From positions 1 through 38,893 of the forward strand of contig NZ_JANHDK010000008.1 of NCBI RefSeq assembly GCF_024494725.1: DNA of 38,893 nt, given 5' to 3'. The notes under the pieces are model-generated. The model did no database searches. It saw nothing but the letters and a program-made list of their open reading frames with translations, and was not told the origin of the DNA. Positions 1-38,893 of the stretch are shown here, one piece after another. Origin of the DNA: Haloplanus ruber (lineage in GTDB: Archaea; Halobacteriota; Halobacteria; Halobacteriales; Haloferacaceae). Numbering within the stretch: the first letter of the stretch is position 1; every line of letters starts with the position of its first letter. A program made the position numbers and the translations under genes.

Positions 1-121
1 GAAACGAAAGGGCACTCTATAACTAGTTTTAAACGCTGTGCACCTGGTGCACGCATATCTAAGCAAATAACCTGCTATAATAGTACTCAAACTGACTATA
101 GTATGTGAAGAGTTCTATGAC
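1..121. mobile_element. Right half of an ISH8-like inverted-repeat element (candidate)
   Basis: No gene is visible here. At about 102-121 the sequence reads as an inverted copy of the motif at 38776-38795 at the other end of the window: TGTCATAGAA and TTCACAT match, with only the three bases between them differing. A subterminal palindromic motif around GTGCAC (about 38-53) also has a counterpart near 38832-38850. The two halves together look like one short element of about 240 bp, which would be continuous if the molecule is circular. The flank at 122 is already inside an IS1595 transposase remnant. No target duplication is seen. Confidence 0.45.
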
Positions 122-696
122 ACGCTCAACTGTTTAACCAGACCATCGATGGACCGACACAGGTCGACGGATCTGGCAAAGTCTGTTCTGGTTACAAAGG
201 TCAAGAGCCGCCGCGAAACAGTCGTTCTCGCGGCGGCTCGTCGCGCACTGGCCGATCACGCTGGCGAGGGCGTCATGGTGACCAGCTGACGCTCGTCGCG
301 GCGTGCCGCGACTCGCTTCGTGTGATTCGCGGACAGCGTGGGATCGACTACGAAGGCGATCTTGAGCCAGTGATTCAGGAAGCTGAAGACCTCTCCCAGC
401 GGCTGGGAGAGGTCTGGACAGATGGACTCCAAGCGTACCGCGAGATGGATCGGGATCACCGAACGGTCGTCCACAAAGAGAGGTACGTATCGCCTGACGG
501 AGTCCACATTAATCAGGCAGAATGTCTGTTTTCGCTTGTTCAACCGTGGCTGCGGAAGTTCCGCGGCCTGTCCAAGCAAGGCTTGGAGCAGGCCGCTCAT
601 ACATTCGGGATCATTAGATCGCTGAATCTCACAGGCGCATCCGTCGATATCACCATTGACTGCCTTGTTATGGGGGCTTTCCGTAGTTCTACATAA
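121..696 (+). pseudogene. IS1595-type (ISXO2-like) transposase, 5'-truncated remnant
   Basis: The frame is open from a TGA at 118-120 to the TAA at 694-696 and has no convincing start codon near its beginning; the first usable GTG is at 322. The translation carries landmarks of ISXO2-like DDE transposases: a QVD...GYKGQE segment near its start, TDG in the middle (about 418-426), and a C-terminal block HINQAECLFS...PWLRKFRGLSKQGLEQ (about 508-590), which in this family holds the last catalytic residues. The N-terminal zinc-ribbon region is missing, and the residue after the first catalytic Asp is Gly rather than the usual Glu. It is almost certainly inactive. Its 3' end shares a 22-base run with position 31652. 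Confidence 0.7.
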
Positions 697-1019
697 GAGC
701 GAGCCTGAAACCGCAGGACGGTGAGGATGGTGGGGTCAGTGTTCTAGATAGTTCTTGTAATCCCAAAATCTAGACACACAACACCTGAAACGCAGTGTGT
801 ATCCCGCTCACAGGTGCGAGGACACCAATCCTGTCGTCTCAAAGCAAGGGTGAGCGCGCTCAGAGTACACATCGAAACGGGATGTTCCTCGATCACACCA
901 CCTCTTCGGCAGTATATATATCACATATCGCAATACAGAATCCAAACTGAGCTACCGACGGATGGCGGAATAATTCATTTTCAATTACATTTAACAGTCT
1001 CAGACCCGTGGCAGCCTGT
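697..1019. other. Intergenic region with promoter of the next gene
   Basis: No gene is recognised. A TATATATA run at 912-919 looks like an unassigned promoter element. A TTTAAC box near 987-992 sits about 30 bp before the ATG at 1020 and fits a leaderless haloarchaeal promoter for that gene. Confidence 0.4.
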
Positions 1020-1352
1020 ATGGGAATTGAAATTGACGGTATTGACGAAACAATAGACACGCTTGAGGATATGGAAGAGAAGGCAGAGGAGATCGATGGT
1101 GACAACGAGGTCCCGTTGAATGAACTGTTCACCGATGACTTCCTACAGAGATATACGGAGTTCGCTTCTCTAGAAGAATTCTTTGAAGAGAGCCCGTGGG
1201 TAGTGGAATCTGACGATGATATAGACGCGATACCACAAGAAGAGATGGACGAGTACGTGAACGAACACACGACATTTGACGATACAGACGAAATGACAGG
1301 CGAAGCAGCTACGGAGTGGGCTGCAAAGCAGCTCGGATTTTCACCGGATTAG
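1020..1352 (+). CDS. Small conserved acidic protein of a phage/genomic-island type family
   Basis: This encodes about 110 residues. The pattern NELFTDDFLQRYTEF, then EEFFEESP, then IPQEEMDEYVNEHTTF, and an AAKQLGF end matches from memory a small family common in bacterial and archaeal mobile elements and prophages (typically NELFTPEFM..HT.F, a segment like IPDDEWD, and a C-terminal LGF). Its function is not established. A GTG at 1008 would add four residues, but the ATG at 1020 lies about 30 bp after a TATA-like box, so the ATG start is preferred. It is convergent with the partition operon. I am confident that it is a gene and have no firm function. Confidence 0.7.
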   Translation: MGIEIDGIDETIDTLEDMEEKAEEIDGDNEVPLNELFTDDFLQRYTEFASLEEFFEESPWVVESDDDIDAIPQEEMDEYVNEHTTFDDTDEMTGEAATEWAAKQLGFSPD

Positions 1353-1388
1353 CCGTATCTGACTTCTGCTCCTTAGGTTCCGACGGGG

Positions 1389-1991
1389 CTATTCATCATC
1401 TCTATCAGGGAGGTCATCGATGAGGTCTTCCTCCTCGATCGTGCTGCGGACCTCGCTCGGAGACATCTCGGCGATTTGGCGAGCTCCCAGCAGGAGGGCA
1501 AGTGGCCGGTAGTAGCGGTTTCGTCCCCCAACGCGCTGCTCGTCAAGGTCGACACCTGTCTCCTCGAGGATATCCAACGACATCCGTCGGTACACACGCT
1601 CCAACTCCTCGCGGACCTCGGCGTCGAGGTAGTACGTATCGTGCTCTCGTTGCGTCACTGGCTCCAGTTCCGACATAGTCACCTGATCCGTCTGTGTGGC
1701 GTGTGTTTCCTGTTCCGCCTGTGGCGGTTGTGGTGACTTATTCTCCTGTGTCGCCTGTGCTGCCTCTGTCTGTGAGTTTGCGTCCATTTTGCTCGTTCCC
1801 TGTTCCGCATTTTTTGTCTGTTGCTCCTGTTCTTCCTGTGCCGCCTGTGGCGGCTGCTCCGACTCTGGCGTCTGTCCCGACCGACCTCGACGCCGACTCG
1901 GTCGGGAGTCCCGCTTCCCTCGAACACGGTCGACGCGCTCTTGTGTCTCCTCGTCGAGGTCCTCGCTGTCCTCACCGCTATCGTCGGTCAT
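1389..1991 (-). CDS. Partition-partner protein downstream of ParA
   Basis: This 200-residue protein is the second gene of the parA operon. Its ATG overlaps the parA stop codon (ATGA, 1988-1991), implying coupled translation. Residues about 1-100 are low-complexity, rich in Gln, Glu, Arg and Pro. The C-terminal half (about 115-195) is an ordered domain beginning YYLDAEVREELERVYRRMS and is the likely DNA- or ParA-binding part. By position it should be the centromere-binding adaptor that works with ParA, as ParB-like proteins do. The linker carries a PQPPQAxQxTH motif also present at the very N-terminus of ParA, which is unusual. I do not recognise a named domain. Confidence 0.75.
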   Translation of the reverse strand: MTDDSGEDSEDLDEETQERVDRVRGKRDSRPSRRRGRSGQTPESEQPPQAAQEEQEQQTKNAEQGTSKMDANSQTEAAQATQENKSPQPPQAEQETHATQTDQVTMSELEPVTQREHDTYYLDAEVREELERVYRRMSLDILEETGVDLDEQRVGGRNRYYRPLALLLGARQIAEMSPSEVRSTIEEEDLIDDLPDRDDE

Positions 1992-2917
1992 GCTGTCACC
2001 TCAAGGCCGAAAGCCTCGATGATGTGGTCACCCAGCTGACCGAACGTCTCGGTAACGTCAGCGCCCGGTTGGTACTCGAAAATGGACTCTCCGGCGTCGT
2101 AGGCGTATGAGAGCGCAACACGTTCGGGTATTTCGTACACGGGGACATCATCGAATACCTCCGCAAGGAACGACGTCATTTCATCAGCAGCGTTCGTCGA
2201 CATGCGGATCCGGTTCGTAACTGCAGCGACCTCATCGATACCGCGGCCAGTCTCTGTCTCGAACGCCGCGATCTCGTCGAACAGGCGGTCGACCGCCCCC
2301 TTCGAGGATGCCTCCGCTGTCGCCGGCACGATCAGGTTCGGCGCGGCGTACAGCGCGTTTTTGAACATCGGGTTGTGCCCCGGTGGTGCGTCGACGATCA
2401 CGACATCGTAGTTCGTGTCGATGCGAGCGATAGCGTCATCGAGCAAGCCGTACCCGTGGTCGTCGCTCCCGATCGTCGCCGGCGTCACCAACTGCGTCAT
2501 CGATTCAAGCGCCCACGTCGCAGCCTCAACTGCGTCCGGATCATCAACGACGTCACCGTTGTGCAGTTGACCGAGGAAGTGTGCCGCCGATAGTTCGAGC
2601 GTCGAGCCGAGCATGTCGATGCTACTCGGGAGGAGATCGGCTTCGGCACCCTCACAGAGGATCGTCGCGACCTCGTCGCGAGCCTCGATATCGAGGAGGA
2701 CATCGAATAGCGTGGGCGGTTCAGCCTCATAGGCGTCCAAGTGGCCAAGCGCCTCGGTCAGGTTGCCCTGCGGGTCGGCGTCGACGGCGAGGACGTCGAG
2801 TCCATGATCGGCGAGTGCGCCGACGAGATTCGCAGAGACGGTTGTCTTCCCGACACCTCCTTTTGCATTCGCGACGACCAACCGTGGCGGGTGTGTCGCC
2901 TGTCCCGCCTGTGGCGG
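1715..2917. repeat. Three copies of palindrome CCGCCTGTGGCGG within parA and its partner
   Basis: The 13-bp palindrome (CCGCC, TGT spacer, GGCGG) occurs at 1715-1727, 1841-1853 and 2905-2917. Around the first and third copies the similarity extends over 36 bp (1701-1736 and 2891-2926, five differences). Copies lie inside the Pro/Gln-rich coding regions of parA and its partner. They could be a coding repeat only, or in-gene binding sites for the partition complex. Confidence 0.55.
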
Positions 2918-2929
2918 CTGTGGTGGCAT
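1988..2929 (-). CDS. parA: ParA/Soj-family partition ATPase
   Basis: This 313-residue deviant-Walker ATPase drives plasmid segregation together with a centromere-binding partner. KGGVGKTT (residues 23-30) is the deviant Walker A motif with the signature lysine, VDADPQGN (about 49-56) is motif A', and VVIVDAPPG (about 172-180) is Walker B. Length and order of motifs are normal for ParA. A Pro/Gln-rich tail of about 14 residues precedes the ATPase fold and resembles a motif in the downstream partner. It is the first gene of a two-gene operon with a 4-bp overlap. The intergenic region upstream holds a hairpin-rich segment running the other way. Confidence 0.93.
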   Translation of the reverse strand: MPPQPPQAGQATHPPRLVVANAKGGVGKTTVSANLVGALADHGLDVLAVDADPQGNLTEALGHLDAYEAEPPTLFDVLLDIEARDEVATILCEGAEADLLPSSIDMLGSTLELSAAHFLGQLHNGDVVDDPDAVEAATWALESMTQLVTPATIGSDDHGYGLLDDAIARIDTNYDVVIVDAPPGHNPMFKNALYAAPNLIVPATAEASSKGAVDRLFDEIAAFETETGRGIDEVAAVTNRIRMSTNAADEMTSFLAEVFDDVPVYEIPERVALSYAYDAGESIFEYQPGADVTETFGQLGDHIIEAFGLEVTA

Positions 2930-2991
2930 GGGCGGAACAGGTGTCTAGAACGTCTTAACTCTACGTCAGACATCACTTCCGCCGACCACGG

Positions 2992-3003
2992 TATCTTATT
3001 ATT
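2992..3003 (+). promoter_or_regulatory. Possible TATA box for the structured RNA
   Basis: A TTATTATT-like box lies about 25 bp before the GGGTGCC at 3021, where the first long-range stem of the hairpin-rich block begins. The position fits an archaeal promoter on the + strand, divergent from parA. The match to consensus is modest. Confidence 0.3.
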
Positions 3004-3144
3004 GTAGGCAACAAACAGTCGGGTGCCGAGGGAAGAATACAATCGAGAGATCGGTGCAAAGCTCCTCGGTGAAGTGTGCCAATACGATCCACCGCTTGAA
3101 GCTGGGGAAACCCAGAAGGTGAAGGCACCGCACGGCCCTACCAT

Positions 3145-3155
3145 CGTGCGTTTTT
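3145..3155 (+). terminator. Hairpin arm plus T5, possible internal terminator
   Basis: The CGCACG/CGTGCG stem (3129-3150) is followed at once by TTTTT. This could end a shorter form of the RNA containing only the 5' module. Confidence 0.35.
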
Positions 3156-3402
3156 GATGAGTATATGAGTACCCCGCCAGTAGCGGGGCTGCCGATGTTA
3201 CTCGGCAGTAACTCTGGTGTTGGCGTGACAGAGGCCATAGGCAGCTGCGATAACAGCGTACCCGTAGGCGTGCCCCGACAGTACCAGCACGGCACCGCAT
3301 GTCACACCGACGCTTGAAGCCGTCGGCGATTCTAGTATCGGTCCTACCATGTGCGTCCTCACCGCCGCTTCAGGCGGTCGTGGTCGCAGTGAACGACCAC
3401 AC

Positions 3403-3429
3403 GGCCTACCGGGGGTAGCAGGGCCTTTT
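3403..3429 (+). terminator. GC-rich hairpin followed by TTTT
   Basis: CTACC/GGTAG, enclosed by GGC/GCC (3403-3425), is followed by four T. This is the likely 3' end of the structured RNA. Confidence 0.4.
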
Positions 3430-3779
3430 GTGTTCCGCTCCCGGCCCCGATGGGTGACCACCTGTTTGAATCGCTACACATTTTCTGGGGGACGGTGCCT
3501 GCTGTCTCCCTCGGCCGTACTCAACTAGAAGACCCCTTGACACATAAGCTTGGCAAGACCAGAGTCAAAGTGAAGTTACACACCCTAAAACGCATGAAAG
3601 CAATACTTTCCCACCGGAACAGAAGGGGGAGTGTGGCCGTCGGATAATATACAAGTCAGCTAAAATTATTCCGATATTCCCGTCTGTTTTCCCGAGTGCC
3701 AACATCACGGCGACGGGTATCCTAACAAGATTCAATAACAACCTCTGGATCGTTCCCAAACGCTTATACCGATCTTGGT

Positions 3780-4203
3780 GGCTCTGTTGAAATACTTGAA
3801 AAATTATATATTCTAACTAGTCGCGGTCAGTACAGGGTTCTAATCTCCCATTCAGGAACCTTCGAGAATATCCTGTGTCCCCAAAGTATCTATATTCTCT
3901 CTGGATAGGTACACTATGAACGATACTCAAAACCGTAGTGGAGAACAGTTATTGATAGGGGTCGGAGGGCTGGCCTTAGTAATCCAATTAATCGTGTTTC
4001 AGAACAGTCTCGGAATAGTGAATAATTCGGGAGTTTCTGGAACGCTTGGAGACATTGTGAGTGGCGGATTGTTGCTTGTGGCAGTGGTTTGCCTCGCCGG
4101 AGGAGTGTACCTCCGTCAGCGTGGTTCTTGATGGATACGCAGCTCTCATCCACCGGCTGTTTCAGTCGATGATGTATCTGAAGAATAGGATTTCAACGGA
4201 GGC
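3780..4203. mobile_element. Non-autonomous element 1 (about 424 bp) with terminal repeats and a small membrane-protein gene
   Basis: The left end begins GGCTCTGTTGAAAT at 3780. The right end is an inverted, slightly decayed copy ending TTTCAACGGAGGC near 4203. Both ends match element 2 (5714-6275): the segments after the left repeat (ATTCTAAC...GCGGTCA.TACAGG) and before the right repeat (GCAGCTCTCATC.ACCGGCTG...TGAAGAATAGGATTTCAAC) are shared, while the middles differ. No transposase is present. Terminal repeats of this type are typical of haloarchaeal insertion sequences. Confidence 0.6.
3916..4131 (+). CDS. Small two-helix membrane protein (element 1 cargo)
   Basis: The product is 71 residues. 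Hydrophobic stretches at about 12-33 and 45-64 look like two membrane helices, separated by a short polar loop, with a basic C-terminus (LRQRGS). A TATATT box at 3890-3895 sits about 23-26 bp before the ATG, as for a leaderless transcript. The gene is the sole cargo of a terminal-repeat element. No family is recognised. Its analogue in the related element 2 encodes a different small membrane protein, so membrane-protein cargo may be a theme of these elements. Confidence 0.6.
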   Translation: MNDTQNRSGEQLLIGVGGLALVIQLIVFQNSLGIVNNSGVSGTLGDIVSGGLLLVAVVCLAGGVYLRQRGS

Positions 4204-4238
4204 GTATGTTTTTATGAATGACTGACAGTCTAATTGGC

Positions 4239-4943
4239 ATGAACCGCCGCGATTATTTTGCTGTTCTCGGGATCGGGATAGCCGGTACTGCAGGATGCAC
4301 TAGTATTCCAACTGGGTTCGACCCCACAGAAAGCGAGCCGACAGAGAGCAATGAATTGATTCGAGAAACCTACGAAGGAGACGGATCGGCATTAAATGAG
4401 TTCTCCGTAGAAAATGAGGGAGCAATATTATTTGAAGTTGAAAGCGATGATCGTCTCTCTGCTGATGTTATCCCCGCCGATGAAGATGGCAGTGGTACGG
4501 CTTTCACAATAGAATCCCGGTTATCCCGTATCAGAAAATACAGTGATATTGAAACCGGGGAATACGCGTTAGATGTTACTACCAACGGAGAGTGGAAGAT
4601 CATCATTGAACAGCACCCTCCACTTGGTCTGAAATCCGTCGAAACGCCCGAATTCCCACTAACAATTAGCTCGGAAACCCCGGATGTATTTGGACCATAC
4701 AACTTTGATGGGTTCATGAGTGCCAGTACATATTCAACGGCTGTCTCCGGTTTGAATTTCATTGACGAGTCAGGAGAATGGGTAGAGTCGGTGGGGCACG
4801 GTCAGACTCACCTTGGAGAAACCCGTGACCAAGGAACAATAAATGTTGAAGGACCACATTGGCTAGTAGTTACGATGAATTTGGCCTTGACTGGAGATGA
4901 TGATCCAGTAGAGTTTGAAGTGACATTAGAAGCACCAAGCTGA
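4239..4943 (+). CDS. Secreted Tat-type lipoprotein, unknown function
   Basis: From the ATG at 4239 the product is 234 residues with an N-terminal NRRDYF twin-arginine motif, a short hydrophobic stretch and a lipobox GTAGC (Cys near residue 20). It is therefore likely exported by Tat and lipid-anchored outside the membrane. The mature part is acidic and Thr/Ser-rich near the anchor, then probably beta-rich. An in-frame ATG at 4218 exists, but the TTTTTAT at 4209-4215 lies about 27 bp before 4239 and favours that start. The TATA box lies just past the right end of element 1. The next gene is also a lipoprotein. No named family is recognised. Confidence 0.75.
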   Translation: MNRRDYFAVLGIGIAGTAGCTSIPTGFDPTESEPTESNELIRETYEGDGSALNEFSVENEGAILFEVESDDRLSADVIPADEDGSGTAFTIESRLSRIRKYSDIETGEYALDVTTNGEWKIIIEQHPPLGLKSVETPEFPLTISSETPDVFGPYNFDGFMSASTYSTAVSGLNFIDESGEWVESVGHGQTHLGETRDQGTINVEGPHWLVVTMNLALTGDDDPVEFEVTLEAPS

Positions 4944-4961
4944 TTGAGAGTTGTTTATAAT

Positions 4962-5504
4962 ATGAATCGTAGAGCGATACTATCTGTTTCACTGGTCAGT
5001 CTTGCTGGGTGTACAGTAACTATTGGCGACAGTTCTGATGATTCAGTTGAAGATGGTGAGTCGGCAGAGAGTGGTGCAGAAAGCGACGAATCTAATGATC
5101 AAGAACAGCAGGAAGTAGAAGTAGAGTCAACTGAAGACACTCAAGAACCAGAAGATCTCGACCGTCCTGCGGTTGAGAGTATGTCTGTCCGATACGATGA
5201 AGCGTGGTTACACCTTTCACGGACATACAAAACACCAAACTACGGTGATGAATTTAGAATAACTGAGCGATGGACTATCGAGAGTGATGACATCACTTTG
5301 GAAGAAGAACGAGAGAAGAATATTGAACCAGAAACAGAGAGTGATGTGGTTTTGATTGGTCAGAGTATCTTATTTTTGGATCGGTGGGATAACAATATAC
5401 AGACGGGAGAGTACGATGTGACACTCGTGCTTGAAGCTCCGAATGGTGATCAGAGTGAACCTGTCTCTGAATCTGTATCAATCACGGAACAGGCTAGTCA
5501 GTAG
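4962..5504 (+). CDS. Second secreted lipoprotein, unknown function
   Basis: The product is 180 residues from ATG 4962. It has an Asn-Arg-Arg start, a short hydrophobic segment and lipobox LAGC (Cys near residue 17), followed by about 50 very acidic Asp/Glu/Ser/Gln-rich residues acting as a linker. The rest is a compact domain (about 70-175) that looks beta-rich. It starts 18 bp after the stop of the preceding lipoprotein, so the two are likely co-transcribed and may act together at the cell surface. A TTG at 4944 is a less likely start, as it would push the signal sequence inward. Confidence 0.72.
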   Translation: MNRRAILSVSLVSLAGCTVTIGDSSDDSVEDGESAESGAESDESNDQEQQEVEVESTEDTQEPEDLDRPAVESMSVRYDEAWLHLSRTYKTPNYGDEFRITERWTIESDDITLEEEREKNIEPETESDVVLIGQSILFLDRWDNNIQTGEYDVTLVLEAPNGDQSEPVSESVSITEQASQ

Positions 5505-5604
5505 ATAATCGTTTTCCGACAAAGGTCCAGTAGTTTCAGGGTCTGATTTCATTTCGATAACGGGGTCTTCATTTCGAAGGCGGTGGGAGTCAATCGGTCT
5601 GTGT

Positions 5605-5713
5605 TTTGAGTTTCCGATTTTGTTAAGAAAGTCGGAAACTCAAAGGACTAAGCCGTCCAAACAACGGTACGAATTATTTAAAGAGATGAGCGAGTCAACA
5701 AATTCGGAAACTC
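5605..5713. repeat. Inverted repeat TTTGAGTTTCCGA plus a third half-copy
   Basis: TTTGAGTTTCCGA at 5605-5617 is perfectly inverted at 5632-5644 (14-bp spacer). A further half-site, TCGGAAACTC, at 5704-5713 directly abuts the left end of element 2. The 5505-5713 gap otherwise shows no gene. The repeats could be a terminator for the lipoprotein operon or debris of another element. Confidence 0.5.
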
Positions 5714-6275
5714 GGCTTTGTTGAAATCCTATTCTTCAGACATATTCTTGCCTGAAACAGCCGGTCGATGAGAGCTGCGAATTCTTCACTCGCAATCGTG
5801 AAGTGAAAACAATTTTATGTTTAAATCAATATGGGCGGGAGTACTCCGAGTATTCAACTGGCGACCTGTAGAACGACGCTGAGAAGAGCTATGAGGGCAC
5901 AAAGACCCATTACAAGAATAGCGTAAAACGGCACTTGGAACTCTGATGGGTCAGTCGAGAATATCTTGTACAGTGATGTAGTGACAAGCAGGGCTCCACC
6001 ACCACACACCAACATGACAAAAATACCAAAACCATCCGTTGTTCCCGAAATAAAGCCGTCCACGCCAATTGCTATTCCCAGAATTGCTGAAAACCCATAA
6101 AAGACAGATGGTCGGTTCATAACGGATTAAAATAGAAGGAGCGTGAAAAATTGTCCGCTCTGTATGACTTTCAACGGCCAGTGAGTAGTTCATCTGTACT
6201 GAGCGATCTGTGTGTCACCTGTATTGACCGCAACCGGGTTAGAATGTATCAACTATTGAGGATTTCAACAGAGCC
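5714..6275. mobile_element. Non-autonomous element 2 (about 562 bp) with terminal repeats and a small membrane-protein gene
   Basis: One end starts GGCTTTGTTGAAATCC at 5714 and the other ends GGATTTCAACAGAGCC at 6275. It is related to element 1 in inverted orientation: the outer 60-70 bp on each side align, but the cargo gene differs. The two elements point in opposite directions, so the intact outer repeats (3780 and 6275) are inverted and enclose the lipoprotein pair like a composite element. Confidence 0.6.
5854..6120 (-). CDS. Small three-helix membrane protein (element 2 cargo)
   Basis: The product is 88 residues with hydrophobic segments at about 6-24, 32-50 and 65-86 and a short loop with KIFSTDPSEFQ between the last two. 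It is predicted as an integral membrane protein. It is the only gene inside element 2. No family is recognised. The length resembles that of the 71-residue cargo of element 1, but the sequences are not obviously related. Confidence 0.55.
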   Translation of the reverse strand: MNRPSVFYGFSAILGIAIGVDGFISGTTDGFGIFVMLVCGGGALLVTTSLYKIFSTDPSEFQVPFYAILVMGLCALIALLSVVLQVAS

Positions 6276-6306
6276 TCTCCAGATGGATCACTACTGTGGA
6301 TTGTGT

Positions 6307-7104
6307 TCAGTCAAGATTCTCAACCTTCTGTTCGAGCCGCTCAAGTCGCTCGTTGAGATCATCGTCAGGCTCAGCAGCGGGCTCGTTCAGTGGGCGAACA
6401 TCCTCAAGGGCGGTGTCAACGCGATCGTCGTCAGCCTCGCCGTGGAGATATAGCTCCGCGCGGTCGTTATACAACTCTCGGAGCGTGCTCGCAGCGACGC
6501 CAACGTCATCGGCGACGTCGGCAAGTGATTCACCACTGGCGACTCGCTCCATGCCGGCGCGTACCCGGAGGTACTCTTCCGGGTCGACCCGGAGATGTCC
6601 GTTGACAACCTCAAACCCTGTCGGCGGCCGGCCGGTCCACTTACCGGCCTCTCGGGCAGCGTCGATCCCCGACTGGATTCGGCGAACCTTCTGTGTTTGT
6701 TCAATCCGAGCGAGGTCACCCATGAGCCCGGCGATCATTTGGGTGACCGCTTGATCGACCATACTGTCGTCGACATCAAGCTCGAGGCCAACTTCGAGGT
6801 CCCGGACGCTCGTCTCGTGTTCAAGAGCATACTGCAGAAAGTTGTGGATCTCGCCACCACCGAGCCGAGAGAGTCGAGACAACTCGTGTACGATGACGAC
6901 ATCAACCTCGCCGTTAGCGATCGCCTCGCGGAGCCGACGGTACTCTGTACCCCCCTCGCTGTCAGACCCTGAGATAATATCAGCGAACCGGTCGATGGTG
7001 GCGTCAGGATATTCGTCCGCGACGAAGTCCTCGAGCTCATGGATCTGTCGCTCGTGGTCTTGGCGGTCAGTTGAGACGCGGGCATATAGCGCGACGTGAG
7101 TCAT
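6307..7104 (-). CDS. Serine recombinase (resolvase/invertase family)
   Basis: The 265-residue protein starts with the resolvase fold: YARVSTDRQ with catalytic Ser11 and Arg9, and ELSRLSRLG (about 77-85) supplying the other active-site arginines. A long helix follows, then GRPPTGFEV and a helix-turn-helix near GVAASTLRELY (about 203-213). The C-terminal 35 residues look like a coiled coil. This order fits small resolvases and invertases rather than large serine integrases. It probably resolves plasmid multimers or acts on local inverted sites. A TTTTAAAT box near 7130 lies about 26 bp before the ATG. It is transcribed divergently from the GIY-YIG-like gene, with only 75 bp between the starts. 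Confidence 0.88.
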   Translation of the reverse strand: MTHVALYARVSTDRQDHERQIHELEDFVADEYPDATIDRFADIISGSDSEGGTEYRRLREAIANGEVDVVIVHELSRLSRLGGGEIHNFLQYALEHETSVRDLEVGLELDVDDSMVDQAVTQMIAGLMGDLARIEQTQKVRRIQSGIDAAREAGKWTGRPPTGFEVVNGHLRVDPEEYLRVRAGMERVASGESLADVADDVGVAASTLRELYNDRAELYLHGEADDDRVDTALEDVRPLNEPAAEPDDDLNERLERLEQKVENLD

Positions 7105-7179
7105 ACTTCTCGTTTTGGCCAGATTTGATTTAAAATATTACCCCTTTTCGTGGTTGTCTATTAGCACTTCCTTCTCGCA

Positions 7180-7914
7180 ATGCTTAATCTCAAGAGATCA
7201 CTCCCTCAAAACCTGTCCATGAGAGAAGTGGTCTATGCGATTCGGATTTCTCACCTCGAATACTCCGGGCTCAAAATCATGGACATCAAGATCGGCAAGT
7301 CCACCGACATCGAGAACACCCTCCGCCAGTACAGCCGGGGCAACCGCGACATCGAACTGCTCGACATGTGGACGCCGAACCCCGACAAGACCCTCTCCAC
7401 CGCCGAGCGCGGCGTCCACGCGGTCGCCGAGCGATACGCCTACGACAAACAGAGCGAGAAGTTCGTCTTCCTCCAGGGCGCGTATCAGGAGTTCGCTGAG
7501 ACGGTCAACATGCTCCTCCGGAACGTCAGTCGCGAGGACCTCGCCGCGGAGTCAACGTCAAGCGAGTTCACCGATGTCGACGACTATACCGGCACAACGC
7601 CCTCGGTGATCAAAATCCTCGGTGAGATGCACGACGTCGACAGTTGGGCGGACGCGCTGACGGTGGGGGTCGCGACGATCCTTCGCGACGTTGATGATCA
7701 TGAGCGCATCACCGAGGTCGACGGCCGGACGCGGAGCTACTTCGTGGAGGAGGGTCGGCAGTCGGACCTGTTCAAGCCCCGGCAGATTCCGGACACCAAT
7801 CTCTACGTGGAGACCAACTTCTCTGCGAACGACTGCGTTCGGAAGATCGAGCAGGCGATGGCGAAGTACGGGTATGATAGGGCTGAACTGGAGATTTTCA
7901 CTGAGGAAGTCTAA
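7180..7914 (+). CDS. GIY-YIG-like (T5orf172-type) protein with a C-terminal effector-type domain
   Basis: The product is 244 residues. VYAIRI (about 18-23) followed by KIGKST and RQYSRGNRD (about 37-56) matches the GIY-YIG/T5orf172 core, with Arg and downstream acidic residues consistent with a nuclease. Residues about 140-240 form a second domain (SWADAL..., GRTRSYF, YVETNFSAND) seen from memory in restriction-linked proteins of prokaryotes, with unknown role. It lies next to, but convergent with, the helicase/methyltransferase operon, so it is probably an independent transcription unit in the same defence region. ATG 7219 is an alternative start immediately before the first motif. Confidence 0.65.
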   Translation: MLNLKRSLPQNLSMREVVYAIRISHLEYSGLKIMDIKIGKSTDIENTLRQYSRGNRDIELLDMWTPNPDKTLSTAERGVHAVAERYAYDKQSEKFVFLQGAYQEFAETVNMLLRNVSREDLAAESTSSEFTDVDDYTGTTPSVIKILGEMHDVDSWADALTVGVATILRDVDDHERITEVDGRTRSYFVEEGRQSDLFKPRQIPDTNLYVETNFSANDCVRKIEQAMAKYGYDRAELEIFTEEV

Positions 7915-7992
7915 CTAATTTCATATTAGGGCAGTGGACTCGCTCAGGTTGCCAGCTGCCTAGGCCGGGGTCTTTCTATCCACGTCAAGATG

Positions 7993-10900
7993 CTATAGCG
8001 TCGACTGCGAGACTAGCGTTGGTCCACTCTCATCTTCATCGGTCTGTTCTGGAGCAACGGCCATCCAGCAGATCAGCTTGACCTCTTCCTCCCGGATTGG
8101 TGGCAATGGCTCAGGGGCGTCATAGGGTTGGAGGCCGAGGTCATCAGCCTTGTCGACAATTTCACGCGTTTTCTCTTCACCCTCTAATCCTTCATCGCGA
8201 ACTAGCTCTCTCATCTCGCGCTCGTACTGCTGGGGCCATGGAGCTCCCAGTGAATCGATAAGCTCTTCTTGACGGTTCTGGGTTAGTTCTGAGGGCCAAT
8301 GGTCCCGAACTTGCTCAATTGCCTCTCGGAATGCCTTCGGAACATCTGGCTGAACACTACGCGGATCAGTCTGTTCTTGCCACTGCTGCCAGATGTCCAC
8401 CTTCGCAACCTCCCACGCGCCGTAGACGCCTTCTTTGAATTTGTTTGGAAGTTCACGCGGGGTATCGCGGTCGCAGTCGATCCGCTGGAGACAGGTGAGC
8501 GTGTCATCGATTATTTCTGTTTCATCGTTGTCCGGAACGAATCGCATGAACATTTCATCCCCTACCCGAGCACAGAAGAAGTAGCCGGGATTCTCACCAC
8601 GGAATCCGGATCCTGCTGCCCACGGGAGCGACGTGATCTGGTCTCCCCGGTCTTCCAGACCTTCGCGAAGCTCCTGACGATACTCTTCGCCGGAGTACGC
8701 AGCTGCTTTGCCACCGCCTTTCTCGTAGACTTCTTCGTCTTCTTCACGAATCGATTCGATATCATCGACTCGGTCAGAGAAATTCTGCTGCATCGTATCC
8801 ATATCCGGAATTACCTGGCTGTCAAGGCCAATGGATCGAGCGGCTTGTGTCACTTTGCGTCGAACGCGGAGCTCAAGTTCTAATAGATCGTCGAGGCGGT
8901 CTTCTGGGAAGAACGTCATCGGGAATATCTCGGGGTGTGGCGAATTGATGCGGTCAATCCGGCCATTCCGCTGGACGACACGCATCGGATTCCACGGCAG
9001 GTCGTAGTTGATTACGTTGCGGGCCTGTTGGAGGTTGACCCCCTGGGCGAGCACGTCAGTTGTAACGAGTATATCGTACTGGTCTCCGACGCCCGCTGGC
9101 GCATCTGCGGAGTCGGGGGCAAAGCCGTGAACTGCGTCTTCTCTCGTGATGCCTCGAACTGATCCGTCCCCAGTAACGCCAGCGATCCGTCCCTCGTAGC
9201 AAGATAGGGTATCGTCGTTCTGGACGCGCTCTTCTAAGTAGTCCAGAATCCACTCGACGGTGTCGGCGTAGTACGAGAAGATGATGACCTTCCGATTCTG
9301 CTGGAACGCCTCCTCTACCTCGAGTTCGGGATCTGTCCCCGCATCTTCTTCGGCGTCCTCAACGATATCGACGAGCGTCTCGCCGAGGGTATCGAGCTTT
9401 TCGTCTTGCTCTTGCGTGACAACACTCACGCGCTCGTACCACCCTTGTAGGATTTCCAAGTCGGCTTTGAGGTCCTGACGGAACTCCTCAACTTCCGTTT
9501 CTGTCGCACCGAGGTTGTATGCTGTTTGGTTGTCTGCTTGGTCAAAAGCCTCATCGAGTGCCTCATCGCTGTCGGCCTCGACCCACTCTTCGATCGCATC
9601 GGGCTTTGGGAACATCCCATTATTGAGAAGATTCAGCGCAGCCCGATTCTGATTGATCATCCGCTCTAGCGTGTTAGCGAACGCTTTGCTCGAAGATTCG
9701 AAGCGCTTCAACAAGCCCGTTCTGAGTAACCCGACCAGCGACAGCTCTGAAGCGTCTTCCTCGCCCTCAAGATAGTACGAGGGGCGGTATCGTGCTAGCG
9801 AGAGCTCTGACTCGTCACGATCCCCGGCCGCCAACCCCTCTGCGACATCTTCGAAGAACGCGTCCCCGAATGTGTCGCTGAAGTCGTAGTCGATACGCCG
9901 GGGTTGTGATTCAGGGAAGGTGATCCTAACTTCACCGCCCTCGCCATTGGGGAGAGTGGCGTTCTCGTAGTGTTCCCGAATAAATCGACGGGTCCGACGA
10001 ACGGTCGTCTCGTCGAGAACATCGAATAAGAGATCAGGGCTCAGGTCTGAGGGGTCCTCCGACTGTGCGTGTTTGAACCGGTCACGCAGCGATCGAATTC
10101 CCTCGGAGGCAAACGCTGCGTCGTTCTTGATGAAATAGTACAAGAGGTAGTAGAGGTCCCACAGCGAGTTGTTCACCGGCGTCGCCGTGAGCATCACGAC
10201 ATCCTTGGGCGGGTCGTCACGCAAGAGCTGTCTAAGCGCGTCGGCCTGCTGTGTACCGGGGTTGCGGAACGCGTGTGCCTCGTCGATGATGACGAGTTGG
10301 TACTCCTCTTTGTCCAGGTCCAAGTACGATCGGTCACCACCAAGCTGGCGCTCGTTCCGCAGCTCAGAGTACGAGAGTGTCTCGAACTGGACGCCCCACT
10401 CTGGGGCCTTCGACTCCCACATCCCGTCACGGAGGTAGGCTGGCGCCACCACCAGCGCGCGTTGGCGGTTCTCGTTGACCGTCTTCTCGAGGAGCTTCCC
10501 GGCGATGTAGGTCTTCCCGAGGCCGACCTCGTCGGCAACGACCACACCGTTGTGTTCGTCGAGGAATCGTTCAGCGCGGCGAACCCCGTCCTGCTGGAAG
10601 TTGGTTAGGTTGATCGCGCCGTCGTCCTCGGCTTCCTCCTCGAGTTCGTCGCCGTAGCGTTCATAGAGGACGCGCAGGTAGATGAGGTACGGGTCGTAGG
10701 GTTCGAACCGTTCTTCGTAGATCGACGCTAGGTCGTAGGGCTCGGCGTCGGCCCAGATGTCCTCGAACCACTCGTTGACCTGCCCCGTCACAGAGGGGCT
10801 GTACTGGCCGACGTTCAACTCCATGTTCGAGGTCAGACCTGCACCCGTGAAGTTGGAGGAACCGACCAGAGTGCCCTGATCGTGGGAGAAGAGATACGCT

Positions 10901-11337
10901 TTCCCATGAAGGAATCGCTCCTCGTAGCGCCTGACTTTGACATCATCACTCCGCAGGAAGTCGACGAGTTGCTGGAGCCGGCTGTCGATCCGTCGAGAGA
11001 ACCCCAACAGGTCCCGGTCCTGGTCGAGGTTCCGATCGAGAGTCTTGAGCGATTCCTCGAGGCGTTTCTGGTTGTAGTCCTCGCCACGTGGCTCGCCCGG
11101 CTGGCGCCAGCGCTCGGTGTCCTTCTGGTCTGGTTGTGCGCCCAACAGGAGACGAACCTCACCGACTTGGTCGAGGGCGTCGGCTACTTCGAAGTAGCCG
11201 CGGGGGTTGAAATAGCCCGTCGCGATGTCCAGGTTGGGCTCTGGACCCATCTTCTCCCGCAGGTCGTCGATGTATTCATTGATGGCCACGGCGAGGGTGT
11301 TTCCCTCACGATTGTCGATGAACTCTGGCCTGGTCAT
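7993..11337 (-). CDS. Phospholipase D-like nuclease fused to SNF2-family helicase
   Basis: The product is 1114 residues. Residues about 20-190 form a PLD-type domain with one HKD motif (HGK about 143-145, Asp about 151, then GSSNFTG about 158-164). The SNF2 ATPase core follows: DEVGLGKT (about 268-275), DEAH (about 352-355) and TATPVNN (about 383-389), with helicase C motifs SYYADT (about 686-691) and QRNGRIDR (about 785-792). About 200 C-terminal residues are unassigned. It starts inside the stop codon of the methyltransferase gene (ATGA, 11334-11337), so the two are one operon. It most likely translocates on DNA and cleaves or excludes unmodified invader DNA. It resembles the SNF2 component of class 1 DISARM, but the other DISARM genes are not present. 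Confidence 0.88.
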   Translation of the reverse strand: MTRPEFIDNREGNTLAVAINEYIDDLREKMGPEPNLDIATGYFNPRGYFEVADALDQVGEVRLLLGAQPDQKDTERWRQPGEPRGEDYNQKRLEESLKTLDRNLDQDRDLLGFSRRIDSRLQQLVDFLRSDDVKVRRYEERFLHGKAYLFSHDQGTLVGSSNFTGAGLTSNMELNVGQYSPSVTGQVNEWFEDIWADAEPYDLASIYEERFEPYDPYLIYLRVLYERYGDELEEEAEDDGAINLTNFQQDGVRRAERFLDEHNGVVVADEVGLGKTYIAGKLLEKTVNENRQRALVVAPAYLRDGMWESKAPEWGVQFETLSYSELRNERQLGGDRSYLDLDKEEYQLVIIDEAHAFRNPGTQQADALRQLLRDDPPKDVVMLTATPVNNSLWDLYYLLYYFIKNDAAFASEGIRSLRDRFKHAQSEDPSDLSPDLLFDVLDETTVRRTRRFIREHYENATLPNGEGGEVRITFPESQPRRIDYDFSDTFGDAFFEDVAEGLAAGDRDESELSLARYRPSYYLEGEEDASELSLVGLLRTGLLKRFESSSKAFANTLERMINQNRAALNLLNNGMFPKPDAIEEWVEADSDEALDEAFDQADNQTAYNLGATETEVEEFRQDLKADLEILQGWYERVSVVTQEQDEKLDTLGETLVDIVEDAEEDAGTDPELEVEEAFQQNRKVIIFSYYADTVEWILDYLEERVQNDDTLSCYEGRIAGVTGDGSVRGITREDAVHGFAPDSADAPAGVGDQYDILVTTDVLAQGVNLQQARNVINYDLPWNPMRVVQRNGRIDRINSPHPEIFPMTFFPEDRLDDLLELELRVRRKVTQAARSIGLDSQVIPDMDTMQQNFSDRVDDIESIREEDEEVYEKGGGKAAAYSGEEYRQELREGLEDRGDQITSLPWAAGSGFRGENPGYFFCARVGDEMFMRFVPDNDETEIIDDTLTCLQRIDCDRDTPRELPNKFKEGVYGAWEVAKVDIWQQWQEQTDPRSVQPDVPKAFREAIEQVRDHWPSELTQNRQEELIDSLGAPWPQQYEREMRELVRDEGLEGEEKTREIVDKADDLGLQPYDAPEPLPPIREEEVKLICWMAVAPEQTDEDESGPTLVSQSTL

Positions 11338-14300
11338 TCTTCACTCTCCAGTCGCTCGGCCCACTCATCATAGTGTTCGAGCACCGCATTCATACGGGAC
11401 TCGTGGTCCCAGTTCTCGTGGAATGTCTCGAAGACGACCTGAAGATTCTCACGGCTCAGGCCGTAGAGATGCGCTGAGAGGGCGTCGATCTCTTGCATCA
11501 TCTCCTCGCGCTCATCTTTGCTGTGAGCAGTACAGGAGACCCCGACCGCGTCAGCCCACTCCCGAAACCGCTCATCAGTTGCCGCAAGGGCTCCGGACAG
11601 TTCCACCATCCGAGACCACAAACGGCTTTCACGTCCTGGGCGCGGGACCGGTAATCCGTTGAGAAGGTAGAAGCTCACATGGTTTTCAACGAACCGTCTT
11701 GCGCACCAATCGAAGGGGATAGATCCCATAATCCCCATCAGGTACGCTTGATCTTTCTCATCACCCCGTGGCCAAACCAGATATGGGGAAGTGTCAAGTA
11801 AAATTATATTTGGTGGGGCAAGCGCCGGCAACACAGTTCTCGTATTAGTTTTGTTCGTAGAATCGCGGAATACGACACGAGCACTATAGCATGGGAGTGT
11901 CGATTTATCGTGAATCCATTCCTCGGGCATCTCTGAGAAGGGAGAGCGACTGCCAATGCGGTACGAGTTTTCTCTTTTTTCCTGAAGATAATCAAATATC
12001 AGATCAGGATCAGTCCAGACAGTTGCCTTAGACACATCAACTGACCAGAAATCAAACGCCTTTCCACCCAACACGGGTAGGAAATCCTCTTCCGGCGGTT
12101 GGTCCGAACGGTGAAGAAGCGTAGTTCCGTCGTCCAATTCTTCGTCTTCGTACGGAGCGAGCTTAAGCGGGGTAACAGGCACTGGTTTCCAGTCACCACC
12201 GCCGTAGCTAAACTTGGGGTGTGAAACGAGTTGTTCAAACGCTTCACTTGCCTCGTCGCTTGGCGGAAGTGGGACAACCGAAGATGTAGTCCAACTTCGA
12301 ATGTCCTCTATACTGAAGTAATGGGGATCTCTCTGTATTCCCTCCTCGTACTCTTCTTCGTCGTAATACGGTCCTCGAAGGGGCAGTTTCTCACCCGGAT
12401 CCCCAGAGTTGTGATAAGATGCCAGCGTAATTGTCATCTGGCCATGAATCCCTTCAAAAACCCACTCGTTTGTGTTGACTAGGAAAGTCAGGTCGTCTAC
12501 CGTGGTGGTGTCGAAAAGTTTCTCTCTGAAGTCTGAAGTGTTGTCCCCAGAGAACGCTCCTCGGGGAACAATAATACCTACGTGCCCTCGGTCGCCAACA
12601 AGATGCTTGAATCTCCACGAGAAAGCGATGTACATCTCCGGAGCAGAACCTCCCGAACTATTACCGCCATACGGGCCGTTCTTCAGGATAGTACTTCTCT
12701 GTCTTTTCTCATTCTTCTCGCGTTTGAGCTCTGCTTCCAGTCCTGGCCGTCGCTCCAGCAGTCTCTGTCTTGCCTCTTCCTGTTTCTGCTCAGACTTGCC
12801 CTGAAAACCGGGGATGTACCTAGCCCAGAACTCTTTGTCTTCCAAGGTGGATTCATCCCACGGTGGATTCCCAAGGAGGACGTCGAATCCGGGGTTATTA
12901 CCGTTAAATACTTCGGGGAACGCGGCCGGAAAGTGTAGCGGGCTGGTCGCTGCCAATACATCCTGTGCAGTTTCGTACTCGTCCGATTCTAGCAGATTCA
13001 CCCCGTCGTCGTCGTTAACCACTTCGGGGTCAATTTCGTCGTCGATTCGTGAGGCCGCCAGAATGTCGAACGCCGCACGGGTCTCCTCAAGTTGGTCCCG
13101 GATCTCCTCGCGCGTCTCCCGAGCCTTAGCGACCTGTTGAGCGTCAGCGTCCGCGAAACTCCCCAAATCGTCGATGGCGTCTTCAATTTCTTTCATCACG
13201 CTTGATCCGCCCATGAACATCCCAAGATTCGTCTGATCGACGTCGAGGATGTCGCTCACCTCGTCCAGCGTGCCGATGCCAGCCAGTGAGTCGCCCGTGG
13301 TGAGGTTGTAGTCGAGGAACGCCAGCGGAAGTCCCGGAACGAACGTGTGTACCCACAGTGAGAGTCGCGCCAGCTCTGTCGAGAGGTCGTTCACGTCGAC
13401 GCCGTAGATACATCGACGAGCGACTTGCCGCCGAAGGAGCTGGCTACGTTCAACCTCGGGCATTTCCTCACTGCTCTCGAAGGCGTCCTCGGCGGCGTCG
13501 CGCAGGCGATCGAGCTCCTCCTCGACCTGCGGAAGGTGTACATCGTCCCGAGTCAGATATTTCATCAGACGGTTCTCGATGCGGTCGACGGCGCCGACGA
13601 GGAAATGCCCCGATCCCATCGCAATGTCAGAGACACGGAAGTCGAAGAACGCCTTCGCGGCCGCTGTTCGACCCTCCTCCTCGCGCAGTCGGTCCAGCCG
13701 TTCGAGGTGGTCATCTAGTGCCGGTTCGAGTGAGTTGTCGAGAAGGTGCTCGACGAACCGGGTCTTGGTGTAGTACGTCCCGGTGGCTTTTCGTTCACCG
13801 GACTGACCGTGGAGGTATACTTCGCCCTGCTCAACAACGACGTCTGAATCGTTCTCGCCTAACTCTTGCTGACCCGTCGGGTCGACCGGCGTGTAGTGTC
13901 CTTCGTCGTCAACGGTTAGGTCCTGATCAGCTAGCGAGAGTTCAGACTCGAGCAGCCCCTCGTAGATGACACCAAATTCCCTGACGCCGATGTTGCGGAA
14001 GTCGACTGGGCCCTCTATGTCGTCGGCCTCAGACTCGTCGATGAGCAGGTTCGCCAGCACCGGTCCGAACTGGTCGTCAGTCAGTTCAATTTCGGCCAGC
14101 TTAGCCCCCGCTTCCGAGATGTCCTCGTCAGATGAGAGCAGTCGCCCGTTGTACTCGGGCAGACTCCACTCAGAGTGGCCGTCGTGAATCGCTCGGGCGA
14201 GTTCCATCACGTCGTCCCAGTGTGTCGTCGACCGCTCATCGAACTCAATCCCCTCCTGCCGAAGGTCGTGAAGTTCGTGGGCCTTCGCTTTCAGTGAACG

Positions 14301-15440
14301 ACGCTCGTACCGAGGATTGTGCCGCGGGAGGAACCCTTCGTCCTCAGCGTACGCGATGAACAGAAGCCGGTAGAGCTTGATCAGCGCCATCCGGTAGGTC
14401 TCGTCCAGCTCGTCCTTCGTGGGGTCCTCGAGATCGCGGGCGTCGGCAATAGCCTCAGCAAGGTCGGGAATAACGTCATCATAGATTCGCTCACGAAGAC
14501 GTCGACCCAACTCAGCAGCGTAATCCTTCGAGTCGGCCATGATCTCGTGGAGCGATCCTTCCTTCTGGAGAGCCCCTGACGAGAACAGCAGCGATAGGTA
14601 ACCCGCGTTGTCGTCAGTGAGTAAGTCAGTGTTGACCTCGACGAAGGTGTCTGTTCGACCACGAGAACCAAACCCAGCATCAGGGTTTGTAGTGTATAGT
14701 CGCAGACGGCTCTCAGAGCTGGCGATGACGTAGTCCAAGTTCTTCTTATCTGCTTCGCTGAGCGCGTACGAGACCGGTGTTTGACCGGTGAAACGGTCCT
14801 GTGCGTGGTCAAAGGACTCGTCCTCGTTCAGGAAGACGGCAACCGCCTGTTCTCGACCATCACTCGTGTCCTTGAGAATGTAACTGTGGTCCTGAAGTCG
14901 TTCAATCTCGTAGCCGAGCCCTTCAACTAGGTCTCGGCCTTTTTCATCAAGTAGTCCTTCGGCTCGACTAACAGCATCGTTCCAATCGGCACGATCGGGT
15001 ACTCCGGTTTTCAGTTCGTGTGTCGAAAGAAGGCCCTGGTTGCGAAGACCGACTAACTCCTCATCAATTTGGGCTAAGACGGCGCTAAGGAAGCGTTGTG
15101 CGGCGTGATGGTCCGGTCGATCGAGAGCCGATTCGCAGATTCGCTCTACCTGTGATGTTTCGAGATCGCGCTTAACATCTGGATTCTCCCCGGCGGGTCC
15201 GATGATGTCGACTGTCTGGCCGTCATCTCGAAGCACGACAACGAGAATCGGGTTGATTCGCTGATTCCGGCGGTCTGTGTAGAGCCGCTGTAGCCAGTTT
15301 TTTTGCGGCCGGTCGTCACGTTCAGTAACAACCACTTCGAGGGCATTGGATCCCTCCCCGAGATAGAGTTCGCAGTCGGCACTAACCCGATCTGACTTCC
15401 ATGGGCGTGGTGTTGCCGACTCAAGGAACTCGATAGGCAT
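11334..15440 (-). CDS. Eco57I-like adenine-specific DNA methyltransferase, possibly with nuclease function
   Basis: The product is about 1368 residues (1373 if the ATG at 15455 is used). Motif I is DIAMGSGHF (about 605-613) and motif IV is NPPW (about 863-866), as in gamma-type N6-adenine methyltransferases of the Eco57I class. The N-terminal 350 residues are an alpha/beta region; I cannot confirm PD-(D/E)XK residues there. The C-terminal part (about 1000-1350) is expected to be the target-recognition region. A TTTATTATT box at 15463-15471 sits about 27 bp before the ATG at 15440, supporting that start and a leaderless mRNA. It is the first gene of the operon with the PLD-SNF2 helicase. The role is host DNA marking in a restriction- or DISARM-like defence. 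Confidence 0.88.
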   Translation of the reverse strand: MPIEFLESATPRPWKSDRVSADCELYLGEGSNALEVVVTERDDRPQKNWLQRLYTDRRNQRINPILVVVLRDDGQTVDIIGPAGENPDVKRDLETSQVERICESALDRPDHHAAQRFLSAVLAQIDEELVGLRNQGLLSTHELKTGVPDRADWNDAVSRAEGLLDEKGRDLVEGLGYEIERLQDHSYILKDTSDGREQAVAVFLNEDESFDHAQDRFTGQTPVSYALSEADKKNLDYVIASSESRLRLYTTNPDAGFGSRGRTDTFVEVNTDLLTDDNAGYLSLLFSSGALQKEGSLHEIMADSKDYAAELGRRLRERIYDDVIPDLAEAIADARDLEDPTKDELDETYRMALIKLYRLLFIAYAEDEGFLPRHNPRYERRSLKAKAHELHDLRQEGIEFDERSTTHWDDVMELARAIHDGHSEWSLPEYNGRLLSSDEDISEAGAKLAEIELTDDQFGPVLANLLIDESEADDIEGPVDFRNIGVREFGVIYEGLLESELSLADQDLTVDDEGHYTPVDPTGQQELGENDSDVVVEQGEVYLHGQSGERKATGTYYTKTRFVEHLLDNSLEPALDDHLERLDRLREEEGRTAAAKAFFDFRVSDIAMGSGHFLVGAVDRIENRLMKYLTRDDVHLPQVEEELDRLRDAAEDAFESSEEMPEVERSQLLRRQVARRCIYGVDVNDLSTELARLSLWVHTFVPGLPLAFLDYNLTTGDSLAGIGTLDEVSDILDVDQTNLGMFMGGSSVMKEIEDAIDDLGSFADADAQQVAKARETREEIRDQLEETRAAFDILAASRIDDEIDPEVVNDDDGVNLLESDEYETAQDVLAATSPLHFPAAFPEVFNGNNPGFDVLLGNPPWDESTLEDKEFWARYIPGFQGKSEQKQEEARQRLLERRPGLEAELKREKNEKRQRSTILKNGPYGGNSSGGSAPEMYIAFSWRFKHLVGDRGHVGIIVPRGAFSGDNTSDFREKLFDTTTVDDLTFLVNTNEWVFEGIHGQMTITLASYHNSGDPGEKLPLRGPYYDEEEYEEGIQRDPHYFSIEDIRSWTTSSVVPLPPSDEASEAFEQLVSHPKFSYGGGDWKPVPVTPLKLAPYEDEELDDGTTLLHRSDQPPEEDFLPVLGGKAFDFWSVDVSKATVWTDPDLIFDYLQEKRENSYRIGSRSPFSEMPEEWIHDKSTLPCYSARVVFRDSTNKTNTRTVLPALAPPNIILLDTSPYLVWPRGDEKDQAYLMGIMGSIPFDWCARRFVENHVSFYLLNGLPVPRPGRESRLWSRMVELSGALAATDERFREWADAVGVSCTAHSKDEREEMMQEIDALSAHLYGLSRENLQVVFETFHENWDHESRMNAVLEHYDEWAERLESEE

Positions 15441-15462
15441 TGAGAAGAGCAACATTCTGTTG

Positions 15463-15471
15463 ATTTATTAT
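15463..15471 (-). promoter_or_regulatory. TATA box of the methyltransferase/helicase operon
   Basis: AATAATAAA on the minus strand lies about 27 bp upstream of the ATG at 15440, which fixes the likely transcription and translation start. Confidence 0.5.
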
Positions 15472-15544
15472 TCTTCTGTACTTTCTCGCGTGTGCTGAGA
15501 AACAAAACGCACGTCCAAAGCGAAATCTAGAGCTTTTCTCTCTT

Positions 15545-16480
15545 CTGCTTTGTTGAATCCGATGACGGCGCGGGGATTACTGTTTGAGAGCTTGTTCGAG
15601 GTTGTAGACTGCGGCGGTCAACACGAGTTCACGGAACTCGCGGTACCAAGCGCGAGGGGGGACAGCGGGGCCGAACCGACGCTTGATAGCCGAAAAGGCG
15701 GTCTCGGCCATCCACCGCTGGCCGTATAGCTCGCTGTCCAACCGTGCGTTGTGGGCGTGATCGTACGCAGCGAACAGCCGGTGACGCAGCAAGGGCCGGA
15801 CTCCCCCTAGACGGAGGGCGCCCCGGAGAGATTGGTCGTCATAGCCTTTGTCGCCGGCGAGACTCTCGATTTGTCGGTGTTACGAAGGGCAACTCGACGG
15901 CCAGTTTGGGTGTCGTGAGGCCAGTGTGCCGAGCAGTGAAGATCGAGGATGGCACACGAATCTGTATCGACGAGCGCCGTCGTTTTGAGCGTCCGTATGC
16001 GGCGATCCGAGCGGTGTTGGTAGTGTCTCGATGCCGTTTCGCGGTCGAAGAACGTTGTATCGATGGCTCCGTGCGAGCCCGGATCGCAGATGGTCGCAGA
16101 CTCACGGAGGAAGCCACGCCACACAGACATGGGAACCCTCTCAAACGACCGGTACAGCGTTGAGGGTGCGGGAAATGCCGTTCGAGCGAGCTGTAACAGT
16201 CCACAAACCCGATCCATTTCACTCGCCCAGTCAACAATCTCACGGTACGTCGCTCCCATATGAACCCGCAAAAAGTGGAGCGTGACATGCTTCCAGCCGG
16301 GAAATCCGTGGCCAGTCGGATCACTCACCGCCGTTGGAGTGGCGGCACAGCGCTTTTGAGCCAGCGACGCGGCTTGCTTAACGAAGCGGAAGAGGTGTTT
16401 GGACACATTCGGCTCTTCCGCTTCGCTTCCACCTTCAGAGCGACGCTATCCCGACGCCTTCTGCGGATTCAACAGAGCAG
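15545..16480. mobile_element. IS5-family insertion sequence, 936 bp, decayed
   Basis: It is bounded by CTGCTTTGTTGAATCCG (15545-15561) and its inverted copy CGGATTCAACAGAGCAG (16464-16480), differing at one base. It contains one frameshifted transposase gene. No clear target duplication is visible. Confidence 0.8.
15577..16406 (-). pseudogene. IS5-family transposase, broken by a frameshift
   Basis: Reading from 16406, the N-terminal part runs through GAIDTTFFDRE and ALVDTDSC, which carry two catalytic Asp residues. The frame then slips near 15870: the reading should continue IESLAGDKGYDDQSLRG in another frame, ending with AETAFSAIKRRFG (catalytic Glu) and the stop at 15577. A single lost base, plausibly in the AAA of CGACAAATCGAG, explains it. 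The layout is the DDE pattern of haloarchaeal IS5 elements. It is non-functional unless the break is a sequencing error. Confidence 0.82.
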
Positions 16481-16607
16481 ATCAGTCCTTCATCCAGATT
16501 TAGAGACATCGACAGGAGGTGAATCCGCACGACGACTTGGCGAGTCAAGCCTTCGAGATCTACTACGAATTAACGGATCAAGAGAGGTGAATCCGGAGGA
16601 GGCCTGA
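16481..16607 (+). pseudogene. Coding debris beside the IS5 element
   Basis: Two frames look protein-like: one encodes ...LRDLLRINGSREVNPEEA and stops at 16605-16607, and another encodes RQEVNPHDD...FEIYYELTDQER and stops at about 16588. GAGGTGAATCCG occurs twice (16514 and 16586). This may be the 3' stub of a gene cut by the IS. No family is recognised. Confidence 0.25.
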
Positions 16608-16680
16608 AAGACTCACAGGTATCACTCTTAGAGGCGAAGAGGCAGGTTCCTTTTTGTGGGTAGGCTTTGACTCGGATTGT

Positions 16681-17364
16681 ATGGATTTCTCCCAGATTGT
16701 CGGTGATGACGACCGTTACTCGGAGGACTGGCATACGAGTGATATGCCGCACGACGTGAAGAACGCGCTTTCACTGGCTTTTCTCGATGGATTTCATAAT
16801 GAGATTCACCGGTTACACGGTGAGCTGCGGGAGCAGAGGGAGGAGGCGGAAGATGATGATCTGCCGATGGAGTTCAGTTTCGGCGGTGTCGGATTGAAAA
16901 CTTACGAGATCCACAGCTTGACCGTCAGCTATTTTGAGGCAGGCGTCTCGATTCTCTGCTTCCATCATCTCCAGAATGAAACGGAGGAGGGCGCTAAGAT
17001 TGTTGAGTGGATGTTGGAGAATCGTGACCGGGCTTTGGATGAGAATAGTGAGGTGCCGTATGGAACCCAGATAATGGAGTGGCTGGACGGTAGAAGGGCT
17101 TCACTAGCGGACAAGGCCCATTTGATGGATGAGACAGGACTGCTTGGCCACGATAAGGTGAAGAGGGTGAAAACTCAGCGGCATAGTTTCCTTCATTCAC
17201 CTCTGGAGATCCTGTACATCTCCGACTGGGACGATCTGATGAACATGGCCGATCGATGTGTTACGGTGGTCGATGATATGGATGAGCGTCTGTACCAAGA
17301 TATAGATCTCCACGCTTTCTATCCGACTCTCACCGATAAAGAGCGTTCCAGCCGTACGTTCTGA
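16681..17364 (+). CDS. Uncharacterised protein with a HEPN-like R-x4-H motif
   Basis: The product is 227 residues from ATG 16681; a GTG at 16654 is the longest option. The sequence is mostly helical and acidic. Near the C-terminus, RHSFLH (about 168-173) matches the R-x4-H arrangement of HEPN ribonucleases and is followed by long helices. Whether it truly belongs to HEPN cannot be settled by eye. It opens a low-GC cluster with DUF4238 and TIGR02391-type genes. HEPN proteins act as RNases in toxin and abortive-infection systems, which would fit this defence-rich stretch. Confidence 0.5.
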   Translation: MDFSQIVGDDDRYSEDWHTSDMPHDVKNALSLAFLDGFHNEIHRLHGELREQREEAEDDDLPMEFSFGGVGLKTYEIHSLTVSYFEAGVSILCFHHLQNETEEGAKIVEWMLENRDRALDENSEVPYGTQIMEWLDGRRASLADKAHLMDETGLLGHDKVKRVKTQRHSFLHSPLEILYISDWDDLMNMADRCVTVVDDMDERLYQDIDLHAFYPTLTDKERSSRTF

Positions 17365-17368
17365 CTGC

Positions 17369-17737
17369 CTATTCTTCTTGCCGGAGCTGGATCTGGACTC
17401 GGTCAGAGATGGCAAGTCCATCTGCGCCACCGTCAACGAGTTCGAAGATTTCTCCTTCATCGGTTTCGCCAACAGGGATGGAGTTCGAGCCTTCCAGCAA
17501 GTAGGCCACTCGCTCGAATCCATCTTCAAGCAGCGGGCTCCACTTTGATTCCTCGATAATCTCCTCGACATCCTGTACTAAGACGTCTTTCTCGACGCCG
17601 CCTCGATCCCGGTGATAGAAGGCAGTGAACTCGCCTGGTTCCTCATCTAATTCGTATCCTGATTCCTGCTCTGCGATTCGTTCGTTGGCTGCGAAGGTGT
17701 ACTGGCGGAGTTCCTTTAGAGAGAGCTGTTCCGGCAT
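17369..17737 (-). CDS. Small acidic protein of unknown function
   Basis: The product is 122 residues from the ATG at 17737 (MPEQLSLKELRQY); an ATG at 17752 would add five residues. It is rich in Glu and Asp, with FTAFYHRDRGGVEKDVLV in the middle and an ALE-type C-terminus. It is convergent with the preceding HEPN-like gene (4-bp gap between stops) and divergent from the DUF4238 gene. An antitoxin or immunity role would fit that position, but nothing in the sequence proves it. Confidence 0.55.
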   Translation of the reverse strand: MPEQLSLKELRQYTFAANERIAEQESGYELDEEPGEFTAFYHRDRGGVEKDVLVQDVEEIIEESKWSPLLEDGFERVAYLLEGSNSIPVGETDEGEIFELVDGGADGLAISDRVQIQLRQEE

Positions 17738-17858
17738 TACTGTGAAGATCACTAGTACGTCGGATAACGGTAGTGGATGTCTTGTTCCCTATTTTCCCGT
17801 GGTTAAGTTGAGGTTGCGTTTATACGGATCCACTCGCAAGTTGTAGTCAGATAAGCTC

Positions 17859-18737
17859 ATGGGTCGTGAGACAAAGAGACAGCACTTCGTCCCACGATTT
17901 TACCTAAATACGTTCTCTGAAAACACAGAAGAACCATACTACCTGTACTGCTACGATCTGCCGGAGGATAGGGTGTTCGGCTCTAACACGATGGACATCG
18001 CACAGGGAGAGTACTTTTACGATCTCTCTGACGAGCAGTTTATCGAGAACAAGTTCGCAGATTTTGAAGCCGTATTCTCCCAGGCTTACGACAAATTAGT
18101 GGACAGCGCCGATGTCACCGCTCTAACACCGGAGGAAAGGCACGTTATCTCCCTTTTTCTCTCCCACCAGCACATCCGGACAAGGAAATTTCGGGAAATC
18201 GTTAAGCAGGCCTCGGAGCACACGTTGGAGATTGTTGAGGAGGATGAAGGCGAAGAAGAGGCACGGAAGGCCGTGAAAGCTGGTACGAGGGAGGAAGGTG
18301 CGAAGCAGTGGCAGGCCCAGTTGACAGCGAACGCTCTACAAGGCTTTGCAGACATTCTTTATCGGATGGACTGGTTCCTCTTCGTGAACAAGACGGAGTA
18401 CCCCTTGTGGACCTCCGATCATCCGATAGCGATCTTCAACCCGATTAATCCGGAGCCTGATCCTAAGAGGGGGATTAAACGACCAGGGTCTAAGGTCCAC
18501 GTCCCATTGAGCACGGATCTTGTTCTGGCGTTATACGATCCAGGAGAGTATTTCGTGAAGTCGAAGCGTGAAGAATTGAGGGAGAAGGAGCACGTCAATT
18601 TCCAGAACAAGCTACAGGTTGAGCACTCACATCGGCAGGTTTTCTCTCCTTTGGAGGATTTTGAGTTCGCTAGAGAGGTTATCAAGGAGAATCCAGAATA
18701 CGCTGAACGGGACTACTCAGACAGCTTTGTAGAATAG
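17859..18737 (+). CDS. DUF4238-family protein
   Basis: The product is 292 residues. The N-terminal KRQHFVPRFYLNTFS (about 6-20) is the hallmark of DUF4238. The family also shows the later SLFLSHQHIRTRKFRE and LWTSDHPIAIFN blocks, seen here at about 90-105 and 185-197. Members are widespread in bacteria and archaea and often sit in variable or defence-associated regions; the biochemical role is unknown. A TTTATA box at 17819-17824 lies about 35-40 bp before the ATG, leaving a leader of roughly 10 nt. The next gene begins within 70 bp and is probably co-transcribed. Confidence 0.82.
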   Translation: MGRETKRQHFVPRFYLNTFSENTEEPYYLYCYDLPEDRVFGSNTMDIAQGEYFYDLSDEQFIENKFADFEAVFSQAYDKLVDSADVTALTPEERHVISLFLSHQHIRTRKFREIVKQASEHTLEIVEEDEGEEEARKAVKAGTREEGAKQWQAQLTANALQGFADILYRMDWFLFVNKTEYPLWTSDHPIAIFNPINPEPDPKRGIKRPGSKVHVPLSTDLVLALYDPGEYFVKSKREELREKEHVNFQNKLQVEHSHRQVFSPLEDFEFAREVIKENPEYAERDYSDSFVE

Positions 18738-18805
18738 GGCTTGGTCGGTCGGATTTGACTTTCGAGGGAACGCCTATTACAGTCTCGTCGTACACATCTA
18801 CTAAG

Positions 18806-19702
18806 ATGCGTATCTCACGGGAGTTTACCTCGTCCCAGTATCCCTCAGAGGAGGACTTGGAGAATGATGACTGTAGTTTCCGTGTCGAGACGATCCTAAA
18901 ACTGGATAGCGACGAGAGGCTTTTTGATATCAGTACGCACGAACAGTATCCAGGGGACAGTACGTCAACTCAGTCCTTTGGTGGTTCCTTTGTCTTCTCG
19001 GACTGGTCTGACTTACAGGATGTAGCCGAACTACTGCGGCGATATATCCGAGAGCAGGATGATCAGACCAGGTCGATAACTGTCCCGTTAGATTCAGGAA
19101 CGGGATTCAATAGCCGCCTCGGACATCATATCGAGGATATTGAGGAAGCAAGATTCACAGTAGATGACTATCGGCTGGAGGTGGATGCTCAAGGGCATCG
19201 AGGAGAGATTCGTCACTACCATCGGTCTGTGGATAACACGCATCAGGAGAGGCGGAATGCGATGGATTTCCTGGATATGGTGGATGAGATCTTCGAGGAT
19301 CCAGATGAAGGACCTATTCTCCAGCTTACTCATCCCGATCTTCGTAGTGACGCCTTTCCGGAGTATGTTGACGGCCATTACCAGAGTTCTGTCCGTACAG
19401 CTTTCCGGGTGCTTGAAGAGAGAATACGTGAGGAAGGAGGATTCCCTCAGGATTCGACTGGAATGGGAATGGCTCAAGAAGCGTTTAGCACGGACGACGG
19501 CCCGCTGACATTTGCCGATGTTGAGGCAGAGAAACGTGGTTGGATGTATCTGTTTGCCGGTGGATTTGGAGCGCTACGTAATCCCCCGAGTCATAGAGAT
19601 GAGGATTCAATCGATCAGCGGCGTGCGATGCAGATCCTGCATTATGTCGATCTTCTTCTGGCGGTGCTTGAGGATGAAGCGGCTGGTCGTGACGGCTTGT
19701 AG
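18806..19702 (+). CDS. TIGR02391 (Hypoth_Ymh) family protein, HEPN-type
   Basis: The product is 298 residues from ATG 18806; a TTG at 18755 would give 315. The C-terminal 120 residues match the TIGR02391 pattern: LTHPDLRS, HYQSSVRTAFRVLEERIREE, and the signature GALRNPPSHRDED (about 266-278). RNPPSH is the R-x4-H motif of HEPN-superfamily nucleases. The N-terminal half is not assigned. In other genomes the family lies near restriction or abortive-infection genes, so an RNA-cleaving defence effector is plausible. It is downstream of the DUF4238 gene on the same strand. Confidence 0.72.
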   Translation: MRISREFTSSQYPSEEDLENDDCSFRVETILKLDSDERLFDISTHEQYPGDSTSTQSFGGSFVFSDWSDLQDVAELLRRYIREQDDQTRSITVPLDSGTGFNSRLGHHIEDIEEARFTVDDYRLEVDAQGHRGEIRHYHRSVDNTHQERRNAMDFLDMVDEIFEDPDEGPILQLTHPDLRSDAFPEYVDGHYQSSVRTAFRVLEERIREEGGFPQDSTGMGMAQEAFSTDDGPLTFADVEAEKRGWMYLFAGGFGALRNPPSHRDEDSIDQRRAMQILHYVDLLLAVLEDEAAGRDGL

Positions 19703-19753
19703 CTTGGAAATCTCGTCATCAGAATCGCTCTCCTACAACAGTAAGGGTTGAGG

Positions 19754-19763
19754 CCCCCCCCCC
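19754..19763. repeat. C10 homopolymer tract
   Basis: Ten consecutive C residues lie immediately upstream of the short ORF at 19765. Long C-tracts are slippage-prone and could be phase-variable or a sequencing error. Confidence 0.6.
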
Positions 19764-19764
19764 T

Positions 19765-19968
19765 TTGAAATTAGTCGATGAACTGGATGAGGAGATACAT
19801 CTTCAGATGGATCGGTTGGAAAGCGCTTCCAGAGAGGATGAGCCTGAGATCCGTGAAGGCTTGAAAGAGTTGTATCGGGAACGGCGCAGGGAGAAGCGTA
19901 GCTATTGGCAGGATAGGGAGGACTGGCTTGACCGGAAGATAGTATCAGTACATCACAAAGACGGTTAG
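19765..19968 (+). CDS. Short charged coiled-coil protein, possibly truncated by the ISH3-type element
   Basis: This is 67 residues from a TTG start; no ATG is available near the beginning. The sequence is helical and highly charged (LYRERRREKRSYWQDREDW). It ends VHHKDG at a TAG whose last base abuts the apparent start of the ISH3-family element, so the original C-terminus may be lost. A C10 tract directly precedes it, so the true start may lie upstream in another frame. No family is recognised. Confidence 0.4.
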   Translation: MKLVDELDEEIHLQMDRLESASREDEPEIREGLKELYRERRREKRSYWQDREDWLDRKIVSVHHKDG

Positions 19969-19992
19969 TTGAGACGTCTGCTTGCTGAAGGT

Positions 19993-21159
19993 GTGTCTAA
20001 AACCAAGCAAGCAGACAGTGTGATTCACGAGGACCAGCTTCTTAACTTTCTCGTCAACCGCCTTGACGAGGAAGTTCCGCTCTCGTTAGCTAATAACGCT
20101 GAAATTACTGCTGAGGACATCTATGAGGTCCTCGTCGGCGCTTGCGCCGACGGGACCTCTGTCTCTACGCTCTGTGCGTCGAGCCAGAATACACCCACTG
20201 CGAACACGATCCTCTACCATCTTCGGACGAAGTTCGAGCCGGAACGGCTCGAACGAGTCGCTAACACGCTCCTTCGGAAGGATATCGATGAACTGCTTCC
20301 CAAGCAGGTGGAGGTCTGCGCAGACCTCCACCTGCGACCCTACTACGGTGACGAAGCCGATACAGACGGTCTCTATCACTCGGTAGCGAAGCGTGGAACC
20401 ACCGCGTTCCACGCCTACGCCACACTCTACGCGCGTGTGACGAACAAACGCTACACGCTGGCGGTGCGCCGTCTCGAAGACGGCGACACCGCCAGCAGCG
20501 TCCTCGCTGAGTTCCTCGGTATTCTCGACGGCCTTGACACCGAGATCAAGGCCGTCTACCTTGATCGCGGATTCTACGACAGCAAGTGTCTCATGCTGCT
20601 TCAGGCGCACAACTACGCGTACGTGATCCCGATCATTCGGTGGGGGAAGACGATTCAGCAAGAGCTCTCGGAAGGGTGGAGTCGCGTCATTCAGCATGAT
20701 CTGACAGGGAAACTCGACGGTCACAGCTGGACCGTCGAGTTTCCCGTCTACATCGACTGTACGTACCTAAACGGGAAGTATGACGAGAACGGTGTGGCGC
20801 GTCACGGCTACGCCGCTGACGCGCCGTTCATCGACTCACCACGCGACGCTCGATACCACTACACCAAGCGGTTCGGTATCGAGTCGAGCTATCGATTGTT
20901 TGAACAAGCGATAGCGACAACAACCACACGAGATCCAACGGTACGGCTGCTGTACGTCGTGGTGAGTCTGCTATTACAGAACGTCTGGCGGTACCTTCAC
21001 TACGAGTATGTGGCGACGCCGCGCCGAGGCGGGCGTCGCCTCTGGTGGTGGCCGTACAAGGAGTTCGTCAATATGGTTCGACGAGCTGCGTGGACGGCCC
21101 TCGCGGTGCGTCGGGCCGTCCCCGCGAATCGGCCACCTGACGACCGATTCCACCGCTAA
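19993..21159 (+). CDS. ISH3-family transposase
   Basis: The product is 388 residues from GTG 19993, which gives the usual SKTKQADSVIHEDQLLNFL start; a TTG at 19969 is a less likely longer choice. The N-terminal helical domain (NNAEITAEDIYEVLVGACADGTS) is followed by the DDE core with AVYLDRGFYDSKCL (about 183-196) and a C-terminal KRFGIESSYRLFEQA block (about 288-302), which carries the catalytic Glu. Length and motifs fit an intact haloarchaeal ISH3-type enzyme. I could not find matching terminal inverted repeats by eye. A GTCGGCGG/CCGCCGAC hairpin follows the gene at about 21204-21226. Confidence 0.88.
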   Translation: MSKTKQADSVIHEDQLLNFLVNRLDEEVPLSLANNAEITAEDIYEVLVGACADGTSVSTLCASSQNTPTANTILYHLRTKFEPERLERVANTLLRKDIDELLPKQVEVCADLHLRPYYGDEADTDGLYHSVAKRGTTAFHAYATLYARVTNKRYTLAVRRLEDGDTASSVLAEFLGILDGLDTEIKAVYLDRGFYDSKCLMLLQAHNYAYVIPIIRWGKTIQQELSEGWSRVIQHDLTGKLDGHSWTVEFPVYIDCTYLNGKYDENGVARHGYAADAPFIDSPRDARYHYTKRFGIESSYRLFEQAIATTTTRDPTVRLLYVVVSLLLQNVWRYLHYEYVATPRRGGRRLWWWPYKEFVNMVRRAAWTALAVRRAVPANRPPDDRFHR

Positions 21160-21652
21160 CCACCGACCGAGCAAGCCAGCAAAGTGAGTGGCAACGCTGT
21201 CGCGTCGGCGGCTGACCGCCGCCGACAGCGACAGCTCTCCGTCGATCCGTCCGTAATCATCTCATCGAGACCATCAGTACAACCGCTTCGAGACAGAACT
21301 CAGGCCGCAGAAACAGCTAGCTGTGGATGCTTTGTGAGGTACTGAGTATTGAGGGAAGAGTTGGCGAAGATCGATGAGTCGGAGAAGTTCTTCTAAGGGT
21401 AACTCGCTGTCCAGATTGTTGGTTTAATATTCGCCTCCGAAAGACTTAGTAAGCGGACGTACGGGTTGCTTTTCGGCTATGCTTGGTGTCAAAGGTGTGG
21501 CCTCGGCACTCATAGGGCTCCTCACATATCGTAGTCGAGGATAGCAGAGCGTCAACTGTGGTTATGATTATTGCGCTAATTACGCCCACTCGGTGGCACG
21601 ACAAACCTGCAACGGACGTTTTTTGGTTTGGTCACGCGACATCCAATATCAT

Positions 21653-21702
21653 TTCCTTATGTAACATATAGACAACACGGGAAGCAAGAGTTACATAAGG
21701 AA
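21653..21702. repeat. Palindrome TTCCTTATGTAAC-N24-GTTACATAAGGAA (copy 1)
   Basis: Perfect 13-bp arms lie at 21653-21665 and 21690-21702. A near-identical arm pair occurs at 37747-37794. Both copies end a few bases before a start codon, so an operator for a dimeric regulator is a reasonable reading; a recombination site is the alternative. Confidence 0.6.
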
Positions 21703-21710
21703 TTACGACA

Positions 21711-21842
21711 GTGTTGAGCAGCTACTATAGCCACCCGATTTCCGCGGGTGACCTGTTTGTCTTGCTCTTTATCAATACCTCTAGAACACTCGTCACAGTC
21801 GACATTGACCGTAGCGGCTCTATTGAGATCGGCAGATATTGA
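21711..21842 (+). CDS. Possible 43-residue protein
   Basis: The GTG start at 21711 lies eight bases after the palindrome. The peptide begins MLSSYYSHPISAGDLFVLLF and has one hydrophobic patch. It is listed because its position relative to the palindrome mirrors that of the DUF6788-type gene. There is no other support. Confidence 0.22.
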   Translation: MLSSYYSHPISAGDLFVLLFINTSRTLVTVDIDRSGSIEIGRY

Positions 21843-22077
21843 TAGTTTTGAGAGGCTATGCTGAATACAGGACGCGAATCTCCTAAAGAAGTTACTTAAA
21901 AATTGAAAGACAGAATTGGTAATTTCAGTAATTTATCATATATGGTCATCAAGATTCTCACCCCCTGTACTGTCAGATCTCTATTTCAGTGACGACAGGT
22001 TTCAGAGCGATGTAGCAGCAATATCGGCTTGAATTCCGGCGATTTAGACCTTGAGAACCATTCTGTACCACCGCCTT

Positions 22078-23808
22078 TCATAAGTCAAAGAATACAATCC
22101 GGAGATGGTCCTTAAGCCTTGAATCCAATTCGTTGGTGCTGATGTAGAGGGTTATCAGTAACTGGAGTGTCTCTTCAATTGCCGTATCGTCACGAAGTAA
22201 CTCGCTCGGCAACGTGCCATGAGACCGGACAGACTCAATTTCGGCATCGGCTAGCACGCGGAGAGTCGTTGTTATTAAGGACTCATCATCAAATTCACTC
22301 CGCGCCAACTCTAGCGCCTTGTCAGGATTGTCCGCAGTAACCTTGGCTTTGATTTGCGCGAGCGTCTGTCGAAGTTCAACAGCGTCATCCGGGGCATTGA
22401 ACGATGCATAGTGATCTGCTGCATCAGCGTAATTTTCTTCTTCTTCTATGAGGCGGCCACCAGCGAGCAATAACGCTCGTTTTAGATGATAAGGAGGCGA
22501 CTCATACATCGGAAGGTCGCTGAGTCGGTCTTTGGCATTACGGGCAATATTGTGAGCGCGATCGGGGTCTTTGTTTTCCAGCGCAAGATATGCCTCTGCG
22601 ACTTCCTTCCAGAACTCGTGGCGTGCCCGTGAAAGTTCAATAGCATCCAGGCCGGCCTCTCGCTGTTGTGATTCAGCAATAAGTAGAACAATAGCGTTGT
22701 CGTGAAGATCTCGCTTTGCTCCCCAGGTATCGGTTGCATTGGCAGCGTGACGGAACGCTTTACTCACGTACTTGATATTGCGTTCACTATGCCATTCTTC
22801 AATTACATCAGCGGCCTGAATATATTCTTCAGCTGCCTTCGCAAAATTCGATGAGATATCCTTCTCAGGTTCTTGTTCGCTGTGCCACGAGAATCCACTG
22901 TTTTCCTGCGCTCGCAGCAGGTGGTTGTATCCACGGATATAGGACTCCCGTTCTTTCTCCCAATCGTGGTCGATCTCTTGAAGTATATCGAGTTGTCGCC
23001 TACCGAGTCCTAATTCAGCAGCTGAAGGTTCCTCACGGTTCCGGTGCCGATATCGCTCGGCGACATCCCGGCTGCGGGCATAGAGGTACTCAAACAGTGC
23101 GTCAAGCGTACCGTCTTGGTGTAGTGCAGCCTCGTGATAATCGAATCGTTCCGAATTATCATACTCCTTCTGTTGTGCAGTCGCACGGAGTTCTTCGCCA
23201 GACAGTTCTTCGCCAGGAAGTGGGTTCGGCACCTGGTCAAGATACGCATCAAACGCTAGACTTCGTTGGTCGGCTGTCGTGGTATTCTGGATTTTCTCGA
23301 CAAGTCGTGCTCGGGCTACCAACTCGACAACCTCCCGATCCACATCAGTAGTATCTGCGAGGAACGTATTGAGGAGCGAATACGCATGCCCTCGATGGGC
23401 GTCATCGTAGTATATTTCTTCAAGAGTGGTCTTGACAACGCGGTTAAGAGAGAGGGCAGAGTCGTCCATACCAAGGTCTTGGTAAGCAGTGACCCGTTGC
23501 TGAGCATCCGCAAGTGTGTGGATTCGATAGACTTTCCCGGATTTGCTGTCCCCCAACAGCATGTTCTTAATGCTACGAGCAGTGTTTCGATTAAGCTGAT
23601 AATAGACATACTCAGTCGGCCCCCGGTTGATGAAAATCTGATGATATTCAATGAGTGCCACAAAACTGTCATCGATACTCGGGACCTTTCGGGCAGTCTT
23701 TTCATAGAACTGAACGCTGTCTTCATAATCTTCAGCGAGTTCTTCAAACCGCTCTGGAGCCTCCAGTAGCATTTTAGCCCGGTCGGCATGCGAAGCGTCG
23801 GTTGGCAT
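22078..23808 (-). CDS. Large alpha-helical repeat protein, unknown function
   Basis: The product is 576 residues, almost entirely helical, with TPR-like helix pairs, for example FAKAAEEYIQAADVIEEWHSERN (about 317-340), RHEFWKEVAEAYLALENKDPDRAHNIARNAKDRL (about 396-430) and EEENYADAADHYASF (about 455-470). No catalytic motif is seen. Such repeat proteins usually act as scaffolds or sensors. It is divergent from the EVE-like/Mrr nuclease, with about 400 bp between starts. A perfect hairpin CCCAAGTC/GACTTGGG (23853-23873) lies about 50 bp upstream of its start. Confidence 0.65.
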   Translation of the reverse strand: MPTDASHADRAKMLLEAPERFEELAEDYEDSVQFYEKTARKVPSIDDSFVALIEYHQIFINRGPTEYVYYQLNRNTARSIKNMLLGDSKSGKVYRIHTLADAQQRVTAYQDLGMDDSALSLNRVVKTTLEEIYYDDAHRGHAYSLLNTFLADTTDVDREVVELVARARLVEKIQNTTTADQRSLAFDAYLDQVPNPLPGEELSGEELRATAQQKEYDNSERFDYHEAALHQDGTLDALFEYLYARSRDVAERYRHRNREEPSAAELGLGRRQLDILQEIDHDWEKERESYIRGYNHLLRAQENSGFSWHSEQEPEKDISSNFAKAAEEYIQAADVIEEWHSERNIKYVSKAFRHAANATDTWGAKRDLHDNAIVLLIAESQQREAGLDAIELSRARHEFWKEVAEAYLALENKDPDRAHNIARNAKDRLSDLPMYESPPYHLKRALLLAGGRLIEEEENYADAADHYASFNAPDDAVELRQTLAQIKAKVTADNPDKALELARSEFDDESLITTTLRVLADAEIESVRSHGTLPSELLRDDTAIEETLQLLITLYISTNELDSRLKDHLRIVFFDL

Positions 23809-23852
23809 ACCTGTCTATTTTGGTCGCTTCCACTTTGAAACCACACCACTCA

Positions 23853-23873
23853 CCCAAGTCGTGTGGACTTGGG
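23853..23873. repeat. Perfect 8-bp hairpin upstream of the helical-repeat gene
   Basis: CCCAAGTC-GTGTG-GACTTGGG. It could be an operator or an RNA leader hairpin. The rest of the 23809-24213 gap shows no gene. It does contain AGGATTTCAACAGA (24146-24159), a lone copy of the terminal sequence of elements 1 and 2. Confidence 0.45.
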
Positions 23874-24213
23874 GATGGAACAAGGCGCTGTCTTCCGGTT
23901 TCTATCACACAGTAGTTTCGATCTTCGGTCACACTCAAACAACCGAACCGTCAGATCTCGGTAGTCGTTTCTGACCTCCTGAAGTGCCGGAGTTAAGGGT
24001 GTAAAACGCCAGTAAAGGGACTGACCAGAATCTACGCTAGCAACGAATTCAGCCTAACTTAACGCGACCCTCTAAACAGATAGTGCTTACCTTGACCTGT
24101 TGTACTCACCCTCTGTATCTCGCACGCCGATCCTATCAGTTCCTAAGGATTTCAACAGAATCAGTGAAATTGTAGCCAATTATTTGCTTCCCACTAGTGA
24201 TTTCCACTCAAGC

Positions 24214-25542
24214 ATGACCGGAATCGTGATCCTCCCAGCTGGTCGCGACGACGCGTTTGAGGACTACAAACAGTTCATCCGAGATGGGCACCCAATTACG
24301 GATATTGAGTCCTACCTCAATGACGACGACCTCGAACTGTTTCGGACGACATCTGACAACGATCTCGTCCACGTCTGGGGTACTTCAGTAGACGGGACGT
24401 GGCGGAACGTCGAGCGAAACGACATCGCGCTCGTCTACCACGATGGCGCGTTCGTCGCGAGGGGACAAGTCCTCCAACTCCGACATGACCCCGACCTTGC
24501 GGAGTATCTCTGGAGAGAGAACGTTGAACACGGTCGCTGGAACGACGAAAGCCCGTGGGAGTACATGACCTTCCTCACCGATGTTGAGGAAGTCGACGTC
24601 GACATTGAGGAATTCAACGAGCTCGTTGGCTATGACGAGACCTACCGCCCGCAGGGATTCACACGAGTCGCAGACAAGCGCCTCAACCAACTCTCTGGCG
24701 AGGAATCAGTCGAAACTGCCATTGCCGACCTCACCGATGCCGGCGAGCGTGTTCACCCGGTCGACGACGAAGACGACGGACCCACTCCCGACCTCGCCGA
24801 TCAACTCCGGGCGGCCAGCACAGATGGGAACGCTCACGAGGAGTTCGAGAAACTCGTTGCGAAGGCCTTCTCCCGGCTGGGCTGTGCCGCTGACTGGATC
24901 GAAGGAGGGGGTGACACCGACGTGGAGATCCGATCCCCCGAACACGTCGTTGTCGAAGTGAAGGCCCGAGGGAACGGGCGAGTCAACTCGCTAGAGGTCA
25001 CAAACGTGGACAAGCATCGACGCCAGCGTGGAGCCGATCACGCCATCGTAGTCGCCCCAAGCTTCGCTCCAAAGGTGATCGATAATGCCGAGACGACCGA
25101 ATTGACAACCATCGCCGTCGACGACCTCGTCGAGCTCCTCGATCGTCGGGACGAGTATGCCGTCCCACCCGAGGAGATATTGGCCCTCTTGACACGTTCG
25201 GGAGCCTTCCAAGACGACAGACTCGACCTCCTCGATGAGTACATCCAAGACCGCATCGATGCTGGAGAGACCTTGCTTGCGGTCATTCGAGCTCTCGAGC
25301 GTGCCGACGGAGCCGTAGAGACAGCGGAGGACGTCCGGTGGATCGTCGTGGGCATGGAGGACTCGAACGATATCCCAACCACCGAAGAGGTTCGATCCGC
25401 CCTCCAACTTCTTGCGCATCCCAGCGTAGGTGCCGTCGAGCAGGATGAAGAAGGGTATCGGGTGACGACTGACTACGATAATGGGATCCAATTGGTTCGA
25501 TCCCTCGCAGATGTTGTTCAACCACCGGGAGGAGAAGAATAG
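24214..25542 (+). CDS. EVE-like domain fused to Mrr-type restriction endonuclease
   Basis: The product is 442 residues from ATG 24214; a longer TTG-started frame from 24100 is unlikely. Residues about 1-160 resemble EVE/PUA-like modified-base readers (VHVWGT, NDIALVYHDG, GQVLQL, WEYMTFL). Residues about 210-320 carry the Mrr fold: EEFEKLVAKAFSRLG, GGGDTDVEI (catalytic Asp), VVVEVKAR (E-x-K) and a RGADHAIVVAPSF strand. The C-terminal 110 residues are unassigned. A reader plus Mrr nuclease is the arrangement of modification-dependent (type IV-like) restriction enzymes that cut modified foreign DNA. How it avoids DNA modified by the nearby methyltransferase is an interesting compatibility question. 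Confidence 0.82.
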   Translation: MTGIVILPAGRDDAFEDYKQFIRDGHPITDIESYLNDDDLELFRTTSDNDLVHVWGTSVDGTWRNVERNDIALVYHDGAFVARGQVLQLRHDPDLAEYLWRENVEHGRWNDESPWEYMTFLTDVEEVDVDIEEFNELVGYDETYRPQGFTRVADKRLNQLSGEESVETAIADLTDAGERVHPVDDEDDGPTPDLADQLRAASTDGNAHEEFEKLVAKAFSRLGCAADWIEGGGDTDVEIRSPEHVVVEVKARGNGRVNSLEVTNVDKHRRQRGADHAIVVAPSFAPKVIDNAETTELTTIAVDDLVELLDRRDEYAVPPEEILALLTRSGAFQDDRLDLLDEYIQDRIDAGETLLAVIRALERADGAVETAEDVRWIVVGMEDSNDIPTTEEVRSALQLLAHPSVGAVEQDEEGYRVTTDYDNGIQLVRSLADVVQPPGGEE

Positions 25543-26138
25543 ATCGGGGATTGCCGCCCATCCTGGTTGTTCGCACGGTCTTGGCAGCTCTTCGAAGAAG
25601 ATACGGGGTTTGTTGCTGGGTGGGCAGGTAGAGAAGGCGTACGGTTCACCTTCTCAGCCCGAGGTTGGTGAGGCGTCTTAACCAACATATTTCGCGTTTT
25701 GCTATCTTTGTTGGTTAATCACAGTATTTGCTGTCTAACCGCAGAACGTCGGATATGGCCTTGATTTTACACTCGTCAGGGACACGTTTCTCTTGGGCGG
25801 CAATCTGGTCTCACACTACGAAGTCGATGCTTCCAATCGTCATGGTCGGTAAGAAGAGTGCGGATCGTAGTGGGTGTGCTGGGAGTGACCCGTACGCTAC
25901 GGATCTTCCGACTGCTGAGACGTAGTTAATCGCCAATCTGTGCCGTGATAGAAGTGAGAGTAGATCAACGACTGGCAGGACAAGGGGTCGATCGTCTCCG
26001 CCCTCACACACTCCGGCGTTTCGAGTGTTTCAAGCTATACGCCGATATCGATCGACGCTGAGATCCAGCCGATCTCACACACCATCCGTTCAATAGAGTT
26101 AGTCGAGTTAGCGTTGAACCAGTCAAAAGAGATCTGTA
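25543..26138. other. Gene-poor region with a palindrome and a doubtful short ORF
   Basis: It holds copy A of the TTAACCAACA palindrome (25678-25718) and a 56-codon ORF (25755-25925) of unconvincing composition. Otherwise nothing is recognised. Confidence 0.4.
25678..25718. repeat. Palindrome TTAACCAACA-N21-TGTTGGTTAA (copy A)
   Basis: The arms are at 25678-25687 and 25709-25718. The spacer keeps part of the sequence found in copies B and C (cgc.tt.tgctatc). It lies downstream of the orc1/cdc6 stop codon, while copy B lies on the other side of the gene beyond the origin. Confidence 0.65.
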
Positions 26139-27512
26139 TCAAAACTTGTCGAGAGTCATGTCTCCATCAATCCCGTCAAACAACTCTTGTAGGCGACTAT
26201 CTCCTTGGAGTACATCACGCACGATGTCTGCACGAATTGAGAACTCGTACTCATAGTAACTCCCACCTTTCGGGCCTTTGTTTTGCTCGCGAACGTCAAG
26301 AAATCCTTTCAGCGTCAACTGGGACAAGCGGTTATGAATAGTGCGGTCGGTACGGACATCCGCGTCGATACGCTTTGCAGCCAACACATACCGTTCGTAG
26401 ATCCGATTTCGCTTAGCTGGGAGCGCACTCTCCTGCTCGAGCAACAATAGTCCGTACAGTGTTAATTTTGACTGTGTGGGGAGTCGTCCTAGTTCCTCTC
26501 TCACTTTATCCCGCTCAACTGCTTCATCCGCACGACGAACATGCTCTTCAGTGATACAGCCACTTTCCTCGTCACGCGCCATATCACCGGCCTTGTACAA
26601 CAGCTTCAGCGCTTGCCGGGCGCTCCCAGAATCTTGCGCCGCGAACGCTGCACATAACGGGATCACATCATCTTCAAGAATATCTGATGATAACTCGAAC
26701 GCTCCATTATCAAGTTGCGATGCAGTCGTATCGTGGAATGCTTCGGATGCTCGTTGCTTCAAGATGTTCCCGAGTTCATTCGCATCATACGGTGGGAAAT
26801 GAATCTCCTCGTCGCACAGAGAGTCTTTCACCCGTGCAGAAAGGTTATCTCGGAAAGTGAAATCGTTCGAGATCCCGATAACCCCGACAGACGTATCTCT
26901 GACATTCCCATTATCGTTAGCGCGAGGAAGTTTGTATAGGATGTCGTCATCATTTCCGATAGCATCGATCTCGTCTAAAACTACTAGGCAATGCGTAGCG
27001 TCGAGTTTTTCGAGTTCCTCGAATAGCATCGTGTATATCATCCCAGATGGATATCCTGTCGGCTTGATCTGCTCCTCCGGCTCTCGAAACTCGTTTATCA
27101 GATTCGCAGCTACCTGGTAGCTCGAGTTCAGCGATTTACAATTCAATTCGGCAAAGTGTACATCAACGTCATCTAGATTCTGTTGATCCTCGTCTAGCCG
27201 CTCAATAATCATTCGAGATGAGAGCGTCTTTCCCACGCCTGTCTGCCCATATAGAAACAGGTTTTTCGGTGGTGCTCCGTTGATCACGGGTTTCAGAGCC
27301 GACTGGTACTGCTTGAGTTCGTTATCTCGCTCGATTAACTGATCAGGCCGATACCCGTCTCGAAGCACTGCTTCATCAGCAAAAATTGTAGAATCGGGTT
27401 TGAACCGTTCCAGCCCCATTATTACTCGACTTGTAACCACGGCGTTACTTAAAACCACACCTTCATGGGTCTCATCAGTTTCATCTGTGTACACCATGCC
27501 TTCATGAGACAT
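26139..27512 (-). CDS. orc1/cdc6: Orc1/Cdc6 replication initiator
   Basis: The product is 457 residues. FKPDSTIFADEAVLRDGYRPDQLIERD is the typical N-terminal region, GQTGVGKT (89-96) is Walker A, VVLDEID (about 176-182) is Walker B of the AAA+ domain, and residues about 350-440 form the winged-helix DNA-binding domain. It recognises origin boxes and recruits the replicative helicase. The repeats upstream (27571-27969) are the obvious targets. The N-terminus may really begin at ATG 27419 (MGLERFKPD): a TTTTAAGT box lies about 30 bp ahead of it, and the extra 31 residues are not family-typical. It is divergent from the 28175 gene across the origin. Confidence 0.92.
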   Translation of the reverse strand: MSHEGMVYTDETDETHEGVVLSNAVVTSRVIMGLERFKPDSTIFADEAVLRDGYRPDQLIERDNELKQYQSALKPVINGAPPKNLFLYGQTGVGKTLSSRMIIERLDEDQQNLDDVDVHFAELNCKSLNSSYQVAANLINEFREPEEQIKPTGYPSGMIYTMLFEELEKLDATHCLVVLDEIDAIGNDDDILYKLPRANDNGNVRDTSVGVIGISNDFTFRDNLSARVKDSLCDEEIHFPPYDANELGNILKQRASEAFHDTTASQLDNGAFELSSDILEDDVIPLCAAFAAQDSGSARQALKLLYKAGDMARDEESGCITEEHVRRADEAVERDKVREELGRLPTQSKLTLYGLLLLEQESALPAKRNRIYERYVLAAKRIDADVRTDRTIHNRLSQLTLKGFLDVREQNKGPKGGSYYEYEFSIRADIVRDVLQGDSRLQELFDGIDGDMTLDKF

Positions 27513-27570
27513 AGATACACCACACAGATACGGTAGTATTCACGAACAAAACTAGACAGAGCTGACGAAC

Positions 27571-27969
27571 CCCCTCCCCCCACTTTTCACGAGAGTTCCG
27601 CGGTAAAGACGGTGGGGGAGGGCCGAGATCACTTTACTAGCACGCAAACCTTTATACCACATCGCTCGGAACCATATCCGCACGGCTACTGTAGCGGTTA
27701 ATTGTGCTGTAGAAGAGTGCTAAGAGAGTCACAGACATCGTTTCACTACCTCGTCTCTAGCAGCAACTCTCGTGAAAAATGGGGGGAGGGGGATTGTAGA
27801 CAGTACGACCACGTTGGTATGTTCGTACAGAGAAACGAGAGCTGGGGCAACTCTCGTGAAAAGTGGGGTGGGTGGTAGCAGACAATCGTGTGCTTGGTGA
27901 ACTGTAGGTCTCGATTTTAGTTGTGTGCTGGATATATTCGAGAACTCTCGTGAAAAGTGGGGGGTGGGG
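27571..27969. other. Plasmid replication origin with four origin-recognition-box-like repeats
   Basis: A 27-bp repeat, consensus AACTCTCGTGAAAAGTGGGG followed by a G-rich tail, occurs at 27765-27791, 27849-27875 and 27943-27969 in one orientation, and at 27571-27597 inverted. Copies differ at only one to four bases. The set flanks an A/T-richer stretch (about 27630-27720) that could unwind. This one-inverted, several-direct layout next to orc1/cdc6 is the standard haloarchaeal origin plan. The G-tract end is the usual G-string of such boxes. Confidence 0.88.
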
Positions 27970-28070
27970 TAGTAATCAGGACAGACGGAACTCGCGAAAC
28001 GACCTCTGTCACCCCACACCCAGACAATACTGGGGACCTTGGAAAGATCCTCTGAGGACAAGTTCGAACC

Positions 28071-28114
28071 ATTAACCAACAAACTGGCGCTTCTGCTGCT
28101 ATCTGTTGGTTAAT
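28071..28114. repeat. Palindrome ATTAACCAACA-N22-TGTTGGTTAAT (copy B)
   Basis: Perfect 11-bp arms lie at 28071-28081 and 28104-28114. The spacer and about 22 bp beyond the right arm are shared with copy C at 31678. It lies between the origin boxes and the 28175 gene. Confidence 0.7.
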
Positions 28115-28174
28115 CACGGTGAGCTCAATCACGTACGCCCGTATGCTTTTGTCTCGCAGTACTGAATCGCCAGT

Positions 28175-29158
28175 ATGTCGTTTCGAGTGACGTGGGACAA
28201 TCTCCTCGACAACGTGGAGGAGCTTCCAGCAGACGCTACACTCTTCACTCCGCTCTCTCAGAAGCCGTTTCACATTACCGGTGTCCAGCAACACCGAGTG
28301 CTGATCGAGTATCAGGGCGACAGTGAGACCGTCCCGCTCCAGCGGGAGCAGTTCGAGACGCTGTTCAAGCGCGTTGACGATGCGACTGGGCCGTTCGATC
28401 TCGATCGCCTCCCACCCGGGGCTGAACCGTATGCCACCGTCATGAGTCTCCATCCGCGATTCACTATCGACGACCGGGACGGCACCCTCTCTGAAAGCGA
28501 GACGCCAACAGCGTCGCCACTTGTCGATGCGCACACGGTTGAACAGGACGATGGTCCACGAGAAGAGCCCGACATTTCGGTGTACGCAGATGCGCTTCTG
28601 TTGATCGACGCGCTCGAGCAGCACGATGTGACGTCACTCACGGAGTTGGACGTGCCGACGCTGGTGAACCTCTATACATTGCTGTCGGATGTCCAGCGCA
28701 ATGCCAACGATCTTCGACAGGAGGTTCGTGGCGTCTTGCTTGACCGTCTCCATCACGATCAACCCGTGAGTGGGCAATACGGGTCCGTTCAACGAGCTGT
28801 CCGTCGGAATCGAACACTCAAAGATGACGAAGCAGTCCTTGAGCTACTGGAGGCGGAAGGGATCGACCCCGAGCGCGTGCTGAGTGTCGACACGAGCAAA
28901 CTTGACGATGCGCTGGAAGTGACGTCACTCTCTGAGTCCGACGTGTACGAGATCGACGAAAGCGAGTATGTACGGAAGGCAGACGTCGACGACGAGATGA
29001 AAGAAAGCCGTCTCCAAGGGCTCAAAGACCAGTTAGCTGGAGCCGACGAAGACACAACCGAGCTCCAAGCTGAAATCGAAGAACTGGAAGAACGTATTAC
29101 CGAACTCACCAGTTTTGACTCCGGGACATCCTTCCATACTCGTTCAACTGGTGGGTAG
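28175..29158 (+). CDS. Origin-linked haloarchaeal plasmid protein, unknown function
   Basis: The product is 327 residues. The N-terminus MSFRVTWDNLLDNVEELP leads a compact domain (to about 100), an acidic linker and a helical segment (PDISVYADALLLIDALEQHDV, about 128-148). Residues about 270-315 form a clear coiled coil (LQAEIEELEERITEL). A TTTTGT box about 28 bp before the ATG fits a leaderless transcript. It lies directly beside the origin and is divergent from orc1/cdc6, so a replication or copy-control accessory role is plausible. A truncated relative lies at 31751-31920, showing that the gene family is duplicated on this replicon. Confidence 0.7.
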   Translation: MSFRVTWDNLLDNVEELPADATLFTPLSQKPFHITGVQQHRVLIEYQGDSETVPLQREQFETLFKRVDDATGPFDLDRLPPGAEPYATVMSLHPRFTIDDRDGTLSESETPTASPLVDAHTVEQDDGPREEPDISVYADALLLIDALEQHDVTSLTELDVPTLVNLYTLLSDVQRNANDLRQEVRGVLLDRLHHDQPVSGQYGSVQRAVRRNRTLKDDEAVLELLEAEGIDPERVLSVDTSKLDDALEVTSLSESDVYEIDESEYVRKADVDDEMKESRLQGLKDQLAGADEDTTELQAEIEELEERITELTSFDSGTSFHTRSTGG

Positions 29159-29277
29159 CCGGTACCCACATCCGTACCCGTTGGGAGACGACAGACCGGC
29201 CACGGGAATTGACTTGATGCTGTATCCGGACCTTCCTCGAGGCAGGTCTTTATTGGTGTGATGGACAAAGCCACCGT

Positions 29278-29571
29278 ATGAGCGACTCGGCGTCTCCAAG
29301 CGCCTCTATCTCGCTATCTGGGCCGACCGACATTCCAGCAGTTCTGAATCGGGCTGGCATTGACCACGTCGGTGTTCATGATCAGCGAATACTGGCTATC
29401 TATCGCACCGGCATCTTCAATGTGCTAACTGAGCCGGAGTCGGTGTCGAATGCGCGCACACTCGAGATCGAATGTTGGGAAGCACCCCTCCCGTCTCGTG
29501 GTGATGAGCGATCACCCCAGGAGCTTCTTGACGACTTTGCCGCCGTGTTTGAGCGTCGCGATAAGTCCTGA
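29278..29571 (+). CDS. Small conserved hypothetical protein downstream of the origin gene
   Basis: The product is 97 residues. GIDHVGVHDQRILAIYRTGIFNVL and ARTLEIECWEAPL suggest a small alpha/beta fold, and the C-terminus is helical. A TTTATT box at 29249-29254 lies about 26 bp before the ATG, so it has its own promoter despite following the 28175 gene. It is not recognised further. Confidence 0.6.
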   Translation: MSDSASPSASISLSGPTDIPAVLNRAGIDHVGVHDQRILAIYRTGIFNVLTEPESVSNARTLEIECWEAPLPSRGDERSPQELLDDFAAVFERRDKS

Positions 29572-29940
29572 ATCGTCTATCGAGTCTCTCGCTCGCAATG
29601 ACGGTGATCAGTTGAGAGTGACAAGAACACTAGAGTCAAGTTCTCTAGCACGAGTCCAGACATACGCAATCTATAGAATGGGCGTATAGTTTTGGAGATC
29701 TATCGGTCAGAACCGTGTCCAAGATAAGCCACACCGAAGAACGTGGGTGCCTTCATCGGATCATCACTGTCTGACTGTGGATTTGTTACCGTCGTCGTCT
29801 CGCATTAGTTATGGTGAAGGTTTATCACCGCGGCCGGTAGTAGTAGTAAGTGAGCGCTGCGCGCCAGCGTGTTGAGCCCGTTCGACCATGTCCCTCGACG
29901 GACGTGGGGGCGGGAAATGGCGCTATTCCAACTTCAGCAG
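29572..29940. other. Intergenic region, no gene seen
   Basis: This lies between a + strand gene end and the end of a minus-strand operon. It includes GC-rich imperfect repeats around 29850-29875 (GCGCTGCGCGCCAGCG), which may act as a terminator. Nothing else is supported. Confidence 0.35.
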
Positions 29941-30786
29941 TTACAACTCTCGGAGTTTCTCAGCGAGGTCATCGTAGCCGTTCCGCTGGAGAGCGTTGAC
30001 CACCCGCGTAACGGAGTCTGACATCGGCTCGTCCACACCCTCATGCGGCATGACGGCACCCTCGTACCAGCAATTGACTCGCTCTCGGACAGTGTTGCCT
30101 CGAAGCGCCGGGAGCGTCGGAGGGGTGTACTCAGGCGAGTTCCGATAGGTCGCGCTGATAGCCTGCCCCCAGTCCTGGCCACGATGGTGCTTCGCCCGTG
30201 GGGCCGGGATGACGAGCTCCCCTGCCCGCGGCATCGTGTCTGTGCTGTTAATCCGGTGGGCGAGGTGGTTTGAGGCCAAGTCGGCGAGAAGTGCCGCCGG
30301 ATAGTAGAACTCCGACTTCTGGCAGTGAGCCACCAGCGGGCGATCGTCTCGCAGCCCTCCGAGTGCGGCGACGAACGGTTTGGCCTGCTGCTCGTTCCCA
30401 TCGACGATTACCGCGGGGGGCTCGGCGACCGTGTTCAAGATGTCGTGGACGTGGATCGCGGAGTGGACCGCTTCGACCTGCTGGGTGTCCTCGTTCCCAT
30501 CCAGGTTCTGGCGGTGGGAGAACACACGGATGTGCTCCGGAAATTCCTGCAGGACGGCTTCGGTGAAGTCTCGGCGGACGGCGTGTTCGTAGTCGTTCGC
30601 CTTGTTGTAGAACGGTTTGAATCCGATGCCACTCCCGTGATCGTAGATCGCCTCCAGAATCGCCGGTTCGAGCTCCCGAGAGGCATACACGGCTGCCGTC
30701 ACCGTCGTATCACCGACAGTGCTCGCGTCCATCGTCACAGACGTCGAGTAGGTGTTTGAATCGGTACGGAAGGGAAGGAGCGCCAT
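29941..30786 (-). CDS. Conserved haloarchaeal plasmid protein, unknown function
   Basis: The product is 281 residues. An Asp-containing strand near the N-terminus (VTMDASTVGDTTVTAAVYA, about 18-36), a VIVDGNEQQAKPF segment (about 125-137) and ALLADLASNHLAHRI (about 165-179) give a spacing of acidic residues reminiscent of RNase H-like folds, but this is a weak impression. The C-terminus (about 255-281) is helical. It follows the 30853 gene by 66 bp on the same strand and is probably in the same operon. ATG 30732 is an alternative start. Confidence 0.55.
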   Translation of the reverse strand: MALLPFRTDSNTYSTSVTMDASTVGDTTVTAAVYASRELEPAILEAIYDHGSGIGFKPFYNKANDYEHAVRRDFTEAVLQEFPEHIRVFSHRQNLDGNEDTQQVEAVHSAIHVHDILNTVAEPPAVIVDGNEQQAKPFVAALGGLRDDRPLVAHCQKSEFYYPAALLADLASNHLAHRINSTDTMPRAGELVIPAPRAKHHRGQDWGQAISATYRNSPEYTPPTLPALRGNTVRERVNCWYEGAVMPHEGVDEPMSDSVTRVVNALQRNGYDDLAEKLREL

Positions 30787-30852
30787 TAGTGATTCAGTTG
30801 GTGCTGTATTCAGCCAGGTGGGCCTTCACATAAGTGCGTGTAGATTCCGCCA

Positions 30853-31452
30853 TCATGCCTCCTCGAAATCGAGTTTCTCCTTCGCCGACCGGACCCGGTC
30901 GCTGACCGTCTGCGGGCTGGCCTTCCGATCATCAGCCCACGAAGACTGCCGAGTCGAGTAGAGCGTCTGCGTCATCCAGTAGTCCAAGGTCTCAGCGGGT
31001 GACTGGAGTTCGTTCGCCAGCACGGCGAGCTCGACCGCCGCAATCTGCCGGCCGATGTCGAGCGCGGTCAGCTCCTTTTGGTAGTCGTTGATCGCCCGCC
31101 AGCCGTCTTCGATCTTGAACTCCAAGTTGATGACGCACTTCCCATCCGCCCCGTAGACGAATCCCACATTCGCAAACCGTTCTCCGCCGATCTGGCGACG
31201 GGTGTGGATAGCGAAGTGAGGAACCGAGTCGTCTCGTACCTCCTCCACAATGGGGTCGTCGTCGAACTTAGCCGCCAGGTCGCGGGCCTGGGTCCACGCA
31301 CTCCAGAACTGCTCGTCCTCCTGGAAGATGGGGACGCCGTCGTCGCCCTCGGGCGCATACCGGCTGACCGGCGGAGTGTCGCACTCCAAGAGATCAAGCC
31401 CGATCTCCCCGGCCTCACGGACCAGCTGAATTTTCTGATCTACTTCAGTCAT
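30853..31452 (-). CDS. HTH-containing plasmid protein, unknown function
   Basis: The product is 199 residues. The C-terminal 35 residues (SSWADDRKASPQTVSDRVRSAKEKL) have a helix-turn-helix pattern like the last DNA-binding helix pair of sigma-type or LuxR-type domains. The middle (about 85-135) looks beta-rich with FVYGADGKCVINLEF. It is the first gene of an operon with the 29941 gene. Its start region is duplicated in tandem (35 bp), which creates a 12-codon upstream ORF ending in ATGA over this gene's ATG. A regulatory role is possible but not shown. Confidence 0.6.
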   Translation of the reverse strand: MTEVDQKIQLVREAGEIGLDLLECDTPPVSRYAPEGDDGVPIFQEDEQFWSAWTQARDLAAKFDDDPIVEEVRDDSVPHFAIHTRRQIGGERFANVGFVYGADGKCVINLEFKIEDGWRAINDYQKELTALDIGRQIAAVELAVLANELQSPAETLDYWMTQTLYSTRQSSWADDRKASPQTVSDRVRSAKEKLDFEEA

Positions 31453-31495
31453 ACACGTAACTGAATTTTCTGATCTACTTCAGTCATACACGTAA
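31426..31495. repeat. Perfect 35-bp tandem duplication over a start codon
   Basis: Copy 1 spans 31426-31460 and copy 2 spans 31461-31495, without a mismatch. It contains the ATG and first nine codons of the 30853 gene. Confidence 0.95.
31449..31487 (-). CDS. Upstream mini-ORF of 12 codons
   Basis: The peptide is MTEVDQKIQLRV. Its first nine codons duplicate those of the downstream gene, and its TGA overlaps that gene's ATG (ATGA, 31449-31452). A TTTTTAT box at 31513-31519 lies about 30 bp before this ATG, so a leaderless mRNA would begin at the mini-ORF and the real gene would depend on re-initiation. Confidence 0.45.
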   Translation of the reverse strand: MTEVDQKIQLRV

Positions 31496-31538
31496 TATAT
31501 AGCGGTAGGGGGATAAAAATTGGGTGTAAATACGTCTT

Positions 31539-31669
31539 TTACGTATCGACACCAGACAATTTGTGCGGGGATCTATCGGGCCCAACGACGTACCCTCCGA
31601 TGATGGCGGAAATGATGGCCCCGACTATCCAACTACTTGGCGTGACCGGGGCTTTCCGTAATTCTACAT
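31539..31669 (-). pseudogene. Fragment encoding a single membrane helix
   Basis: The frame reads LRKAPVTPSSWIVGAIIS, continues as a hydrophobic helix and ends KLSGVDT. It has no start codon of its own and joins a repeat-containing segment upstream. It looks like the 3' part of a small membrane-protein gene. Confidence 0.3.
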
Positions 31670-31677
31670 TGCGATGA

Positions 31678-31721
31678 ATTAACCAACAGACTGGCGCTTC
31701 TGCTGGTATCTGTTGGTTAAT
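31678..31721. repeat. Palindrome ATTAACCAACA-N22-TGTTGGTTAAT (copy C)
   Basis: The arms are at 31678-31688 and 31711-31721. Copy C and copy B agree over about 65 bp, including the spacer and the following GGTGAGCTC.ATCACGTA, and diverge after that. Confidence 0.7.
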
Positions 31722-31750
31722 AACGGTGAGCTCCATCACGTAGATAGTGC

Positions 31751-31920
31751 TCAGATAAGGTCGATAAGTACTCCAGTTTCAAAATCATCGAGCGCTGTAA
31801 CCTCGTGGCGCTTCAGCCCGTCGACAAGCAAGAACGCATCCGCGTAGACGTCGAGATCGGGTTTTCCGGGACATCATTTAACCGCTCAAGGAGATTGTAC
31901 CAGCTGACCCGAAGCGACAT
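31751..31920 (-). pseudogene. Deleted and frameshifted copy of the 28175-type origin-linked gene
   Basis: Reading from ATG 31920 gives MSLRVSWYNLLERLNDVP, close to the start of the 28175 product (MSFRVTWDNLLDNVEELP). It then jumps, in a different frame, to PDLDVYADAFLLVDGLKRHEV, matching the helical segment near residue 130 of that protein, and stops at 31751. About 100 internal codons and the whole C-terminal half are missing. Confidence 0.75.
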
Positions 31921-32163
31921 GTTCGTATTGAGACCGTTGGACGCTAAATGCTTGAGGTTGCTTGTAGAACTCACAGCTGTATCCGAGTGCGTGGATGCTG
32001 ATTGGATGAATTCGTAGGAGGGCTCCCACGTGGAACCCACCCTAATTGCCAGTTACCCGCTTTAGAGGTGTGTAAACCGCCTGAATACGGACACCGGGGC
32101 AAAATAACAGCAATTGTATGTATGTCTGACGCTCGGCGTGAGTATTAAGACGGAGGCAAGCGC
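31921..32163. other. Intergenic region, no gene seen
   Basis: GCATTTAG on the minus strand (about 31945) sits about 29 bp before the pseudogene ATG and is its relic promoter. TATTAA at 32143-32148 is a possible + strand promoter for the structured leader. Nothing else is supported. Confidence 0.35.
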
Positions 32164-32459
32164 AACATCGCAGTATGCACGGCTAGGCGATGTTTAGAAA
32201 GGGGGGAAGTTCCCCTGTTGGCAGCAGGGGCCGCTTGGGAAGGGACAGGATGGCACCTGTCCGAGGAATCGTCCTATTCCTCATTACTTCCGAAGTGGTC
32301 TTAATGGTTGCGGTGGTGAGAGTCATCTCCGGCTTTCGCCGTTAGCACTACCTGCTGCCTCTGAAACGGCCGATTATCCGATTTCGGCCGTAGCGTCGAG
32401 CACGTGCGCGGAGAGCGCACTATGCAGGACCACCCGGCTCATGGAGGTGTGCCAGCGGC
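32164..32459 (+). ncRNA. Hairpin-rich leader or independent structured RNA ahead of the DUF5817-type gene
   Basis: At least eight perfect stems in 260 nt: AACATCGC/GCGATGTT (32164-32194), CCCCTG/CAGGGG (32212-32230), GGACAGG/CCTGTCC (32243-32262), GAGGAAT/ATTCCTC (32263-32282), GGTGGTG/CACTACC (32312-32352, one wobble pair, enclosing CGGC-TTTC-GCCG), ACGGCCGA/TCGGCCGT (32366-32391) and GTGCGC/GCGCAC (32404-32420). A Shine-Dalgarno GGAGGTG follows at 32443-32449, ten bases before the GTG start. It is either a cis-acting leader or a separate RNA. I cannot match it to a known riboswitch. Confidence 0.55.
32443..32449 (+). promoter_or_regulatory. Shine-Dalgarno site GGAGGTG
   Basis: It is complementary to the 3' end of haloarchaeal 16S rRNA and lies ten bases ahead of the GTG at 32460, which settles that start and implies a leadered mRNA. 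Confidence 0.65.
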
Positions 32460-35400
32460 GTGAGTCGCTTCGCTGTCGTTGGTTGTTCCAACTGTAGCCA
32501 ACACTGGGTCATCGAGGATGCGGTCAGTAGTGGCGCTGCTAACGCTCGTGAGTGCCCCCGGTGTGGGAGTCAGCATTCAGATGGCCAGTTGCGACGTCGA
32601 ACAAGAGCGGACACATGGGAGAATGCTGTTGAGCAACGGGCGGCGCTTCTCGCGAACACTCGTAACGCTGGCGCTGAGTTCGACGAGGTTGGCCACTACA
32701 CTGATCTTGAAGACGAGTGGGACCGCGACCTCGTCGGCCAACCACTCGGCGTACAGGTGCTTACAGGTGCCTTCACAGACGATCAGCACCTCGACACGGG
32801 AGAGCAAGAGACACCCAACAAAACCGATCAGAGCTCTCGTCAGCTTGGCGATCTCCGCTGTGATGAGGACGCGGGTCTCTGGGTGGTTCAGCAGTACCCG
32901 GCCGTGTCGTCTGGGACAGTACGCCTCGACAAAGAGAGCCGACCGGGTGAACTTTGGCAGCGTCTTGTTTCCGTCCTCGAAGCCGATATTGCGCTCGCCG
33001 TGCGCGAACTTGTCGGTGGTGTCGCTGATGGGGCCGCCTGGCAGACGCTTGAATCGATTATCGACGATCAGCTCGGGACAGTTGACCGAGAGGCGCTTCC
33101 AGACGCAGAGAGCCTCAACGGGTCGATCGTTGCGTCGACGCTGTTGAGCTTGTGTAAAGACGTCGAGTCCGAGCAGCATCAGCAGGCGCTCGAACTGCTC
33201 GAGAGCTTTGGGAGCGCAGAGTTCGGCCCGCTTGGCATCGGGTTCCCTGGTGAGATCGAAGATGTTCGCCGAGTTGTGAAGCCGTTGCTCGCAGCCGCAG
33301 CCCATACGCCGACGCTCACCGTGCGGATCGATGAGTCATTCCGGGAGATCGGCCACGCCGACCAACGCCGGCAGATGGTCCAGCTGCTCAGTTGGCTTGG
33401 CCACGGTGTGGACGTCAGGATCGTGTTTGAGTCGTCTATCTGGATGCGGCGCTTCGCTTGGAGTTACGATCCGGAGATCGATGTCGACGAACTGGATGGG
33501 AACGTCCCGGACGTGGCAGCGTTCGATGTGAGTTCTCAATGCGATACAGGCCAGCGCGCTCACGGAACTGTCGACGACCACGTTGCGGCCGCGTGTGGGG
33601 CGCTTGAGACGGACGGTGAGGTTGTCGCAACCCTTGAGCGTATCGGCGCGGAAGCCGGCCAGACAGCCGGCTACGAGGCGCTCTATGAGGCTGCGCCGTA
33701 CGATGACCCCGACCAGTCTCGGAACAACGTCGCGTACCACCTGCGCCAGCTTCGCGAACACGAACTCGTGACGGATCGTATCGCGACCAGCGACGGGAGC
33801 AAAGTCGCAATTCGCCCGGCTGGAGTGCGTTTCCTCGAAGAAATCGGCCGATCTGGAACGCGACAAAAACCCCTTCAGAATTTTGTGAGTCGGACCGGAA
33901 AATCTGCCGACAATATGGAGTCTAGACCCGCGCACACACGTGAGGGGGGGACCGGCTGGAGCCGCGACCGCCTCCCAGCGCTCCATACCATTCAACCGCT
34001 ACCTCGCTCTACGTATCAGGCCGCCGTCGCGGCGACCCCCGAGAATGGCGTCGCAACTGTCGATGCGGCGGTTTCCGAGTGGGAGGATCGGGCAGCTCCT
34101 CGGCGCTACATGGACTGGGACAATGATCGGCTCGCTGTGGCCGCCGAAGTCGACAATCCGATGCAGTGGGCAGTCTGTACTGCTCGGTCGTTGGGTGACG
34201 AGTTTGTCTGGGACAATCTGCTAACTGATGAGCGACTCGACGAGAATGGTGAGTTCCGCCGACTGCTCCAAGAGGCACCCAATATCCTACAGAACAGTGC
34301 GTGTCTCGGGTGGATTGCTGAAGAAGACGAACTCGTCGACGATGTCGATGGGTTTGGTGACCGCATACAAGCTGTTCTCGAGGAGATTTGCGAGATGACG
34401 CGGGACATGACTCACGGCGAGTACCGCGAGTACAACTCTCGAACGGCGTTTCGGACGAAGATTCTCACTGAGTCACTCGGCGTGATCGGCGTAATGACCC
34501 GGTTACTGGACTTCGCCGGCGTGGACATCCTCCGAATCGGTCGGATGCCCCGGTTCAAGAGCGATTTTGCCGATGAGAAGCTCTCAGCTATCGCGAAGTT
34601 CGTTGGAATCAACTCGGCGATTGCATCGAAATACGGGATGGCGTCGGTGTTTCGGCAACTGTTTGAGAATCGTGACGAGGTCCTCCGGTGGTCACTAGAT
34701 GTCGATGTCAACGCCGCAGAGCCGTTCGGTGAGCTCATCGGCTCGTGGTGTCTGTTTGGTGATTACGGCGACCGCCAGGACGTGTTCGCTGAGAAGCTTC
34801 GATCCAACGTCTCGCCGAGGGACATCCGGGATGACGCCCCCGAGATCGGTGTCCGCGTCCCCGTCCAGACGTCGACGAGTCGGGCCCAGTACCGGGATCT
34901 GCTTGAGGAAGCTCTCGAGGCGAAGAATCTGCTCACAACTCCAGAGGCGGTATCGGTGCTTCACGGACTGTGTCGGTCACCACTCGCAATCGCGAACGGC
35001 GTCGCCCGAGCGCTAGAGCCGGAAGCCGAGACGCGACATATCCGGTCTGTAGAGCTCCGGCGTATCATCGCAGCACTGTCCCCAGAGCAGGTACTCCGAG
35101 ATGCTTCGTCAACGCCGCGAAAGGCCCTTGTGGCACTCGCGGGCGCTGAAGAATTCCTGACGCAGTCTGTACTCGCCGAGAGAGCCGGTGTGTCGGCCCG
35201 CTCGCTTCGTGACCACCTCCCTGACCTCGTTGATGCTGGAATCGTCGCGGAGGTCGACGCTGGCTACCGACTCCAGCTGTCGTTTGCGGAGACGGATCGA
35301 GATGACGGAGAACTGCCTGAGCGGTACCAGGATATCTACCCGCGATGGGTGAGCGATCCGACCGTCAGCAACGACGTCCACGCTGCGGCCGGAGCGTTAC

Positions 35401-35669
35401 GGACAGCCCGGGAGCATCACGGGCCAGACGGACCAATCTCACCAGAGGAAGCCGGGTTCGCTGGCGATGTCTTGCTGGAACTCACAGAGCCGTGGCCGTT
35501 ACTCGATGAGGTGCTGCCAGCGCTGTGGGCAGTGACTACGAGAGCGTGTTATCGAGAGGACGCTGCTGTCGCTGGTGGTGTCCTTGTTGAATGTGAGACT
35601 GAGGTAATGGGGAGACGCCCACGCCAGTTGAGCCTCCAAGAAGCAACTACTGGGGAACTTGTTGGATGA
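32460..35669 (+). CDS. Large DUF5817-type zinc-ribbon and winged-helix plasmid protein
   Basis: The product is 1069 residues. Residues 1-90 form a zinc ribbon (C9, C12, C32, C35) with VVGCSNCSQHWVI and a helical tail, as in DUF5817 proteins of haloarchaea. Residues about 270-355 look like an alpha/beta domain (TLTVRIDESF, VDVRIVFES). A winged-helix unit lies at about 395-470 (NNVAYHLRQLREHELV) and another at about 895-945 (LAERAGVSARSLRDHLPDLVDAGIV). No ATPase motif is seen. Such large multi-HTH proteins are carried by many haloarchaeal plasmids, with unknown function; a DNA-binding role in maintenance or regulation is the natural guess. It has a GTG start with a good Shine-Dalgarno and a structured leader. 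Confidence 0.75.
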   Translation: MSRFAVVGCSNCSQHWVIEDAVSSGAANARECPRCGSQHSDGQLRRRTRADTWENAVEQRAALLANTRNAGAEFDEVGHYTDLEDEWDRDLVGQPLGVQVLTGAFTDDQHLDTGEQETPNKTDQSSRQLGDLRCDEDAGLWVVQQYPAVSSGTVRLDKESRPGELWQRLVSVLEADIALAVRELVGGVADGAAWQTLESIIDDQLGTVDREALPDAESLNGSIVASTLLSLCKDVESEQHQQALELLESFGSAEFGPLGIGFPGEIEDVRRVVKPLLAAAAHTPTLTVRIDESFREIGHADQRRQMVQLLSWLGHGVDVRIVFESSIWMRRFAWSYDPEIDVDELDGNVPDVAAFDVSSQCDTGQRAHGTVDDHVAAACGALETDGEVVATLERIGAEAGQTAGYEALYEAAPYDDPDQSRNNVAYHLRQLREHELVTDRIATSDGSKVAIRPAGVRFLEEIGRSGTRQKPLQNFVSRTGKSADNMESRPAHTREGGTGWSRDRLPALHTIQPLPRSTYQAAVAATPENGVATVDAAVSEWEDRAAPRRYMDWDNDRLAVAAEVDNPMQWAVCTARSLGDEFVWDNLLTDERLDENGEFRRLLQEAPNILQNSACLGWIAEEDELVDDVDGFGDRIQAVLEEICEMTRDMTHGEYREYNSRTAFRTKILTESLGVIGVMTRLLDFAGVDILRIGRMPRFKSDFADEKLSAIAKFVGINSAIASKYGMASVFRQLFENRDEVLRWSLDVDVNAAEPFGELIGSWCLFGDYGDRQDVFAEKLRSNVSPRDIRDDAPEIGVRVPVQTSTSRAQYRDLLEEALEAKNLLTTPEAVSVLHGLCRSPLAIANGVARALEPEAETRHIRSVELRRIIAALSPEQVLRDASSTPRKALVALAGAEEFLTQSVLAERAGVSARSLRDHLPDLVDAGIVAEVDAGYRLQLSFAETDRDDGELPERYQDIYPRWVSDPTVSNDVHAAAGALRTAREHHGPDGPISPEEAGFAGDVLLELTEPWPLLDEVLPALWAVTTRACYREDAAVAGGVLVECETEVMGRRPRQLSLQEATTGELVG

Positions 35670-35952
35670 GTTCTAGAGGAATGAAGATGTCTGTCACCGG
35701 TGATTCGTAGGGACTTGGTACACTGGTATCGCCATCATATTTTTTGACGATACCATTGGGCCACTCATGCTGTTCCTAGGATGCCGTAGAAGAGTTGCCA
35801 CGACATTTATTTCGTGAATTTACAGCCGGATCAGCCGATAGAACGCGCTTGCGAACTGATCGCTGTGGTTGCCACCAGTTTCAGATAGCGTCTTGTATTG
35901 TTAACGCGGCGCGCCAGAAGATTTTCACCGACTGAGAGGAGGACATACGGCT
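35670..35952. other. Intergenic region with a hairpin
   Basis: GGTATCG (35725-35731) pairs with CGATACC (35748-35754) around a T-rich loop, a possible terminator for the preceding gene. CCGTAGAAGAGTTGCCAC near 35782 resembles the ISH8-type end motif. GGAGG near 35938 is the Shine-Dalgarno of the next gene. Confidence 0.4.
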
Positions 35953-36711
35953 GTGAATATTCCGTCCTTCATTGAGGAATCGAATCGCCCGACCGCCCGC
36001 AGTCTGATTCGGGTCGTCGTGGCGCTAGCCCTCATCGGTCTCATCTTCTCTTACCCAGGAGCTATCTCATCGCCGTACAGCGATACGGGACTTGACGGAT
36101 ACTACGACAATCAGATAGTCGAACGAGCTGACGATATTGAATCGATTGAACACTCTGCGGTTACGGACGAGACGAGTGTCTACCAATATAATGAACTGTC
36201 TCCCGTTGCCAAAGAGGTGTTCGACAGGACACGGTCTGCTGCGGACGACTCATTTACGATAGTTCTTTGCCATGAGTGGACACTTACCTGCGATGAGTAC
36301 TACGAGTCCGATGTCCCCGGTGAATTTCAGTACGGTGCCGTGGGGCACAACGTCGATGAAAGCGAATTATATACTGTGATCGAAGACGAGGGAGAAGCAT
36401 ATGTTTTTCAAACGGGGGCTCTGGGGCACGGAGACGGGTGGGATCTGTCAGACCTCCCCTTGGTGATCAGTAGTTCTTTGATGGTGTTATTGGTCTCAGG
36501 TGTCCTCGTACACAATACGATTAGACCCCCAGAACAGAGCGGTAACGGCTTCGCTGCTTGGGATATCGGCGCTGCCTTTCTGATCGGGACCTTCGCTCTC
36601 GCCGTTCCCTATCTCCATATGTGGGACATCTTCTCCGTGCACTGGTCCCGTCAGTTGATAACGGGGACCGTCGCTCTCGGTGTTCCGGTTTACTATCTCC
36701 AACTCAGGTAG
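35953..36711 (+). CDS. Haloarchaeal integral membrane protein with an extracellular domain
   Basis: The product is 252 residues from GTG 35953. One membrane helix lies at about 19-40, an acidic soluble domain at about 45-165 (with a Cys pair near LCHEWTLTCDEY that could form a disulfide), and three more helices at about 168-188, 202-222 and 233-250. A GGAGG Shine-Dalgarno precedes the start. The family is unnamed as far as I can tell; similar proteins occur widely in haloarchaea. Confidence 0.65.
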   Translation: MNIPSFIEESNRPTARSLIRVVVALALIGLIFSYPGAISSPYSDTGLDGYYDNQIVERADDIESIEHSAVTDETSVYQYNELSPVAKEVFDRTRSAADDSFTIVLCHEWTLTCDEYYESDVPGEFQYGAVGHNVDESELYTVIEDEGEAYVFQTGALGHGDGWDLSDLPLVISSSLMVLLVSGVLVHNTIRPPEQSGNGFAAWDIGAAFLIGTFALAVPYLHMWDIFSVHWSRQLITGTVALGVPVYYLQLR

Positions 36712-36900
36712 TCGATGTCTCGCTGATCTCTCCGTCACGGGGCACCTTCCACCTGTACTGACCGATCTGGCCTGCTAACTTTTCGAGGAGTTTCTATTCG
36801 GGATCTGCGTGTTCTCTTCAGCATACGCTAAATTACCACCTCAGAGCAGCGCAAAACGCGAGATTTAGATACGTTGACTAGCTACAAGTCGTGATACCTG

Positions 36901-37332
36901 ATGATCGAGATTTCTGATTCGCTTCGTTCTGTGTTTAGTGCTCAAATCGAAGAACGTGACGGGTCATATATCGTGGATGTCCCCGCGAATGAAATCGAAC
37001 ACGACGCGCTTGCTGCCGACGAAACGTATCGCGTCGCGATCTTGAAATCAGAATCCTCGACAAGCAAGAAGACTCAGGAAGAGCAACCCCAATCGGCTGC
37101 GCAAGAACCAACTCCGATGTCGGACGGTCCTCCCGTAGACGAAGGTGAAGTCCGCGACGTGACGATCGAGACGACTGGTGATCAAGGTGACGGCATTGCG
37201 AAGGTTGAACGCGGCTACGTCGTGATCGTCCCCGGCGGACAACCAGGTGATGAGCCGTCGGTCGAAATCGAGCAAGTCAAAGAGAACGTCGCGTTTGCCA
37301 GCATCGTCGAACCCGACTCACGGGCTCTGTAA
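36901..37332 (+). CDS. TRAM-domain protein
   Basis: The product is 143 residues. The C-terminal 65 residues (VDEGEVRDVTIETTGDQGDGIAKVERGYVVIVPG and onwards) are a TRAM domain, an OB-type RNA-binding fold common in haloarchaeal small proteins that act as RNA chaperones. The N-terminal 60 residues form a separate small beta-rich domain, joined by a Gln/Pro-rich linker. Haloarchaeal TRAM proteins are often the domain alone, so the extra N-terminal domain is notable. A TTTAGATA box near 36865 suits a short-leader mRNA. Confidence 0.82.
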   Translation: MIEISDSLRSVFSAQIEERDGSYIVDVPANEIEHDALAADETYRVAILKSESSTSKKTQEEQPQSAAQEPTPMSDGPPVDEGEVRDVTIETTGDQGDGIAKVERGYVVIVPGGQPGDEPSVEIEQVKENVAFASIVEPDSRAL

Positions 37333-37397
37333 CGTCGTTTTACTGGCAACTGTCTATTTGACTGGAATCGTTGGAACCCCGACTATCCTGATCCACC

Positions 37398-37745
37398 CTA
37401 CTCGCTTCCCGGCTTCCCGATGTACTCCGATTTCATCGTCCCATTTTCACGATAGTAGCGATAGAGATACGGACCGTGCATATCCGCAGGATCCCCACTT
37501 GCGCATTTACAGCTGTCGTCGCCACAGGTGACTTTCTCTTTGACGACGGTCCCGCTTCCTGCGCCATCGGGATCGTCGACGGGCTCGGCAGCCTCGGGAA
37601 GCTCGTCAGTGTCGACCGACTGGTCGCGATATTCGATGAGCGTCTCAATATAGTTCTGTACCTCCTGGAGTGTCTCCGTATCCTGTTTGGGGAGCCCCTC
37701 CGCGAGATACTTCGGGAGCGAGGTAGGTGGTGACGGCTGCTCCAT
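37398..37745 (-). CDS. DUF6788-type zinc-binding small protein
   Basis: The product is 115 residues. The C-terminal part has CGDDSCKCASG (about 76-86) followed by HGPYLYRYYRENG, the pattern of DUF6788-type proteins, where clustered Cys residues probably bind a metal. The N-terminal half is helical (LQEVQNYIETLIEYRD). Its ATG lies two bases after the right boundary (on its own strand) of the CCTTATGTAAC palindrome, so expression is probably controlled there. It is convergent with the TRAM gene. Confidence 0.7.
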   Translation of the reverse strand: MEQPSPPTSLPKYLAEGLPKQDTETLQEVQNYIETLIEYRDQSVDTDELPEAAEPVDDPDGAGSGTVVKEKVTCGDDSCKCASGDPADMHGPYLYRYYRENGTMKSEYIGKPGSE

Positions 37746-37746
37746 A

Positions 37747-37794
37747 CCTTATGTAACAACCGGTGCCATGTTAGCGTTCGGATGCTACATAAGG
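37747..37794. repeat. Palindrome CCTTATGTAAC-N26-GCTACATAAGG (copy 2)
   Basis: The arms are at 37747-37757 and 37784-37794, with one mismatch, related to copy 1 at 21653-21702. It lies directly over the promoter region of the DUF6788-type gene and is therefore a candidate operator. Confidence 0.6.
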
Positions 37795-37832
37795 AATTGA
37801 ACCTTCTCTACCAACCGTGACCACCTCAGCAA

Positions 37833-37988
37833 TTACTCAAGATCGTAGGCAGCAATTTCGTGAGAGCCACACCGTGGACATTCATCGACGTCCTGCTCCA
37901 CACTGTACCCACAGTGACGGCACTCGTGGTGCGTTGTCGATGACGGCTCGAGCCTGACGATCTGCTGGATGAACTGTTTACTAATCAT
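37833..37988 (-). CDS. 51-residue zinc-ribbon micro-protein
   Basis: The start at 37988 (MISKQFIQQIVRL) is preferred over a longer frame. It has C-x2-C pairs CRHCG and CPRCG (about 23-26 and 36-39), a rubredoxin-like zinc ribbon of the kind common in haloarchaeal CPxCG micro-proteins. Its ATG overlaps the end of the preceding zinc gene (ATGATTAG), so they are translationally linked. The function is unknown. Confidence 0.68.
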   Translation of the reverse strand: MISKQFIQQIVRLEPSSTTHHECRHCGYSVEQDVDECPRCGSHEIAAYDLE

Positions 37989-38145
37989 CGGTGGGGTCGA
38001 CGATCTCGCCACAGCCGGGACATTCAGCCCACAGGCCTGGGGTACCGGTGGCTGTTTCATACCGGATGATCGCATGTCGTCCAGTGACTGTCTCGCCGCA
38101 GAACGAGCAGGCGCCACGGACTATCTCTGAACTATTAGGAGCCAT
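37981..38145 (-). CDS. 54-residue zinc-binding micro-protein (DUF7837-like)
   Basis: The product is 54 residues from ATG 38145. It has CSFCG (about 13-17) and CPGCG (about 43-47), with RYETATGTPGLWAECPGCGEIV in between, like small haloarchaeal two-Cys-pair proteins. A CTAAAAAAG box lies about 25 bp before this ATG, supporting the short leaderless start over the upstream in-frame ATGs. It forms an operon with the 51-residue zinc protein. Confidence 0.68.
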   Translation of the reverse strand: MAPNSSEIVRGACSFCGETVTGRHAIIRYETATGTPGLWAECPGCGEIVDPTDD

Positions 38146-38416
38146 CCTCACGAGTTCACGGGGCTTTTTTAGGGGAGAGGGAGCGTGTGACATCGTTTTA
38201 GAGCGGACCCAGTTGTTGAGACTGGCCTCACTCTGCTCCCTCACATCAACTTATGTGCTCTGTGACTTATATCCCGGGCGAGCGGAGTGGAAGTACTGTT
38301 CGAGGACAGCAGCGTGACTGTGGATCGTGCGTACTGTTCGCGCAGTTACAGTGACAATCCAAGATCGCCGAGAGTGGTGAGCCGTATCTTGTAGGCGAGA
38401 TCGATACTTCGAACTA
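38146..38416. other. Intergenic region, no gene seen
   Basis: The only clear element is the promoter of the zinc micro-protein operon at about 38170. No coding region is convincing. Confidence 0.35.
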
Positions 38417-38524
38417 CTACTCTGGGTAGTGGTCTTCGACTTCTGTGACAAGGGCTTCTGCTCGTGCTTCTACGGTCGGAGAACTCTTCTTATTGGATAT
38501 CTTTGTCTGCTCAGAGGATGTCAT
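38417..38524 (-). CDS. Possible 35-residue protein, cut by the ISH8-type element
   Basis: The peptide begins MTSSEQTKISNKK and ends ALVTEVEDHYPE, with sensible amphipathic composition. Its ATG lies in the first bases of the ISH8-type terminal repeat, so it may be the tail of a gene disrupted by that element. Confidence 0.25.
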   Translation of the reverse strand: MTSSEQTKISNKKSSPTVEARAEALVTEVEDHYPE

Positions 38525-38775
38525 AGAACAGTTCTCATACCAGAGAGCAGGGTGAACGCTGAGGTGGTATGAGCCCAGCGACCCTGCAAGAGAATCCTAC
38601 GGTAGAGACGTTCTTCAATGTCGTGGAAACTGAGACACTAGCGCTGTTTGAGCATCTCTCCTTCGAGTTTCTCGAAGAGTTCGACGTGTTCGCCCCGGCG
38701 CAGACGGGGCGAACACGAGTTCACAAACCACCCGAAATGATGCGTGGGTTTCTGCACTGCTACTACAAGAGCCTG
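38519..38775. mobile_element. Truncated ISH8-family (IS4 group) insertion sequence
   Basis: It begins with the terminal motif TGTCATAGAACAGTTC at 38519 and contains only the first 68 codons or so of the transposase. At 38776 a second, similar terminal motif in the same direction starts another element, so this copy has lost everything downstream. Confidence 0.6.
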
Positions 38776-38781
38776 TCATAG
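38569..38781 (+). pseudogene. ISH8-family transposase, N-terminal fragment
   Basis: The frame encodes SPATLQENPTVETFFNVVETETLALFEHLSF and ends HCYYKSLS. ISH8-type transposases normally continue HCYYKDIYGIRPV for another 330 or so residues. The reading changes at about 38772, exactly where the next terminal repeat begins. It is inactive. Confidence 0.85.
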
Positions 38782-38893
38782 AAGAGTTCACATGGATCGC
38801 TGAATCAGCTTAGACAAGTTCAAATCGTCGTACACTTGGTGCACGCTGTTTTCAGCTTGTGTTAGCTATGGCGAAAGAGAAGTTCGGCGTCGC
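38776..38893. mobile_element. Left half of an ISH8-like inverted-repeat element (candidate)
   Basis: It starts TGTCATAGAAGAGTTCACAT and contains a GTGCAC motif near 38840-38847. Its partner end is at positions 102-121 of this window. If the molecule is circular, the halves join into an element of about 240 bp without a transposase. Confidence 0.45.

Follow-up and report, generated by a model that had tools for sequence, protein, structure and literature searches.

Type I toxin-antitoxin mRNAs of the hok/sok type, described from bacterial plasmids, are plasmid-borne folded RNAs of ~400 nt that specify a hydrophobic helical peptide of ~50 residues and carry its start region beside a hairpin. 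Each of these traits recurs, the peptide as a candidate, in an element on a plasmid of Haloplanus ruber. The two share no sequence relation, however, and the host of the element is an archaeon. Antisense RNA, toxicity and processing are features of hok/sok, and in the element the only candidate for an antisense RNA is a possible plus-strand RNA in 3021–3156. Because homology of the predicted peptide to a known type I toxin was tested and no Pfam or PHROG match was obtained, we do not assign the element to the hok/sok class. A limited open-access literature search found no type I systems in archaea.

Regulatory RNAs of plasmid copy number or partition, such as CopA/CopT of R1, likewise place a structured RNA beside a plasmid maintenance gene. 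Unlike these, the element does not overlap a replication gene, and close relatives of parA occur without it. Haloarchaeal intergenic sRNAs and the omega RNAs of IS200/IS605 are also structured haloarchaeal RNAs outside annotated genes, but the element has no Rfam match and no transposase gene was noticed in its immediate neighbourhood. To our knowledge, few large structured RNAs have been described from archaeal plasmids.

The element adjoins the partition genes, beside parA (Table 1). The sole relative found is on the Halobacterium salinarum plasmid pKBTZ03_58, in the same position beside parA (88.8% identity, 452 nt), where the counterpart is without any annotation; the two plasmids have further backbone blocks in common. 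In 50-nt bins, identity is 90–98% through 3101–3350, 76–78% in 3001–3100, 78% in 3351–3400 and 62% in 3401–3450, and it drops to ~45% past 3450. Between the same plasmids, codon positions one, two and three of parA differ at 7.6, 3.5 and 33.8%, the third positions serving as a rough near-neutral yardstick. Because the core is 90–98% identical against a third-position divergence of 34% in parA, it is under strong nucleotide-level selection. Beyond the right end of the element the sequence is otherwise diverged from the H. salinarum plasmid, but short conserved patches occur at 3536–3572 and ~3613–3633, and these are possible promoter or regulator sites of a minus-strand RNA.

Table 1. Features of the element and its neighbour in the Haloplanus ruber plasmid
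Feature	Position	Strand	Remarks
Structured RNA element (reading direction from 3430 to 3021)	3021–3430	-	Strand well supported in 3157–3430, ambiguous in 3021–3156
Highly conserved core	3071–3350		~6% different from H. salinarum; flanks 22–38% different
9-bp hairpin (UGUGGUCGU...GCGACCACG)	3379–3401	-	Consensus fold
Hairpin ACCGCC-UGAAGC-GGCGGU	3361–3378	-	Overlaps GGTGA (3363–3359); A-U to G-U in H. salinarum
8-bp hairpin, loop GCUUCAAG (GCUUCAUG in H. salinarum)	3305–3328	-	Consensus fold
Branched central domain with long-range closing helix	3169–3295	-	A-U to G-C double change at 3282–3182
Candidate small ORF, 50 codons, MVGPILESPTASSVGVTCGAVLVLSGHAYGYAVIAAAYGLCHANTRVTAE	3198–3350	-	ATG 3350 to TAA 3198
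Direct repeat CGCTTGAAGC, copy 1	3093–3102		Fourth base T, replaced by A in H. salinarum
Direct repeat CGCTTGAAGC, copy 2	3311–3320		Changed as in copy 1 in H. salinarum
Direct repeat CGGCCCTACCAT, copy 1	3133–3144		Repeat search
Direct repeat CGGTCCTACCAT, copy 2	3339–3350		Includes the small-ORF start codon on the minus strand
Terminator-like hairpin and T5	3129–3155	+	Kept in H. salinarum; a short plus-strand RNA may end here
parA	1988–2929	-	Neighbour, outside the element; Pfam AAA_31 1.7e-30; PHROG ParA-like

Searches with the core DNA gave no further homologue in 391 genomes of the class, 392 of the order and 99 relatives. With a covariance model of 171 positions no relative was detected among 170 genomes of the family, and of four records only the H. 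salinarum plasmid matched. Exact patterns of the element likewise located no further relative in viral contigs and genome contigs. Weak matches were set aside: a 22-nt match, which sits in what reads like coding sequence, and a 25-bit covariance-model match were both taken as chance, while a match to CGCTTGAAGC upstream of parA in Natrialba appears, by eye, to lie within a serine recombinase gene and is no copy of the element. Rfam 15 gave no match above the gathering score in the window (the whole 38,893-nt stretch of DNA that was analysed). At E<=10 there was none in the element and only a chance CRISPR-repeat match outside it (E 5.7), and ARAGORN found no tRNA or tmRNA. The first-pass annotation had regarded the element as an undescribed structured RNA, a description with which the Rfam result and the nucleotide-level conservation in one homologue agree.

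Close relatives of parA were also found in Halorubrum. Plasmids of Halorubrum ezzemoulense and Hrr. yunnanense encode ParA proteins 97% and 95% identical to that of the Haloplanus ruber plasmid, yet lack the element; the shared sequence extends only 76–92 nt upstream from the parA 5' end, after which the plasmids diverge. An obligate component of the partition system would be present with orthologous parA, and in these two plasmids it is absent. The element is therefore not needed for partition, and a needed role in segregation is not supported. Because parA keeps its promoter-proximal sequence in plasmids without the element, a minus-strand RNA would be separate from parA. By this comparison of sequences, what lies upstream of parA is a distinct insert or cargo. 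Between the two haloarchaeal genera the element is better conserved than the adjacent partition gene, yet it is dispensable for parA.

The many perfect stems that had drawn attention to 3021–3430 are indeed present, including the GAAA and GAGA hairpins and the GGTGCC/GGCACC pairing. When compared with dinucleotide shuffles, as had been proposed, the minus strand gave a clear excess of stability (-168.9 kcal/mol, z -3.12, 0/100 shuffles as stable) and the plus strand a weak one (-162.2 kcal/mol, z -1.71, 6/100). Over 120-nt windows the signal peaks on the minus strand at ~3120–3270 (z of roughly -3 to -4). Windows of this size elsewhere on the plasmid reach -4.5, however, so that local stability says little by itself. 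Consensus folds of the two sequences (alifold) differ by strand in the same direction, with -150.4 kcal/mol and a column-shuffle z of -6.1 for the minus strand and -123.8 and -2.0 for the plus strand. The minus-strand consensus comprises 112 pairs, 14 of them variable, and all 14 are kept, five with changes on both sides; the plus-strand consensus has 95 pairs with four variable. Because these figures come from only two sequences, the alifold structure is model-dependent and the kept pairs are no proper measure of covariation.

Controls are needed for the kept pairs, because alifold selects surviving pairs by construction. The same substitutions were accordingly repositioned, each to a site bearing the identical base, in 300 controls. 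Within 3157–3430, none of the 300 was as good on the minus strand, while 60 were on the plus strand, and the plus-strand consensus fold was rejected for this part. The corresponding counts for 3351–3430 were 1/300 and 36/300. Across 3021–3156 the strands were equally supported (minus 6/300, plus 8/300), which leaves room there for a short plus-strand RNA. No comparable signal was seen in the flanks at 2930–3020 (minus 238/300, plus 89/300) and 3431–3575 (minus 16/300, plus 201/300), and the boundaries first proposed, 3021 and 3430, fit the supported structure well. Nineteen control windows from the same plasmid pair, nearly all coding, gave z values of -2.23 to 1.76, the element standing at about -3.4.

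The typical change is from U-A to U-G on the minus strand, the plus-strand equivalent being T-A to C.A, as at 3384 and 3246. Three pairs of the hairpin at 3379–3401 vary between the species (U-A to U-G, U-G to C-G), and it is only on the minus strand that they remain paired. Because U-A to U-G keeps pairing on the minus strand, and given the repositioning controls, the RNA is best read on that strand, although single-stranded DNA of the minus strand would give a similar pattern. The first-pass annotation had argued that the element makes sense only as a plus-strand RNA, and its proposed homologue search did yield a relative in which a fold is kept; the fold that this sole homologue keeps far better is the minus-strand one. 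The supported strand is therefore co-oriented with parA and not divergent from it, contrary to what had been described. In this respect the locus illustrates how comparative evidence can overturn the strand suggested by loops and T-tracts.

The conservation, strand and fold described above are results of computation in two plasmids. We consider a functional minus-strand RNA to be probable. Transcription would start from the 3430 side and proceed to 3021, parallel to parA, to give an RNA of ~400 nt that folds as a series of hairpins plus a single branched domain, with selection maintaining both sequence and fold. Our best overall reading, favoured on balance, is a plasmid-borne structured minus-strand RNA that is possibly a hairpin-controlled mRNA for a small peptide. 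Such an mRNA would work like that of hok: the hairpin at 3378–3361 would cover the GGTGA that precedes the small-ORF start codon, and a rearrangement or an antisense partner would set when the 50-residue helical peptide is made.

It had been stated that the region contains no credible protein-coding frame, which is too strong, since the minus-strand frame from 3350 to 3198 has modest frame-specific support. The predicted peptide shares 90% identity with its H. salinarum counterpart, in which both the start and the stop codon are retained. Upstream, the GGTGA is kept in H. salinarum while the spacer varies, and a 1-nt indel lies immediately 5' of the start codon. A ribosome-binding role for GGTGA is suggested by the archaeal 16S anti-SD; Shine-Dalgarno signals are little used by haloarchaea. 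Ten changes separate the two versions of the ORF, five synonymous and none in a second codon position. The BLOSUM score of the changes has p = 0.014 against plain repositioning and p = 0.001–0.004 against controls that keep the minus-strand fold, values that call for a roughly sixfold discount for the number of frames considered, and in the other five frames p >= 0.5. Peptide hydropathy is in the top 4% of 50-aa segments, and two helices are predicted (mean pLDDT 72.7, single sequence, Haloplanus ruber version).

On the other side, the ORF ranks at the 0.7th percentile of the plasmid's real genes in codon usage, and divergence at its third positions is no greater than at its first (9.8% each), both of which argue against an ordinary gene. 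Peptide relatives beyond H. salinarum were found in none of the plasmids, phages, viral contigs and 391 genomes searched, weak matches at E 0.003 or worse being taken as chance. Nor can the ORF explain the conservation, because 3071–3197, which it does not cover, is conserved to the same degree. A second peptide frame, starting at the start-like repeat at 3144, was dropped because it is broken by a 1-nt indel. Judged from the sequence pattern, translation of the small ORF is a real prospect that we place somewhat short of even.

The strongest competitor, tentative but a serious one, is a non-coding regulatory RNA from the same strand, whose repeated motifs would bind one shared partner, either RNA or protein, and whose small ORF would be accidental. 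The motifs AUGGUAGG and GCUUCA[A/U]G each occur in two copies, which the predicted fold leaves entirely or partially unpaired, and CGGYCCTACCAT is present twice, at 3133 and 3339. In the consensus fold GCUUCAAG forms a hairpin loop in one copy and is mostly unpaired in the other. The T to A change common to both CGCTTGAAGC copies in H. salinarum fits a shared partner, although the repeats are only 10–12 nt and could be due to chance. The codon usage and codon-position pattern that is not gene-like speaks for this alternative as well, and the conservative, frame-specific nature of the small-ORF changes speaks against it. We slightly prefer the peptide-mRNA mechanism to an RNA acting alone through repeated motifs.

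An overlapping pair, in which the minus-strand RNA is joined by a plus-strand antisense regulator of ~130 nt (about 3024–3155), is unlikely. Such an RNA would start behind the conserved TTATTATT at 2997–3003 and end at the hairpin with T5, both this hairpin and the AT-rich box being kept in H. salinarum, and it would lie in the part of the element that is supported on both strands. However, the putative promoter was judged by eye only. Of the hairpins with T-tracts noted originally, that at 3129–3155 is present on the plus strand, but terminator-like sites are no commoner than chance (1 found vs 0.8 expected).

It is improbable that the element acts as DNA, with single-stranded hairpins or palindromes serving as a replication, recombination or partition site. 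Two of the element's hairpins contain near-copies of the palindrome CCGCCTGTGGCGG (6 matches vs 1.0 expected), and G.T tolerance could favour one strand in single-stranded DNA too. A function of double-stranded DNA, however, would give no strand preference, plasmids with near-identical ParA lack the element, and the orc1/cdc6-like gene, named by layout similarity to annotated relatives, is distant (26139–27512). Still less probable is a single 410-nt plus-strand RNA divergent from parA, as first proposed, for which the GNRA-type loops, the T-tract and the supported plus-strand fold in 3021–3156 can be cited, but whose fold in 3157–3430 is kept no better than chance and whose pairs at 3384 and 3246 become C.A where the minus strand has G.U.

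If the hairpin-controlled peptide mRNA were true, the element would be a candidate type I-like addiction module in archaea. By analogy with hok, a plasmid-maintenance function for the peptide is conceivable but unlikely. A complete archaeal type I maintenance module, in which the hairpins would restrain a 50-residue membrane-helix peptide and the overlapping plus-strand RNA would act as the antitoxin, is a more doubtful extension of it.

Several other features of the plasmid were recorded. Full copies of the palindrome CCGCCTGTGGCGG are located at 1715–1727, 1841–1853 and 2905–2917, within parA and the next gene and almost nowhere else; there they encode PPQ-like repeats, and they could be partition-protein sites. 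Two similar, inverted segments of ~70 nt (4135–4201 and 5714–5783) flank two lipoprotein-like genes, and both match one site of a Halorubrum ezzemoulense plasmid, so that they look like the ends of a small transposable element. At 7993–15455, a large helicase with a PLD-type N-terminus (DrmD-like) adjoins a type IIG restriction-methyltransferase (PADLOC 1.2e-252), so that this part of the plasmid is probably a defence island. Finally, the apparently gene-free stretch 21558–21869 is 89.5% identical to intergenic positions 28631–28942 of pKBTZ03_58.

Follow-up and report, generated by a model that had tools for sequence, protein, structure and literature searches.

The two short elements of the Haloplanus ruber window (the whole stretch of DNA that was analysed, 38,893 nucleotides of contig NZ_JANHDK010000008.1), E1 (3780-4203, forward strand) and E2 (5714-6275, reverse strand), are very probably mobile insertion cassettes (MICs): small foreign genes between end modules of the ISHla2 type, without a transposase of their own, that would be mobilised in trans and whose cores would be exchanged. 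By end module we mean the terminal repeat (17 bp) of an ISHla2-type IS5 element together with the adjoining subterminal sequence of about 40-50 bp. The shared ends and the length of the target site duplications (TSDs) point to the ISHla2-type transposase as the enzyme that would act on the cassettes in trans. The swapping of cores between pairs of ends would come about largely through homologous recombination or gene conversion limited to these short modules, and a gene may become new cargo when it lies next to an element and is flanked by compatible ends.

The left end of E1 is at 3780 and its right end at 4203; the inverted E2 has its left end at 6275 and its right end at 5714. The left module of E1 (3780-3835, forward strand) comprises the terminal inverted repeat and a subterminal part and ends ...GGTCAGTACAG, and that of E2 (6219-6275, reverse strand, 57 bp) ends ...GGTCAATACAG. 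Both right modules, at 4138-4203 (forward) and 5714-5779 (reverse, about 66 bp), are of the A type. The right parts of the two elements form inverted arms of 76 nt with 83% identity (4129-4204 and 5713-5788), the left parts arms of 38 nt with 79% identity (3780-3817 and 6238-6275). The first-pass annotation had given both shared ends a length of about 60-70 bp, which holds on the right (66-76 bp) and is somewhat too long on the left (about 57 bp); its description of different middles with one short membrane-protein gene each was correct. The middles are unrelated, and the single ORFs, at 3916-4131 in E1 and 5854-6120 in E2, both point to the same end type. With up to 2 mismatches allowed, the 14-bp end GGCTCTGTTGAAAT has 6 matches in the window, where 0.31 would be expected, and none of the shuffles gave as many; the Haloplanus ruber genome has 22 such ends and none of the reversed-pattern control. 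The consensus of the TSD-flanked cassettes and that of the transposase-bearing IS both agree with the ends of E1 and E2, whose right ends match the right-end consensus of the transposase-bearing units (GGCTCTGTTGAAATCCTATT.ttt.GAcAt.Ttt.c..ctgAAacagc), the E1 end at 4203 being degenerate (GCCTCC). Neither the flanks of E1 (ATCTTGGT/GTATGTTT) nor those of E2 (GGAAACTC/TCTCCAGA) form a target duplication, and tblastn with the 273-aa transposase described below as query found no transposase homology in the two cores. A lone end of a second type (GATTCTGTTGAAATCCTTAGGAACTGATAGGATCGGCGTG), with no convincing partner, lies at 24123-24162 of the window on the reverse strand.

On comparative evidence, elements with these ends are transposition products, because they are flanked by 8-bp TSDs far more often than expected by chance and because an ungapped empty site exists. 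Facing end pairs were collected from the loci sampled, mainly from one GTDB family and with A-type ends, and the flanking octamers were compared, with the expectation obtained by shuffling the flanks. The octamers match at 7-8 of 8 positions in 71 of the 165 adjacent facing pairs (0.5 expected); the 63 perfect 8-bp TSDs are all different and follow the pattern R......Y, with a purine first and a pyrimidine last. When the flanks of one cassette (L211:2852-3249) are joined, they give an ungapped alignment of 499 bp with an empty site in the Haloplanus ruber genome, and a 276-bp relative with the same ends lies in that genome between perfect 8-bp repeats (ACCTCGTC). Other copies and target duplications had been named as checks on the initial proposal. 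Copies with different middles are abundant, and the ends are present in 152 of the 170 genomes of the same GTDB family (zero for the control pattern); 8-bp duplications surround many cassettes with the same ends and are absent at E1 and E2 themselves. Multi-copy MITEs of 125 bp (e.g. L022:1393-1517 and L033:1501-1625) have the same terminal repeat, perfect 8-bp duplications and a further end subtype. A second cluster in the same genome (L004:7779-11344, corresponding to C4:122778-126343), in which such ends are interleaved with lipoprotein and small membrane-protein genes, resembles that of the window. Viral contigs gave 21 matches to a 17-base degenerate pattern, roughly as many, in our judgement, as chance would produce.

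The other check proposed was to look for a full-length IS that has these ends, and such an IS was found. The first two units are 1517 and 1586 bp long and encode a 273-aa DDE transposase of the IS5 family (Pfam DDE_Tnp_1, 2.3e-14; NCBIfam IS5, 213.8 bits at a cut-off of 140), annotated as ISHla2/ISHxa2 type in PLSDB plasmid records; 131 of 167 genomes of the family have it. The terminal repeat of the units is that of the cassettes, the transposase start codon lies 52 bp inside the left end, and TSDs agreeing at 7-8 of 8 positions surround 37 of 78 of them. The ISHla2-type transposase probably accepts ends of the E1/E2 type, because an A-type right end like theirs is found on several transposase units with perfect TSDs (e.g. 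L071, L149, L167 and L239); the unit L093 bears a second end type. In the Haloplanus ruber genome the cognate transposase is represented by remnants only (C4:350278-350406 and C4:113508-113880), and with these remnants and the lack of target duplications the two window copies look stranded. Three other partners were considered and rejected. The sole genome match to IS1595 (PF12762, ISXO2-like) is a fragment at window 376-555, within 322-696, that is not bounded by these ends; the ends near copies of IS6 (PF13610) differ and are GGCGGTGTTCA-like; and the IS5 remnant at window 15546-16479 is degraded, is 37-45% identical to the ISHla2-type transposase and has related but different ends (TGCTYTGTTGAATCC).

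Between E1 and E2 lie two lipoprotein genes on the forward strand, 4218-4943 (likely start 4239) and 4944-5504 (likely start 4962), both 100% identical in Halorubrum laminariae. The first-pass annotation saw them as framed by the outer repeats in the manner of a composite transposon, and the outer ends are indeed correctly oriented and nearly intact, while a target duplication is missing at the outer pair 3780/6275 (ATCTTGGT/TCTCCAGA). Composite movement would be possible in this element family, because Halorubrum sp. Atlit-26R has a 2994-bp unit (L188:1805-4798) with GTTCTGCC on both flanks that ends in a nested A-type cassette and holds homologues of both lipoproteins (57% for the second gene, and 29%); same-type end pairs with TSDs occur elsewhere, too (e.g. 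L197 and L163). It is nevertheless rather unlikely that 3780-6275 itself moves as such a unit, in which E1 and E2 would be the inverted modules on either side that carry the lipoprotein pair: apart from the missing outer TSD, no transposase is present inside, including both flanking modules, and the block 4138-5871, whose 100% identity to H. laminariae would otherwise speak for a composite, begins at the inner border of E1 and not at the outer end, on a contig that stops inside E2. Immediately next to E2 is a 109-bp inverted-repeat element (5605-5713, GAGTTTCCGA...TCGGAAACTC) with no evident coding capacity, copies of which are 77-89% identical in many Halorubrum genomes. The right end of E2 cuts into the conserved continuation AAAGCGAGC of this repeat, and the left-end side of E2 has probably been rearranged, because the normal continuation was not found beyond the other end of E2. 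A gene for a serine recombinase (Resolvase N-terminal domain; window 6307-7104, reverse strand) ends about 31 bp from the E2 left end.

Comparison of elements that share a core shows, at the level of the aligned copies, that cores and end modules are inherited independently. The E2 core is identical at 439 of 439 columns in a Halorubrum genome, whereas the end modules agree at 92 of 130 (70%; p=4e-27); the two sequences agree letter for letter over 448 bp. The same contrast between core and ends is seen in the pairs L245/L149, L177/L207 and the 276-bp element/L220, and the pair L243/L142 is reversed, with conserved ends and a diverged core; the remaining pairs compared gave no difference between core and end identity. 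One core of 157 bp occurs in 11 copies with several different end modules. L284 and L287 were considered as cores in unrelated ends and set aside, since truncated or diverged modules explain them better. In H. laminariae, 1734 bp are identical to window 4138-5871, that is, to the right module of E1 together with 4204-5871, beginning at the border of that module. At the position of E1 the E1 cargo is absent, and a different right end and a gene for a 154-aa membrane protein are found instead.

These mosaics would be explained most simply if cores were exchanged where the short end modules are homologous, by recombination or gene conversion, after arrival in new hosts that already held such elements. 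It is tempting to think of a dedicated step instead, in which cores are exchanged precisely, like cassettes, at the module borders. In seven same-core comparisons the left-hand breaks lie near TCARTACAG or a sequence close to it, and the right-hand breaks, in those comparisons that included an A-type right end, near TGC(G); the break in H. laminariae is at the same border, and the core that recurs 11 times between different ends would fit as well. We nevertheless consider such a step improbable: the cassettes have no recombinase linked to them, the pair L142/L211 shows that modules can be mosaic, and the border motifs are where the homology of the modules stops, so that short-tract gene conversion predicts similar borders.

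The cargo is diverse. Nearly all transposase units hold passenger sequence next to the transposase, and two units whose transposase DNA is 94% identical, both with perfect TSDs, have unrelated cargo. The 78 transposase-bearing units encode 54 distinct cargo proteins (best ORFs), 39 of which (72%) are predicted to be membrane proteins or lipoproteins, compared with 9 of 67 annotated plasmid genes of up to 220 aa (13%; Fisher p=3e-11), 15% of flanking ORFs of 55-220 aa and 14% of the best ORFs in shuffled intervals. Topology was called in all cases by the same simple hydropathy and lipobox rules, and across the counts made the membrane or lipoprotein share of the cargo was 59-72%. The transposase-less cassettes contain small membrane proteins, BrkB-like proteins, a CAAX protease, an SBF transporter and lipoproteins. 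Toxin-antitoxin pairs, regulators and enzymes occur in them as well, and the non-membrane cargo includes HicBA, an AbrB-PIN pair, an Lrp regulator accompanied by HalOD1, GNAT and a luciferase-like monooxygenase. The idea that the ends mobilise small membrane genes is thus borne out as a strong enrichment and has to be relaxed in that membrane cargo is a strong tendency and not a rule. By eye, the orientation of the cargo relative to the ends is not consistent across cassettes. A TSD-flanked unit of 1871 bp (L207:4635-6505) joins cargos that are found singly elsewhere (L177, L161), which suggests a fusion of neighbouring cassettes.

The bias most likely arises because cargo is retained when it encodes a surface protein of use to the host, such as one that keeps out viruses or competing elements; this is the weakest step of the proposal, and the basis for surface exclusion is a single published expression result. 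A still more far-reaching picture, an integron-like cassette economy in which one IS5-type lineage provides standard ends, cores are swapped precisely at the border motifs and cargo is selected as small surface proteins that alter susceptibility to viruses or mating, must be regarded as speculative and doubtful. The opposite view, that the bias is an artefact of sampling or prediction, could point to the simple rules and to the sampling of mostly one GTDB family and A-type ends; it is very unlikely, since the same rules give 13-15% in three controls and 59-72% in the cargo.

The cargo gene of E1 (3916-4131, forward strand) encodes a small membrane protein of 71 aa that has no match in Pfam, NCBIfam or PADLOC. 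Judged from its homologues, which are 48-65% identical and occur in 10 genomes (one further match is weak), and from a coding pN/pS of 0.30-0.56, the gene is real and under purifying selection. No ends of the cassette type bracket the homologues within 1.5 kb, which fits the capture of an ordinary gene by E1. The cargo of E2 (5854-6120, reverse strand) is a small membrane protein of 88 aa that is conserved across genera; the core of E2 is, as described above, 100% identical in a Halorubrum genome. Members of the protein family are found near such ends elsewhere, and one transposase-bearing unit, in Hrr. trapanicum, encodes a distant homologue. PADLOC gave no match for E2 and the two lipoproteins either, and neither the transposase nor E2 had a match in phage records. 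A reading of both elements as ordinary MITEs, or as one IS with internal deletions, in which the ORFs arose by chance, is therefore hardly tenable (internal-deletion forms of an IS whose transposase gene spans the membrane ORFs had been named as refuting the initial proposal), despite their small size and the 125-bp and 276-bp relatives with related ends, TSDs and no evident gene or a very short one: the cores have no transposase homology, the E1 ORF is conserved under purifying selection, which refutes this reading for E1, the E2 protein is conserved across genera, 14% of the best ORFs in shuffled intervals of the transposase units are membrane-like against 72% observed, and many other cargos match Pfam families.

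Both MICs and transporter ISs have been recognised as categories before (PMC3129680, PMC6542083); the term MIC is used in PMC3129680, and MIC231 of Bacillus cereus is an example (cited in PMC6542083). E1 and E2 share with MICs the IS ends, the absence of a transposase, the non-transposase gene inside and, as we infer here, the dependence on a transposase in trans. They differ in that the family is archaeal, of IS5 type and biased towards membrane proteins, with very many cargos per end family and exchange of cores and end modules. ISHla2-type units, with transposase and passenger gene between terminal repeats, resemble transporter ISs (tIS; PMC3129680), but their passengers are highly variable (the 54 proteins from 78 units sampled) and for the most part (72%) small membrane proteins or lipoproteins. 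ISHla2/ISHxa2 have the same transposase, GGCTCTGTTGAAATCCT ends and 8-bp duplications, and the 1193-bp ISHla2 carries a membrane ORF of 57 aa; E1 and E2, in contrast, have no transposase and other genes inside. HqIRS32 of Haloquadratum walsbyi, of the ISH2 type and described as the only MITE family with a likely protein-coding ORF (PMC3119063), is likewise a short transposase-free haloarchaeal element with one such ORF; cargo exchange is not described for it, and the comparison made here is by description. Hlac_3088, a transposon passenger gene of Halorubrum lacusprofundi, is upregulated in virus infection, and protection was proposed (PMC10544981). An ISHla2-type unit of Hrr. lacusprofundi (about G120:C1:341790-343593) encodes a 233-aa protein with an N-terminal signal and a C-terminal TM helix that fits Hlac_3088 in position and description; Hlac_3088 was reported as one among several virus-upregulated genes and not as a member of a cargo-swapping family. 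In the literature searched, mostly without subscription papers, we found no account of an ISHla2-type cassette family, its membrane bias or core exchange. The membrane bias and the core exchange are the unexpected features; the categories of MICs and transporter ISs were already known.

Passenger-carrying ISs and MICs have mostly been known as single cases, and here one archaeal lineage carries dozens of unrelated cargos, with an exchange of cores and ends that reaches between genera with identical sequence. The cassettes would represent a reservoir of uncharacterised haloarchaeal surface proteins that is marked by a simple DNA signature. They may also offer a tractable system for the capture of cargo by a simple transposon, in which virus protection by passengers, as proposed for Hlac_3088 (PMC10544981), could be tested directly.

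Follow-up and report, generated by a model that had tools for sequence, protein, structure and literature searches.

The predicted RepH-type replication gene of the haloarchaeal plasmid analyzed here is preceded by a folded RNA leader, within which a promoter-like sequence on the opposite strand appears to be aimed into a variable hairpin loop. The best explanation for this arrangement, and in our judgment a probable one, is that a counter-transcribed RNA controls the synthesis of RepH and hence the copy number and incompatibility of the plasmid.

The replication gene and its plasmid

The window, that is, the whole stretch of DNA that was analyzed, is a complete contig of 38,893 bp, one of nine contigs in its genome. 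The gene at 32460-35669 (+ strand) encodes a protein of 1069 aa that carries a DUF5817 zinc ribbon at its N-terminus (residues 4-65; Pfam PF19134, E 5e-16) and winged-helix matches as well (Pfam search), and tblastn against 53 plasmid records joined the body of the protein to pHV2 of Haloferax volcanii (1e-65), with further matches to RepH of Halobacterium pHS1/pNRC (1e-11) and to the 'replication protein H' of Haloarcula marismortui (7e-21), at identities of about 24-30%. Because of these Pfam matches and homologies, we assign the gene to the RepH type of plasmid replication genes (repH hereafter). A PDB sequence search with RepH gave no match, and DUF5817 was present in 391 of 391 haloarchaeal genomes; among the best matches listed, the ORFs that carry it are mostly a few hundred residues long. 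The same contig holds a ParA-like gene (1988-2929) and an Orc1/Cdc6 gene (26139-27512); four copies of AACTCTCGTGAAAAnTGGGG, one of them inverted, adjoin the latter at 27565-27972, an array that we take to resemble an ORB array and that, since it sits beside orc1, probably marks a second origin, of the Orc1 type. Other features of the window recorded here in their own right are a hairpin, TTAACCAACAnACTGGCGCTTCTGCTGnTATCTGTTGGTTAA, read by eye in two copies about 3.6 kb apart (28072-28114 and 31678-31723), a 35-nt perfect tandem duplication (31426-31495) at the start of the minus-strand gene 30853-31452, and an ISH3-like insertion sequence (at about 19945-21350) that has perfect palindromes in its coding region, two of them with 16-bp arms, and folds better than nearly all other DNA of the window on both strands (150-nt z-scores to -8.9).

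A structured leader upstream of repH

The first-pass annotation had described eight or so perfect stems in series at 32164-32459 (296 nt), ending before a strong Shine-Dalgarno site, as a structured leader of the DUF5817-type gene. A strict rule (perfect stems of 6-8 bp, loops of 3-16 nt, no overlaps) leaves six of them (32164-32194, 32212-32230, 32243-32262, 32263-32282, 32366-32391, and 32404-32420); that is, the series is real and eight was a slight overcount. Shuffled sequences had 0.76 +/- 0.81 such stems and reached six in 0 of 500 cases, and only 1 of 245 other windows of the plasmid did so. The RNA fold of the segment (-142.4 kcal/mol, z -5.39) was equaled by none of 200 shuffles, and the z-score of 32160-32459 was -7.4 on the + strand vs. 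-3.6 on the - strand, a + strand value reached by 1 of 194 background windows, which lies inside the ISH3-like element. Hence, the folding of the 285-nt stretch before repH is beyond chance and the structure is real. The Shine-Dalgarno-like GGAGGTG is read directly at 32443-32449, followed by the GTG at 32460, and the description of a structured leader is borne out by the fold, by covariation, and by conserved promoter sequence upstream. Rfam gave no match in the window above the gathering cut-off (best sub-threshold matches on 31900-32700, E 2 and 7.7), and a tRNA/tmRNA search found none.

The promoter sequence in question is a conserved TATA box, TATTAAG (32143-32149, + strand), centered 29 nt before the ATG at 32175, a spacing of 27-29 nt in all 11 measured leaders (one per distinct type plus five of the G034 family, the pNG leaders being left out). 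Upstream of it lies an operator-like motif, GTCTGAC (32124-32130, + strand), that recurs in relatives: GTCAGAC/GTCTGAC or TCAGACG is found about 10-45 nt upstream of a TATA-like site in window-type loci, L070, L071, L076, L114, pNG300/pNG400/pHsi55, L053 (TCAGACG only), and the pHS1 repH, with GTCTGAC also in G121; it is absent upstream in L004, L005, L046, L112, L113, and L118-L121. In the pHS1 repH of Halobacterium (L122), GTCAGAC and TTTAAG stand about 500 nt upstream of the annotated start, which suggests that the classical pNRC100-type repH may also have a long leader. The ATG itself opens a predicted leaderless ORF of three codons, ATG CAC GGC TAG (32175-32186, + strand), and an ATG with a stop at codon 4 is present in all members read, including ATGCTCGGCTAA (L070) and ATGCAGAGCTAA (L114), as well as ATGCAGAGCTAG (G121) and ATGCACGGCTAA (G034 family). 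The elements BRE CGAAA and TATA TTWT have been proposed for haloarchaeal promoters, and leaderless transcripts make up 72% of the protein-coding transcripts of Haloferax, according to PMC4983044. Given this prevalence and the TATA spacing, the ATG at 32175 would be the natural transcription start, which yields a predicted repH mRNA leader of 285 nt (32175-32459, + strand), and since the conserved promoter sits just upstream, the segment 32164-32459 is very probably part of the repH mRNA. The hairpin at 32164-32194, which straddles the predicted start (~32175) and which, by eye, has lost its pairing in L070 and part of it in L071, is for these reasons unlikely to be one of the stems of the leader RNA.

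Downstream of the short ORF, the + strand fold begins with hairpin P4 (32201-32215), whose GGGG/CCCC stem is kept in 14 of 14 aligned rows and takes the form GGGGACATCCCC in L114 and G121. Helix P1 (32220-32228 with 32351-32359), which is paired in 100% of cells and has GC/GU changes in its 3' side, closes a junction of two arms. The first, P2 (32229-32242 with 32287-32300), has both-side changes in 10 of 13 pairs, contributed by L004/L005, and bears the hairpins P2a (32243-32262; both-side changes in 6 of 7 pairs) and P2b (32263-32282; 3 of 5 pairs), the latter with a variable apical loop at 32270-32275. The second, P3 (32307-32346), is paired in 91.1% of cells for its outer 4 pairs and in 96.4% for its inner 10 pairs. 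Two perfect hairpins follow, ACGGCCGA/TCGGCCGT with an 8-bp stem (32366-32391) and GTGCGC/GCGCAC with a 6-bp stem (32404-32420), both conserved in sequence in the close set only. An alternative hairpin, CCCCTGnTGGCAGCAGGGG (32212-32230, + strand), is excluded when P4 and P1 form. That is, of the segments 32201-32204 (1), 32212-32217 (2), 32220-32230 (3), and 32351-32359 (4), either 1 pairs with 2 and 3 with 4 (32201-32204:32212-32215 plus 32220-32228:32351-32359), or 2 pairs with 3 (32212-32217:32225-32230). Segments 2 and 3 are invariant in the 14 rows apart from one letter (the n of the alternative hairpin), as a switch would require, and the helices may act as one; no U-run terminator was seen after segment 4. 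Pairing over a long distance, between 32180-32190 and the start of repH, was considered and dropped, being broken in L004/L005.

Conservation of the leader RNA

The leader is kept in relatives from Halorubrum, the Halobacterium plasmid pKBTZ03_58, and one viral contig. In a structure-blind alignment of 11 relatives, 99.8% of cells were paired and 5 pairs had changed on both sides, against a control value of 1.0 +/- 0.8. The covariance model built from these eleven found L004 and L005, which had not been used in building it (55 and 48 bits), and the leader of L070 was also found by covariance model (133 bits). With these three added and the alignment (A4, 14 rows) fitted to the covariance model, core pairs were kept in 97.8% of cells and 24 of 52 pairs showed both-side changes, against 5.4 +/- 1.9 by shuffling and 3-6 with the partners slid; the pair counts exclude L010 (C-terminal piece only), L069 (contig end), and one-locus duplicates drawn from two collections. 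Many one-side changes turn GC into GU and some GU pairs are invariant, so the pairing survives only in RNA of the + strand. Since such exchanges hold an RNA helix and break a DNA or opposite-strand helix, the selected object is the RNA of the + strand, and the fold of the leader is well supported.

In genome searches, model R2 gave 7 matches in 372 genomes of the order, confined to the genus of the window and one other, and model R1 gave 10 at E<=0.1 in 170 genomes of the family, including a weak 23-bit part match in G379. Upstream of homologous genes, where the first-pass annotation would have related structure recur, the outcome is divided: model R2 had no match at 34 of 34 more distant RepH/DUF5817 loci, and the wider module described below recurs in other genera. 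A strong leader fold was not found at several other DUF5817-RepH genes (L046, L113, and L119), and leaders of other RepHs had + strand z-scores of +0.15 to -4.8, mostly unremarkable because the 5% point of the background is -4.0; some of these leaders are structured, with different sequence. Short DNA matches in G306, G134, and G070 fell in apparent coding stretches (L019 and L021 read) and were taken as chance. Two further observations concern recombination and other upstream regions: locus L071 (G072, contig C26) joins a window-type leader and DUF5817 to a RepH body about 10-26% identical to that of the window, with a recombination joint near residue 90, and about 200 nt upstream of the Halorubrum repH without DUF5817 (L078, L037, L038, and L080) are almost unchanged between diverged flanks, a candidate for another leader or origin family.

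A promoter-like site on the opposite strand

The + strand sequence that adjoins arm P2 on its 3' side is CTTAATGGTTGC. Read on the - strand, it becomes GCAACCATTAAG (32300-32311), in which two letters separate a BRE-like GnAA from a TATA box. With both strands of the 38.9-kb window counted, this site is the only occurrence of the form GnAAnnMTTAAG, a form that was itself taken from these leaders; L003, with TTTTAAT there, misses the exact form. BRE/TATA-like equivalents on the - strand, such as GGAAAGCTATAAG and GGAAAGTATTAAG, are present in 11 of 11 measured leaders, four of which are out of sample; it is important to note that the pattern was derived from the first leaders and that the out-of-sample set is L184-L187 only, from one protein family. 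The gene bodies behind the 11 leaders are of four kinds (window-type RepH, the diverged RepH of L071, a 242-aa protein, and a 392-aa protein), and L114 precedes a further RepH. At 25-29 nt from the center of the antisense TATA box, an RNA would be predicted to start at 32274-32278 (- strand), on the 3' edge of the variable P2b loop, and in all 11 leaders the predicted start falls at the apical hairpin. The - strand of 32175-32278 has a modest fold (z -2.7), as a short antisense RNA could. Judged by sequence alone, therefore, a conserved promoter-like site appears to lie inside the leader on the opposite strand, aimed into the P2b loop.

The module in other genera

The same antisense geometry, with the arm built differently, is seen in L004, L070, L071, a plasmid leader of Salinigranum rubrum (L114), and G121, where the following gene encodes a 242-aa coiled-coil protein and not RepH. 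At the order level, a pattern search found G034, which has the sense TATA box, ATGCACGGCTAA, two hairpins (the first of them GGGGG/CCCCC), and, where the layout calls for it on the - strand, GGAAAGCTATAAG, a clearer promoter sequence in which the RNA letters CTTAA are gone. The 392-aa gene that follows had no Pfam match, and relatives of its protein occur on haloarchaeal plasmids (7 records); neither this gene nor that of G121 had a Pfam DUF5817 match, and the replication role that we assign by homology to the RepH members is not extended to them.

For four plasmids of the 392-aa family (L184-L187), the layout was forecast beforehand and was found in 4 of 4: each has a sense TATA box and the 3-codon ORF, a hairpin of the GGGG/CCCC type and another whose tip differs from leader to leader, and a promoter-like site on the - strand. 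These are the four best of five relatives, the fifth (L188; 29% identical, with 85 nt between annotated genes) having been left out. In L185, the antisense TATA box has changed from CTATAAG to TATTAAG, such that the TATA box is kept and the RNA letters are altered, a change predicted by a promoter and not by an RNA junction motif. As a separate observation, a TRAM-domain gene follows both the repH of the window (36901-37332) and the 392-aa-gene relative of Haladaptatus (L188, 2147-2587).

Beyond the covariance family, the module thus comprises seven leaders (L114, G121, G034, and L184-L187) and, more loosely, the pNG group. The pattern TATGCnnnGCTAR-GGGG-CCCC was matched in 11 of 170 family genomes, at 16 listed places (three of which are overlapping readings of one), vs. 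6 for the reversed control, and in 4 of 108 order genomes vs. 5 control matches; since the control rate comes near the yield outside the family, a pattern match alone is weak and only matches with promoter and layout were kept. In the viral_contigs collection, 38 stretches had the pattern; one (L123) is the contig of L070, and none of the other 37 had the full layout by eye.

Variable loops in a constrained leader

Among ten close loci (L030 standing for the L015 locus, and the distant L004, L005, L023, and L070 being left out), the p-distance was 0.158 at 4-fold degenerate repH sites. Outside P2b and J3/1, the leader gave 0.03 and hence evolves about 5 times slower; for the stretch P1-P2a the value was 0.008. 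For the P2b loop, in contrast, it was 0.306 (0.361 when indels are counted), and for the junction 32341-32351 it was 0.283. When 4-fold sites were drawn at random, about 2% of the sets were as variable as either spot, the P2b loop having been chosen after the fact. Since so few sets were as variable, the rate of change in the P2b loop is no lower than that of neutral sites and perhaps higher. Lack of constraint would also account for the variability of the loop, and the junction lies outside the predicted antisense RNA, such that an antisense reading leaves its variability unexplained. In an independent RepH group, that of Haloarcula pNG300, pNG400, and pHsi55, the leaders hardly differ (mean column identity 94% over the aligned stretch), but pNG300 and pNG400, both plasmids of one strain, have entirely different tips on one hairpin. 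Co-resident copies also differ in P2b (L006/L009; L002/L023/L069); however, so do 43 of 45 loop pairs overall, and since nearly all pairs differ, co-residency was set aside as evidence.

Discussion

In the mechanism that we favor, the repH mRNA would begin with the 3-codon leaderless ORF, followed by P4 and by the P1-closed junction with its arms P2 (P2a and P2b) and P3. From the - strand promoter inside the leader, a short counter-transcribed RNA would run from the P2b loop back over P2a, P1, and P4 to the 5' end of the leader. Its own 5' end would be complementary to the P2b loop, where pairing would begin; the 5' half of the leader would thereby be trapped, and less RepH would be made. Because both RNAs come from the same plasmid, more copies would mean more antisense RNA and less RepH, and the variable P2b loop would set incompatibility. 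The output step may be translation (e.g., via the exclusive helices) or transcript processing, and the 3-codon ORF might bring a ribosome onto the 5' end and so adjust the fold, or it may serve only as a start-site motif. We infer the two transcripts, their pairing, the inhibition, and the output step from this arrangement.

Alternatively, RepH might bind the leader through its DUF5817 zinc ribbon and repress its own synthesis, which would need no antisense RNA. This reading is kept alive by L071, where the window-type leader precedes a protein 53-54% identical to the RepH of the window over the first ~90 residues and about 10-26% elsewhere; since leader and zinc ribbon are conserved there and the RepH body is not, the two may travel together. 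The conserved loop letters TGGCA and the conserved 3-way junction would suit a protein-binding site as well. However, L070 pairs a window-type leader with an L005-like N-terminus, the wider module also stands before genes without a Pfam DUF5817 match (G034 and G121), and autoregulation leaves both the conserved BRE/TATA sequence of the - strand and the TATA change in L185 unexplained. Hence, we regard it as unlikely.

Origins beside rep genes are common, and the dyads could be DNA elements of a replication origin (binding sites or initiation hairpins) rather than RNA, a reading with which the adjoining rep gene and the palindrome CCCCTGnTGGCAGCAGGGG, invariant apart from n, agree. The GC/GU exchanges and invariant GU pairs, which keep pairing in RNA only, the better folding of the + strand, and the ORB-like array that the plasmid already has beside orc1 make this decidedly improbable, although the leader may still overlap with an origin. 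It is very improbable that the segment is an independent, trans-acting RNA gene merely upstream of repH: such a gene could share the upstream promoter, and the fold is strong and compact, but the distance to the start codon is close and nearly constant in 14 members, and no copy lacks a downstream gene, save L069 at a contig end. Finally, the small-molecule riboswitch that the first-pass annotation had raised finds no support and is the least probable reading of all, since its multi-helix junction, invariant unpaired letters, and mutually exclusive helices are set against the lack of an Rfam match, occurrence only before plasmid-type genes (of several unrelated types), a fold that differs among module members, and an opposite-strand promoter-like site aimed at a variable apical loop.

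Returning to control by a counter-transcribed RNA, we advance only tentatively, as possible but somewhat short of probable, the broader view that the module is a widespread cassette of haloarchaeal plasmids, consisting of a regulated sense promoter, a 3-codon ORF at the 5' end, a switching junction, and an antisense RNA from a fast-changing loop, and shuffled before unrelated genes (RepH, 392-aa, and 242-aa). It would be the first known haloarchaeal antisense system for copy number and incompatibility, and translation of the 3-codon ORF might gate it.

Known systems offer close parallels. In CopA/CopT of the IncFII plasmid R1 and in Inc RNA/repZ of IncI-alpha, a folded leader of the rep mRNA with a short leader ORF is met by a counter-transcribed RNA that is recognized through an apical loop. 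The leader described here resembles them in its fold before a rep gene and its short ORF, and, by prediction, in the counter-transcribed RNA and the loop recognition; unlike them, it has archaeal BRE/TATA promoters, a 3-codon leaderless ORF, and a different fold, it is known here from sequence, and its RepH has no bacterial Rep family among its strong Pfam matches. In pT181 and pIP501, the rep leader is attenuated by RNAI/RNAIII through the helices 1:2 plus 3:4 vs. 2:3, with the antisense RNA covering segments 1-3. The same exclusive helices, with a predicted antisense RNA over segments 1-3, are found in the present rep leader, whereas the U-run terminator was not seen here after segment 4. 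Within Archaea, a counter-transcript may occur in the Sulfolobus element pSSVx. An antisense RNA is also on record in the repH-bearing halovirus phiH (PMC6210493, citing Stolt and Zillig 1993), a haloarchaeal replicon with repH like the one in which we predict such an RNA here; the passages on it in PMC6210493 draw no link to a structured repH leader. The RepHs of pHV2, pNRC100/pHS1, pNG, ChaoS9, and pR1SE are homologous to that of the window, and their leaders, when searched, gave no match to model R2, some being structured with other sequence.

Judged by title and abstract, the papers listed on archaeal antisense plasmid control and on haloarchaeal incompatibility and copy number included none on such a system, nor on copy-number or incompatibility control in haloarchaeal RepH plasmids. 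The leader, which matches no Rfam family, would be an archaeal counterpart of the known antisense control of rep genes. Our results suggest that plasmids of Archaea may hold down their copy number in a way similar to that of some bacterial plasmids. If true, Haloferax and Halorubrum vectors with an adjustable copy number could follow, and Archaea would share the antisense logic of bacterial plasmids while using their own promoter machinery.
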